Below the pieces are notes generated by a model. It saw only the letters and a list, made by a program, of their open reading frames with translations, made no database searches and had not been told where the DNA came from. From Pyrenula massariospora (lineage: Eukaryota > Ascomycota > Eurotiomycetes > Pyrenulales > Pyrenulaceae), in contig JAGFMI010000012.1 in the NCBI GenBank assembly GCA_021030905.1, positions 62,001 through 126,000 on the forward strand: a stretch of 64,000 nt of DNA, in the 5' to 3' direction. Each line of letters begins with the position of its first letter. The first letter of the stretch is position 1. The position numbers were made by a program, and so were the translations under genes. Of this stretch, positions 1-64,000 are shown in pieces.

Positions 1-29
1 GTCCACCTGTCTGCCTTTAGCCATCTACT

Positions 30-1617
30 ATGGCGAACGAAGAACCTGATTTTGACATTGACGTGTACGGAGATGGAGATGGAGGAGAAGAGCAACATGA
101 CGCGGAACATTTACAACCAGGAGATTACGGCGAGTTTGAATATAAAGAAGAAAACGGCGCTGAGCACACCCAGTCACAGGACCAAAATGGGCACTACAAC
201 GGTGACAATACTCGTGCAGAAGAGACAGACTGGCTCGACGGCGAACCCTACACCAACGGCGACGGCAAAGACCCTCAAGACTCCACTACCAATCAACCGA
301 CCGCACCTATAGATACTCCTGCAGCAGATCAATCCGCGACCGCCCCCCAAGACCAATCTCAACTCCAACAAGGCACAAAACGTAAAATGTCTACGCCGAT
401 AGGATCCCCTTCTCTCCCCACGGACCCTGGCGCCACAACAGCCCTCTTGATTTCTGATCTTCACTGGTGGACAACCGAAGACGAGATCCGCGGGTGGGCA
501 AACTCCGCCAGCGCTGAACCCTCTCTCAAAGACGTCACATTCTCTGAACACAAGGTGAATGGGAAGAGTAAAGGGTATCACCTCCCTCTTTACTACCTGC
601 TAGCTTCTCTAAAGCTGATGATTTGATGTACAAGGCAAGCATTCCTCCTCTTCACCAACCCCTCCGCAGCAACCGCAACAAAACATCACATCGATTCGCT
701 CACCACGTCCTCCCAATCACCGACCAGGAAATATAACACGACGTACACGAACCCGCTCTCTAACCCTTTCAAGACGCTCCCGAAGGATGCTCCAGCGCGG
801 AGTAACATGAACAAAGACCACGGCGGCGCGTCGACGCGGTCGAGTAGTGTGGGTAGCGGAGGGTACGGTGGTGGGTATAATAACCCCGGCGGTGGTGGAG
901 GATACAGGGGAAGAGGTGGGTTTGGCGGAAGAGGAGGTAACCAGATGGGGTACCAAGGTAATCGGAATTTCTCTGGCGGGATGGGAGGGTACGGTGGTGG
1001 AGGTGGGGTGAGAGGAGGGTATCAAGGTGGGGGGATGAACAATAACTTTGGGGGTGGAGGATTCAATAATCGAGGAGGAGGGATGATGGGCAACAACTTT
1101 GGAGGGGGGATGAGAGGTGGGAGAGGTGGCGGAGGTATGATGGGTGGGATGAACGGGATGCCGGGGATGGGCATGGGCATGGGTGGAATGGGAGGCATGA
1201 ATGGAATGATGGGCGGCGGAATGGGAGGCATGGGGATGGGTATGCCAGGTATGACCAAATCCTGTTTACTTGATTTGTTGTGCTGTGCAACGTCGTTACA
1301 TTGGCCCTATTCCAGCGTTCACTTATTTATCCTTCTCCACCCTTTACATAATCGTCCTCATCTACACTATCCTCTTCCTCCCAAACCACTCTCTTTCCCT
1401 CCGCCTTTCAACTCAAACCCCTTCTCCCCTTCATCCCTCTCATCTCCCCAACACCATTCCCCAGACAACCGACTAAAACAACCTCACAGGCTCCTTCTCC
1501 AACCCACAAAGCCACTTCAACCCCGCCTTCTTTAACAACAACCAGAACAACGCCGCCGGTGGGGGCGGGGCTGGGGACTGGAATCCGCATGGGAACAAAC
1601 GGTCACGGCAGGAATGA
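30..1617 (+). CDS. CFIm68/CPSF6-like RNA-binding protein (RRM plus Gly/Met-rich tail)
   Basis: Three exons: 30-574, 635-1248, 1490-1617. Both introns have GTATNN donors (GTATCA, GTATGA) and AG acceptors and keep the frame. An acidic N-terminal third (residues 1-115) precedes an RRM that begins at 'TTALLISDLHWWTTEDEI'. The WWTT signature and the following 'NGKSKGQAFLLF' (RNP1-like, completed across intron 1) are typical of the 68-kDa subunit of cleavage factor Im, which helps choose poly(A) sites in the nucleus. After the RRM comes a long low-complexity tail rich in GGYGGG, RGRGG and GMGMGG, likely a disordered RNA- or protein-binding region, ending in a basic 'GNKRSRQE'. It converges on the DEAD-box gene. 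The family call is strong from the RRM; metazoan CFIm68 has an RS-like tail instead of this Gly/Met tail, so orthology is an inference. Confidence 0.85.
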
Positions 1618-2305
1618 AGGGCACCTAACTTGATGCAGAGCATGACAGGTGGGTCGAGATACGAGCTGCTGGTTCGAGCCAGCTCTGGCGGTACTTGTTC
1701 GTGCGCAAGGACGAAAGGAGAAGAAAACGTGTCTTACCAGCGCTTGAAGGACCCTCAACGCATACACAGAAACACACCAAACCAAACCCGTCCAAGCGAG
1801 ACAACGAACCATAATAACGAAAGAAGCCAAATTCAAGCCACTTCTTAGCCAGCAAGACGGCAACACGAGATAAACGAAAAGCTTATTACCCAGCTACCTA
1901 GTTAGATAGCGAGCCCAAATGTATAACAAACATTTTCCAATTATGCTTTCCAAAGGCGAGGTGGGGTAGATATTATTAGCATTATGGTCGGAGGGTTGTC
2001 TCTATTGAAGATCTCATTCGATTCATTATCTAGCCACATGGCACTTGTGAGCTAGCTCACATCTCACACATATCAGAGGATGTCCTTTCGGAGGGAGGTA
2101 GCCCCGTCACAGGTTCGCCATTCAAGGCAGCCTATCCGGCACCCCGGCTTGCCCCCTCCATAAACACCCATGGCACCTCGTGTCCTTTTAGCTCTTCACA
2201 TTCACCATAAAATATATGAAAATGCAGTTCATCACCCGCCGTGCCATTCGTGCTCTCCCCTTACCCTCTGTGAAAAGCTGGTCCCAGCTCGCGCATCGGA
2301 GCCCG
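1618..2305. other. Convergent intergenic region
   Basis: This 688-bp stretch separates the 3' ends of two convergent genes and should hold both 3' UTRs. Short open frames here have no recognisable motif and no supporting splice pattern. I see no RNA gene or repeat. Confidence 0.6.
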
Positions 2306-4358
2306 TTACCGGGCATCGTCAGCGCCAGCATCACCACCATCCGCCGCACCATCCTCAGCCTGGGGCTCGACCTCGTCTTCAGAATTATCGTCGAAATTGA
2401 GCTCTCCCTCCTCGGCTGGCTTGTACTGCTCCAAGAAGTCTGGCACCTTTTGCTTAGATTCAAGAAGTATCTTCACCAGCGGCTCGGCCATGTCTTCGTC
2501 TTTGCGATCGTAGAAGGAATAGGCGGTGCCAGTATTGCCGATGCGAGCAGTACGACCAATACGGTGAACGTATTCATCGATCCCGCCATACATGCTTGAA
2601 GGAAGGTCGTAGTTGATGACATAGGCAACATCCTTGACATCGAGACCACGGCCAGAGACACCCGTGGTGACAAGAATTGGGGAGATGCCAGTTCTGAACC
2701 CGCGCCTAGGTTATCTTGTGTCAGTCATTTAAGGCAATGAAGTAACCCAATGGCTTACATTGCATCTTCCCGTTCAGACTGTGAGCGCTCGGAATGGATG
2801 GAGGTTGAAGGCAGGCCACGATTGTAGAGGTAATCATCCACTTGATCGCAGGTCATCCGGCTATTGACGAAGATCAGAGTGCGTCCAGGCGGGATACTGG
2901 TCAGCAAGTCCCAGAGAGCTTGAGGTTTCGCAGGCTTGTCGACCCAAAATAACTGTATAAAGTCAGTCCCGATCAGAAACATAAAGAGAGTAAATCTACC
3001 TCTTGTTGGATATTGGAGTGAGCCGATCCCGCACGACCAACGCGCACACGGACGTAGTCATTCTCCAAGTGTTGCTTTGCTACGTTGCGCAGCTCCTTGT
3101 TGAACGTGGCCGAGAACATTAGGAAGTGATGATTAGCATCCTCATTGGTATCTGATAGTGATCTGTCAGTAACCTTTGGACAACTATGAGTAGAGCGTAC
3201 CGAAGCCGGACATGAGCATGTCAATCTCTTCCTTCCAGTCTTGTTGAAGCATCTCGTCAGCTTCGTCAATTATAGTGTACCTGAGACGAGTAAGCAGGAA
3301 CCATCGAGCTTGATCTCTGAGCATACCGAAGACGACGTAGAGAGACCAACGAGTTGTCCTTCAGGAAATCGATAAGGCGACCAGGCGTGCCAATGAGAAT
3401 ATCACAACCCTTAAGGAACTGCGCCTTCTGCTCGCGTATTGGAGCACCACCGTACGCAATGCATGGCCGAAGCATGGAGCGGTAAGACAGACGTCGCGCT
3501 TCGTCGAAGATCTGAATGCAGAGCTCGCGTGTAGGCACAATTACCAGAATGAGTGGCTCAGCACGAACAGTATCAGTCTCGGGGTTGAAGCCTGGCAAGC
3601 CTGGACGCTTTGCACAGAGCTTTAAGGCCTTGCCCATCAGCTTAGACATGGTCGGAATGAGGTAGGCTGCTGTCTTTCCGCTACCTAATCTACACGTTAG
3701 TTGTGCTGGCTTCGCGAATCAAAGAGTTCTCACCGGTCTGTGCGACTCCAACGATGTCACGGTCGGTGAGAACAGCGGGAATTGTGTAGGCTTGAATTGG
3801 CGTCGGAATCTTATACCCGCAGAAAGAGATATTTTCGACTATGGTTGGATGAAGTCCGGCACTGGCGAACTGAAATTCTCTTAGAATGAATAGTTGCTAT
3901 AGCAGAGGACTTACGCTGCTGATCGGAGATGGGCGCTCGGTAGACTCGGCAACAACATTGATAGTCGTAAGACTGGCAGCGGTCAACACGCCTTTTCGAT
4001 GAGGAAAACTGACGGGTACTTACGTCTCAAAGTGTGCTCCCTGTCGGTTGAGGAAGGCTGAATGGTACAGTTCTCGCTCCAGCTTCTCCAAGCGCGGGAC
4101 CACATCGCCAAAGTCATCTTGCCACTCGTAACGAGGGGCTGTAGAGACCGTCACAATCCTCTCATCGTCGACCTCGCCCTCGGCGACCTCGACTTTCTTA
4201 TACACCTCAATGTTCGACTTCCAGCCCTCAGCTTTCTGACGTTGCTCGTCAGTCAGCTCAATAGCGCCACCAGCGGTACCGTTGGTCTCATTCGGGACGT
4301 TGGTGGCATCGGTCAGGGCGTTGTTCATTTCGTTCATCTGCCACGTAGAATCGGCCAT
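2306..4358 (-). CDS. DEAD-box ATP-dependent RNA helicase (Ded1/DDX3-Vasa-like)
   Basis: Eight exons, transcribed downward: 4358-4024, 3972-3915, 3869-3734, 3684-3327, 3280-3201, 3151-3000, 2952-2759, 2705-2306. They sum to 1713 nt (570 aa) and every intron is 34-53 bp with GT-AG ends. Core motifs are visible in order: Q motif 'GYKIPTPIQ', motif I 'AQTGSGKT', Ia 'VPTREL', Ib 'GTPGR', II 'DEAD', III 'SAT', then 'FVNSR', 'GVSGRGLDV' and VI '[10 protein letters not shown]'. Such proteins unwind RNA duplexes or remodel RNPs. The N-terminus is acidic and Asn/Glu-rich; the C-terminus is an acidic tail without RGG repeats. That tail and the Q-motif wording differ from canonical fungal Ded1, so this may be a paralogue; the DEAD-box call itself is secure. 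Confidence 0.93.
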
Positions 4359-6675
4359 GGCGAAGGGCTACTAAAGGACACTCGTCAGAACCTTTGGGAG
4401 AGAATGCTAAAGAGAGAGAGTTGTACAGGATGAAGGGGTGGGGGAGAGATGCAGGTGGGTGAGGGATAGATAAACGGAAGCCTTGGCGCCGCCGCGAGGC
4501 AGGAGCGGTGGTCAGGCAGGAGTGATGGTCAGATAGACGTCACTAGAGGCAGGTCCAAGCGAGATCGCTGGCAAGTAACAATGAGGGGACTGTACGGACT
4601 TGTATAGAATCGACCTAGGGTGTATCTTTTGTGGCGCAAAGAGAACTTGGGAGTCTCGTTTGCTGAGACTCTTTCACTCACTGTTCGATGCAATAGTAGT
4701 CACTTTATTGAAGCTGCGACAAGAAGCTATAATGCAGGCAAGGCCGGGAGAGTCGTGCAGAGGCGACAGAGTGCAACGAGGGAAGGGCTTGATCTGGCGA
4801 GGATGACCTACCAGTGTTGATGCAGAAGATAATGACGGGTCTGCTGGCAGGGAACCGGCTCGCAAAGTGTGCAAAAAGCTAGTGCGCGAAGTCGAACTCG
4901 TGAATAAGAGCGAACCGAAAAGAAAGCGAGGAAAGCTGAACAAGCGGGAAGGGCGAAATGACAAATGGCAACCGTTAAAACCAAAGAAACCTTTGTCACT
5001 GTCGGCGTCTCAGATCGAGGAGCGCTCCAAATAATTTGTTAGCCTGATAGTCTTCAAACCACTTCCCCGAACCAAATATCTGCCGCAGATCGGCAAAGAA
5101 TCTAACAATGTCTTACAGTCTTGAAATTTCCTGAAATTTGACCTTCTTATTACTGTGTGGTTTGGGGGGACGTGTCTGCTTCTGCCACTACTTGTGCGAG
5201 AGCGCTCAAAGCGCGTTGCTCTTCTGCCTTATTGATCCTTTCGCTTCCTCGCATCGCGACGTTATGATAACCTTCATCTGTCTCCTTAGTGATAGCGTCC
5301 TATCACTATCAAGACTGGCCCATCCTCTTAGGAGTCGATACTCTGCGCTTCCACAGCGTTGAAACAATCTCAGACCGAGATCCCTCTGCTCGGTTTGGTA
5401 TGTCAGCGCAGTCCTGCCTTGGCTTCCCTCTCAGCGAGCTCGAGCGCTTACGAGCAGTCAATTATCGAAAAAGCTCGTATGAACGTCGATAACACCTCGG
5501 CGCCTTGGTAGCGTGCGTACCCTTCCGTGTACCAATTTCCTCCGATTTTACCAAAGCCCGAGAAACAAAAATGTGAGAAGTTGAAGAGTGATTGAACGAG
5601 AACTACTCACGAAAGCCGAGCATCAGTGTAGTAAAGTCATAAGGTTGAGCCTGATGTCGTGGCCGCAAGAGCTTCAAAGACTAATAATTCACAGAGTCCG
5701 CGTGGCGAGATATCCATATTCCATACAGAACGGCCTTCGACGGTGTCTAGGAAAGGTCCGAGCAAAGACAAGCAGGCTCATTTGAGGCTGAAAGTATTGT
5801 TTGCCCTCAGTCACCTAGGAACAATGATAAAAGCACGGATGGAATAGACGGCTTCTTGGCACCGAGATCATCATACTTCCTCAGTGAAGAGTAGTGAGCT
5901 AGATCTTTCCCTTTAAAACGATCTGTAGAAACGTTTGGTTAACTTTTAGGATCATTGGCCCGGGTCGTCTTCAGAACAACGGATTTGCTAGACGAAAAAA
6001 ACCTAATGTAAAATCTTTTGCCGGTACATTGCCATGACACATAGAGATCTTGGAACTTTTCCATAAGACGAGAATTGCAGGAGCCGCGGCGACCGAAGAG
6101 AGGTGGCTCTGGCGCTACTTTTGGGTGTCTTTGCTCCCCCTACTTTGAGGGCCGTCTCTCTTTCGAGCAGTCTATATTTCAACGATTGCTGAGACTTGCC
6201 CGCGAATCGCCCATTTTGCCGACTTGCTGTCCTGCCTTCCCCCGGCCGGCGCATTGTGCCCATCAAAGAGCTACCAGCTTCTCCGGCTTGGATGCTTCAT
6301 TGTCCCTAACATGATCAACAAATGATCTGCCATATCGGACTGTTGCGTCACTATCGCTCTCGTCGCCGTCGTTTTGCTCTCGTCTAGCCAGAACCTGTCT
6401 CTTCTAGCCCTAGGCAAAACAGAACTTTTGTCACTCAGACGGAAGGCTTAGACGCTTTTCCAAATCGCTATGTTATCTTGGCTTTCTCCAAGAATCGTCG
6501 CGCTGCCTGCTCTAGTGGTCCGAGAACCCGAGTAAAGCGTTCTCTACCAGCAATTTTCCGCTCCACGTCGTCCAGACGGTGCCCTAGGTCAATATATGTG
6601 GATAGATCAGCCTTGTGATTGATAGCAGCAGTGCAATGAAGCCAAATCTGGTAAAGAGAACCGTGAAGCCCCTTC
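4359..6675. other. Long intergenic region containing repeat copy A
   Basis: A 2.3-kb stretch between two minus-strand genes. The first few hundred bases are the promoter and 5' leader of the helicase gene. The only structure I can support is the diverged repeat at about 5460-6060 (listed separately). Open frames are short, lack motifs and do not join through plausible introns. A minus-strand frame at 4999-4808 starts with a hydrophobic run but has no further support. Confidence 0.5.
5460..6060 (+). repeat. Diverged dispersed repeat, copy A
   Basis: Two blocks match a second copy near 9.33-9.72 kb in the same orientation. Block 1 (about 5478-5560) shares the core AGCGTGCGTAC with some 70% identity over about 80 bases. 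Block 2 (about 5905-6060) shares CCTTTAAA, ATCTG..GAAA, TTGCCGG and ATCTTGGAAC in the same order. Copy A keeps about 250 bases between the blocks that copy B largely lacks. There is no coding content I can recognise. The family is unknown. Confidence 0.6.
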
Positions 6676-8095
6676 TTAGCCCTTGATCTTGTTATATTCT
6701 GGAATAGCCCACTTAGTCATCCACTCTGATTCCAGAACTTGAGGAGCAGATGGTCGATCTGTGGGCAGGAAGGATAGCATGGGCCGTATCATGGCTAGAA
6801 TGGCAGCTCCCTCTTCTTGGCCGTACAAAGGCATCCCTTTGCGCCGGCGTAGATGCTGTAGAGAGTAATCGTAACGCTCTTCTAAACACTGCACAGATCG
6901 CTCTTTAATTGGGGATCCAGCTTCCGTAAATTTTTGGTGTCGACTTTCCCACTTTACCCACCATGCCGATGGTAACTTACCAAGTGCATCGACTTGTTCA
7001 CCGATAATGTCATCCTGCGTTCCTAGGAAGCCTTCGAATATGGGTCTTGATCCCAGGATATTCCAGATGGTGCGTGCCAGTGTCCAGATGTCGGACGAGA
7101 ATGAGAGAGCAGTACCTGGTTCGAAATGGACCTCGGGCGGGCGGATCGGTAAAGGAGTGTGTGACGCATATCGCGACTCCTTTGATGGTGCGAACGCCTC
7201 TCCCCAGTCTCCAAGCAGAATGTCGGCATTGGCAGGTGGGATGTCCTCACTGGACTCTCCCATCCAAACAGGGACTACAGCATATGATGGTACGCCAGGC
7301 GGAAGAGGTTGTCCGTCTGAACGAAGGATCGGCTCAAGTTCCGGCTCGCCATACTTGTCGTACAACTCCTGAATCGAAAGTGCGTCCAGAACGGATGGCA
7401 TTCTTAGTAGGATGTTGCCTATATGCAAATCTACCAACAGCATTAGCGGACCGTCTCATTGCCGATGATTATTTCCGCCTACCACCATGGATATATCCTT
7501 GAGAATGAGTATAGGCAACAGCTGACGCGAACTGTGCAGCCAAGGCCCTAGCAGTCTCAATCCTAAAGAGACCATTATAAGATGCTTCTTTAGCACCAGC
7601 GATACTGATTCGAGCTGGCGTGGTAACGTAACATGGATGGGTATCATTCGGCCCCTGTACGGTGAAATGGTCAAGAATGGGCGGTAAAAAGGCTTTGCCC
7701 GTGGCTGGGTTGGATTGATTGAGTTGGGCTAGAGTCTGAACCTCGCGAGTGCTCGATCCGGATGTACCAATCTTGATTGCGACATATTTCTGAAGTCGAT
7801 CATCCCGTGCAAGCCACGTGGTCGAATACGTGCCATGTCCAAGCTTATGCACGATGCGATATCGATTGTGAATTGTGTCATTGATATTGATAGGGTGATA
7901 ACCCCCAGGTCTGTAATAGTCAAGCCGTTCGACGTCCTCAATGTACTTGTAGCTTGGACAATGACGCTTTGTGGACATAGAGCTGGAAAGCGACTTGGTG
8001 GAAAGATGATAACTATGCAAATAGCCTGTCCGGCCTAGTTGATTGAGGAAGGGGGAACAACGCAGGTGAATGAGCTGGGTGCATTCGGAATGCAT
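6676..8095 (-). CDS. SRPK-like protein kinase
   Basis: Two exons, 8095-7483 and 7430-6676, joined across a 52-bp GT-AG intron that lies inside the catalytic loop (455 aa). Kinase features in order: Gly loop 'LGHGTYSTTWLA', ATP-anchoring lysine in 'VAIKIG', catalytic loop 'HGDLHIGNIL', then 'LLGDWGEAF' in place of the DFG motif, 'IRPPEV' and 'SFSSDIWTLA'. The split kinase lobe with a spacer after 'GNIL' and the lead 'DVERLDYYRPGGYHPI' are typical of SR-protein kinases, a family greatly expanded in filamentous fungi. HG replaces HR before the catalytic Asp and DWG replaces DFG, both common in fungal SRPK-like proteins. An internal Met at 7978 ('MSTKRHC', 39 codons in) is the more typical start. 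The substrate is not known. Confidence 0.85.
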
Positions 8096-9329
8096 TTCAT
8101 TGCATGATTATTCGATGACTTTCACGTCGGAAGGGACTGCAAGGAACGAAGATAAAACCAGCTGAAGGTGGTAGTGGTGGTTGGCGCGCGGCAAGATTTA
8201 GCGAGTGGGGCTTAACCGGGTCTCCGTGGGCTACCCTCCAACGTCGAGACTTAGTAACATGTTTCATATAAAGCGCATTCTGAAGCGGTAATTTACGTCG
8301 CTATTGGCTATATGTAGCCGCCGATCTTTGTTTCTTTGGAAGAGGCGGAGCAATGGTGCACTACTGGGTTCGCGGCTGAAACAGCGTAAGTTGTATGGGC
8401 CTAAAAAGTGACCTGACAAGCTAACACTGATACCGGGGCATGTCTCCAGGTCTATCGAGCATGGGAAGATGTTGCTTGTTGTCCATATAACCCTACTATC
8501 CTCATTTGAGAGTATATTTATTCGTTTGTTTGTGACGTGCGAAACCTAAGTCCACGGGCCAAGCACTTGTCATAGACACCGAAACTCATCGCTCTTACAC
8601 CAGCTTCCATGTCCACCGTCAACATTGTTAAATACTATTTCTACCAAAATGCCTTGCCTAAGGACTCGGCCAAGCTTAGAAGCTTGTGGCACTTGCATAC
8701 CAAACTGCCAGGGACAGGGCAATATATCCCAAAGCCGTCCTCATCAGGTTCACAGGCAAAATGACTGCATATCGGGGGTGGTGTCTAACTGGTGTACAGA
8801 TCCGAAGTACATTCTACTGCCAGTATCAATGGTGTTGCGCAAAGGGACCCTCTCGGGGAACACGTCACGCTGTGCTTTAAGGACGAATACCAACTTGCAA
8901 GAGGCACCCATGTAGCAAGTCACGGATATGTTAAGGACAAAGTCAGTATGGAGTTCCAAGAAGCAACCCATACTGAAGAGAAACTCGACAATACTAAGAG
9001 GAGGGGAGGCAAGTTCGTGTGGCCAGCCGTGGAGGAGCTTGAATGCGCACCTGAGATTGGATACGGTCATTTTCCGGTGGCTGATCAGTAGCGACGTTTT
9101 GATCTCATCCAATAAAAGTCGCATTGTCAAATGTGAAAAGAAGCGACTCTTGACTTACTTTTCAACGAGCTCAAGCAATCATGAGCGGTTAGCTATTACA
9201 TTGGCAATTTTTTTTTGAGGGGTCTACGTACTGATGTGGCGGTAAATATGTGGAATAACTGCGGAACCTCCGGAATAGCTTTTAGATAAAGGCGATTTAT
9301 GTGCGAACCGCCATGTCAGCACGTGGACT
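8096..9329. other. Intergenic region with weak coding candidates
   Basis: This 1.2-kb stretch holds the promoter of the SRPK-like gene, then overlapping short plus-strand frames at 8610-9091. One of them (8792-9091, 99 codons) reads as a hydrophilic, protein-like sequence ending 'EIGYGHFPVADQ', and another starts at 8610 with 'MSTVNIVKYYFYQNALPK'. I could not join them with a convincing intron, and neither resembles a family I know. It may be a small orphan gene, a decayed gene or chance. Confidence 0.3.
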
Positions 9330-9720
9330 CTTAAAAAAATTGCAGATGTAAGAAAGCTCCGTTTCTGTTGCACACTCGTGTAAATACCGATAGCACGTTG
9401 ACGCCATAGCAGCGTGCGTACTCTTTCTATATACTATTTTTCTCTGACTTTGAAAATCTAAAAAATATAAAATATAACAAATTAATAATAAGAATATAAA
9501 TGAAATAGAAAACCTATTCACGCTAAGATTATTAAAATTCATTTATTAAAGGATACTGAGCATTTTCTTCCCTTTAAATAATCTGCCGAAATCCGTGACT
9601 AACCGATAAAATCAGCGGACCGGATCATTTCGTAACCGGGGAGTTGTTCGATGGAAAAACCCCAAGGCAAAGTCTATTGCCGGATATCTTGGAACCTATC
9701 GATAGAATAGGCCAAATACC
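9330..9720 (+). repeat. Diverged AT-rich dispersed repeat, copy B
   Basis: This copy matches copy A (5460-6060) in the same orientation: AGCGTGCGTAC near 9410-9420, then CCTTTAAATAATCTG near 9573, TTGCCGGATATCTTGGAAC near 9680. It is far more AT-rich, with a run of A/T-only words at about 9455-9510. Many differences from copy A are C-to-T or G-to-A, as expected of repeat-induced point mutation (RIP). It lies between the SRPK-like gene and the decayed transporter gene. No coding capacity is visible. Confidence 0.6.
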
Positions 9721-10620
9721 AGACCCGGGCCTGTCATCCAATGAAGGATGCTTGATTTATATTTGAGCTCCCAGCCCTTCTCACTTGAAAAGTAAGCAGT
9801 TCGGAGATGATCTGCTCTAGAGTCTTCGTGACATGGTAGCTGACTTTGGTGACTGCGCTTGGTATGCTTTCTATGTTCTTCTCAGAGCGTCCCTCGCCTT
9901 CGCAGAGCCATGCAGCCTGAATCCTCTCTTAAACGCCTCCCGATCGAAGAGATTCTTGGGTCCTAACATCATACATGACCGCTTCTACCTACTGAATGTG
10001 GTCTCGACGGCGCCGAGAATGTGTCCTGTGGACCGTGTGGACACGGCTGTGAAGATGTATCTTGTGTTAGGGTTCGAATTGACAGAGGCTGCACTTAGTC
10101 ATATCGCCAATCCCAAGTTTCTCGAGATCTTTTTTCTTTAAATGCTTGGTTAGGTCCTAAGGACAGTTGTATTTCCGTGTCCGTCGAGGCACACCGAGAC
10201 AGAGATTGCCGAACCACGGGAAAAACACCAGAGGACGAACAGCAAGCTCTAGATGAGGAAATTCTTCTCAGAGTAGTGGCTTTACTGGTTGTTTCTTATT
10301 TGTATTGGCCTCTTTTTGTCTTGCAGTTCCAGCCTCAACAACTCATTTTGATAGCGTTTCAGTCCTTGAAGGTCTGGATATATCTAGCCATGATCTAGCT
10401 GCGACGCTGCTGTAAAACGCGAATGAACTTCCTTGTCTTGAAAAACGCCGAGCACCCATCTATACAAACTTCCGTCAGACACGGCTTGGAGTCGTCATAG
10501 CGCCATGTAGCGTCAGTTATAGCTAGCGTCGTTGGCGAAACCACTTACCAATTTGGAGCCCTCAAGTTTTGCTTGAAAAAATGGAATAGGCCACAGTAGT
10601 GATGCAGAGATACAGTATCT
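9721..10620. other. Intergenic region without recognised content
   Basis: Nine hundred bases between repeat copy B and the 3' end of the decayed transporter gene. Plus-strand frames at 9833-10141 and 10177-10398 have no motif and unlikely composition. Nothing supported is seen. Confidence 0.5.
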
Positions 10621-12572
10621 TCAGCAGTTTTCTGTGGCTACTCTCGTTGGGTGAAAGAAAGCTACTACTAGAGCAATCGCAATCAAAATCTACGTACGAT
10701 GCGTTAGCGGAACGAGGCAATTATTCATTTCACGTTCATAGTTGCAAAAAACGGGAAAGCAATTTGAAAACTTACTGCACTAATGAAGAATGGCAATCCC
10801 AACCCGATCGTGGAATCCAGCCCAAGGCCAATATTGAAAAGCGCTGCAAATGCTAGCCCTCCAGTTAGACCCGCAACCAGCTCTACGAGAGCAACACCGG
10901 CATATAGCTGGGCTGTGACAGAAGATTTTGCAAATGTCGCCACGATGCCTTGCATGACCTGAGTGATCCCATTTCCTCCGGAGATAATGACCGAGCCTGT
11001 TGAATACCGACGTTAGCCTTTGCCTAAAAGATGAAATGAAAATAAGAATAAGAACAGCAATAATCATAGAGAGCCTACCAGCAATTACTGATGCAGAATC
11101 GGTGCCGAACCCTAATGTAAGATTTTCAGCTACAAGAAACGCAAGGCTCGATCGAGCTACCCAAACATCAACGTATAAAGGCTGGTTTGAGGATTGAGTG
11201 GTGAGAATGCCGGTGAGAAAAGCTAGACCAACAAGTATACCAAGTGACACAGCTGTCTTGACCGAAAGGAGATAGCCAGCTCTGGAAATTGGCCAATCGA
11301 GTAGGTTGGAAACGTACTGGAGGAAGATGCCGTTAGACGAACGGGAAAATGCGTAAATAAAGATCACCGTCGAGCAAATTGTGATCTCTTTGCCGATAGT
11401 AAAAGCTCGGAGGCTCTTTCTCAGTTTTCGGTATCTATCCTGAGGTATGGAAGTGAATTTCACAGGCTGAAAAACGGTAAGTTTAGGCAAGCTCAATGCT
11501 GTCAGGACTTTTGGTAAGTACCTCATTAGATTGGTCAAATGTCTGGCCACTGTTCTCCTCGATATTACTGGAGCGAGATTTTGTTTTTGCTGACGCCGTC
11601 TCAGGCATAAAGAATATGATTGGATACGAGGGTAGTATGATGGGAGTGCTAAACCAGTATGGTAACCAAAGGTCTTTGGATAAGAGCCAGGATCAGATAG
11701 GCACGGCAACGATATCAGTGATGAGAACAAGCGCGCCAATTAGATAGAACACGGTAGTCCTTTACTATTTATTAACATACCTTACAATTAAGAAATAAGC
11801 GAGTACTGACCTCATATCTGGAGGACAAACATCGATCACTAAGGCATTCACAGAAGCACTTAGCACTCGAGCCCTGCCGCCTATGAGCAGAAATACTGGA
11901 GAAGCAAGAACAAGTCGTGTCGGAAATATGTCATAGAAGTAGCCTATAGGTCAATGATTTCTGTTGGAATTCTGCTCCGTTCATCTGGGAACTGACTACA
12001 TACAAATGAAAATGACTCAAAAGTAAGCGAGCACTTGACCAGTCATTCCTAACAATATGACAGGCTTTCGATCGATCTCATCTGTAAGATGGCCATAGAA
12101 GAATGTGAGTACAAGACCTAGCAATAGCATCGGTTAGCTGAGCACGAGCATTCATTACTTAGAGACGGAATTACCAGGGATATTCATGAACAACGATTTC
12201 ATTGCCCTTTATATGCCAATTCGCGTTGAATTTCTTTGATTTTGCATAGCTTTTCTGGGACATAAGCTAGGGGGGCGGTCCGATGACACTTGGATCGTGA
12301 ATGCGATAGTGATCGCGACAAACGGCCATCTCTAGCAAGCGAACTTCGGGCGTGTCTGTAAGCGCACCGCTCAAGTCCGCAACGAGGGAAAATAGACCAG
12401 CGAGGATGATAGCATAGGGGTAGAATTGGTTTTGATGCGAGAGGGTTCCGGAGTGCAGGGATGCCTCTCATGAGGCGGTGCTAGTAGCTTCTTCATCTGA
12501 GCGATCCAAGAGTAGCGGAGTTGTGTCGCCTGGCATGGTCCCTGGGTCTTCGTTAGTCTCCGATGAGCTCAT
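10621..12572 (-). pseudogene. Decayed major facilitator superfamily transporter
   Basis: Read downward from the ATG at 12572, a typical fungal MFS permease can be followed to a TGA at 10621. Recognisable parts are 'DTTPLLLDRSDEEAT', 'VCRDHYRIHDPSVIGP', 'PEKLCKIKEIQREL', 'MNIPG|LVLTFFYGHLTDE' across an intron, 'RKPVILLGMTGQVL', 'FPTRLVLASPVFLLIGG', 'VNALVIDVCPPDMR' and later membrane helices. At least five lesions break the frame: in-phase TGA codons near 12469, 12018 and 11694, a one-base loss in the G run at 12270-12275, and a missing base near 12200. Two of the TGA codons stand where related proteins have Trp or Ser/Trp, and all fit G:C to A:T change. Introns still look normal (11079/10996, 10776/10689), so the gene died after losing selection on its protein. 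The substrate of the ancestor cannot be told. Confidence 0.8.
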
Positions 12573-13012
12573 AATGTGAAGCAGGAAGCAGAGAAGCCAA
12601 GACAGATACTGGGAGAAGAAGGACAGAAAACATTTCAGGCTACTGTCGAGGTGTGGGGCTGGGCTCCCTCCGTCGGAATAGCGATTGTTGCCGCTTTCGC
12701 TAAGATAGCCGTCCGAGTATGTTGACCACCTGCCCAGGCTGCTTATCCCGTGCTAAAATAACTTTCCTGCCACTACAGGCTACTTGACCCAATATTAGGT
12801 TCAGTTTTGATCCCCTCTCCCGTCCAAATTTGCCTTCCCGTAGATGAAATGGTCTTTTCACTCGATACGATTTTGACATGAAAGTAATGACCGCGACAAT
12901 ATACTAGAAAAGTCGGGTGAATTGTGAATTATATGAAATAATTTCAAAAGACTGGGGTTTGCCACGTTACATCCAAGTTCAGTGCTGGTACAATTAAAGT
13001 CAATATTACTGT
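12573..13012. other. Intergenic spacer
   Basis: A 440-bp spacer upstream of the dead transporter gene and downstream of the NLR-type gene. It holds the former promoter and a 3' UTR at most. No other feature is visible. Confidence 0.5.
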
Positions 13013-16000
13013 CTACGATTGGCCTTGCCCTTCCAAAAACTCCGCCTTGATATCCCTAAACCATTCATCCATAGTTTGATTGTCACTGTTGACAATTCCC
13101 TCTGGGAGATCCCACCATTTGTCGTCTCCAAACTCCATACAATCATGGTCGGGGGGGCACGTGAGCCCCTCGTCATCATCCGCTCGCTTTCCGTAACAGT
13201 CATGACAAAGAATGCAATCGAAGCAGGTCCGGCAGAAATGCATGGGGCGGTTGAGAACAGATCTCTTGCAGCCTTGGCATTCACGCCACGAGCCCACCAT
13301 CCCGCTATGTAGACGCTCTATTGTAGTTTCCAGGAATATTTTGGTCTATTCGTCCATGTGCGTGCTAATGAACAACAGCGCAAACAAATAGTAATCTAGA
13401 CATCGATACCGCTCGTTGACTGGCTCCATCATCTCGTGTTGTCGGAAAAGATTAACAACATTCATTTCAAGTGGTAACACTGTCTCAACCGACATAGAGC
13501 TTCCATTTGCCATCTTGAAGGCCTGGAGTTTGTCCCAAACGGCGTACCGTGGGTTGATATAGTCTTCCACTCTCCGCCCACGAGCATCTCGGATGAATGG
13601 ATCCGCACCATGTTTCAATAGGGTGGCGAATTGTTTTATCTTGCCATAGCGCGCAGCGTAAAGTATTGGCGTTTCCCCGAGAATCGTCCTTGTTTGGACT
13701 GAAAGGCCTCTGTCGACAAGTATCTCGAGGACAGAGGTATGCCCACCACACACCGCCCATTTATGGATCGCATTGTTTCCGTATCTGTCTATTGTTAGAA
13801 CATTCACGTCTCTACCAAGCAACATATAAAACAAAGTCGGGTCTTCAAGCCCGGCCACCAACCGCATTGCAGACCCCTCAGGTGAAGTGTCCAAATGGGG
13901 GTTGGCTTTGGCTTCGAGAAGCCTTTTGACAGTCGATACATGACCATTCTCGCAGGCCAACATAAGGGCTGTTTCGTTCCAATCTCCTGTCTCATCGATA
14001 TTCATACCTGGGATAGCGGCGCAGTTCTCCAAATAATACCGTACAATAGTGTCCTTTCCATTACAAGCTGCATCATGCCATGGGGTAGAGCCACTTTCAT
14101 CCTTAAGCCACAGATCGAAGTTTAGGCCACTCAGGTGTTCAACCACATTTAGTAAACCTCGGCTAGCGGCAAAGTGCAGGAGCGACTTTCCTCGGTAGCA
14201 TGATCTTGATACGTGCGCTCCTTCTTCGATCAAGAATTCCGCTACCTCTCCACGACCGGATAAAACAGCTAGAACGAGTGGTGTCATATGAGTCATAGCT
14301 GTATCTGGGGTGTATTTCTTTGTCCTAAGGTCTGGAACCGTCACTTCTTTGGGCGCTCCTTGCCTGATGAGGTACTTTACAACATCGAGTTTGCCCTCTG
14401 CTGCAGCTAGACACAATGGAGTAAATTGACTTTTTGTCGACGCGTTAACGTGCCATGATGGACAACATTCGACAATTGCGTTGTGGCCAGCTAAAGAGGC
14501 GGCATGTATTGGGAGTTCTCCATTTTCATCGGGCTCAACGTCTGATTTTTTCCGCATCAATTCTTTGAATATTTCAAGGTGCCCCTTCAGAGCAGCATAA
14601 TACAAAGGTGTTCTTTTCTTATTGTCAAGAGGCACTGGCTCCATGTCAGGCATTGCTCGAAACAATGTCCGAAGAACAGCTAGATTGCCACCGATTGCAG
14701 CGGCGTGGAGCGGAAGCTGCCCGCTATTGTTGGGTTCTATTGTTGGCCGTTTAGTCCAGAGTTCTCTGAAAACTTCATAATTTCCTTCGTATGCCGCGAG
14801 ATAGAGTGGCGTGTTCCCTGAGTCATCTTTGGGTGCTGGATCTAAGTCTGGGTTCTTACGAAAAAGCTCGATGAAATTGGGCAAGCTGCCGTCCAAAGCG
14901 ACCGCATGTAATGGGGTACTGTTGGAATTGGTTCGCGTGGTAGGATCGGCTCCTTGACGAAGGAGCATTTTCACGACATCCACCTTACCAAAATGTGCAG
15001 CCACGTACAGTGGCTGCCATCCTCTAAAAGCATTTCCATCATCGGGACTGGGACCTAAACCAAGCATTCTCTCCAGAATCTTGTCCATCCCTTGATAAGC
15101 AGCCATCTGCGTACATGATATGTTCCCCTTCTTCGGTTGACACCAGTGCGCCTCGGCACGATCCAGAAGCAACTCTGCCACGGCGGGATGATTGTTAAAG
15201 ATTGCGAGCGAGAAAGGCGTTGTACCAGTTGAAGAAAATACTTTTCCGTTTGCACCCTGATCCAGGAGGACTCTCACTAGTTCAATTGAACCATTCATGG
15301 CAGCAAAATGTAATGCCGTTCGTGATCCAGAGTCTTGCTCCATGATTTGGATATGAGGTCGGGCTGAGTTCTTCTGCTTCCTTTTGAGTCGCAGCTGAAA
15401 CTTTTCTAGAAACCTTGATTTGCTTAAGTATCGTTTGTAGACGTCTATGAGATCTACTTCCGCTAAGAACAAGCCTACATTCTGTAAAGAAAATTCGTTT
15501 TCACCGTCGTCATTGTTTTCTTGGCCGACTGATACAGAGAAACACCATCGTGCTAGCTGCATGCAGATGTAAGTCGAATGATCATCGCGAAATACAAAGT
15601 CCAGCATCGGTAAAATCTTGTTGTTCGGGTCTTGGATCCCGCACATCCTGACATGCTCTGTCCAGTACACAGTGGCGTAGAAAACAAACGGTAGGCTCAT
15701 TTTCTCTGCCAAGGAATCATCCGGTGCGTCGCTGGGATGACATGACAAGGATTCCAAGTTGAACCATATGAATAAATAACGTATACAGATCGCAGCCATA
15801 AAAGAGTGACCTTCTTCGCTATTCGTATAATTAAACTCTGATAAGTCGGGCGGTAACCTCCTTCGTAGAAAATCGCCCACTGACTGGTGGGCAAGCCTGA
15901 CAGTGTCGCCTTCCATCTCGATAAGAGATCCACATGACGTCTTGATTCTGTCGGAAAGAGCTTGTGGAAGGTTTCCCTGAAACTCTCCTGGATCAGGAAA

Positions 16001-18607
16001 TGCGGTCACACAAGTAAGTGCATACTGGAGGTCATTGAGGTCGAGATCTACACGAGCAAAGACGAGTATTTTAATAAGATTCACTAAGAGCCTTTTATCT
16101 TCGTCACCAATATTTGCATCGCGCGCAAGTGCCCTCAAAGCAACTTCGTAAGTATTATCAATATCTTCTGGGCGAAATTGGTCGAGGTAAGTTTGATATC
16201 TTTCGAAAGCATTGACATTGAAGGTCCTGTTGCGAAGCTCATTAACGACGGAGATAACCCATTGGAACAATGGGACCGGCTTTGCTTCTAAGCTTTTCCT
16301 TAATTAATCCTTCGATCTTAGGCGAAAGATTCTGAGCTTGAGCCAAAGTGCCGACGTCGATCTCGATCACCTTTTCAACACTCTTTTCTAGATCAGCTCG
16401 TTTGACATCAAGAACGATACCTCCAAATTTTGACGTAACTTGCTCAACCTCCTTAATAGGACGGGTCGTGAACAAGGCCTTTATTCGACCTGCTGTGGGC
16501 TCGCCAACTCCTCTTAGCTTCGAGCACATTTCTTCCAAGAACTCGGCTAGTGTAGAATCTATGTTCCTTTCGCCCTCGCCTTTGGTGTCACCTATGATTT
16601 GGTCTAGCCCATCGATGATACAGACAAGGCTGAATTGGTGCGAAGATTTTAAACGCAAAATTAGGTCCCAGTAGAATCTCATATCAAGATGAGATCCGAG
16701 CAGGAGAGCCTGCTCCTCGGCTCCTTGTAAGACTTTCTCGGGGAATTTGTGGCATAAGTGATACAAAATGTGTTGCATGATGGAGACAGGGCTAGTGTAT
16801 TGTTGCCTAGTCTTGCAGTAGAAAGGGACGATCAGTGTCGTGTCGTTATCATCCAAAGATTTGACGTGCTCAAGAATAAAGCGGGAGAGAACAGTTTTCC
16901 CTTGTCCTTGCCCACATCGAATAAATAAGATGGAATCATTTGGTGATGAACACCACTGTTTGAATATGTCCTTCTCCTTGAGCCACTCACATGTCCCTTC
17001 GTAAGCGGGCCGAACTTCAGGAAAGGATAGGGAATGATCTATCAGGCCAAGGCGATTGATGATGGACTGCGTAGATACAAGGGCATTTGAACTAACAGCT
17101 TGCCCTGATTCAATCCTCCGATAAGCGTGTCTTTCATCAAGAGAACGTTCTCGATTTTCAATGTTTTGCTGACGGGGAAAGATCACAGGTCTAGACGAAC
17201 TCAGAGGTTGCTCAGGTGCTTGGGCACTGTCCAAGTTGTGAAATGCTTTAGCTTTGGCTTGATCCGGATGAAAATTTTGAATGTCGAGTTTTGCTCGCTG
17301 TAGAAGGTTCCGTATCCCAGGGGCGACCTTACAAGCGAAAGCGTGATCCTCTTCATTGCTCCGAAAGCGACACATATGAGAGTGATCTCGATCAATTCTG
17401 CGTCGTGTGACGTTTTTTCTGAAAATACCAAAGGCAGAATCGCTGCTCGTGACCTGTCGAGTATAAGCTTATATAGTTGCCGTCTAAGTTTCGGTTGCAC
17501 CTTGAACTTCAGCCAAAACTTGCGCATGGATTTTCCCTCGTAAAATATAAGCAGCGGAATGTTGTGTTGAGGGCGTAGTCTTAGTTCATCGAACCGGGTA
17601 AGCATTGACCTCATGTCTTTGTCTTCCGGCCGGAGTCTTGAAAGTAATGTCGTATCTCTGCGAAGGAGCGAAGCCACAGGCTTCGAAAAGCCTGCCAGAG
17701 GGCTCCCCTTAAAAGGAGTGCCGAAAAAGACAATGCCTTTTACGAGCGTCTGACCACAGCTCGTGAAAATTTCTCGGAAGTCTTCGGGCGTCTCGCGCCT
17801 CCCGCTATCTTCTTCCAGCGTTTCCAATACAGCCTAGATTCTCAGCCCAAGTCTAAGTAGAGGGGTTTTGGGGCGCTTGCCTTACACACCACAAGACCAC
17901 CAAGGCTGTGGCAGACAAAAAAATTGGACGTTGACATCCCTATGTACTCGTGAGAATGTTGCGCATCACACTTTCGAGGGGAAATGACCAATGGCCGCTG
18001 AGCTTTGATGTTGTTGAGAAGCTCCTCCGCAATCAGACCGATTTTTTGTTTGTCCTCGCTGCCCCTGTTCCATGCAGATTGGTAGCCAAAAGTCGAATAA
18101 CGGCCAAAATATCTGTGCATCTGATGATCTTGGGGCAACAGGTCGCGACACCACATCAATCCAGGACCGTCAGGTTTTTCATGCGCGCGAAATGTATTGA
18201 ATGCGTGCCCACCAAAGCCATGAACAAAGTAAAAGCTTCATAGCCACCTATTAGCAGAAGGTTTGGGAGCACGTTCCGAACGAAGCTCACTCAAATGAAG
18301 GATCTTTATCAAGCTCCGCCAGCACCGTCATTCCGTCCCAATCGCTCAAAATTTGGAGGTGAGAGACACTTCCTCGACTGTCGATGAGCGGCGCATCCGT
18401 GAGCTTCCCCAGATTTGACCTCCTGTCATGGTCGTTTTGACCGAGACGAAGCGCTACGGTCGTGCTTTGCGAGCCAGGATTTGGCCCTGAGACAAGGCTC
18501 GAAACTATCGGTTTGGAAGCAGGTAGCACCTTCTCGACATGATTTCGGATGTCTACACGGTTGACGTTCTCTCCAAGACCCAGGACGGAGACGGTCACAT
18601 ATTCCAT
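13013..18607 (-). CDS. SesB-like hydrolase / NACHT / ankyrin / ZZ-like NLR protein, with two compensating frame shifts
   Basis: Exons downward: 18607-18291, 18235-17881, 17833-13410, 13304-13013; introns of 55, 47 and 105 bp, the second with a GC-AG pair (AAG|GCAAGC). Total 5388 nt, about 1795 aa. Parts in order: an alpha/beta hydrolase of the SesB type ('FVHGFGGHAFNTF', nucleophile 'CHSLGGLVVCK', 'GIVFFGTPFKGS', catalytic 'DRDHSHM'); a NACHT NTPase with P-loop 'GQGQGKT' (16913-16893) and Walker B 'LVCIIDGLDQI'; about 17 ankyrin repeats (15310-13540); and a Cys/His-rich end ('CQGCKR..FCRTCFDCILCHDCYGKR') like a ZZ finger. In fungi this architecture belongs to NLR-like receptors tied to heterokaryon incompatibility and defence. 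The block from about 17396 to 16258 (hydrolase end plus NACHT) lies one frame away; a base seems lost at the first edge and gained at the second, restoring the frame. Real inactivation and sequence error are both possible. An upstream Met at 18703 would add 32 hydrophobic residues. Confidence 0.82.
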
Positions 18608-20718
18608 GATTAGCTTAAAGTGAGAGAGGAAGTAGCTTGACAGGATCAAAATCAAACATAATTTGAATGGAAGGCAGGGCATAGGAGACGGGCTGGTCTT
18701 CAAAGCCTCTCTCCATGTTAGGGCGTGATGAGCCAGTCTGGGCGGTTCTAAAGGGTCTCCCGCTTTCCATTCCGGGAGTACACCTCAAACCATTCTATTT
18801 ATGTGGCGCCCAACGAGACTCGGCATCGAGGACATGGGAAAGGCTGAAAATTTAAAATTATGCAGCCAACTCAATAATTATCCCGCCTCGGCCTTCACCC
18901 CCACCGCATTGGAGAAAGCTAATCTCTACTTGTGGTAGTGCTCTTCTTTGGCTTCTCGACACAATGAAATTCTTGCCAAGTAAGGCTTGAATTTCCGTGG
19001 ACAAAAGAAATACACCCCTTTCCGCTCCACGAATTCATCGTTTCAGCTGTCTAAAGGGACGCCACTCTCTTTCTTGTGGCTTACTACTCGCTGATCTAGC
19101 TTTTTTGCTGATCGCCTGATCCAAAGCTCGACCTTCGCTCCTGTCTAGAGCCGATGAGACGTCTACTAGGTCTCAACTCCAGCATTATCGCTCTTTCAAT
19201 GTAAATGATTGCTATGCTGTTGCCACATATTCAAGCTCGTAATAGAGTGGCATCTTTGATAATCACTATACAGGCATTGACAGGCTTGGCATTTTCTCAA
19301 ATGAAATCATAGTTCTGAATTTGACCTTCCCGTGACGCTCTGGTTTGAATCTGTTCTTGGTATATCGTATATCACCACGGATCTTGTAATGACATCAGTC
19401 TCTAATGGGCCGGTCCAGACGCCTAAATCCACGAGAATATGTTAAGAGTTGATTGTGTCATATGGGAGCAAATGGCCCCCTTGGTAGACAAATGCGGCTG
19501 TATGCATGAAGATGATCTTTCAGGTTGATGAATACATTTTCTACGGCAAAGTTGTCTCCAACAACTCTATCCTCAATGAAAAGACTCTGAAAGGCTTTTG
19601 GAGCATAAATCTAAGAATCATTCTGTACAACTCCTCAAATGGTGTTTCACTCAAGTAGTATCAGTAGCATTTTTCCGTTAACTTGACACATGTTACAAGT
19701 GGTGTTATGTGCATTGTTTTTGATACTAGTTGACTCCTTAGATCTGCTGATGGATCGTTCACATGAACTTCATTGTACATAAGGAGGTCTGCATAGTGCG
19801 GTTTTATCGTAGCCAAGAATGCTTCCACCTTGATGAGTTGCCCAAGCTTCTTTAGCGCATGGTGCGAACTGTTCTGCTGAATACATAGATGAGACAGTGA
19901 CAGGTACCGGGACGAGACTGAAATGCCGTTTGAAAAAAGATTGACAGCTGCAGCCGGCTTTATGTAGCTCAAAACTAAACACTGATTAAATAAAACTTGA
20001 GCCCTTTGGATTGTCGATTTCCCTCCTAAGTTGTGTATTCAGACTCAGATAGTGGCTGTGCAAAGCTGCTCAGTCTTATCTCAGGCTAGAACGGCATCTG
20101 CTCAGCCTGAAGGCTGTAATTGGAATTGAAAAAACAAATCTTACGTCCGACTAGAGGGATACTCAAGTCTGTTCCAGCTGCACCAGGTCTGGCACAAGAA
20201 GATTCGTTATCGCTTTCTTTCAAATGAGAATACAGGCGCTACGGAAACATCTGCTAGCTGACTATGGTATGAGAATCCGAATCTCAAGCTTGTCATGTGT
20301 TCGTCCTATGAGCTGAATTTAATACTTGGTGGATGATACGATAACAGTGTTTCCATTCTATTATTATGAACTATGACACGGACACATGTGAAAATATAGG
20401 CAGCAGATATAGCACAAGTATAGATCACCACGGAAGGTCTATCAAGTTCACCACTAAGCAGCCAACCAAGTGATTCACTGCTTCAGTAAAAATTGATCCT
20501 TTCACCAGGATGGAAAACTCGATATCTTCACTGTCCAAAATCTTGTCCATCACGAGTCACTATGCACATGCTGATTCTAGGAAACAGCTTAGCCAATTTC
20601 TTCCCAAGTCGTCATAGTCGCCTATAGCAAGGCACTATATAGCTTGTCGGCTCCATTTCTGCAGAATTAGGACCTTACTCCATCAATCACTGTGGTTTGA
20701 GCGACGGCTGGGGTAATT
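18608..20718. other. Gene-poor region with a possible decayed reading frame
   Basis: Two kilobases upstream of the NLR-type gene. On the minus strand, from about 19982 down to 19300, a protein-like reading ('LGQLIKVEAFLATIKPHYADLL', 'AAFVYQGGHLLPYDTI' two stops later) continues through several in-phase stops. It could be the remnant of an unidentified gene. The rest shows nothing I can support; 18610-18950 should include the NLR promoter. Confidence 0.35.
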
Positions 20719-21869
20719 ATGACATCGATAACCACTGGAGGCAACATGGTCTTCTCGCTGCCCATTCGAAATGGCAATGCCGAAAATGCTGTGCACAGCA
20801 AGAGACTCCCACCAATCAGCGGACTATATAATGAGAATGAATCCAGTACAGATCTAGTCAAACCTGTGACTATCGATCAGATGGGCGAAGATGACTCGTC
20901 GGATGGAAAATCAAGCGGTATGTGGATTTCAGACATCTGGAAGACCTGACGTCGACTGATCAGATGAAGAAGTTTGCAAAGAGAACGAGACTCATGAAGC
21001 TAAACTTGTGCGAGCTAGCAAGATACCGAAAGTTCTAGGCAAACGCAGAGACAGATTTCCGGAGAATGAAGTAACACGCAAGCTCGCAAGCCTTGAAATA
21101 GCAGAAGGCGAATACCGTCGAATCCCCACGGAAAAGACACGCGATGAACAGGAAGAGGAGGAGGAGAGGGCTTGGATGGCTTTTGATGCCCTAAACGCTA
21201 CGACAACGTCGGACAGACCTCTGTTTCCGTACCCACCTCCACTCAGAATCCAGCCTGACGAGCGGGAGTCGGTATGGCGTCCAGGAGGGCTCCCACAGCC
21301 TACCATACAATCAGAGCTGTGGTTCGCACGGAACATCTATCTCCAGGTCAATGTATACACAGCGAGCGGCGAGGCTGTGGGCCCTCCATGTCTCATCCGG
21401 GGAGTGGAGGCTGTAACTCCGAACAAGATGGTCCGAGTAATGCAGAAGCGGCATGCCAGGTACACTCAAGCAGCGGGTATTCGTGATACGAGAGTCAAAG
21501 AAATTGCTGCGTTCTTGCCCTCAAATTGCCATGATGTTGAGCGCGAGACCACCCTTATGAAGGGTTACGAAGGCGTCGGAATCTGTGAGCAACACGTCCG
21601 GTCACGAGGTTGGCTGGCATATCCGAGGGAGCAATCTACCTTCCTCTAAAGCAAAAATCGACCAAGAATGGAGGGGTTACCTGGAAAGACTGGCAAGAAT
21701 CTCTGATGAAAGGACTTTGGAGACTCGCAATAGGATGCTAGCTGCAAACCGACTGAGGAAGAGACTCATGAAAGGGAGGATGGTTGGAGACAACTACTCA
21801 GCTCCTGCCGTGCTTCCAAGCGAGCATACCGTATATGCAACGGTGAAATGCTATCTTCGGACGAAGTAA
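20719..21869 (+). CDS. Unrecognised 345-aa protein
   Basis: Three exons, 20719-20917, 20964-21584 and 21652-21869, with a GTATGT intron (46 bp) and a GTGAGC intron (67 bp). The frame is kept throughout (1038 nt). I do not recognise a family. The first 70 residues are polar and acidic. An Arg/Glu-rich stretch follows around 'TEKTRDEQEEEEERAW', possibly helical. The middle contains 'PPPLRIQPDERESVWRPGG' and a hydrophobic-polar region ('NIYLQVNVYTASGEAVGPP'). The C-terminal exon is strongly basic and helical ('NRMLAANRLRKRLMKGR'). There is no signal peptide, membrane segment or Cys/His cluster. The clean splice sites and steady composition argue for a real gene; the role is unknown. Without intron 2 the frame ends at 21649. 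Confidence 0.6.
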
Positions 21870-23594
21870 TTTAGTATCAGAGACATGGCAGTGAGAATGT
21901 TGTTCTTGGGTTGCCTGACGTGCAGCAAATATCTCAATTGAATCCATACCCATATCAATTCAATGGCATCCTTCCACAAGCTGGCCGGAAACTCTTTGGC
22001 TTAGTCCGCTAGTAGACGGCTGATTCTGTATGAAAGAACTTTTTTGTAAACCTTTTTCCACGTTGCTTGCAAGACCAGAGACTTTGGACAGCCTCTTACC
22101 ACGCCCTCGCAGAATTGACATAACGTGAAGCCAAGAGAATGCGCCTTCTCTTCCTTGGGGCGATAGCGGCGGCATATGGGGGACGAGTGTACCGTTCGAG
22201 ATGCTAAATGCTGCAAAAAGGGAAGCACATGTAGACGAGGCAAAGGAGCTAGCCAGCGTCAGCCTGGTACCAAACGAATGTTCAACGTCGAAGTACAGGC
22301 CGGTCTCCTCTCCCTCTCCCAAGCACGTTCTCGAGACGATAATGCTGAGGCAATCTAGACCTATCCGGCAAAAATTGAGTGATCCTCAGTTGGGGGTGTC
22401 TCAGGACACTTCTCATAGTTGGGAAATCTGCCCAGGAGCACACCATGCTTTTTTTGCCCCAAAGATCGACGGCCGAGGGCCTGCTAGATCTAGCATCTCT
22501 ACTCTGAGCAGACTTCAACAGAGTCAGGCTGTTTAGGCTCGTAGGAACCGAAGGCTTTGAGATGTCAAAAATTCCGATCAATTCGTTGCTAGACTCTTGG
22601 TTCTATTGGGAGCCCTCGGTCCCATTGGATGCAGAGTGGTAAGTGATCTCAGTGACGCTCTCCTGATCTATTGCTGCTGCAAGGTCTTTAGCTGATCGAA
22701 ATCCTTGAGTCTAACATTTCTCAACGACATGCCCAAGCCAAACACTCCGCGTTGATGGAAGACTATTTCGCTGGGGAAACATAAGTTGATCGCCTGGCTC
22801 CTTCTAGTTCTGATACAAGTCAAATTGACATCTCTGGCGCGTGCTAATCTCTAAATTCACTCGACCAAATTGTCATGTTTCTGTTAAGATTGAATATCGA
22901 TCATGCACGGTGCCACTCGAGATTTCATTCAATAGCGTTACACCGAATTTCTGAAATCGATAAGCCTCAGGGCCATTTGATCATCTAGTATTAACCTGTC
23001 CAGACAGAAGTCGATTATAAGTACGCGTCGATCGTGAGAATAGGCTAACTTTTGCATTTTTTCAATCAGCCAAGATAATCATATCTTTCTTTCAAGCCGC
23101 GTTTTGGCGAGGTAACATTGAAGGTCGCCATTTTTCATTGGTGGCATCAGAATTGAAATGTCACACATCGAATTGTTGAGGCAGCGTATAATTCCATGAT
23201 GGTTGCCAAGTCTTCGGTGAATAGTCTTCTTGTCCACAAATACCGTCTTAATCACGCAACGGTCATTGTGAGGCCTGACTTAAGAGTCATCCTCCTACTC
23301 ACCGCCTTCCCGTCGACGACCTCGACAGACCTCGTTCTATAAGGGAGTTGGTACGCGCACTTTCCCTCCTTGATTGTAAAGTCTGTACTACCTCTTCTAA
23401 CAAGGGTTTGGCTGTCCACCTTTGTGCCATCGAGACGTTGTAGTGAGCTTTAGAGCATAATTTCATTCCAAGGCGATCTGAATCTACTTCGATACGCATG
23501 ACACTGGAAACTGCAGTTAAAGTTATTAGAGCCTGGAGTCGAGCTTGTCATTCGCTAATTTATCCATAGGATACCGACCTGACCAGTCCTGAAT
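21870..23594. other. Gene-poor region
   Basis: A 1.7-kb stretch with overlapping 100-120-codon frames on both strands at 21960-22581, none with recognisable motifs or joined by convincing introns. The remainder to 23594 is AT-richer with no open frame of note. I see no RNA gene or repeat here. Confidence 0.45.
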
Positions 23595-23888
23595 ATGTGC
23601 TTCATCGAGCCAGCAACACCAAAGAGATGGAAGTGCGGGCACACCACCCTCGACCCGCCGCAGGATACTCATAGAATGTGTCCCCGTGCCATTGATGCGC
23701 AGGAGTGGTGCCCTTTGCCTCATAATCGAGGGAGTAAAGCGTATTCAAGAAGTCGACTGTTTGATTGTCCGGCATGCCGTGAGAAAAAGAGGCCGGATCC
23801 GAAAGATGGCAATGACGGTGATACTGGTGCTGGCGGCTCAACATCCAACATTCAAGCTCAACAGTCCGGGATAGCCGTCGGCGCTTAG
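23595..23888 (+). CDS. Small Cys-rich protein, possible zinc-binding
   Basis: A single 97-codon frame starting 'MCFIEPATPKRWKCGHTT'. Cysteines and a histidine are spaced as in many small fungal proteins of unknown function: 'KCGH', then 'MCP', 'EWCP' and a final pair 'DCPACREKK'. Such spacing could bind zinc. After the last pair the tail is Gly/Asp/Gln-rich and looks disordered. No signal peptide is seen. It stands alone, 339 bases from the end of the convergent kinase-like gene. The protein family resemblance is by pattern only; it could be a chance frame. Confidence 0.45.
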   Translation: MCFIEPATPKRWKCGHTTLDPPQDTHRMCPRAIDAQEWCPLPHNRGSKAYSRSRLFDCPACREKKRPDPKDGNDGDTGAGGSTSNIQAQQSGIAVGA

Positions 23889-24226
23889 TAAACTTTGCGT
23901 GGTCACAACCCGAACGACCTTTTGCGAAGTTGATACTCTCCCCTTTTTGGGTCACAGCTAACTGCCTCAATACCCATGGACGGTGGAAAAGGACATCGAA
24001 TAGCATGGTATGACTTTTAAGATGTACAGAGGGTGGAATTTATTAGGTCACAGTGGTCGGGCATGAATTAGCATTTTGAGGTCAATCAATATTAGTCGCA
24101 TGAACTCGATAAGGAGTTTATAGGTCGGAGAATGGTCGTGTAGACGCAAGGCTACAGCTTGGACAAATTGGCTTATCCCCTATTGAGAGCATTGCGACGT
24201 TGCATCACAGAGGCTAGGCGAAACCG
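23889..24226. other. Convergent spacer
   Basis: These 338 bases lie between the small Cys-rich gene and the convergent kinase-like gene and contain nothing I can identify. Confidence 0.5.
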
Positions 24227-25186
24227 TTAGCCACTTGTTGGTACACTCTGAACATCCTTGTGCAGTTCTTCCAAGCTAGCATAGCCTCCATTCCAGCAGC
24301 TCTGGATAATGCTTCCCAAGATAATTCCGTCCGTGACAGGCAGTTCTCCAGGAGTAGGCCAGCGCATGGTATCAAAGTAATCATATTTCAATTCCTCCCA
24401 CACGGAAATAGAGTACAAGATACACCCGAGATGAAGTATCTCGATTTGCGGGGTAGCGTCGTTCTCATTAAAATTAGCCATATCGGTCTCCATTGGCAGC
24501 AGAGAGGATTCGCCAAAGTCACAGAGCTTGAGAAGGTCATTGTGAACAAGTATGTTCCTAGGAGCAACATCTTGTACAACAACCCTGCGGGAGTGTACGT
24601 AGGCGAACGTGTCAATGAGTGATCGAATCCAGCCTGCTCGGAACTGTGGAGGAGGTGCTGGATGCCTTGAAATGTACCCAGATAAGTCGCCGTGATTGGC
24701 AAAGGCGAGCTCGATCGATTCGTCCGAGATTTGCAAGCACTTGACGATCCCATTGTAGTTGCCTAGCCGTTGGTAGATTGCGCCCTCGTTTCGGAGGCTA
24801 TGGCGGTTCACAAAGTTGGAGTGAATCGTTGCTTCGCAATTCTCAGGGTACAGCTTCGGCTCTTTGCGGACACGGTCTTGGTCGATGCGCCAGACATACG
24901 AGTATGCACCAATGCCCGCGGGGAATCCAACTTCGGGACTGTAGACTGGGCCAGAATTGATGACGGGGCCATACGTGGAGGCATCGTCACGAGAAGAAAG
25001 AGCAGGAGCAGTAGGAGCAAGAGGAAGCGGAGGAGGAGAGGCAGGAGGGCATACGGGCGTCATTCTTGGATAGTGCTTCCAGCCAGAGGGTAGCTGAAAT
25101 GTTGAATTTTGGGGACGTCGGACATTGAAGCTACGGAATTGAGAATGACGGTAGTTGTCACTGAGGGGACAGGCGGCAGGCGGCAA
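24227..25186 (-). CDS. Fungal protein kinase-like protein
   Basis: Intronless, 319 aa. A Pro-rich N-terminus (residues 1-80) leads into a kinase fold: Gly loop 'GIGAYSYVWRI', a following Lys in 'RVRKEP', the C-helix Glu in 'LRNEGAIYQRLG', hinge 'IELAFANHGDLSGY', catalytic loop 'VVVQDVAPRNILV' and 'LCDFGES' as the metal-binding DFG. The catalytic Asp and Asn are present, but VQD stands for HRD, and the activation segment is short with no clear APE. This is the pattern of the large, poorly studied fungal kinase-like group. At about 240 residues the kinase lobe is on the short side. Activity is plausible but not certain; the substrate is unknown. It shares its upstream region with the pantothenate kinase gene. 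Confidence 0.75.
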   Translation of the reverse strand: MPPAACPLSDNYRHSQFRSFNVRRPQNSTFQLPSGWKHYPRMTPVCPPASPPPLPLAPTAPALSSRDDASTYGPVINSGPVYSPEVGFPAGIGAYSYVWRIDQDRVRKEPKLYPENCEATIHSNFVNRHSLRNEGAIYQRLGNYNGIVKCLQISDESIELAFANHGDLSGYISRHPAPPPQFRAGWIRSLIDTFAYVHSRRVVVQDVAPRNILVHNDLLKLCDFGESSLLPMETDMANFNENDATPQIEILHLGCILYSISVWEELKYDYFDTMRWPTPGELPVTDGIILGSIIQSCWNGGYASLEELHKDVQSVPTSG

Positions 25187-25553
25187 TCAAGCGCCGTGAA
25201 ACGTTTAAGTTCTCATGTTCGGAAACGTCGTGGAAACTTGGCGGCAAGCCGGATTCCAACCAACACCTACCTTAGTGACCCTTATACTTCACCTTAGTAT
25301 TGTCTTTAGTAAATTATGAGTACAAAATTTTAGCGATGTCAATTAGTACAATAACGGTGCCTCGCCGTTTACATATTATGGCCAGCCAGCGATAGGAAAG
25401 ATAATCTCCGTTCGGCCGCGGCTGGATGCTTTATACGCGGTAGGCGTTGTCACGCTGCCATCAGCTGCCGGTCTAATTCGTTAATCAGTCGCACAGAGAG
25501 GATCTTGCAGCGAGTCTCAAGATGGCGACCGGAGCTTCAATAGACTTTCGTCC
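25187..25553. promoter_or_regulatory. Divergent promoter region
   Basis: This 367-bp gap separates the start codons of the kinase-like gene (minus) and the pantothenate kinase gene (plus), so both promoters must lie here or overlap the genes. I could not pick a trustworthy TATA box or factor site. Confidence 0.5.
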
Positions 25554-27412
25554 TTGATCACCTCCATGTCTCTGCCAGGCCGGGCATTGAATTGTGAGGA
25601 GGGTGGAAGTGGTCAGTCCGCAGCCGCGAAAATGCAGGACCAGCCCGGCGCCGAGACTGGAAAGGCGCCACAACGCCTGAACCGCGCCATCTCCCACCCG
25701 GGTTCCGTCAAGATCAACGTCGAAGGCGCATTCATCGTCGACGATGAACCAGCGGCAAAGAATGGCTTCAGCGAAGGGGATGCTAGTGGAATCCATTATG
25801 AGCACAAAGACATCCGCCTGCCGCATCATACGGGGGTAGTCAGCCATGTCGCCGTCGATGTAAGCTCCCTCTCTCTAACACTCAATCCTTTCTTCTCTAC
25901 CTGATCCCCAAGATCCTTTGCGCATTTTGCATTGGACTCTGCAAAAGATGTCCTTCTACCCCGGTAAAACTCTGACCATTCTCTTCTCTCTACCGGGCTG
26001 ACTCCTCATGCCTGACTAGATTGGCGGCTCCCTAGCGAAACTTGTCTACTTTACGCACGAGCCTGGATCCCCTTCCACAGGCGGCCGCCTGAATTTCCTT
26101 AATTTCGAGACCGAGCGTATCGATCTTCTTCTCTCTTTTCTCCAGCAAGTCAAGCAACAATACCTCCGTGCCAATGGCTCGAACCCACCGGAACTCTGCG
26201 TTATGGCGACTGGCGGCGGAGCTTATCGTTTCTACGAACGGATGAGGGAGGTGCTTGGCGGAGACGTGGACGTGGTGCGAGAAGACGAGATGGAGTGTTT
26301 GATCATTGGTCTGTCTCTGATCGACTCCGTTCTCCGGAAACCGAGAAAAGCAGTTAACGATAAACGCAGGCCTCGATTTCTTCATCACCGAAATACCCAA
26401 CGAAGTCTTCACCTACAGCTCCGAGGCTACACCCCCGCTCTCCTTTACCACTCCTCCCCCCGACATTTACCCGTACCTTCTTGTCAACATCGGGTCCGGC
26501 GTTTCAATGATCAAGGTCTCCGGCCCTCGGCAATTCCAGCGCGTAGGTGGCACATCCCTGGGCGGCGGAACGTTATGGGGAATCTTGTCCCTTCTCACAG
26601 GAGCTCGGACATTTGATCAGATGCTTGAAATGGCTGAGAAGGGCGATAACAGCGGAGTTGACATGCTAGTGGGCGACATCTATGGGAGCGGTTACGGGAA
26701 GATTGGGTTGAAAAGTACCACCATCGCTAGCACATACGGGAAAGTGTTTCGGATGAAGAGGGTGGCGGAACGGCACGCTGAGGATGGAGAAGGACTGAGT
26801 AACGGGGATCCATTCCTGACAGAAACAGACACACGGCCTGAGACGGAGAGCGGAGGCTTCAAGGTCGAGGACATGAGCCGGAGTCTGCTTTACGCTATTA
26901 GGTTCGTTCCATCCGCCGTCGTTCTTATTCATTCTTCTCCGATACCCTTGGTATAATTTCGTCTCTCTCTTAACATACCCTCATACAAGCTTTCTACGTT
27001 TCTGCTTCCCTTCTCGTCTAGCTTTCTACGAGTTCCATTACCTCCTGATTCTTCTCACATCCCATACCACACTCATACATTTCTTCAATTATATCTCACC
27101 AACACGTCTCTCAGCAACAACATCGGCCAAATCGCCTACCTCCAATCCACCGTCCACAACCTCCCTACCATATACTTTGGCGGTTCCTTCATCCGTGGTC
27201 ATCCACAAACCATGAATACCCTCTCTTACGCCATCAGATTCTGGTCGAAAGGCGAGAAACAGGCGTTTTTTCTGCGGCATGAAGGATACCTAGGCGCAGT
27301 GGGCGCGTTCTTGAAAAGGCAGCCGAGGAACTGGGGCCGGAGAGCGAGCTTCGAGGAGGGTAGTGCGGCGCTAGAGAGGGTACGGTCCCTCCGAGACGAA
27401 GATGATGGCTGA
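25554..27412 (+). CDS. CAB1: Pantothenate kinase
   Basis: Four exons: 25554-25859, 26020-26308, 26370-26901, 27115-27412; 1425 nt, 474 aa, frame kept at all three introns. It phosphorylates pantothenate to 4'-phosphopantothenate, the first and controlled step of coenzyme A synthesis in the cytosol. Eukaryotic type II pantothenate kinase features are clear: '[12 protein letters not shown]' (phosphate loop), '[11 protein letters not shown]', '[12 protein letters not shown]', '[16 protein letters not shown]', '[15 protein letters not shown]', '[11 protein letters not shown]' and '[10 protein letters not shown]'. The N-terminal 95 residues before 'DIGGS' are longer than in yeast Cab1 and include 'GAFIVDD'; several Met codons before '[12 protein letters not shown]' are possible starts. 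An acidic insert ('[18 protein letters not shown]') sits before the last intron. The call is secure. Confidence 0.95.
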
Positions 27413-27504
27413 GATGACCAATTTCGTAGGACACCGTGCAGCGTTAGAACATAGACGTGTACCTCGTTAATTGATAGAATAGAGCTCCCCAAAACCATCC
27501 ATTC

Positions 27505-28416
27505 TCATCCACTCCCCGCCTTTTTCTCCCTCTCCTCCGCCTCCCCCTCCAACCTCCCCTTCTCCCCCCCACAAACCCCATACGCCTCGCAAAAACACTC
27601 CTCCTCCACCGGACACACCGCCGCGCTCCCCGTCAGCACAAAATGCCACGTATACTCCCAGATCCGCCCCGTCAAGTCGTCATTAACGCTCGTCCCCGCC
27701 ACCCAGTCGCGGTAGAACTCCCACCGCTCCAGCGGAATGGCCTGTAGAGTGTCTCGCGAGACGGCGAACTGCGCGCAGCACGGCGCGCCGAGCGCGTCGG
27801 GCATGGGGACGTTGGGGTGGAGTTGGGGCCAGGTGTCGCGGAGGAGGCGCTGTTCGCGCTTATACGGGTCGTACGTGGTGGTGGTGAGGTTGATGTGGGA
27901 GGCGCACCCCGGCAGGGCTTCGCAGCGGAGGTTGAAGTAGCCCGTGCGGGCGACGTGGGGGAGGGAGAGGCGGGAGAGGGTGGTGGGGGTGGAGTGGTTG
28001 AAGAGGGGGGTGTTGTGCCAGGCGGAGGCGTGGGCGTGGATGAAGATGGAGATGTCCGGGAGGGCGTGGTAGTGGGTGGTTATGTAGGTGAGGTAGGTCA
28101 TGGGTTCGTGGCCTTTGTTGAGGGGCGGGTGGAGAGGGGCGGTGGGGTCGTCGGCGACGTAGATGGCAGTGTGCTGGTTGGGGAGGTCGCGGGCGAGCCA
28201 GGAGGTGTCGTCGGATTTTGTGCTGGCGACCACTACGGTGGAGGTGAGGTTTGGGGAGGTTGTAAGGGGGGAGGGGGTGGGCCATGGGACGAAGGAGGGT
28301 AGGCGGAGGGGAAGGGGAAGGGGATAGATGGTTCGTTGGGTCAATGAAATCAACGCAAGGAGAAAGATGAGGGAGATTGTGAGCCGGAGAGCGATCCAGC
28401 CCGTTGGCGAGAGCAT
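27505..28416 (-). CDS. DUF3431 single-pass membrane protein
   Basis: Intronless, 303 aa. An N-terminal hydrophobic segment ('LRLTISLIFLLALISL', residues 11-26) suggests a type II membrane or secretory-pathway protein. The body follows the DUF3431 pattern: 'STVVVASTKSDDTSWLARDL', 'AIYVADDPTAPLHPPLNKG', 'EPMTYLTYITTHYHALPD', 'IFIHAHASAWHN', 'CCAQFAVSRDTL' and 'WEYTWHFVLTG', ending in a Cys-rich stretch ('CPVEEECFCEAYGVC'). The family is fungal, often called glycosyltransferase-like, with no proven reaction. Third-position GC is very high, which creates long empty antisense frames. It converges on the pantothenate kinase gene with only 92 bases between. Confidence 0.85.
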   Translation of the reverse strand: MLSPTGWIALRLTISLIFLLALISLTQRTIYPLPLPLRLPSFVPWPTPSPLTTSPNLTSTVVVASTKSDDTSWLARDLPNQHTAIYVADDPTAPLHPPLNKGHEPMTYLTYITTHYHALPDISIFIHAHASAWHNTPLFNHSTPTTLSRLSLPHVARTGYFNLRCEALPGCASHINLTTTTYDPYKREQRLLRDTWPQLHPNVPMPDALGAPCCAQFAVSRDTLQAIPLERWEFYRDWVAGTSVNDDLTGRIWEYTWHFVLTGSAAVCPVEEECFCEAYGVCGGEKGRLEGEAEEREKKAGSG

Positions 28417-29350
28417 CTTGAGCAGTGGTGAGACGAGAATGCCCGCTCTGCTAGAGACAACCTGAAGATGAAGAAAACTGCCCGACTTACATCAAGTTAG
28501 CATGTTCGATAGCCGTATCTAGGCTAACTACTATTCCGTCGTACAGTTCCTGCCGAGGTGTAAAGTAGTTACACGGCACAGAGTCGTGGACTTGTTTTTG
28601 TCATATTACATGCAACACCTCGCATGTTGGCTCGTGTGGATTGGGCTGTCTGGGGGCCTTTCTGACGTGAAAATCCTCCTCGACAAGGCGTGAAAATTAA
28701 CACTAAAGAGCGGTGAGAAATCCTGTTTTATAAGCGAAATCTTATGAAAATCTGACTGTCTGGCAGAAAATCCATGGCTAGGGTGAACTGATGATCATGG
28801 ATTCACATCCTTCGTAATACGGCGGATATCGTCTATGTATCTCCTATGCCGATTTAGGAAGGCAAGTTTTTGCTCTTAGAAGGATGCAACTAGTTTTTTC
28901 GAGTGCATAATGTCAGCTTTGAGGCCGAAATTCCCGAAAAGAAGCTGATGTCAAGAGTAATGACAATTGATAGATGGGGTAGAGGTTGTGTTTGATCGAC
29001 TAAGAGCTGCGGTTGCACGTTATTATTCCGGGCTCTCTGACCAATGAGAGGGTACCTCGGTAGGAGTGGCTTGTTGGTGCGAAAATCTGGCCCCTTAGTT
29101 CGGACCAGTTTGCTTAGTTGATGTGAGTATGTGGCGCAGCATCGGCATGTATGAAGAACAATCTATTGATGGCAACTATTGTTGGCTGAGAGTTAAAATG
29201 GTGATAGAATCGCGATTTTACCACCTCAAAGGACAAGAAAGCAAGGGGAGGCTAGCGATTGAAACCTTTATATCGTGTGAGTCGTACCCGTAAACATAAC
29301 ACTTCTCAAATATTGCGACTTGTCTACTCGCTCCACTTCAGTACCCTACC
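28417..29350. other. Intergenic region
   Basis: About 930 bases upstream of the DUF3431 gene and downstream of the ZNFX1-like gene. It should carry the DUF3431 promoter. I see short GAAAATCC-type repeats near 28670-28770 but no feature I can name. Confidence 0.45.
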
Positions 29351-31612
29351 TTAAGTACCGCCCCCGAGCGTCATGTCTCCCATCGCCCTCTCCATCTCCG
29401 CAAACCTTGTGACGCCTTCCACCGTTTGGTGATGGCTTCCTCCGACAGGACTTCCACACTGAGGACACGTAGCCTGTTCCATGGGCATTCCGCACTCGCC
29501 AATCGTAAATGGGTGTCCGTTAACACATCTGTACCAGTGTCCTGTCCCGCGAAATTCTTGAGTTAACGCCTTATAGACTTCTTGCGTCTCTCTCGAAGTG
29601 ACGATGCTGTAGAAGACACCGTCATTGAGCATGCGGCGGACAGCATCGATCTGTGGATTCATGCCTTTGACTGATCCTGGGTTCTTCTCAGATACTCTCT
29701 CCGCTCTCTCAAGTTGTTTTAGCCCTTCACGGCGAAGCGAGACGTGTTGATCGGCTTGGGCAGTCTCGTTGCCACTGTGGGAGCGCTCGAGCGCTGCAAA
29801 ACGGGAGAAATAGATGCAAGCTTCAACTTCTGTGAGAGGTTGAAGTTTGCCAGTTGCTTCATCCGCGAGGGCAATGCACTCATTTCTGGCCAAAGTGAAG
29901 TCGATGTCAAGTGATGCAGCTCGAAAATCATCAGGACTACCCAGCCCGACAGAGGTAGCCCGGATTGCGAAGAAGTCGGAAATTATCGCTAGGTCGCAGC
30001 GGATGAGAAGTGAGGTCGTGAGAAGACGACTTCGCGTCTGGAGGACGCCGACCTGAAAAGGGAAGTGAGGATTTATGCTACCCTTGCGTCGTCGTTCGTT
30101 TTCGACCAAGTCCCAAATTCGGCCGAATGGCTGTTCACTGTCTCGGACCCGACGCATGAAGGCCGTAACATCTTGCCTCAATCGCATAGCTGATTTGTAA
30201 CGTGTGCTGAGTTCTGATACCTTCTGTATGTGCCTGATGAATTGGCCCGAGCCGTCATGAAGCTTGAAAACGGCCGTTTCAACCTCTTGATCTTTGTTAA
30301 GAGACACAGAACCTGCTTGAGAATGGCCGACTGTCTGCGCGTTCGCCAGCTCAGTTTCTAGATCCTGTACCCTAACTACAAGAGGTACAAATGTCGCATT
30401 GCTCCATACAATGAATTTCTTGGTTGACTCATCAATCAATCCTCGACGGATGATGCGGTTATAGCGATTGATGTCTCGTAGAGGCGATCGACACATAGGG
30501 CAGTTCTTCAGACTTTCCGAGGAGAAAGGCAGCGAGACGCCATTCAGTTTAGCTGGATAGCCATCTTCAGACATTTCGAAAGTGTTCTGCATTTCAAAAA
30601 CACCATCCATACTCGACATCGTCATAAGATGGCCGCACCGGGGTATCAAGACAGGGTCTTCATCCAAATCGTTTTCTTCGTACCCGGTCGACTTGATCCA
30701 GTCAACAATCATTTCCTTTATGTTTTGAGCGCAACAAATTTGACAATAACTAGGATCTGGACAAATTTCTCCACAAATGGACGGACATTGGTGTCCACAG
30801 CTGAGGTTTTGCTCGCAGCGCTTGGAACATGGAAGGATGTTGCAAGGCACTGCGCAAGGAAGCTCGCATCGACCTTGATGTGGGCAGAACCATGTGCACC
30901 TTTCGCTACACGGTACACATGGCTCTGAACATTTCTTGTTGCATTTTGAATGAGGGCAGTGTCCTTCACAGGGGGCCTTGCACAGTTGACATGGCTTATC
31001 TCCATGACAGGCCGCCTGGCAAAAGTGACCACAAGTGTTGTATTGTCGCCCACATCTGGCCACACAACGCCCATGTTCTTGGCTGATAAGCGCACCATCT
31101 TCCTTTTTATTGCAGTCTCTACATCTTCTTCCGCACTCGTGTCCACACGGAAGAATTTCACCACATTTTGCCAAACATGAAAAGTCAGGCCCGATTGCTG
31201 ATAGATGGCATGGCAAAACAATGCGATGCTCACAACCAGGGATATCAACTTGTATCTGAGTGGAACATTTTGCCTGGGACGTATCTTGCGCCTGATAACA
31301 AGGCAGGCTCTTCGCAGTATGACCGCAAGTCAACACGACATTCGGTATCGAAACCTTGCATTTCCCACACGGATATCCGCATTTGTTTTCACACGCATGA
31401 TCGCAGCCTTGGCGACTTCTGGGACAATCCTCTAGACAGACCACGGCCTCGTGCATCAATTGGCTATGGCACTTGTTGATGCATTTGTGTCCGCAGCTCA
31501 ATCTCAACTCACACATGCGGTCACATCCACCCTCGGGTGCTTGAGCAGCGAAGTCATCGGGGCTGGAGACAAAAATAGGAGTGTCAGGATGGCGAGGGCA
31601 ACATAGAGGTAG
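29351..31612 (-). CDS. ZNFX1-like protein, C-terminal half: NFX1-type fingers and RZ finger
   Basis: This open frame continues directly, in the same phase, from the helicase half after a single TAA (31615-31613). Read from there it gives 753 residues; the first Met is at 31516 ('MCELRLSCGHKC'). It begins with 'CCPRHPDTPIFVSSPDDF', a segment that normally joins helicase and fingers in this family. About ten NFX1-type zinc fingers follow (C-x-H-x3-C repeats such as 'CGHECGRRCRDC', 'CGHFCQAACHG', 'CGHQCPSICGE'). A helical region comes next, and the end is an RZ-type finger ('GHWYRCVNGHPFTIGECG..CPQCGSPVGG') as in ZNFX1 and RNF213. Whether it is made alone, as part of the full protein, or not at all cannot be seen. 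Confidence 0.8.
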   Translation of the reverse strand, partial: LPLCCPRHPDTPIFVSSPDDFAAQAPEGGCDRMCELRLSCGHKCINKCHSQLMHEAVVCLEDCPRSRQGCDHACENKCGYPCGKCKVSIPNVVLTCGHTAKSLPCYQAQDTSQAKCSTQIQVDIPGCEHRIVLPCHLSAIGPDFSCLAKCGEILPCGHECGRRCRDCNKKEDGALISQEHGRCVARCGRQYNTCGHFCQAACHGDKPCQLCKAPCEGHCPHSKCNKKCSEPCVPCSERCTWFCPHQGRCELPCAVPCNILPCSKRCEQNLSCGHQCPSICGEICPDPSYCQICCAQNIKEMIVDWIKSTGYEENDLDEDPVLIPRCGHLMTMSSMDGVFEMQNTFEMSEDGYPAKLNGVSLPFSSESLKNCPMCRSPLRDINRYNRIIRRGLIDESTKKFIVWSNATFVPLVVRVQDLETELANAQTVGHSQAGSVSLNKDQEVETAVFKLHDGSGQFIRHIQKVSELSTRYKSAMRLRQDVTAFMRRVRDSEQPFGRIWDLVENERRRKGSINPHFPFQVGVLQTRSRLLTTSLLIRCDLAIISDFFAIRATSVGLGSPDDFRAASLDIDFTLARNECIALADEATGKLQPLTEVEACIYFSRFAALERSHSGNETAQADQHVSLRREGLKQLERAERVSEKNPGSVKGMNPQIDAVRRMLNDGVFYSIVTSRETQEVYKALTQEFRGTGHWYRCVNGHPFTIGECGMPMEQATCPQCGSPVGGSHHQTVEGVTRFAEMERAMGDMTLGGGT

Positions 31613-34600
31613 TTAAGTTCCAATATTAGTGTCCCGCTCAAGAATTTCGATTACTCTGCCCCACATGTCAACAGGTCTATACGTCTCCGCATCACCTATG
31701 AGATACATGCCGTGTTGGGCACGGCTGTTTATTTGTTAGAAGACTGGAATACTCCACTTCAATGATTCAAAACTTGCCTTAGAAGGACATTGACGCGATT
31801 CGACGTCTTCAGAAAGCCGCATTTTTTCTGTCCATTGCTGCGAACAAGAGAGATGATAACAATCTTAGCTTCTTCGCCCTAAAGCACCTCTGGTCAGCTG
31901 TGGCTATCTCAGGACACCAGGAAATTCTTTTGGCACACCTGAAAATTGTCGACGGTTGCAATGCGTAGTGCATGCAAGAGACTGCTCTTCTGGACTTGGC
32001 TAGTTGCAGGTTGATCATCTAGCGGTCCATCCGATTCACCCAAGTCTTCTGCATCTTTCTCACCTATGACAATGGCAAACGATTCAGCAAGCCTGCGTCG
32101 GAGCTTATCAAATTGCCCACGATATGGGGTTAGCACAGCAATGTCGGTGGTTTGGTATTTGCCTTGGCGAATGATATGTAATACTAGAGCTTCGGTCATT
32201 GACACTTCATGATCATTGGAATGAGACGTAGAGTCTTCCCGTTCCGCCGAAGCATTCTCGGGAACGTTGTGGTTGATCCAGAAAAGCCGCTTTCTCACTC
32301 CCTTAACCCTTGGATAATGAACCACAGACTCGTCGTCGAGCAAATTGGGATAAACCGTTGTGCGAATCAACTCGGATATCGATGGGTGCATTCTGCGTTG
32401 CGTCCTCAGGGCTGACAGCGGCAGCTTTAGGGCTCCCGCTACAGCTGGCTTGACAAGGCGTTCGAACAGTGACACATCAAGAGAATATTGCTGACCACGT
32501 GGATATTCTGACTTGAAATCATTGTTTTGGATCTGCGGTCGCAATTGTTCATGGTCCCCTATGAAGATTGCGTGCTCAATTGATGGTAACATTGCAGTAA
32601 GCAAATGTGCCTCCAATACTTCTCCTGCCTCCTCGCAAATTAGGACTTTCGGCCTGGTTCGTCGTAAGAGGTCGAGATTGCGAGCCAGCCCACTTGTCGT
32701 AATGCCAATAACATTAGCCTGATTGAGGCATCGCAAAAACGACTCTTTCCCACATAACGATATACTTTCATTGTACGACGAGGCCTCATCAAGAGCGTGT
32801 GCTGCTTTGTTCAACCCTTCTGACCTGATCTGGGAGCACCAATCATTATATAGCTTCTGCCTTTCTTCGATGCTCAAGTCCCAGAGATTAGAGCGACAAG
32901 ATGCTTGCATTGGCTTCGTTGTTTCTACGGTCGCATCGTTTTCATTGAGCGTGATTCTGCTCCTTGGCGGGAGCCATTCATCGAGACCCTGGCGCTTACC
33001 TTTTCTGACAACCTTTTGCCATTCACCCTCACCTCCCGAGAACTTTCTCACCGCTGGAAACAATTGTGAGTAGAGAAATGGCTCTTCTTTCTTGAGATAG
33101 TCTGTCACTCGCGCGGCAGAATGGGGCATATCAGGCATTATGAAATCATCCCGACAGGCATCGAAAAGCTCCGCTACTCCTCGAAGGTTGCTCTTAGCCT
33201 GCGCCCAAGTCCTCCTTTCGGTTGCTGTCTGCTCTACACCTTTCGCCAGTTCCCGCAGGTTCAGAGGCATTAGCAAATCAGACTTAGAACGAGATCCTAT
33301 CCGAACAATCTGCTTTACGCCGCCCCTCACAAGATGCTCAAACAATTGATCCAGTGCATGGTTAGTGTAACAGACGCAAAGTATGGGGCCGAGTTTCGCC
33401 TTTTCCGCAGAGTCGAGCAAAACTTTAATCAACGAGACACCAGTATATGACTTCCCGGTTCCTGGTGGCCCTTGTATCAACGCAAGGCGCCGACTCAACG
33501 CTTCGATGACTGCATTCTGTTGAGCACTATCGAGATCTGACCGCTCCCTTAAACTTTGATATTCAAATTGTCTTCTTGGTGACAAAAGTAAGGTTTCGCC
33601 ACCAGCGACCGCCCTTAGATCAAAAGAAAAATTATTGCGTAAAGCATATTGAGGAGGTGGGATGACCCCATTGAACTCAAAGCCTGGATCAGGAGCAATC
33701 AAATCGGAGAAAGGAAGATCGAGAGTCTCGCTCAGGCTCTGTAATGCCGTAAGTGTCGGATAGAAGGACGGTACTAGAATTCCAGGAAACTCGCAAAGCT
33801 CGACCTGGTCCTGAGGATGGAACAAACAATGGACCATTTGATCGATATTATACTCATGAGGCTCAATCAACCGCAGCAGCACTGAAGCGCGAGAAAGATT
33901 AGTGGTCAATCTCTGGAGTCGAGCCTCTTCCGATTTTCTATCGTCCATGTTGCTATCAGAGCACACTGAGAAAAAGCCAAACTCTCCCGACCGTGACAAG
34001 ACGCAGACAAGCGCATCTTTTCCCAGACGTCTCTCCCACCAGTGCCGGCACTGGGACCTGGGTTTGTTCTTAAAGAAAGCTGGTTGATTGAAGCTAACGT
34101 GACACTGGAGACCTTTATTTGGGTCGAAATGAATTCCCTCAACGGAAACATTTGGATAGATATTTCTTCTAATTTCTTTGCCAAGCCTGGTTGCACCTTG
34201 CGCGGTCTCTTCAGATTTCTGAAGACGCTCAAACTCTTCTCGCACTGCATCACATAGCTGGCCAACAGTGTCTTCCCTCAATAGACGGAAATGACGATCA
34301 ATTAAACCTTCGAGCCCGACTTTGTGAAGTTGACTGGTATCCTGCACTGGGAGATATTCTGAGCGTGAGGACTCTATTTCTTGACTTGTAGGCATGATTT
34401 GAATGTCTGCAATATCTTCATGATCATTGTCATGTCTTGGACCGGTAGCACTCAAAACCCCGGGAAAATCTCGCCGAAGATCAAATCTCACATGCGATAT
34501 TTGGGATCCGGCATTCTTAGATTTCGATGTAGGTGGAATCAAATGACCAAGCCCTACGCGGCTTCTTATGGCATCGACTAGACGTCTCGCTTCCATGCTG

Positions 34601-35313
34601 TGGGAGAGGTCGTCGGGGACGGACGACGACAATGCATCAATGACAGCAGGAAATTTCTCTGATAACATTGCGCTTGAGTTCAGGTCGACAGACTTGCTGA
34701 CAAAAGTCAAGATGACAATAACTTCCTCGGATCCTGCCTCAGTACTCTTGTCGATGGTTTTCAAGCATTCAGCAAGAGCCGGATAGACTGTCGATGCGCG
34801 AGAACCTTGCACACCGTAGAGCACATTGTGAATTCTAGCAACGTCGCTCTCGAGTAGAGGGGACTCCATTGCTATATCATGAGTTAGGACCCGCAACAGT
34901 GGAAGAAGCAGGGCTCCGGTCTGTTGTTGGCGATCGTTGCCAGGCTGTGAGCCCTCAATGACTTCTATAGCCTCAATGATCCGGTGAGAACCGCCAAAGG
35001 CAAGCAAATTAATCAATGACTGTTGTATTTCTGCACTGCCGTTCTGAAACAAGTTCCATGCTGTCTGGAAGAATGTTGGTAATTGGTACGTGAGGTTGGG
35101 AGGCCGTTGATGGATGTCTCGAGGTATCTTGTATCTCCACTCGCGAAATCGAGCTTCCTCTGCTGTAAGAGTCTTGCTGGCGCGGTTCAAGGGTCGATTT
35201 TCTATTGGTCGTTGATACTGCACAGAATCCGTGTGCTGGAAAATGCACCTGTCCCCATAGTGACAACCGTTCGGAGTGTTGTAAAACCTGCACACTCTCT
35301 GCGGCCTTGCCAT
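31613..35313 (-). CDS. ZNFX1-like protein, N-terminal half: CCCH finger and SF1 helicase
   Basis: Exons 35313-31939, 31878-31778 and 31724-31613 give 1195 aa to a TAA. The second intron (31777-31725) is GC-AG with the classic AG|GCAAGT donor. The start 'MARPQRVCRFYNTPNGC' opens a CCCH finger (C-x8-C-x5-C-x3-H), followed by an Armadillo-like helical region. The SF1 helicase (Upf1-like) then shows 'IQGPPGTGKSYTG' (I), 'LICEEAGEVLEAHL' (II), 'FIGDHEQLRPQ' (III), 'TVDNFQGEEAKIVIISLVRSN' split here as TVDNFQ|GEEAK, and 'NVLLSRAQHGMYLIGD' (VI). Animal ZNFX1 binds viral and small RNA and supports RNA silencing; fungal members are linked by analogy only. The coding sense runs on after the TAA into the finger half, so either a stop mutation, a sequence error or two proteins is possible. 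A Met 6 codons upstream (35331) is less likely. Confidence 0.85.
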
Positions 35314-37182
35314 AATAGAATAAGCATACAATCCAAGATAGCGATCATGACTTACTTTGACTTTTGCTGCATTTTCTGTGATGAAATTGGGTAAATTGAA
35401 GGTTGTAGAGAAATGACAAGCAAAGTGATGAAGGCAAGGCTGTGAATATTGAATTACAATAGCGGCAACACACTATCACATGGGCTTGGAGACTGCCGGG
35501 AGGCACAACGATAATTTTGTTGATGCAGAAGCAGGAAGCTAGTATTACGAGATTCTTGCAACCTGAATTTGAGCAGAAATAGCGCGTGCAAATGATGTTC
35601 CAAGTCAGGTAGACCCTGTGGAGAGTTTTTCGAGACAGCGTGGGGAAGTGTTGATAAGTGGTGCGAAGGATCACGAAACAATTGGTGAAAGAGCCATCTC
35701 ACCTTTACCTCATCTTCATGCCAGAAATCACCATACCTTTCTGCTGTTGTGGATATACGGATTCCCACATGCTAAGCAGTGATGATAATGCAGGCATACC
35801 TCATGGTCAGAGTCTGATAGCCACGCTTTTGCTTCAGCCCCCGATACTACCAGCAACGATCTCTTGCTCGCCACCGTGATACACGGGTTCGACATGTCAT
35901 ATGCCTCCATACTTCTACTAGAGAGCAGAACGCGCCGCACGGCCAGGAAAAGATTGTGCAAGATGTTGCAGGCACACAGAAGCAGAAGAGCCGCGATTTT
36001 AGGTTGTCACGGACGCTTGCCGGCGGGCGACGGCTACCTGCCATCCTAGCTCGGAACTAGAGAACAATGGATTCAACCTTAAAAAATGAACGCGTTTTGA
36101 CGCGTTGCTGGCAAAGATAAATCCAATCCGCCGGACGTTTGATCCGAGAATCTACGAATCTATCGTCATTGCGATGCGCTTGCAGGCAGAATCAGCCGTA
36201 TCAAAGAGAGGGTATATGGCTACACTATACTATGGAGGGACTTGCGAAACGCACCTGTTATGTGATACTTTAGGGTTTATGAGCCAAGGCAATTCTACGT
36301 GAATTCTCTACGTTTTGGTTGGACGGTCTACCTGAGGGTAAGATCCAAGTTGTATCGAAAGGACGAGCAGACGACATATTTTGAGCAAGTAAGGATATGG
36401 CTGTCCAATGCCTATCGGAGGTAGGTGGTAAAGATCTACAAAAACATCCAGATTCTTCTATATAGCTTCAAGACGTACTAGGCTAAAGCTCGAAGGCATC
36501 CTCGACTCGCCTCAGAAAATGCAAGATGCGGCGTGTGTCGCATGCATTGAAATTCGTTGGCAGCCTAAGCGACAATGGCAATAACTCGCAATTCAGCGTG
36601 GTCGATGGGGCGGTCAAGGCGCGCATCATCGATGTTCTGACAGCGGCCAGTCATCAACATATTCGTCCTACCTTCGTGAGACTATCGGCGTCTGCTATAT
36701 CTCTCTCCCGCAGTTCTATCGCGCCGGCTCTGGGCATGGATGCCATGGTGCCGCAACATTGACTCGTCTCAAACTCTTCAGGTCCTGCCGTTCTTGATAA
36801 CAAGTTTTCCGCCTGGTGTTCCTTCTTTAGTAACCTTGCCAAGGAAGAGATTCTGGCAAGGCTCTTGTCATTCTCAGCTCCTCTGGTGTATCACCGTGCA
36901 AGTATCAGTGGAGGGGTCATCAAAAGATGGGTCGGGAAATACAACGCACCGGTTGATGGACCGGTGTCCTCGGTTGTCGACGGCTCGGCGAATTTGGTCA
37001 TTTCTTAAGAAGATAAGGGTAGTCTTCGCTTCTATGAAACAGACGTGCACTATGATATTGAAATGGGAGAAGAGAAGGTTAAGGGTCTCATATTCAGATG
37101 TTGTGGTCCGTAGTCGGCAATTATGTGAGGATGGATGTTTATAAAAGAATTTACACGATCATAAACGAGAAATCTAGCAAGC
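35314..37182. other. Intergenic region without supported genes
   Basis: Almost 1.9 kb between the start of the ZNFX1-like gene and the end of the sugar transporter gene. Minus-strand pieces at 35968-35454 can be strung into a reading starting 'MEAYDMSNPCITVASKR', but this needs a 28-bp intron and I do not accept it. The stretch 36060-37180 has only short frames without motifs. Confidence 0.45.
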
Positions 37183-38858
37183 TCACGAAGCCTCGTTCTT
37201 ATCCTCCAGATGCGACACAGGAACTTTCTCCCTCTCAATATCTCCCGCCCTTCTTTCTAAATCCCCATTCTGCCAAATATGCGAAACTTCGCTCCCTGGA
37301 ACAAAAAGGGGGGCTCTGTTGAACAAGTCATTCATCTCTTCCAGCGGCACCTTTCTCGTCTCCGGCAGCGTAGCCCAGAAGAAGACCGCGTTGGTGAAAT
37401 TGCAGATGACAAAGAGGAGGTAGTATCGCCAGTGAGAAGATTCGAGAGCGATGGGTGTAACTTGCCCGATCATCGTGTTGAACGCGAAGGAAGTCATGGT
37501 CGCGATGGAGACGCCCTTCGCGCGAGTCCGGGTGTCGAAAATTTCGGCGGGGATAATCCACGAGAGTGGGCCGCAAGTGGCAGAGAAGCTGAAGTTGTAG
37601 ATCCAAGTCATTATGATGAAGCCCCAGTGAGCTCCGGTGTTGCTCACTTCCGGCGGGAAGTTGGCTAGGAGAGCGGTTGCGATGATGAACGTGACCATGT
37701 TGCCCAGGTTGCCGAATATCAGTGGCCATCGGCGACCAAAGCGATCAATGAAAGCTATACAAAGGGCTTGAGCAATAAGAGCGATGATTGAGTTTATTGC
37801 CTGGTATTTGAGGGAATCCTGTGGGCTGATACCGATTTGACCGTAGATCGACACCGAATAATACTGAATGGCAGAAACCCCAGTCATTTGAACCGAAGCT
37901 TGCAACGCCATTGCTAAAAATAAGCGACGGAATGCAGACTTGTTCACGATTAGCTCCCTGTAAGACTTGGCTTCATGCTCGTGCTCATAAGTGATTGTCT
38001 CTTGAATTTGCTCGAATTCGGCCAAAACCCATGGGTCGTTCTCGTTACCGTGAGCATGCAGTTGCGCAAGCACCTTTCGCCCTTCTTCGGCTTTACCGTG
38101 GTCGATCAGCCAACGTGGTGATTCGGGGAATAAAAGTATTAGAGCGCCGAGGAAAACGGCAGGGACGAGCTGAATGCCAAGTGAGACTCTCCACTGTGCA
38201 TTGTTCGTCGAGGCAAATCCAACGAAAGTACCATAGCTGATCCAACTGGCGGCAAGGGCACCGATACCAAGCATGAACTGCTGAAGACCAGTGATAGCTC
38301 CTCGGATGCTAGGATGAGCTAGTTCGGCTTGGTACAAAGGCACAATCATGGTTTCGAGACCGACACTACGCTGCATTAGAAGGTGACCCGGTGAGTGGGC
38401 AAGTGGCGTACCCCATCCCGGCAAGAAACCTGCCTGACCAGAGAAAGTGGATGTTCTTCGCTCCAGTTTGAAGACCCCCGCCTAAGCAGAATATGACTGA
38501 ACCAATAATAATTGTCCATCTTCGACCAAATCGATCACCAGATGGACCACCAAAGAAAGCGCCCGCGAAAGCACCAGCGGTGAACATAGATACTACCAAA
38601 CCCCTGAGACATGTAAGCAACTGCGCTGGAGGTACAGAATGGAAAGACGTACGTCTCATTGGCGTCAGGTTTGTTGAAATAGGACTTGAAGGAGTCGCTC
38701 CCCACGACCTCAGCAATCACACCCAAGTCATATCCAAACAACACCGATCCTAGAGAGGCGAACACGCCAATGAGAAACTTTAAAAATTGTTAATTATAGC
38801 TTCTAATCGAGCAAAAAGCTAGGACACGTACCTGGTACACTTTCGGTGGCAATCCCAT
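37183..38858 (-). CDS. Sugar transporter (MFS sugar porter family)
   Basis: Four exons: 38858-38832, 38777-38653, 38603-38412, 38365-37183; 1527 nt, 508 aa, introns 46-54 bp. A tiny first exon ('MGLPPKVYQ') is typical of fungal hexose and pentose porters. Family signatures: 'GYDLGVI' in helix 1, 'GGPSGDRFGRRWTIIIGS' (D-R-x-G-R-R) after helix 2, 'GRFLAGMGVGLETMIVPLYQAELAHP' (PLYQAE), 'PESPRWLIDHGK', 'DRFGRRWPLIFG' and 'PLSWIIPAEIF' and 'PETRKVPLEEMNDLF' at the end. Twelve membrane helices are expected in the plasma membrane. The gene is divergent from the GH51 arabinofuranosidase, which suggests uptake of arabinose or other plant-wall sugar, an inference from position. The substrate cannot be read from the sequence. 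Confidence 0.92.
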
Positions 38859-39624
38859 GGTGGCGGTTGAAACGACAGCCCTCGACAATACTGGTCACTG
38901 AAGCGCCTTCGAGGAGCGCGGCGACCTTTAAATGATTGCATTTTTGACGGCATCCTCACGTCAATCCCTGCTTGTTATTCTTACGTTCATTAAGGGTCCG
39001 CGGCAGATACAGCTATAGTGGGGACTTGTTTGTGGGGAATTGCTCGTAGCCGAGCCTGACTCCGGAGGGGAGGCCGAACCTCATAGCTTCTCAATCTGGC
39101 TTAGCGGAAACGCCATGCCCCTTACAGCCACGCCGTTTCCTCCCTCCGCAAATTCTTCCATCAATCACGACCTTCACTTGCGATGCTTGATGTCGTCAAA
39201 ACCAATCCGAGTCGATGATAGACCGAGATCAATCATGATTCGTTCAGAGAACCTTACTCGCAAGCTTCTTTGCCCCGAGTCCATTCTCCGACCCAATCGT
39301 CCGTGTCCCGGGAAATCAATGGCGAGGGTGCGCGTCTACGAGACAGCTGCCTAAGAGCCAGAAATGAATCTGCAGGGCAATTGGCTGTGTTGTCTCTAGA
39401 CTAAAAGTCCTTGACCAGAGTATTGGGTCTGGAGCCAGGATGGCCAAAGCCGGGACCACAGTCAGTTGCAGAGCCTCCTCGTGACCTCGCGCTCTGGCTT
39501 GCCCTAAGTGGGTACATGCAAAGACAGCTTGAGGCATCGTGAAATTTTCTTGAGCCAACAATTCTACTGCGTCGATGAAAATTTCCCAGACAGGAATCCC
39601 AGTATTAAGGAACGGCCTGCAAAA
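38859..39624. promoter_or_regulatory. Shared divergent promoter with paired CreA-type boxes
   Basis: These 766 bases lie between the start codons of the sugar transporter (minus) and the GH51 arabinofuranosidase (plus). Two copies of GTGGGG, which fits the SYGGRG site of the carbon-catabolite repressor CreA/Cre1, stand 14 bases apart at 39018-39023 and 39032-39037, about 160 bases upstream of the transporter start. CreA is known to act through closely paired sites. The motif is short and chance matches are frequent, so this is a suggestion only. Confidence 0.4.
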
Positions 39625-41322
<1,698 letters not shown>

Positions 41323-42045
41323 TTGCGGGGGTTTAAGCTGGAATAGGAGGTAACGTTGAGGACTTGAGTGGAATTGACTGAAGTTCGGAGAAATGGTCAT
41401 GATTTCATACCGCTTTCCTCGATAGAATTTTGGCCTTTGCGAGAAGAAGTCGAAATCAATGGATGCCACAATATCCCCTGATCCTGCATCTGTGCTGCGC
41501 CCGACCGCTCCCCCACCTTCTGTGCAAACCTTCGCATGCACAATGCATGCTGTCACAACCCACTTCCCAATCCCAATATGCTTACCAATCCCTTAAACCA
41601 GCATCGAATCCATTTCACACTCAATCGTCCGAGAGAAAGGAAGGAAGCGGCGCTCTAATTGTGCCGCGCTCGGCCGATGCCAAGCCCTTATTTCTGGATC
41701 TGGGAATGGGGCGAATGGGGAAAGTCTGCTCCACGCCGTCAAGCAGGCGTGACGTCAGATGCTTTGATCTCGAAAGGAATTTGAATTGGGTAGGTGGATC
41801 TTTCTGAAATTATTCATTGGTGACCCTGGTAAGACTGTGAAAGACTTCTTACGTGCGTATAAGCCCGTGTACGGATGGTCGCGGCTGTTGGGTTCGCAGG
41901 TTATTGCGTTGTAGGAAATTTGGGATATAAATTCGGCTTACCCATTAGAGTATTAGGAGATTTATGTGAAAACGCCTTCACATCTCTTCGACAGCATTGA
42001 TTTATTCCTAGTCTCCAGTAAACTATTCCACAGAACACCACAACA
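41323..42045. other. Intergenic region
   Basis: About 720 bases between two plus-strand genes, holding the GH51 3' UTR and the promoter of the metallo-beta-lactamase-fold gene. Short frames lack support. Nothing else is seen. Confidence 0.5.
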
Positions 42046-43146
42046 ATGGTCACCATCCCCTCCAATTCCGGCGCAACCGTCCGCGTCCAAATAATCGACA
42101 CAACTTCCTATATCAACAAAGTACCTTGCTCACACTTCTTCGAAGAGTCCGTCTCCGGGTTCGACACCTTCAACGGCGTCTGCTATGCATTCCTCGTCAC
42201 TCACACTTCTCCTGGCTCCCCGCCCCGCCGTTTCATCTTTGACCTGGGCATTCGGAAGGACTGGACGAATTTGAGACCAAATATAGTTGAGAATGTCAAA
42301 GCCTGGAATGCGGAGGTTATTATCGAGAAGAACGTGAGTGAGATCTTGGAGGGGGATGAGGAGCTGGGTGGGCTGAAGGGGGTGGAGGCGATCGTGTGGA
42401 GTCATGCGCATTTTGATCACACCGGGGATCCGAGTACCTTTCCCGGGGATGTGGACTTGATCGTTGGGCCGGGGATGAAGGAGGCGTATCTTCCAGGCTG
42501 GCCGGTGAAAGACGATGCGCCGGTGCTAGAGAGCTGCTTTACGGGAAGGGAGGTGAAGGAGATCTCCTTTGAGGATTCGAAGCTGGAGATTGGTGGGCTT
42601 CAGGCGTTGGATTTCTTTGGGGACGGAAGCTTTTATCTTCTCGATGCCCCCGGGGTGAGTTTCAGAGCCTGGATATCCGAACGTCGGACCTGTCGTTAAC
42701 GTATTCAGCACGCACTGGGCCACATGAATGCTCTCGCGCGTACATCAACTGGACCGGACACTTTCATCTTCATGGCCGGCGACTCATTCCACCACGCTAG
42801 CGAGCTGCGGCCAAGTTCACATGTGCCCTTACCGGAGCAGGTCTCGATGTCTAACTCCATCCCGACATCCGTGTTCCAAAAGATCCATCCCCACCCGGAA
42901 ACTTACAGCAATTCGCATTTCATCAATCCCAAAACGAGCTTTTCCGTTGATGATCCAGCAGCGAAGGAGACCATTCGAAAGATCCAAGCTTTCGATGCAG
43001 AGGAGCGGGTCTTGATAGTCGCTGCGCACGACAAAACGCTTTTCGACAGTCTATCTTACTACCCGAAGGATGCTAACGAGTGGAGGAAGACGGACGTTAA
43101 AGAGAAGACCCGGTGGTTGTTCCTGAAGGACTTCGACGTCTCATGA
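42046..43146 (+). CDS. Metallo-beta-lactamase-fold hydrolase
   Basis: Two exons, 42046-42654 and 42709-43146, with a 54-bp GTGAGT intron (1047 nt, 348 aa). The zinc-binding motif is 'SHAHFDHTGD' (HxHxDH); a later metal-site His lies in 'PGHALGHMN' and an Asp in 'FMAGDSFHH'. The opening 'VQIIDTTSYINKVPCSHFF' and 'YAFLVTHTSPGSPPRRFIFDLGIRKDW' are typical of a fungal group of such proteins, some of which sit in secondary-metabolite clusters as lactonases or thioesterases. No signal peptide is present. The substrate is unknown; no polyketide synthase or similar backbone gene lies in this window. Confidence 0.9.
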
Positions 43147-44345
43147 AGTCGGGAGCAGAGTGTAATAATTTCAATATGGCACATATTAGCCACATTCAGT
43201 AATAGGATGCTCTCGACCCATTTTTCCCATCGATGCCAGAATCAGCATAGAGACGTGGCTTAAACGTGCCTGGTCAGAATGAGTCGTGATAAATGTCTAC
43301 CTAGGTAATTATCAGTAATGTGGATGCCTCGACGCATCCCCCACGCGACAAGATTCTGGCGTTTTGAAGCTAGCATGTTCTGGGGATGGCGCCGTTTTGA
43401 CCAAAAGTTCGCTGGCCATTCTTACGCAACGTAGAGCTATGGTATTCTACATGTTGTTACTCAGCTAACCCAAAGATACCTTTACGTCTATCTCTTTATG
43501 TGGCTTGTCTCTGTTGATAGCAGTTGCTTTGACCATGTTAGGTGCTCGACTGAAGCCCGATTCCCCTACGTTAATGCAAAAGGTCTCAGATGCATTAAGG
43601 ATGCCCGGAAGCAGATCACCGTGTTAGCGGAGGGATCACCTCAGTATTGACGGTGTGAAAATGTTTATTTCCAGCGTCGATTCCGATAAAATTGCCCCTT
43701 GTGGGCCGTTCGTGCAGGATGCTAACGCACACAGCGGCATTCAGCGTCAGAGAGGTCATTCATCAAGGCATGAAGGACTTCAGTCACGGTTAGCATTTAA
43801 ATCATTTGAAATAAATCTGGCGACAGATGTCCTCCGATCTGTCGAAGAGTGTAGAGATATGGCCTCAATCCAATGGGCGATGATAACTAGTTAGGACTCT
43901 CACGACAATAAGTACTTTGACGACGAGTCTCTGAAAAGCTAGTTTGCTGGGTATCTAGCACACATAAGCTTTAGGATGTGGACAAGCTTCAAAGACGGAG
44001 TGTTGCTTCAAAATGTCTTTGTCCGTAGGGTAGAAGGTCGTATGGGATCATTGATAGCGGACTATATCGCGTGGGTGGAAACATAATTCGGTGTCTAAAA
44101 TCATGCCACAACACCTGCATGGAAAGGAGACAAGCCACTCATCGTTTCTTCACCGTTCATGAAGCACCAGTTTCACATCTCTATCACTTGTGAACTCACG
44201 GTTCACATATGCCTGGCTCACATTGCTGATTTCATTCTTACGTACAAATTCATTCCCCATTCTCGCTTCCTTCCAATATCTTCTCTTCATTCCTTCCCGT
44301 CACTATTTGTATTCTAGACACGTCAGAAGACTTATACGCCCTACA
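43147..44345. other. Intergenic region
   Basis: Twelve hundred bases between two plus-strand genes. A 79-codon frame at 43655-43894 has no motif. The end includes the promoter of the metallopeptidase gene. I see no further structure. Confidence 0.45.
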
Positions 44346-45297
44346 ATGTTTCGTCTACTGCTTGCAGCCTTTGGGCTGTTCTCAATCGCGGTTGGACTCA
44401 ATGTGAACCCGTACAAGTTCGTTCGCATTTTCGATATTTTCACCTACACTAATTGCTGGGCACTAACATCTATTCTCAAGCTCGACAACTACGTTACACA
44501 ATTCTTCTCTTCGCCATGTGAAGAGACGTCTCGTCTATCCGCGATTCGACGATAGCATCTCGGAGGAACACCGGGAAACTTTGCAGCTTGCTTATGAAGG
44601 CGCAATTCTCATGCTCAACGATATAGCTCTCAAGAAAACCAGAACGGTTGCCGAAGACCAAGATTTCATGGACGTCTTCTTGCGTTATTTCAATCGGGGT
44701 GACTACGAAGAAGTCTTCAATGTTGTCCAAGCCCTTCTTGATGCTAGTAAAAGCTCAGGTATAGATCTTCCAAAACTGGCAGATTTTACATTCCACGACG
44801 ACCATCCGAATTGTCATATCCCCAATGAACATCCTGATATGTTTTGGATACCGGACAGCCAGGGGAAAGTTCATAGCGGCGACACGCTCTATGTGTGCCC
44901 CGTATTCTACGACAATGTCCCATGGGATCGCTGGAGGTGCGAACTCGTCCGGCAGTACTGGCGTCGACCTAATCTGTGGATGATAACACAAGATTCAATA
45001 CTGCTTCACGAACTCTTGCACTTCATGCCTGTCACTAGTGCGCCTAATGGTAACGTCGATATAATTGATCACGGGGAAGGGGGCTACGGGCCACTCAAGA
45101 CGGTTGCGTACAAGAATAAACCTGCGATAACTCCACGTGACAATGCTGATAGCTTCGTCTGGTGGATCAACACTCAATTCTGGACGGACAAATGCCAACA
45201 CAAGATGGGAATACCGACGTATGAGTCAGAAACATTTCCCGCGACTCCAGGATTTGACCCACGTCGAACCCCATCAGAGGATATAGACGAGGAATAG
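44346..45297 (+). CDS. Secreted zinc metallopeptidase-like protein (HELLH)
   Basis: Two exons, 44346-44416 and 44481-45297 (888 nt, 295 aa). The intron has an unusual GTTCGT donor but a good branch-like CACTAAC and an AAG acceptor, and the join keeps the frame. A signal peptide is clear: 'MFRLLLAAFGLFSIAVGL'. After a propeptide-like stretch with 'VKRRLVYPRF' (basic processing site), the body contains 'DSILLHELLHFMP' (HExxH zinc site), then 'DHGEGGYGP' and 'ITPRDNADSFVWWINTQFW', an arrangement seen in fungal M35-related, aspzincin-type proteins where a downstream Asp completes the zinc site. Likely role: an extracellular protease, perhaps acting on host or substrate proteins. The tail is acidic ('RRTPSEDIDEE'). 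Confidence 0.82.
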
Positions 45298-45973
45298 GAA
45301 AGACGTTAGTAAGGTCTAGCTCGACTCTCTCTCTCAACAATGTGGTGACGACATCTGCGGAAAGCGTAAGGCAAGTCATCCAGCTAAATACTCCTTCCGC
45401 TAATTCTTATGCTGACACGCTGTAGATATCAGTGGGCTCAATAAAAGTTTGTGCAACGAGGGCGCGGCGCATAGACTAGTGTCCATTCTATATTTCTCTC
45501 CAAACACTTGAGTATAAGCTGAATTGAGATGAATTCTCAGCCTTCCATCATCCCCACAGTGTCTTCCTTTTGTGTGAGCATGCTCAACCTTGAGGTTGGT
45601 TGACATCATATTCTCTCTGCCCTGCCATTAGCTCCTGAACATCGGTCCAGATAACTCACCTCTGAACCTGCTTCCTCCTGTGTTCTCCGCATTATTCTCT
45701 AATGAACCTGCCCCCAATCCCGAATGTATAGCCTTGTCGCCGTCACCAACTCCTTACCGTTGGCATTGCTCAACTTCTTGTTTGGTATCTCCTTCGCAAA
45801 GGCCAAAAGTGGTTGTACTAGAAAAACTGAAGGCAGAGCCTCGAAGACACCCTTTTCCCAAGACGTGCACGTGTGATGGGTCGTCCCGCGAAACCGGTTC
45901 GGTTTTTGACAAGGCTCTCAAGAGCCAGTCAGGAGTAACGACTCGCTGAATAGTGCTCGGCGCACTTTACCTG

Positions 45974-46005
<32 letters not shown>

Positions 46006-46149
46006 GAAGCTTTTGTGTAAGTCCACCTGGGTCAAGAAAATCGTAGGACCATACCTTTTCGCTACCATTTAATTCGAAGACCAAAATCCTGCTCTCGCGC
46101 CCTGCTAAAAATTTTCGTACACACTCTCAGGTCGCCGCCTAAGACGAGT
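45298..46149. other. Intergenic region with a microsatellite
   Basis: About 850 bases between the metallopeptidase gene and the 5S rRNA gene. Apart from the CT/CA tract listed separately I find no supported feature; short frames on both strands lack motifs. Confidence 0.5.
45974..46005. repeat. Compound (CT)n-(CA)n microsatellite
   Basis: About ten CT units run directly into five or six CA units. Such tracts are length-variable between strains. No link to a gene is evident. Confidence 0.9.
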
Positions 46150-46166
46150 AAAAAAAGAAAGCAAAA
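46150..46166 (-). terminator. RNA polymerase III terminator of 5S rRNA
   Basis: Just past the 5S 3' end, the transcribed strand's copy carries T-rich runs, first a run of five T overlapping the gene end and then a run of seven T at 46156-46150. Runs of four or more T stop RNA polymerase III. Confidence 0.6.
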
Positions 46167-46285
46167 ACATACAACAGCAGGTATTCGCTGGTGGTCACCC
46201 ACCCAACTACTAACCTGCCGGCGTGTGGCTTAAGTACGGCTGAGCGAACGGGAAGCCCTGTTCTCCACACCCTATGGTCGTATGT
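46167..46285 (-). rRNA. 5S ribosomal RNA
   Basis: Read on the minus strand, the 119-nt gene begins ACATACGACCATAGGGTGTG and ends with CTGCTGTTGTATGT. The two ends pair (ACATACGAC with GTTGTATGT), as in helix I. Between them lie the conserved blocks CCGTTCGCTCAGCCGTACTT, AAGCCACACGCCGG, GTTAGTAGTTGGGTGGGTGA and CCACCAGCGAATA. This is close to the 5S RNA of Neurospora and other filamentous ascomycetes, where single 5S genes are scattered among protein genes rather than kept in the rDNA repeat. The internal A box, intermediate element and C box for TFIIIA/TFIIIC fall in the conserved middle. The sequence looks intact. Confidence 0.95.
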
Positions 46286-47192
46286 GGAGGATAGATGCGG
46301 AAAACTTAAATATATATTTTAGTCAAAATGATTATGTTGTGTCAGATGTGTTGATGCACACACTTTGCTAAGATTCAGCTTCTTGGGCGCAACAAACCCT
46401 CCAAATTTGAATCAGGTACACAACTATCCTCCGTTCAGTGCAAGTCTTCATTCCACGAAATATCTGTATCTTTACCACGGTGAATTTAGCGTTTATTGTT
46501 TGTCCACCGCCGATTCCATCGGATGCGGACTTTCAGGCCGCCCGCATCTTGGACGCGGCGCCCCTCTTGTCTTGGCGCAGTGGACTCGGCGACAGTTGCG
46601 AACTTTCCCTAGACGGGTACCTATCAGTATTTTGCAACACCACGCCCACGGCGGGTCTATGAAGACCCTTGCAAAAAGACGCAACCACAAAGAAAGCGAA
46701 GCCCCCAATGCGTACTTCAACTCCCGATGCTTGATGCATTCAGGTGGTGCGGCTAGTAGTGGGGTCGGAACGAGGCTGCAAGATTCTGGCCAGTAGTTAG
46801 AGTCGCACCGCACTATGCCATTGACCCTCAAAGTCCTTGTCCTGGTCTCTTGCAGCACCAAAAGCCACTCAGGCACGAGTATGGACCCTACAAAACATCA
46901 AGGCCCACTCCCCCACAACTGCTGGCACCATTGGAATTCCTGCCCTTAGAGCGCCGGATATGGGGTCTCATCATTCTTCGGAAAATGGGAGGAGCAGAGC
47001 CGCGTCTGCTCAGTATTTGCCAGCCTGACGAGATGACTTAGAGGCATCTCTATTTTTCCATCTGCCTCGTCCGGTTTTTGGGTAGATAGGTCACTCCCAA
47101 CAGCCTGAATGGTGAGTAAAGCTTGACGTGACGAGATCGCCCTAATTATTGGAAACAGCCTTTACGCGAAGTCTCACCTGGAAAAGGCAAAG
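46286..47192. other. Intergenic region
   Basis: Nine hundred bases between the 5S gene and the second SesB-type gene. Overlapping frames at 46365-46876 on both strands are not supported by motifs. It should include the promoter of the next gene. Confidence 0.45.
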
Positions 47193-50100
47193 ATGACACC
47201 GGAAAACCGCTCGTTGAGTGAGTCTGAGAACCAAAACGCCATCTCGTGGATCTGACATAGATTTTATAGCATCATTGCCGTCCATGGCCTCAATCCCCAC
47301 CTCAAAGATGATGACTTCCATGCCTTTGAGACCTGGTCCAGTCCGAAAGGCGGAAAAGGCGACCTTTGGCTGAGAGACCAGTTGGCGATCTCAATGCCCA
47401 ATGCTCGAATTTTCATAGCTGTCTATGACAGTCAACCAATCTTTGGCAACAAGGACCGCTTCTTTCGTCAGGCCAATACATTTCTCGAAGAAATTCTAAT
47501 AAAAAGAGATGAAATTGAAGTGAGATGGTTCAAAGAAACGGACAAGCCGAGAAGCTAAAAATTATCAGGACATCAAGCGCCCAATTGTACTATTGGCATA
47601 TAGCCTGGGAGGCATCCTTGTGAAACAGGTATTCATTCTCCTCCTCCTATTGCTTTTTACCTTACTAAGACAGATACTAAGGCTTTGGTCAATGCACACA
47701 ATAACCAACGGTTCTCTTCCGTAAAAGAAGCAGTGTAAGACGTCCCCGAGCGTGTTTAGGGACATGTGATCATTAACGGATTAGACACGGCTTGATATTC
47801 TTTGGCGTTCCGCACGCGGGAGGAGATCACGCAGCAGTACAGCTCGGGAACCTAGCGACTCGGATCGCTAATCAAATCCTCCCAAATGCCAAGAGAGACA
47901 TCATTGAGACTCTAAAGGATGGATCGATGTACGCGGACATTCTCAAAGAGATGTTTCGACACCAACTTGAACAATACGAGATTGTCTCGTTCTATGAGCG
48001 ACAAGAGAAGACAAGTCGGGTATATCTAGCTCCCGAACCAAACCCTTCCATGAGGTTAACCAAGATCTAGATCATTGTACCTTACGAAAGCGCAACACTT
48101 GGTCTCGCCGGGCATCGCGAGAACCAGGTCGGCCTCAATGCGGACCATATCAATATGTGTTGTTTCGACAGCTCCAAGCAACATGACAAGGACACATATG
48201 AGCTTGTCGAGTTCAACGTTAGAAATATATGCAAGAGCGCTATCCGAGCTAGAAACAGAGGTGAGTTGTTGGACACTCAAATTGGAACCGATGCAGGGCT
48301 ACAAGAACGCTTTGCGAGACTCGCCGAAGCCTAAACAATGGTGGCGTGCAGCCGGTCGCTATATAGCTTCTACAGCTTTTCGATATGCATCTAATAGACC
48401 AGAATATCAATTTTAAAATTTCGTACTACTGTCTTCGTTGTGTATTCTTATTACTCATGCGTACTTTTTACTTAGGGTTGCATACAATATCCCGCTCCAC
48501 GACCGATTTTCAAAATTGCGAACAGTCCTACAGATTCGGAATGGCGCTCGAAGATCACTTGAGCCCTGATCGAAACTGGCTTAGTTTTCGGCGTGGGGAT
48601 CTTATAGAAGACATCAAAGTCTTCACGCACGAGGGTAGTCATAAGGTAGAAGGGAGAATAAGAAGCTCTTGCGGTCAATTTGTACGTTCACATTTCCGAA
48701 TCTAACCAATCCCTGGCAGAAGTTGACAACGTCGATTGTGAAGCCCGAGAAAAGCGTCCTATGCATCACCAAGCGTAAGAACGAAGAAATCCTTGAGCAA
48801 TTCTCAAGCCAAGATTTGTTTGACAAAGCCGTGACCGAACACGACCTTGAATTTGCTGACAAGTTGTTCGGTGATCGCATCGACGACCCATTGAAGCCAC
48901 AATTGACTACTACCGTCACTAGTCTTGGAACAGCCTATGTGGACAGGTACGGTCGGCTCCATGATCAAGCACTTCATTTCGCAGTCATTGCGGCCGACCA
49001 AGAGATGATGCGGTTCCTGGTAGAAGGACATTTCATTTCGGTGAATAAGAGAACTGACTTTCCAGCGATATCTTCTCGCCGCCCAGAAGATGATTGGTCT
49101 AGATGGGACTCGTATGTTGAGACAAGATCTGGTACGCCACTGACGGCCGCCGTCAATCGATACGTCCGCAGCAAGCATTTCAGAAATGAAGTCGATCAGA
49201 GAGCTGAGGTTGTCATCTGGCGAAGGATGATCCGTGAACTGGTCCATCTGGGAGCCAATTGGTCGACTTTTGCCGACGGGCAAAATCTTCTCGGACCACA
49301 ATCAGTACTCCGTGCTGACGGCCCTTCCGTGTTGTCGCGCGCGATCGATTATAATGACCGTGCTATCTACGATCTGGTTCTCTTCAAAGCCGATCCACCG
49401 CTCGAATTTAGATGGCTTCCCTGGCCGCCATTTTTTGAGCCGGAGCGTTGGTGGGCAACTCATTCAACCATCATACGGCCTCTTGATTCGGAGGAGGCTG
49501 GAAGAGTGATTGAGCTCTTAAAGCGACATCCCAAATTGGCCGATGCCACTGGCGAGCAGTCGTTGAGAGCTGCGGCTAACAATCTCCTTTGGGATAATTT
49601 GAATGATCTAGACCTGTCATCTGAACGGATCAATACCCTCTTTGAACGTCTACTCGCGCAGTTAGATGAGCGGTCTTCGCAGCAAGCCAAAGAAGATTTC
49701 GACTTGGTGGTGGAGCAACTAGGGAAAATCCTTATGGCTCAGCCCGATGTTAAGCTGTGGGCCGAGCGAAAAGGTCATCCATCCATTTTACATTACTGTG
49801 TCGCCGAAGACTTACACGACGTTCTGCAAACTTTTCTGACTGGAATGAAGGACAGAGTAGTCCTTCCACTGGTAAACCTCGCATTTGGAGACGGCGAAAC
49901 TCTCCTGGACAAAGCTGCGGCGAATGGTAACAACGAAATGGTTGACTTGCTGAAGAGCTACAATGCTGTTCCCTCGCCGCGTCCTTCAAGAAGAAGCTTC
50001 AACTCATCGCTCACGGTGGGATTTCTGAGGCCAACAAAGGCTAGTACGTCCTCAATGACCAGAGCTTCTTCACCGCTGCAACGGATAAGCTCTCAGAAAA

Positions 50101-50573
50101 GCACACCTTTTTCGTCAAACACCTCCGAACAATCGTATGCGGCACATTCGGCAAAGCCATCTCCGAGAAGCCACGCGCCAGTCGGCCAGAGACCGAGACC
50201 CCCAGAAGAATCCCGCGCTTACAAGAACGCCCTCGAGGCCACGACTGCTGTGACATATGCTCAGGACAAGCTGGTCGACGTTTCGCAATACTCCGATTCG
50301 ACAACTCAAGCTGATAGCCAAAACCACGCGCCACCCGCGCTCAAGCCGTCGTATTCGGAGGGTGTTCCCGAGCTACTTTCTCGAAGCTCCTACGCGGAAG
50401 TTGTCAAGCAAAATCTCGACCCTGCTAAGGCTGTGCCGTCTAAGATGACTCTCAGGAGCGTATCTCGTGCGGCCGGAAAGGAAGGAAAAGCAGAAGCCGA
50501 ACCCTGCGGTGGCAGGAGGAAAGGAGCTGATAAGCTTTCCTCAACGAGTAACGGCGTGAGAAGAAGGTCATAA
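47193..50573 (+). CDS. SesB-like hydrolase fused to SH3-like segment and degenerate ankyrin repeats
   Basis: Proposed exons: 47193-47221, 47261-47519, 47569-47628, 47682-47734, 47785-48019, 48071-48260, 48476-48681, 48720-50573; 2886 nt, 961 aa, in frame. Residues 1-275 are an alpha/beta hydrolase: 'IIAVHGLNPHLKDDDFHAFE', nucleophile elbow 'LLAYSLGGILVKQ', 'HGLIFFGVPHAGGDHA', 'LNADHINMCCF' with the His. Residues about 285-344 resemble an SH3 fold ('ALEDHLSPDRNWLSFRRGDL', 'VEGRIRSSCGQF'). Then come weak ankyrin repeats ('QALHFAVIAADQEMMRFLVE', 'GETLLDKAAANGNNEMVDLL') and a Ser/Pro-rich, basic tail. No NACHT or NB-ARC is present. Two introns are delicate: a 215-bp one (48261-48475), inside which an earlier acceptor would add 'GLQERFARLAEA' and stop, and a 38-bp one (48682-48719). 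So a hydrolase-only product is also possible, and a separate downstream gene cannot be ruled out. Confidence 0.72.
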
Positions 50574-51539
50574 CTTTGACATAAACTTTTACATCTACCC
50601 TATTGGCTAGCATAAAGTCACATAGATGGAGAGCACCAGCGGACACGTTATCTCGGGAACGTCCTCCCCGCCGCAAAATCCGTGTTCCCTTTCCCCTCTC
50701 CAACTTATCCCTCGACGCTATACTCTCTGCCTTCTCCTTTTGCGAGTGTCCTAGCCGGCATCGTTGCTGTGCAAGCCTACGGCATCAGCACAAATTGCAA
50801 CGCTGCCCATTGGGGTCGATCAAGCCTTAGAGCAAAGGCAAATGGGGCCGCATGGAGCGTCTTTCTCGACATTTAGTGCTGCTGCAGCATATTGTCTTTG
50901 TATACCTGCTGGTTCTGGTCGGCTACATAGAGCGTCGATGCGATCGCTGATACAAATGGCGTAGAAGCTTGGCAGTGAAACTCTTCGATGGTCATACACA
51001 CGTGGGTGGGCTACTTGTTGTTGTTCCCAGTGTCTTGCTTCGTTGACAAGGATTTCTGTTTGATGCAGCTCTATAACCTATTACACGTGATCACTTTGTT
51101 CAAGTTGCAACTACCCTACCGGTAGGTTTGGAAATTTTCGATTTTAGAGCGAGCGAAGAGCAGATCCTGGGCGCTATGATGAGATAGCTCTGACGACTTG
51201 GGGATCCCATGTGACCCTTCCCAGGTGCTTCACTGAACCCTGTACTTCCCCATCAGCTTTCACGCCAGCGCCCGGGCGATGGCATATTTCACATTGCAAG
51301 TCCGGGTAGTGAATGCCTCCGAGGAAGCGAACAATATGACTAATTTCTTTCGGTTTGTGAGTCAGTGTTGCATTTCGTGGCTTTTCGTCGGTTTATCTTA
51401 GATTTTTTCCTCTTCAAAAGTCCATTATTAGAGGAGCGATCGTTCGTCCAGATTTGTCGACAACCAGACATCGACTAAGTATCGTGGAGCATCATCAAAA
51501 TCAGCACCTCCTGATTCCAAATTAGGATACGTTCCAAAC
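50574..51539. other. Intergenic region
   Basis: Nearly 1 kb between two plus-strand genes. Short frames at 50603-50964 have no support. No RNA gene or repeat was found. Confidence 0.45.
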
Positions 51540-52040
51540 ATGCCATTACACATCCGTTCCGGTCGCAATAAGCCTCCCAAACAACAACCAGCACCCCAAG
51601 AGCCGCCACCTAAGCCATTACTCATCTACAGCGGGCAGACAGTGGACTTGACAAAGGTCAAAACAGATTACCCCATCATTGGTGATCCAAATCAACCCAC
51701 AGAACTGCCTGACAACCAGACCCAGACCGAATCCTACCGCGACAACCTTAGACGGCGCCTCAGAACCTTTCGAGACCGTTGGACTTTCGAACAAACGCAA
51801 AACAGAACCGATCTGACGGGAGGAAAAGATGAACTCAAGCAGCTCTATCGGAATTTGATCAAGCTCGCGGATTCCTACTTATATCACTGTCCGCCGGAGG
51901 GGAAAGCGGCAGAGGGCGGTCTGGAACAGTTGGACGCCGATCACCAAGACCCTTTGCATGTTGAGAGGTACCTTGGGAATATGACTGATCTTTACATGCG
52001 GATAACGAGCGAGAACGTTGAGGGGCCGGTTCCGTGGTAG
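51540..52040 (+). CDS. Hypothetical 166-aa protein
   Basis: A single intronless frame that starts 'MPLHIRSGRNKPPKQQPAPQ'. The N-terminus is basic and Pro/Gln-rich. The middle ('YRDNLRRRLRTFRDRWTFEQ') and end ('ELKQLYRNLIKLADSYLYH', 'ERYLGNMTDLYMRITSEN') look helical and charged. There is no signal peptide, membrane helix or Cys/His cluster, so it is probably soluble and intracellular. I do not recognise a family. The steady, protein-like composition over its whole length argues for a real gene. It is flanked by gene-free stretches on both sides. Confidence 0.55.
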   Translation: MPLHIRSGRNKPPKQQPAPQEPPPKPLLIYSGQTVDLTKVKTDYPIIGDPNQPTELPDNQTQTESYRDNLRRRLRTFRDRWTFEQTQNRTDLTGGKDELKQLYRNLIKLADSYLYHCPPEGKAAEGGLEQLDADHQDPLHVERYLGNMTDLYMRITSENVEGPVPW

Positions 52041-53009
52041 CTGCAAGAATAACATCGGCAACTTAGAGCGGGCTTATGCGTGCGAAGCGCGGATCCTCGG
52101 TGTCCGAAAGACTGTTCTGGCAACAGTCTTTCTCTCCCTCTATTTTGCGAGACAAACTAACCTCGAAGTCGCTCTTTTTCAAGCAACCCGGATATGCTGT
52201 TCTTCACTGGTGATAAATGATCATTGTCTTGCCCCGAAAGTCTCTTGAAGAGAGACTAGCGTTTGGTCTGGGCTTGTTCGATCTCCTGGGACTCTGGCGT
52301 TTTGCATATCTAAAAGCATTTGAAGTGTTGGTCTGCGTGCAGAGCTTGGGTCAAGCATTTTCCTGGGGATCTTGGGTTAGCGGTGAATTTGTGTATTACT
52401 CTTTTTCAATCGACAGTGGCAGGCCATCTGTCAGATAGTGATCGCTTGAGTAGGCTCAGGTATATTTGCGATCGAGCTTGTCCTGACCGATTTCTGATGT
52501 ATGACAATGTGACTTTTTGAGCATGTTTTCCCGCCATGCACTCCATCAGGGGGGGTAGAGTAACGAGAGCGATCACCTAGTCAAATGGCTTCGGGTCTGT
52601 GAGATTCAGCGACGACTAAGAATAAGCGTGAACAGTGATGCTTGAATTTGCCACAATTTCTTTAGCCGGGACCATTGCCTCCCATTGCCAAAATACTCCG
52701 CTACCTTTTTGATTTATATCATTCGATAAACTTGATGAGGTAAAGTCGTAGGGAATTCAGCTGTTATACTTCTATTTAGATCTAGTGATTAAGCGATGAA
52801 TGCGGACATCAACTCGCATGAGTTCTGCTGCTCCTGATGAGAGCTACATTGTCATTGACGTAACCACGGAACTCTGCTGGACGATTATTCGCGGTACAGT
52901 ATGAAACCCAGTCCTAACTAATTGAGTACGGATCTGGTTGGACCGTGGTATGAAGGAGGTTGAAGAAAACCATCTTCGAACCTGGGGCAGACGAATTCAA
53001 TCGCTCTCG
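52041..53009. other. Intergenic region
   Basis: About 970 bases between the hypothetical gene and the 3' end of the ULD/C2H2 gene. Overlapping short frames at 52018-52520 have no motif. Nothing else is seen. Confidence 0.45.
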
Positions 53010-56000
53010 TTATTCTGAATCCTGGCCCGTGGAAGGTGTCAGGTCTGTATAAAACTCCCAGTCGCCGTATGGAATGGTGATGGCCGTAAAGGATATTTCT
53101 TCTAGTTGTTGCGCGATATGATCCAGCCATTCACACCGATAGAAGACATCTTGGCAGAAAGGACATCTGAGATATACCCCACGATGGTTGCTGGTCCCGT
53201 GAGGACTGTCAAAATGCTCTCTCCATGAAACCTTACTACTCCATGCTCGATGCTCGTTGTCGCACGTGTCTAGGACACAGACGTACGGTTTAAGATCGTG
53301 GAGAACATGACGCCTGAACGATTTTAGGAGAGATCATCCGTGGATACATTTACTTACTGCCAAGATGCCCTGTCTTCGATGACGACGAGATGTCTACAAA
53401 CTCCGCAAAGGCATAGACGCGCCCATCCATCAAGCTCAATTGGCGGCGGTGGTAATTTGCGATGAACTCGTTCTTTTATTTGACGATCGCGACAATAACT
53501 TTGTTGCTTTCCCTCCTTTCGTGATGTTTTTAAAGGGGTGGTACATATCTCGGAATACTGAGGGTAATGGATAAGGTCTTCTGTTCTTTGTCCGATACCC
53601 GCCTTCGACGTTTTTTCCAAACGCCGATCTTTGTCTCGTATCGAGCGCCTATCGTTGTATCGTGAAGTGGCTCTCGCAGTAGCGCGTGGTTTTTCTCGCA
53701 TCTCTCTCACTTTTCCCATTGCATCACATAAAGCAGGGAAAAGGACTGAGTGATAAGAATCCTCTTCGTCAGCGGTATACACCTTGGTCCCATCCCCTGG
53801 TCGTTCACAGTGCTCAAAAGATTCGTCTCTACATGAAGAATCCGCTAAGTTCCCGAACCGTGATACCCTATTGCTGGACTCGTGTTGAATTTGAGGTGGC
53901 GAATATTTCGAATCGATTGTGACTAAGCATACAGAATTTAGCATGTAGCTTCAATAGACATTCTACTACCCTTGACAGAGGAAAGAATCAAAGGATAGGT
54001 ATACGAACCTTTTTCATTAGCACTATTCTTTGATGAGGAACACGCAACATCCCCCGAGCCTGATCGTCGTTGACGCCGTCCCCGTTTAGTTCTCGGAGGA
54101 ACCCTCAAATTCTCCAAAAGTTTCGGGTCATTGCGATCCTGCTCAGGGTGGTGAATTTCAACGTGCCTATTGGTACGAAATCAGCGTCACTGCAGGGAAA
54201 ATACTTCCGCAAAAAGCCAATTTACCTTCGAAGGCGAAGTATAGTTATGTACTTATGTTGTTGGTCTGGACAGAATGGACATATGTGTCTAGGAGAGTCG
54301 TGCATAAGGCCGTGTCTGATCATCTCACTCTTTCTCTTAAACCCTCTTCCACTTGCTCCCCTGGAACACCCTTTCACCGGGCAAAAATGTGGACGCCTGA
54401 AATGAATGTTTCTATGCGAGATGAGAAGTGACAGAGTCTCGAAGGGTGGCGAATTGCAGCCGGGATAACTGCAATTGAAATAAACCTGAGGATTAGGAGG
54501 CGTAGAGCTAGGTGGAGCTTTCGCAGAGGTACTGAACCAGGGAACGTCGAGATAAGGACCCGTATTAGAATCTGCAGGAAAAATCGGATACCCTTCTGGT
54601 GACGGCGGCGATGTAGCAGACATTGGAGGGTTGTAGAATTTAGGCGATTGTGGATAGTTCATTCTAAGTCCATCATTTGCACTAGACCATGACGCCTCAG
54701 ATGCCGGCGAGCCTTGGGATCGTTTTCCGGACCAGAATTCTACTTGATCGCCCTGTGATTGGATACTAGAAAGCGATGCCCTCCTGTGATTTGTGATATT
54801 GGCTTGTAGTGGCGTAGGCTTTGCCTCTGTGGAGTTTGCTGTCGTGGTATTGACCTTGGTTCTCTCGACGTCGTGCTCCATTCCAACATTTTCGTTCGTC
54901 AAATTTGTGAACGTCATTGGCTTTCGTTGCCCATCGTCGGAAAATAGGGTTTTGGATAAACACTCCTTATCAGACAGCTCGTGTTGTCGACTTTCAAATA
55001 AACGTAAAGCCCTCTGATAGTTCACTTGGGCCAGACGGCGAGCTAGGTATACTGGGATCTGTGGATATCGATCTTGAATGTTCCGCATGTATACATCAGC
55101 TCCGATACCATTTACCAGATCCTTGTCAGTCACTGATCTTCGAGAAGGCCCATCATCTTCAACGTTATGCTCCAAAGTTACACTGTCGCGCTCGTTGACT
55201 ATGTGAATCCTTCGAAGAACCTGCAGGGCTTCATGTTCTTTCTGCAGGTGCTGTTGCTCTTTATGAGAGTCGTCTTCAGAAGCATTGGTTTTGTCAACCG
55301 TTGGCAAGCCAATGGAAGGTACGGCTGATTGATTCAGCCACGCGTTCAAAGGGTTATTTCCGCCGTGCCAGTCAATCTGCGATACTGGCTCCTTAAGATA
55401 AGGTTGATTGCGCTCCGCCAAGTTGGAATTCGGGTGGTCGAGAAATAGTTTTTTTGCATCTCTATCCTTTGTGCTCGGATCGCCATCTAGATCCAGTACG
55501 AACATTTGGCTACTAGTAGTCTTTTCAATAAGACTGAAGGCTTCGTTTGCTTCTTCTTTATCCATGGGTGCTGTTCGCGCACCAAAGGCTTGCAAATCTT
55601 CTTCGTTCTGACGTTTGGTCACTTGTTCCTCCTCGCTTTCGATGCTGCTCTGGCAGAACAAATTCTCGAGGCCGCTCGAGCTTTCGTAGAATGTAAGATT
55701 GCAAGCAGGACTAAGACGATCAGCAAAGCCTCCGCTCGGCGTTGTACGAATATACACACCATACGGATGGTGCCAATCCGTACTTTGGCACATCCACCAT
55801 AGTGTCACACTTAGGGCGCGGACACAGGCCCTGCTTAGCACGAATAGCTGAGATAGCGACAGACATGACTATCTGCGCATCTGGAAAGATGGATTGGGAC
55901 CAGCGGTCTTGTGGTATTAAGGCGCCTTTCCGCCTTTCGTCGATGAGATGAAAACTTCCTTCATTGACTTGTGCTTCTGCAGGCATATCGCGGAAATCGG

Positions 56001-57049
56001 CCTTCAGGAGACCTTCAAGCGGCTAAGTAGATGTTGCGTACGATTAGCGATGATGGTGCTTGGCGGATAGGGATTTGCTTACCTCCCAATGGCGGAATAT
56101 TTCCCAATCCAAGTCACGTTGTCTTCCAAGAGCATCAACGAAATGAATAGTCGCCATACCACCCGTTCCTGGAGTGTTTGCAAGTGTTTGCTGTACCTGA
56201 AGGAGATGGCTTAAGATCTGCTGGTTAGATTGCAGTACTCTTCCAACCATATTTCGAAGTTCTGTTGGGAAAGAGTTCAAAAATTGAGCAATTTGCTGTC
56301 CAATCGTCTTGATACTAATGAGAGCGGTGCTTTGAGACTTGGTTGTGGACTCTAAGTCGTCGAATTTGTGATGCAGATCATGTTGGGATTTCTCGAGACT
56401 CGCTCTTGTGCTAAGGATGCCGTCCTCTACCGACCCGATCTTGCTCATAGCTGCTGACAGACGCTGCTCTATGGCGTGAGACATGCTTTGGACTCTTTCC
56501 CCTAATGTGTCGATGGAACCACTTGAAATAGTTAGAAGCAACACCATAGTTGCAGATATATGAAGCATACGATGCATGCAAGTTAAGCAACAAATTGATG
56601 CTGAGGACCTTCCCACCAACAAAGGCTCGGAATTTATCAACCTCCTTGGCTACTGAGGTAGCCCACGTTGCCTTGTCTTTAAACGTACGAGCATCTAAAC
56701 GTTGTCCAAACGGACTCATAGAAGCCTCATACTTCTGCAGCTTGTCAAGAAACTCTTGCAAGGGTAGCCGAGAAGCGAGAGCGAGCCCTCGGATTGCATT
56801 GATATAGCTGGCATTGCGCTCTGTCGGGTGGAGCGACTCCAAAATTTGAAGAACGCGCTCAAGAGCTTGAAGCTCGATGATCACATGCTGATATTCCGAA
56901 GATGCGCCTCCTGTAGATTTAAGCGCTTTTGTGATCTTACGGATCAACCCTGGGGTCTAGTGTCATTGAGCGTTCTTTGACATGTAACAGCGAGACAAAC
57001 CGACAGCGCTGATGAAGTCCCCAGCCGAGAAGCCGAATGCTGGTGTCAT
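53010..57049 (-). CDS. Ubiquitin-like (ULD-type) and C2H2 zinc-finger protein, 1213 aa
   Basis: Eight exons: 57049-57001, 56949-56571, 56521-56083, 56022-55760, 55710-54226, 54166-54009, 53922-53358, 53313-53010; 3642 nt exactly in frame. Residues 1-145 ('MTPAFGFSAGDFISAVGLIR') form the helical N-terminal domain common in fungal signalling proteins. A coiled region follows (150-255, 'SLEKSQHDLHHKFDDLES'). Residues about 263-376 match the ubiquitin-like fold of fungal ULD proteins: 'IHFVDALGRQRDLDWEIFRHWE', 'FHLIDERRKGALIPQDRWSQ', 'CPRPKC'. A long polar region leads to C2H2 fingers at about 787-890 ('FNCSYPGCNSPPFETLSLLISHRNIH', 'CPVKGC', 'CPFCPD'), then a basic 'RTKRGRRQRRSG' and a second Cys/His block near the end ('YVCVLDTCDNEH', 'LRCPFCQDVFYRCEWLDH'). 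Likely a nuclear or signalling protein; the exact role is unknown. Confidence 0.85.
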
Positions 57050-57460
57050 AGTTTAGTAGATCTGTCATGCTATAGTATATCCATGTACGGATATATGAAA
57101 TGGAAAATTGGATGGAATTGAGAAGAGATGGAACATGAGAGAAGAAAAGGCTGAGCTGCCCCGCGTGAATGCCTTACATGTGTCCAATCACATGATAAGA
57201 AGACTTACTGTCTAAACACCAGGACAATCCGGTCTTTAAGCTGCTCTGGTAGTCCGACTATCACCAATTTTGAACATCGAATTCGAGAGTGACGGAGATC
57301 GATAGAATTCAAAGTGTCCCTTGTTGGCAAGATTTTCGACGGCTAATATCACGTGACTGACAGCAGTCACGTGATAAGATGCTACAGGTACTATAAGATG
57401 CAAAAATGCAGGTTCAATCAGTATATTCCAAATTTTCTGATCCTGTTACCGGTATCTCAA
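57050..57460. other. Spacer between tandem minus-strand genes
   Basis: These 411 bases contain the promoter of the ULD/C2H2 gene and the 3' end of the hydrolase gene. A perfect short inverted pair TCACGTGA / TCACGTGA occurs at 57351-57358 and 57366-57373, each a palindromic E-box-like CACGTG. Two such sites 15 bases apart could bind bHLH factors; this is a suggestion only. Confidence 0.4.
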
Positions 57461-58930
57461 TCAAGCCCTACGTCCCCTAATCCACTCGACTGCTTCAAGC
57501 AAATACCCGGTAAAGACGGCCGGCTTCTCCGTCGCCGGAAAATGCCCGACTCCCTCCATGATCGTACACTTAATATTCCCCTTGATCTTTGCCGCCGTCT
57601 TCTCACTCATCTCGGGTGTATTGCTCCAGTCATACTCTCCAGTGAGCATGTACACTGGGCACCTCTTAGTATCAATCGTGGACATGCGATCTCTTCCGTC
57701 CCAACCTCCAAAATAGAAGTCTAGGTCACCGTGGAAAATGCCGTAAGCTTGGCCAGAGTAGAGGTGCCAGATAAGCTGCTTATTGACGTGTGGAGTTGTC
57801 GGGGACATCATGCCGTAAATCCATTCTGGGTTGAAGAGAGATTGATGAACGATCGGGGATTTGTCGTGGAATTGGCGGGGCATGGTCAAATAGTCGCACC
57901 TATCAAGAATTAGTGTAAGCCTTGTCCATGAGTGATTTTGGTGTAGTTGACATAGATTTCGAAGCTCGTCAGAAAGCGACTTACGCTTGGAGCGGTATTG
58001 TACCATCAGCACCAACTTCTTTCGTCCTTGCGGCTACAGCAAGACAGACCTGACCGGCCATACTAGCGCCACATACAACAGGGCTTCGGAGGCCAAGCAC
58101 TTGTATAACTTCTCTGATACAGCCGACGTATGCATCCTCATTATTAGTGTGGTTTCCTGGAACATGGTTCTTGCATGGGAAGCTTCGTCCATGGCTTGGA
58201 AGGTCAAACGCATACATCGTCAACTTCTCCAATGCGCGTTTGTCGTTCATCACTCCATGATACTGTCGACTATCGCTACCGGAAGTGTGGCAAAAAATAA
58301 TAGCTTGAGGACCGTGACCGGAAGTCTCAACGAATACCTTGCTGCGGCCCCACGTAGGAGGGTTAACAAAGATGTACCGTCCTGTGATCACGTGTTCTTC
58401 CTGCTCTGGCTCTGCATCCTCCTTCATGGGACCATGGAGGTCGTCGCGCAGAAGCTCCAGTGTTCGGCGGGAGAGATGGTAGTACTGTGCCGAGGTAAGC
58501 TCGTTGCCCAGGATATCGACGCCAGCTTGCGAGATATTCATGCCAAGAAGCCCTACATAGAAGTTAGGAGAAGATGCTTCGATCTGAGGAGCTCACGCAC
58601 TCGATAGTTCTGGTACTTGGTACCTCCGAAGCTTTGGTAAGGCATTTTAGGAATTGGTTTGAACAACTCTTCCCATTGGTTGGGTGTAGCTACAAGGCTG
58701 AACAGGGCTTTACTTGCAGGATCTGTGCTGACCGTGCTCTTGCCCGGCGCCGCTGTTACGAGAATGGCTTCGTCACCTTCTAAGGATTGAATACCAAACT
58801 TTATAGGCTCAGTCATTGCTTTCGTGTCAGTGAAGCTTGTGAACTGCGCATCGGTGTTTATAGCCCTCTCAAAACCTGAGAGAGAGCTTTTCAGAGCCGT
58901 GGGAAGGCTACTCCAGGCGTGTGAAGACAT
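57461..58930 (-). CDS. Alpha/beta hydrolase with SCP2-like N-terminal domain
   Basis: Three exons: 58930-58597, 58552-57985, 57899-57461; 1341 nt, 446 aa, in frame. Residues 1-100 ('LPTALKSSLSGFERAINTDAQF', 'FGIQSLEGDEAILVTAAPG') resemble a small sterol-carrier-protein-2-like lipid-binding fold. From about residue 115 the alpha/beta hydrolase starts: 'FVETSGHGPQAIIFCHTSGSD', 'MYAFDLPSHGRS', nucleophile elbow 'VVCGASMAGQVCL', 'VYMLTGEYDWSNTP' with the acid residue and 'VGHFPATEKP' with the His. The triad is complete. No signal peptide or clear peroxisomal tail ('EWIRGRRA') is present. It may act on a hydrophobic ester or ring-cleavage product. It lies downstream of a Zn2Cys6 regulator on the same strand, a common pairing for a locally controlled catabolic gene. 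Confidence 0.85.
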
Positions 58931-59567
58931 CTTGGTGTGCTGCTCTTGTTCGATATGAAGCTGCTAATAGCAAGGAGAATCTAAGGATGGCTTTCGAAGA
59001 ACGTGAGGTCCGAGAAGAGAGACAGAAGAGATATGCGACTCGCCTCAAAAGACACCTATAGTCACCGGCGCTTACTTTCCACCCCCAAAAGGTCCCTTGA
59101 GAGCCACTTACGCTACAATGAGCAATCCACACTTCGCCGTCCTGACCGGGCTGGCCGCATATGCCAATCGTCAAGCATTTCCAGCTCATCGGATATCCTT
59201 CGCCTGTTGCAAGAGGCGGGGAAGTATCCACAATGATGGAAGGCTTCAGTTCTAGACCCAGATGGATGGCCGAATCTCATCTTGGAAATGAGGCGGCCAC
59301 TTAGGCTCCCAAAAGAAGAAATAAAGCTGACATCTTGGAGCCTCGGGAAAGAGGAGACTCGAATTGGAGAAGTCTTCGTCGCGACGCGTTGGAGTTATAG
59401 CGCCTCGGGGTATCTTCGGTTGATCCTCATCCGAGCAAAAAGGTTGGGTTTCTATGTACGTAGGATCAGAATATACACTAATGCAGCGCATAAGTCTAGC
59501 ATGATACATATATAGTACAGCAGCGCTTGTCCCGCTGATTCATTCGCATAGGTCGCAGCAGATTTCT
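58931..59567. other. Promoter region of the hydrolase gene
   Basis: About 640 bases between the end of the Zn2Cys6 gene and the start of the hydrolase gene, both on the minus strand. It may hold CGG-type target sites; pairs such as CGGCCGAA were not consistent enough to list. Frames here have no support. Confidence 0.45.
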
Positions 59568-61347
59568 TCATAGATTGTCCATCGTAATAACGTGATCCGT
59601 TCTCTCCCACAACCCTTCCTCATTCATGGTCCGAAGTTCATACTGTAAGCACCACACACGCTCCCCATATTCATTATGTCCCTTAAAAAGCTTATGAGCG
59701 TGTAGCCGCTTTTCCTCTGGCGGCAGTGCATAATCCCTTCCTGACATCTCCTGGTCCGTAAAATCCATCCCTGGCGGGTACAGACCGTCCTCTTCGATTT
59801 CGAAAACGCGATCTAGCATCCGTGCCATAGGTATAGACTTCCAGGGTCCTTCTTTAGGCGGTGCTTGCTTTAGTAGCGTGTACGCTTCGCGGCGTACACG
59901 GGGGTGTCGGCACCTCAAGGCGGCGACATAGAGCGGTGGAATGACGCCCATTTCGAAAGTGAATGGTGGCTGCTTGTCATCGCCATTTGAGCGGCTTGAG
60001 GCGTACAGAATTCCAACCTTTCCATGCTCGATGATTGATTGGACTAGCGAGGTGTAGCCGTCGATCTCGGTTTCGAAAGGAGATAGGCAGGTATGAAGCC
60101 AAACTTTGGAGGCGATAGCCCACATGAGGAGAATGGATGCGAGTGATCGTTCGGATTGTGTGAACGTGTTAGAATTACACCGCATGAAATATGAGAAGGC
60201 AGCTTGCCAATGATCGCAGTGAGCGAGCAAGGAATTTTGTTCGGCCAGGTAAGAGGCAGAAGGTGGGTGGCCAAAAGGGGTATGACGGGCGTGTAGGGTG
60301 CCTTTCCGGATAAAAGCATGGGCTTTGAGCATAAAAGAATGGAGACTAGTGCGCGCCTCTACCAGATCCGTTATCCTCACTTCAAAGCCGTGGTCAGGAC
60401 GCGTTTCGGTGAGTTCGCATTCGGTTGGTGGCAATGGACCGCCGGAGATGGCAGAAAGAACACCGAGCCGGAAGACGATAGGAGCGACGAGATCTTTGAT
60501 ATGGTAATGGTCAATTCCATCGATACGAGGGTTTTCCACACTCTCTGCACTCTCTTGAAGTAGATTGCAACACATGGCATACAGCTTGAGAGACTGCTGG
60601 CTATTATCCTGCAAGAACTCGATACAGATGAATAGTATCTTTTACGCAAAACCCAATCAGAACGTTTCCCGGAATGATTTGCGGAAGAGGAGAACTCACA
60701 CATGTTACCAACGCCAGTGGGATTGCCGATGCGCCTTGCCTTGTGATGTCGTTGAAACGTGCGATGGCTTGGTTGTAGGATTTCACCGCAAGTTGGTGAT
60801 TTTCATCGTTAATGGGATGCTCATCTCCGATCATATATATCATGGGAGACTCCTCATACTGAGGATGTTCGTACAAGATGCTGATTGAGATCACGGCATC
60901 CCAAACGCAGGGCTCAGACAGGCTTAGCCGAGGGACAAGCATACGCCAGAAGTCCATGTCGGTGACTCCTGAAAGAACAGGCGCAACCTTATCGAAGAAA
61001 TATTCGAAAGCTCGCCTATCCTGAGAACTTCTTGACGAGATACACGAGAATTGACGCTCTGGCGTGGCTGCTGAGGAAATTCCATTGGCTTGTGGTGGAC
61101 TTGGTCGTGATTCTGGTAACGTAGGATTTTCTCGGTATCCTTCACATCGACGACCTGTGCTGGAGCACCGATGGCAGACCGGCCTTGTTTCATCACACTT
61201 GATCTTGCGTAGTCTTAAGCCATCAGTCGAATACATCGCAAACGGAACGAAGGAGACTCACTTGCACGTCCTGCACCCGCCCTTGGATTTTCGGCTACCC
61301 AGTTGACAGCCTCGTCGGGAAGACTGCGGCCGACCAAACGTGGGCAT
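59568..61347 (-). CDS. Zn2Cys6 fungal transcription factor
   Basis: Three exons: 61347-61262, 61213-60700, 60638-59568; 1671 nt, 556 aa, in frame. The zinc cluster is split by intron 1: 'GCRTCK' joins to 'LRKIKCDETRPVCHRC', then 'RCEGY', giving the C-x2-C-x6-C spacing of the family. A slightly later acceptor would drop four residues and spoil that spacing, so the 61213 start of exon 2 is preferred. The N-terminus 'MPTFGRPQSSRRG' is basic. The middle region ('FFDKVAPVLSGVTDMDFWRM', 'ALVTCILFICIEFLQDN') is typical of the fungal-specific factor domain, and the rest matches the long helical C-terminal part of the same type. It likely binds CGG repeats in the nucleus and may control the hydrolase gene downstream. 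Confidence 0.92.
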
Positions 61348-62207
61348 CCTTGAAGCACAAATAAGCTTAATATGATTTACCAAGCGGCTCCTTAACTCAG
61401 TCAACGGCTATGGGTCATTCGAGGTTCAGCTCGAAGATAAATGGAGAGAGCGTCGCTCCCCGGCCCCCATTCTGTCAGGTACTGCAGGCGCGGCTGCGCT
61501 CAATCTTAGGGCCTTAAATCTCGGGTTTTTTGAGATCTAAAAATTCTCGGGCCTGAGGCATCAGTCTTGAGGGATTCACGCAGGATGAAAATCAAAGATT
61601 GTGCTTTATTTTCACTCGGGAGTCAACCTAAGTAGCAACAAGAACCGATAGAGTTGAAGCCGATGGAGGAAAACTGGAAGTCACAAAAAAGTATTTTCAA
61701 TAAGAAAATGCCAAGCTGTTCGACTTTGAAATGAGGCTCTCCCCTCGTATATTTGGCGAATTCCGATCAAGAAAGGGAGATCTCCAGCGAGGATTTAAGG
61801 GGGCCAGCTTAAGCTTAAAATCTACGAATCATGCGAGACACATCGCGGGCCCGCTCTACGTTAACTTAGTCCTACGCACGCTGCGGTCCTAGGGCTGAAA
61901 AGACCACCTGTACCGAGGCGTTGGTTCGCTCCTGTAGTGACTTCAATCATTTACTGCATCAGGCCATGAAATGAATCCTTCGCCTCTTGGTGCACATGTT
62001 GGAGCCCAGATTTTGATTTCGCAACCCGCGGCCGCCGAGATCCGAAGCGTCGACCGTTTGCCGGAAATGACAACCGTGTATTTTTTAATTACCTCCCGAT
62101 CTGTGCTATTTAAAGAACATAGGTTTCACTTTTTGATATCACGCTTTCCGAGCCAGGGTTCTGTTCAGATGATTTTCTCTTATTATGATACGATCCTGAC
62201 CAAAATC
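61348..62207. other. Intergenic region
   Basis: About 860 bases between the Zn2Cys6 start and the end of the esterase gene. It should contain the regulator's promoter. A plus-strand frame at 61971-62327 overlaps the esterase 3' end antisense and is not supported. Nothing else is seen. Confidence 0.45.
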
Positions 62208-63812
62208 TTACACAAATCCAACTACTCCCCCGGCGAACTCCTCGAAAATCTCCAACGGAAATTCGTTCGCAATCTTTTGATACCCTGCCACGTTCGGATG
62301 CAAGTAATCGCCCGAGTTGTACAATGAGTTCAATTGGCTTGGCGTAGCAGGATCCGCCAAGATCTTGTCGAAGTCTACAATGGCATCAAACCTCCCACTC
62401 GTCCTGATCCATTCATTGACTCGTTGCCTCGTCCGCTCCCTCTCTGGGTCAGAGTACGGCTGCTGAGCTGCTCCGCCTGGTGCACTAAACGGTGTGATGG
62501 TAGCCGCAAACATTGGAATGCCTTGGGCGTGAACTCTGCTTATTATCTGCTCGTACGCAGCAATCACCGCGTCTCCGATAGCGGTCTGAGAAGCGACATC
62601 CGCGGCAGCCGTGCCAATGTCATTGACTCCCTCGAAGATCATGGCATAGCGGACACCTGACTGAGAGAGCACATCACGATCGATGCGGGAGAGGGCATTG
62701 GGACCAAGTCCGTCGGCGAGAATTCGGTTCCCGCCCGCCGCTTGGTTGAGGACAGAAATTGAGCGGGTCGTGGAGATGGTGGTGTTGGATTGCATGCGAG
62801 CGAGGAGAAGATCAGGCCAGCGGTTGTTCGCGTTGTTGTCGCTTCCTCGTCCATCCGTAATACTGTCTCCCACGATCGCGAAGCCTCTATCTTCTAGAGG
62901 CTCCCAGGCCTCGACAGCGCTCACAAAATACCTGGGACTCAATCAGTTCTATTCTGCATTCCATGAATCGACCACGCCTTTCGCAAACAGGATCCTTCAA
63001 CTGTAAACGAAATAAAAAATCACTTACCAATGAAGCGCCGACTGCGTAGTTGGACTCGTGATTGTCAAATTCCCATCATTTACGTGGTTTCCACTGATAA
63101 ACCAGCTAGTCGTTCGACTTCCCGGATGCCCCGTAACATCATTCGTCGTCTGTCCATCCGCCAGATACGCCGACACCGTAATCGTACTCTGTGCATCGAC
63201 AGGAAACTCAATTGGATCGCTCACCGCCAAGCTCATATCTGGAATATCCACACTGGGGTTGCCACTAAAAGTTACTGTCTTAAGAGTGGTGGGATCAATG
63301 GCGGAGGAGCCAGCGGAGCCATTGACGCCGCCGGCTGGAGGCAGAGCGATGGTTACGGAGGTCAGCGGGAGAGTAGATATACCGAAGGCATTGGAGAAGC
63401 GGAGGCGAAGGTAGGATGTCGTGCCGAGGGAGAGATGGAGCGTTTGTCGGACAGTGGCATCTTGGAACACTACACCACTACCGTTCTAAAGTAATGTAAA
63501 GCAGTCAGTGAATGCATATGTCGATACGCGTCTCTAGATCTCTTTCACAAAAGCTTTTCTCCCGCAGAAACCTTCCAGAGAGATAGCTGCACTTACGAAT
63601 GGTGCCGGAGGCAGATTCGCGGGCTCAACAAGCTGGGGCATTGCTGTCCAAGTATCAACCCAGTGGCCTGTGGTGTTGGCACCTGCTGCGGCCTGGCGCT
63701 TCAAGAGTCCATGTCGATGCTGCGGAGGTGACCGCGGAAGCGCTGTCGTAGACTGAAAATTGCATGCTAGAAAGAGAAACGAGAGAGCTGTTGCAAAGGA
63801 AGGAATATGCAT
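62208..63812 (-). CDS. Secreted SGNH/GDSL-type esterase
   Basis: Three exons: 63812-63597, 63485-63028, 62931-62208; 1398 nt, 465 aa, in frame; introns of 111 and 96 bp. A signal peptide is clear ('MHIPSFATALSFLFLACNFQ'), followed by a Lys-Arg site ('HGLLKRQ') that may be cut by a Kex2-type protease. An N-terminal beta-rich region ('WVDTWTAMPQLVEPANLPP', 'VRQTLHLSLGTTSYLRLRFS') precedes the SGNH core: block I 'AIVGDSITDG' with the nucleophile Ser, 'AGGNRIL' with the oxyanion Gly, 'FEGVNDIG' with the Asn, and 'DYLHPN' with the Asp and His. All four catalytic blocks are present. Relatives cleave acyl or acetyl esters outside the cell; the substrate is not evident. Confidence 0.92.
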
Positions 63813-64000
63813 CGTGAAATGTCCTTCCTCAAACCCAACGAATTGGCAATTACAGACCGAAGGAAAGAGGAAAATAAGAATATCTCCTACAGTAGCAATC
63901 ACAGCTGGCCAGAGGGGACACAGCTTTGGATTTTAATCCCATCCTACCTACCCACACCTGACAGGTAAATTTACCCTTCCGTTGACGATGATGTGCGCAA

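What the first reader, a model, noticed from the sequence alone, without database searches (positions are those of the whole stretch)
13013..18607. NLR-type SesB-NACHT-ankyrin-ZZ gene whose NACHT block sits in a shifted frame between two compensating indels
Seen: the hydrolase start (to about 17396) and the ankyrin part (from about 16258) share one frame, while the roughly 1.1-kb NACHT block between them is open in another. At the first edge 'DAEL' must give way to 'DRDHSHM' with one base missing; at the second 'KAGPI' must give way to 'FQWVISVV' with one extra base. Net change is zero, and no GT-AG intron fits either edge in phase. Known: such receptors mutate fast and null alleles are common at incompatibility loci. 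Inference: either an allele that lost its ATPase, an alternative splice I cannot see, or two base-calling errors.
Basis: partly seen in the sequence, partly recalled or inferred. Interest (0 to 1): 0.8.

Follow-up and report, generated by a model that had tools for sequence, protein, structure and literature searches.

The report
Broken fungal immune-receptor gene, partly explained
A fungal self/non-self receptor gene looked broken in two places; the first is most likely an ordinary small intron, while the second is a real frame break that cuts the sensor half off, so this is most likely a recently disrupted copy of a known kind of gene.

Summary
The gene is a fungal NLR on the minus strand (18607 to 13013): SesB-like hydrolase, NACHT, ankyrin repeats, zinc-finger-like end. 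Edge 1 (17396) is misplaced: conserved hydrolase residues already lie in the NACHT frame from about 17453, and an in-phase intron (best 17500-17454, 47 nt) ranks first of 189 candidate joins against a profile of the genome's own hydrolases. Edge 2 is real: the frame changes within 16279-16268, where paralogs leave no room for an intron. A relative of the same layout (contig 11) keeps NACHT to zinc finger in one 1581-codon frame. A broken gene lies next door; no RIP signature. Best reading: a recently disrupted (null) NLR copy. Assembly error is not excluded without reads. Pseudogenised NLR/het alleles are known.

The parts
18291..18607 (-). exon 1, from the ATG at 18607 that the finding takes as start (an earlier in-frame ATG exists; not tested)
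   Evidence: open frame; gene model open to 16242
18236..18290 (-). intron 1, 55 nt, GTGAGC..AAG, CTAAT 15 nt before the end
   Evidence: the only in-phase GT-AG join of 30-120 nt found there; leads into VHGFGGHAFNTF
17881..18235 (-). exon 2, hydrolase with nucleophile elbow HSLGG
   Evidence: profile of own hydrolase paralogs, E 2.1e-16
17834..17880 (-). intron 2, 47 nt, GC-AG (GCAAGC..TAG)
   Evidence: sequence; phase and product checked; not ranked against other joins by profile
17501..17833 (-). exon 3, hydrolase to the F-Y-E region (frame A)
   Evidence: profile E 6e-07
Close alternative 17523-17468, 56 nt GC-AG (GCAAGT..AAG)
   Evidence: 1st (50.6 bits) and 2nd (48.9) of 189 in-phase joins
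16280..17453 (-). exon 4 (frame B): end of the hydrolase (DHSHMCRF) and the NACHT ATPase
   Evidence: NPHP3_N E 2.4e-22, 80.3 bits against cut-off 24.8; hydrolase motif
16268..16279 (-). frame break between NACHT and winged-helix region: the only firm lesion
   Evidence: profile positions 230 and 234 abut in two frames; C11 paralog matches -3 to 16293 and -1 from 16303
13349..16267 (-). frame A: winged-helix region (by position) and ankyrin repeats
   Evidence: Ank_2 E 1e-83 on 16258-13349; own profile 68.6 bits for the first part
13346..13348 (-). in-frame TAG
   Evidence: 44 in-phase joins over it (40-199 nt), none with a GTRNG or GCRAG donor
13016..13345 (-). zinc-finger-like C-terminal piece, stop at 13015-13013
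   Evidence: matches the C-terminus of the C11 paralog, E 2e-08 pairwise, 4e-4 genome-wide; no Pfam hit
10620..12570 (-). context: neighbouring membrane-transporter-like gene (name by eye; extent approximate), broken
   Evidence: consecutive parts of open paralog ORFs (L055) lie in several frames with an in-frame stop; no Pfam family for its pieces

Best explanation
A SesB-like hydrolase / NACHT / ankyrin / zinc-finger-like NLR gene that was recently disrupted. Shown: with three small introns (the third ranked best by profile, none seen in transcripts) one frame runs from ATG 18607 through hydrolase and NACHT; the frame then breaks within 16279-16268 and the reading ends at 16242 after 738 residues. 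Shown: the downstream half is still open for about 970 codons in another frame, then an in-frame TAG, then the zinc-finger-like end. Inferred: the allele makes at most a hydrolase-NACHT protein without winged helix and sensor, or nothing if the message is degraded, and so behaves as a null allele of an incompatibility or defence receptor. How an intact relative would work (sensor repeats hold the ATPase off; ligand lets it oligomerise and switch on the hydrolase) is general NLR knowledge, recalled and not tested here.
For: Gene model open to 16242. NACHT and Ank by Pfam. Same-layout relative on contig 11 with 1581 codons in one frame over the break and the stop positions. 15 of 19 distinct paralog loci pass the same junction in one frame and 3 of 19 by an intron; 1 of 19 (L024) is unexplained. 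The break is not in a homopolymer, and the five homopolymers of 6 or more in the gene lie elsewhere. A neighbouring gene is broken too. Recency: about 207 nonsense changes expected per substitution per site over 1810 codons, so one stop fits d near 0.005. No second copy of this DNA was found in the genome.
Against: No reads, transcripts or sister strains are held. The TAG could still lie in a weak intron: its linker does not align to C11 better than shuffles (465 of 500 as good). The 985-codon sensor ORF without an inner stop also fits a gene under selection and an assembly error at the break. At edge 1 the proposed intron keeps coding-like codon bias in frame A (+1.6 over 15 codons, +2.5 over 18 for the alternative), and one paralog (L020) has a similarly long loop there without an intron, so a second lesion near 17460 is not excluded.
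Confidence: 0.59

Rival explanations
1. Assembly or base-calling errors at the break, and perhaps at the TAG; the real gene is intact.
For: Only one firm lesion in about 5.6 kb; both long ORFs keep coding bias; no read data.
Against: Break not in a homopolymer; a stop needs a substitution-type error; the neighbour gene is broken as well. In 246,892 bases of held sequence (loci partly overlapping) 22 overlapping coding ORF pairs were found and 4 lacked a consensus-like intron: L022 (later explained by an intron), L024 (another NLR), L053 (weak coding) and this break.
Confidence: 0.22
2. Constitutive short form: the break fixes a sensor-less hydrolase-NACHT protein that is used.
For: The 738-residue frame is clean. 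In three paralogs an intron lies exactly at this junction, and retaining it would end the protein at once (L018, L023) or 14 residues on (L022).
Against: No expression data; the sensor half still looks coding and nearly stop-free, which argues for a very recent event; the intron-bearing paralogs form a group without the window gene (85/84 support, window's place unsure).
Confidence: 0.08
3. Full-length protein is made after all, by an unseen splice or by ribosomal frameshifting at the junction, with readthrough or splicing at the TAG.
For: Both frames keep coding bias; edge 1 suggests that weak-looking introns exist in this gene.
Against: At edge 2 the pieces abut with no profile positions to spare, and none of 104 joins reaches the score of the pieces apart; no known +1 shift site was recognised by eye (motifs recalled, no search run).
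Confidence: 0.06
4. Two frame lesions, as the reader held (the first not at 17396 but upstream, about 17520-17453), so that the product ends at 17201 and the ATPase is lost too.
For: Frames A and B are as described; frame A keeps coding-like bias through the proposed intron; paralog L020 has a long loop there in one frame.
Against: In-phase joins score above the two pieces apart (14 of 189), while none does at edge 2; three of eight paralogs seen on both sides (L034, L040, L045) also have the two sides in different frames, L040 with a consensus-like intron candidate.
Confidence: 0.05

Closest known systems
Fungal NLRs with SesB-like N-terminus, NACHT and ankyrin repeats (PMC4986451, PMC12258605; passages seen)
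   Same: Domain order; SesB-like and ankyrin are among the commonest N- and C-terminal parts there; C-terminal zinc fingers are reported in Sordariales NLRs (PMC12258605).
   Different: This copy is interrupted; Pfam does not recognise its hydrolase or its zinc-finger-like end.
Pseudogenised or null alleles of fungal NLR and incompatibility genes: nwdp genes and null het-e (e4) in Podospora (PMC12222747), het-Vb in Neurospora (PMC9262711); passages seen
   Same: Stop codons or loss in some genomes, intact copies in other strains.
Own-genome paralog on contig 11 (L045)
   Same: Hydrolase pieces upstream, NACHT, ankyrin, ZZ-like end.
   Different: About 25% identical; NACHT to ZZ-like end in one open frame.

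Membership tests
Fungal NLR | NACHT/NB ATPase | tested here: met
   NPHP3_N 80.3 bits, cut-off 24.8; Pfam NACHT 23.8, below its cut-off 26.7
Fungal NLR | C-terminal repeats | tested here: met
   Ankyrin families, E down to 1e-83, but out of frame with the NACHT in this assembly
SesB-like N-terminus | alpha/beta-hydrolase domain | tested here: inconclusive
   No Pfam hydrolase model for the pieces or the spliced model; own-paralog profile matches with HSLGG and DH motifs; one paralog in that profile, L039, is Abhydrolase_6/DUF676 above cut-off. No SesB model was on hand
ZZ zinc finger | Pfam ZZ match | tested here: not met
   0 Pfam families at E up to 10; the homologous C11 end matches ZZ at 17.8 bits, below cut-off 21.4
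Pseudogene / disrupted allele | frame broken where relatives are open, no splice to bridge it | tested here: met
Pseudogene / disrupted allele | lesions present in the organism's DNA and no functional product | not testable with these tools
   no reads, RNA or strains
RIP-mutated gene | raised TpA/ApT and composite RIP index | tested here: not met
   composite index -0.70 for the gene, negative in all 32 bins of 2 kb

The most novel reading that the evidence does not exclude
The break has fixed what some relatives could make by intron retention: a sensor-less hydrolase-NACHT short form. Three paralogs carry an intron that splits the very codon before F-x-W at this junction, and keeping it ends their protein at or soon after the NACHT. 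Here the same short form would be the only product, acting as a helper or a brake in the receptor network.
Probability: 0.07. Interest if true: 0.6.

Novelty: new member of a known kind. Interest (0 to 1): 0.3.

Why it matters
Mostly a correction: a short intron in a variable hydrolase tail can pass for a lesion, and the surviving product is then effector plus ATPase, not an ATPase-less receptor. One large NLR survey says that frameshifted candidates were removed (PMC12258605, passage), so how often the sensor half is the part lost may be undercounted; this locus, with L024, is a case to count.

Tried and rejected
Edge 1 as a lesion at 17396: first accepted by me (note), because frame A near 17430 (LILDRSRAAI) looks like the conserved strand; dropped when the profile placed the strand in frame B. 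A 56-nt intron 17453-17398 was considered and rejected: it would remove that strand and scores 38.1, below the pieces apart. Note that in-phase joins are plentiful (189 here) and the top four lie within 2.2 bits, so the exact intron ends are not settled.

Loss of an intron at the NACHT junction, leaving a scar: considered because three paralogs have an intron there; disfavoured, since those three group apart from the window gene (window's place unsure) and the same-layout paralog has no intron there.

RIP: no signature. Recent duplication: only one copy of the DNA found. Solved structures: none for the hydrolase at E up to 1. Plasmid collection: no match for the NACHT. Literature on imprecise intron loss and on incompatibility nulls: listings only.

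Neighbour gene: called transporter-like by eye; Pfam gave no family for its four pieces and only a sub-threshold membrane-protein match for the paralog L055.

Background sample: wanted 400 kb, got 40 kb, so the rate of unexplained frame changes is rough.
Full report
What was claimed.

What is there. On the minus strand, stop-to-stop frames are: A 17833-17201, B 17468-16242, A 16303-13346, and A again 13345-13013 after a TAG. Codon bias trained on other ORFs follows A, B, A in most bins; over exon 4 frame B scores +48.1 and over the sensor part frame A +100.0, with the other frames negative.

Edge 1 is most likely an intron. I built a profile from five hydrolase ORFs of the same genome, two of them partial. 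It matches exon 2 (E 2.1e-16), exon 3 in frame A up to the F-Y-E region (E 6e-07), and the start of frame B (E 0.0069), where V-T-S-S-D-S-A...D-R-D-H-S-H-M-C-R-F lies within one residue of the spacing in L039, L044 and L041 (compared by eye). Thus the last hydrolase strand is in frame B and the frame must change before about 17453, not at 17396. I listed all in-phase GT-AG and GC-AG joins of frame A to frame B of 30-250 nt, 189 in all, and scored each against the profile. The best is 17500-17454 (47 nt, GTGCAA..CGACAG; 50.6 bits); the second is 17523-17468 (56 nt, GC-AG with donor GCAAGT; 48.9 bits); the third and fourth reach 48.7 and 48.4. The pieces alone score 25.5 and 14.2, and 14 of 189 joins exceed their sum. 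In three of eight paralogs seen on both sides of this place (L034, L040, L045) the two sides also lie in different frames, in L040 with a consensus-like intron candidate. Against: in-phase joins are plentiful; the proposed intron has coding-like bias in frame A (+1.6 over 15 codons; +2.5 over 18 for the alternative); and paralog L020 carries a long loop there in one frame. So a second lesion near 17460 is not excluded. Intron 2 of this gene is best read as GC-AG.

Edge 2 is a real break. A NACHT-to-winged-helix profile of 21 sequences (the C11 paralog plus 20 pieces of 17 other loci) matches frame B up to profile position 230 (109.1 bits) and frame A from position 223, with its F-Q-W at 234-236 (68.6 bits). 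The two matches abut, so no intron fits between them. Of 104 in-phase joins of 30-250 nt the best scores 172.1 (31 nt, GC donor) and the best of at least 40 nt 167.4; none reaches the 177.7 of the two pieces apart. The C11 paralog alone shows the same: its residues 63-292 match frame -3 to 16293 and 285-1239 match frame -1 from 16303. The break lies within 16279-16268, not in a homopolymer.

How paralogs pass this junction. Of 20 locus entries examined (19 distinct; L013 and L032 are one gene; most of them also fed the profile), 15 distinct loci pass it in one frame; L018, L022 and L023 have an intron that splits the codon before F-x-W; L024 changes frame with about 30 profile positions missing and no intron join that scores as well as the pieces apart. 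So an unexplained frame change in this part of an NLR occurs in 1 of 19 paralogs besides the window gene.

The TAG. The contig 11 paralog runs from NACHT through ankyrin repeats to a ZZ-like end in one frame of 1581 codons, and a tblastn match of it crosses the TAG (15352-13028). Of 44 in-phase joins (40-199 nt) that would remove the TAG, none has a GTRNG or GCRAG donor, and all score below the unspliced alignment (134 against at most 126). But the linker around the TAG does not align to the paralog better than shuffles (465 of 500 as good), so an intron there is unlikely rather than excluded.

What the gene encodes as assembled. ATG at 18607, three introns, 738 residues (735 with the alternative intron 3), ending at 16242: hydrolase region, then NACHT (NPHP3_N). 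Winged-helix region, ankyrin repeats and zinc-finger-like end are cut off. If intron 3 is not used, the product ends at 17201 and the NACHT is lost too. Pfam recognises neither the hydrolase nor the zinc-finger-like end; both rest on comparison with paralogs.

Real or artefact. For real: a break outside homopolymers, a second lesion of another type (the TAG, if it is one), and a broken neighbour: the gene at about 12.6-10.6 kb matches open ORFs of a paralog (L055) in pieces that switch among three frames, with an in-frame stop (one of those switches may be an intron). Its transporter nature is by eye; Pfam named neither its pieces nor L055 above cut-off. Against: no reads are held, and only one lesion is firm. 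In 246,892 bases of held sequence (some loci overlap; ten overlapping loci were left out beforehand) 22 overlapping coding ORF pairs were found; 4 lacked a consensus-like intron, namely L022 (explained later by an intron with donor GTCAGT), L024, L053 (weak coding) and this break; edge 1 had only a poor donor in that scan. If the TAG is a decay mutation, the expected 207 nonsense changes per substitution per site put the neutral time since loss near 0.005 substitutions per site. RIP is not indicated.

Compared with the literature. SesB-like/NACHT/ankyrin NLRs are a common fungal kind (PMC4986451, PMC12258605, passages). C-terminal zinc fingers are reported (PMC12258605, passages). Pseudogenised or null NLR alleles are reported in Podospora (PMC12222747, passages) and a pseudogenised incompatibility gene in Neurospora (PMC9262711, passages). 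The last paper also warns that annotation places unsupported introns to avoid stop codons; here the support for intron 3 is the paralog profile, and at edge 2 the same test gives no intron. Passages of PMC9815663 were seen and added nothing specific.

Verdict. A real observation, half of it most likely an intron, half a genuine frame break with a likely second lesion; most likely a recently disrupted NLR copy that keeps effector and ATPase and has lost the sensor. Ordinary in kind, modest in interest.

Noticed in passing
window about 10620-12570 (-): Gene beside the NLR, transporter-like by eye, broken: parts of open paralog ORFs (L055) fall in several frames, with at least one in-frame stop.
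   Followed up: partly
window 47256-50573 (+): A second SesB-like hydrolase in pieces (47256-48331, four profile hits in order) followed by a 642-codon ORF with ankyrin matches and no NACHT match.
   Followed up: partly
L024 (C6:877783-881214): Another NACHT gene with a frame change and about 30 profile positions missing between ATPase and winged-helix region; no intron join fits as well as the pieces apart.
   Followed up: partly
L018, L022, L023: Three NLR paralogs carry an intron that splits the codon before the F-x-W motif after NACHT; L022 with an unusual GTCAGT donor. Retention would truncate the protein at or soon after NACHT.
   Followed up: partly
window 17834-17880: Intron 2 of the NLR is best read as a GC-AG intron of 47 nt.
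   Followed up: partly
window 46166-46285 (-): 5S rRNA gene (Rfam, 82.5 bits) about 1 kb from the second hydrolase gene.
   Followed up: no
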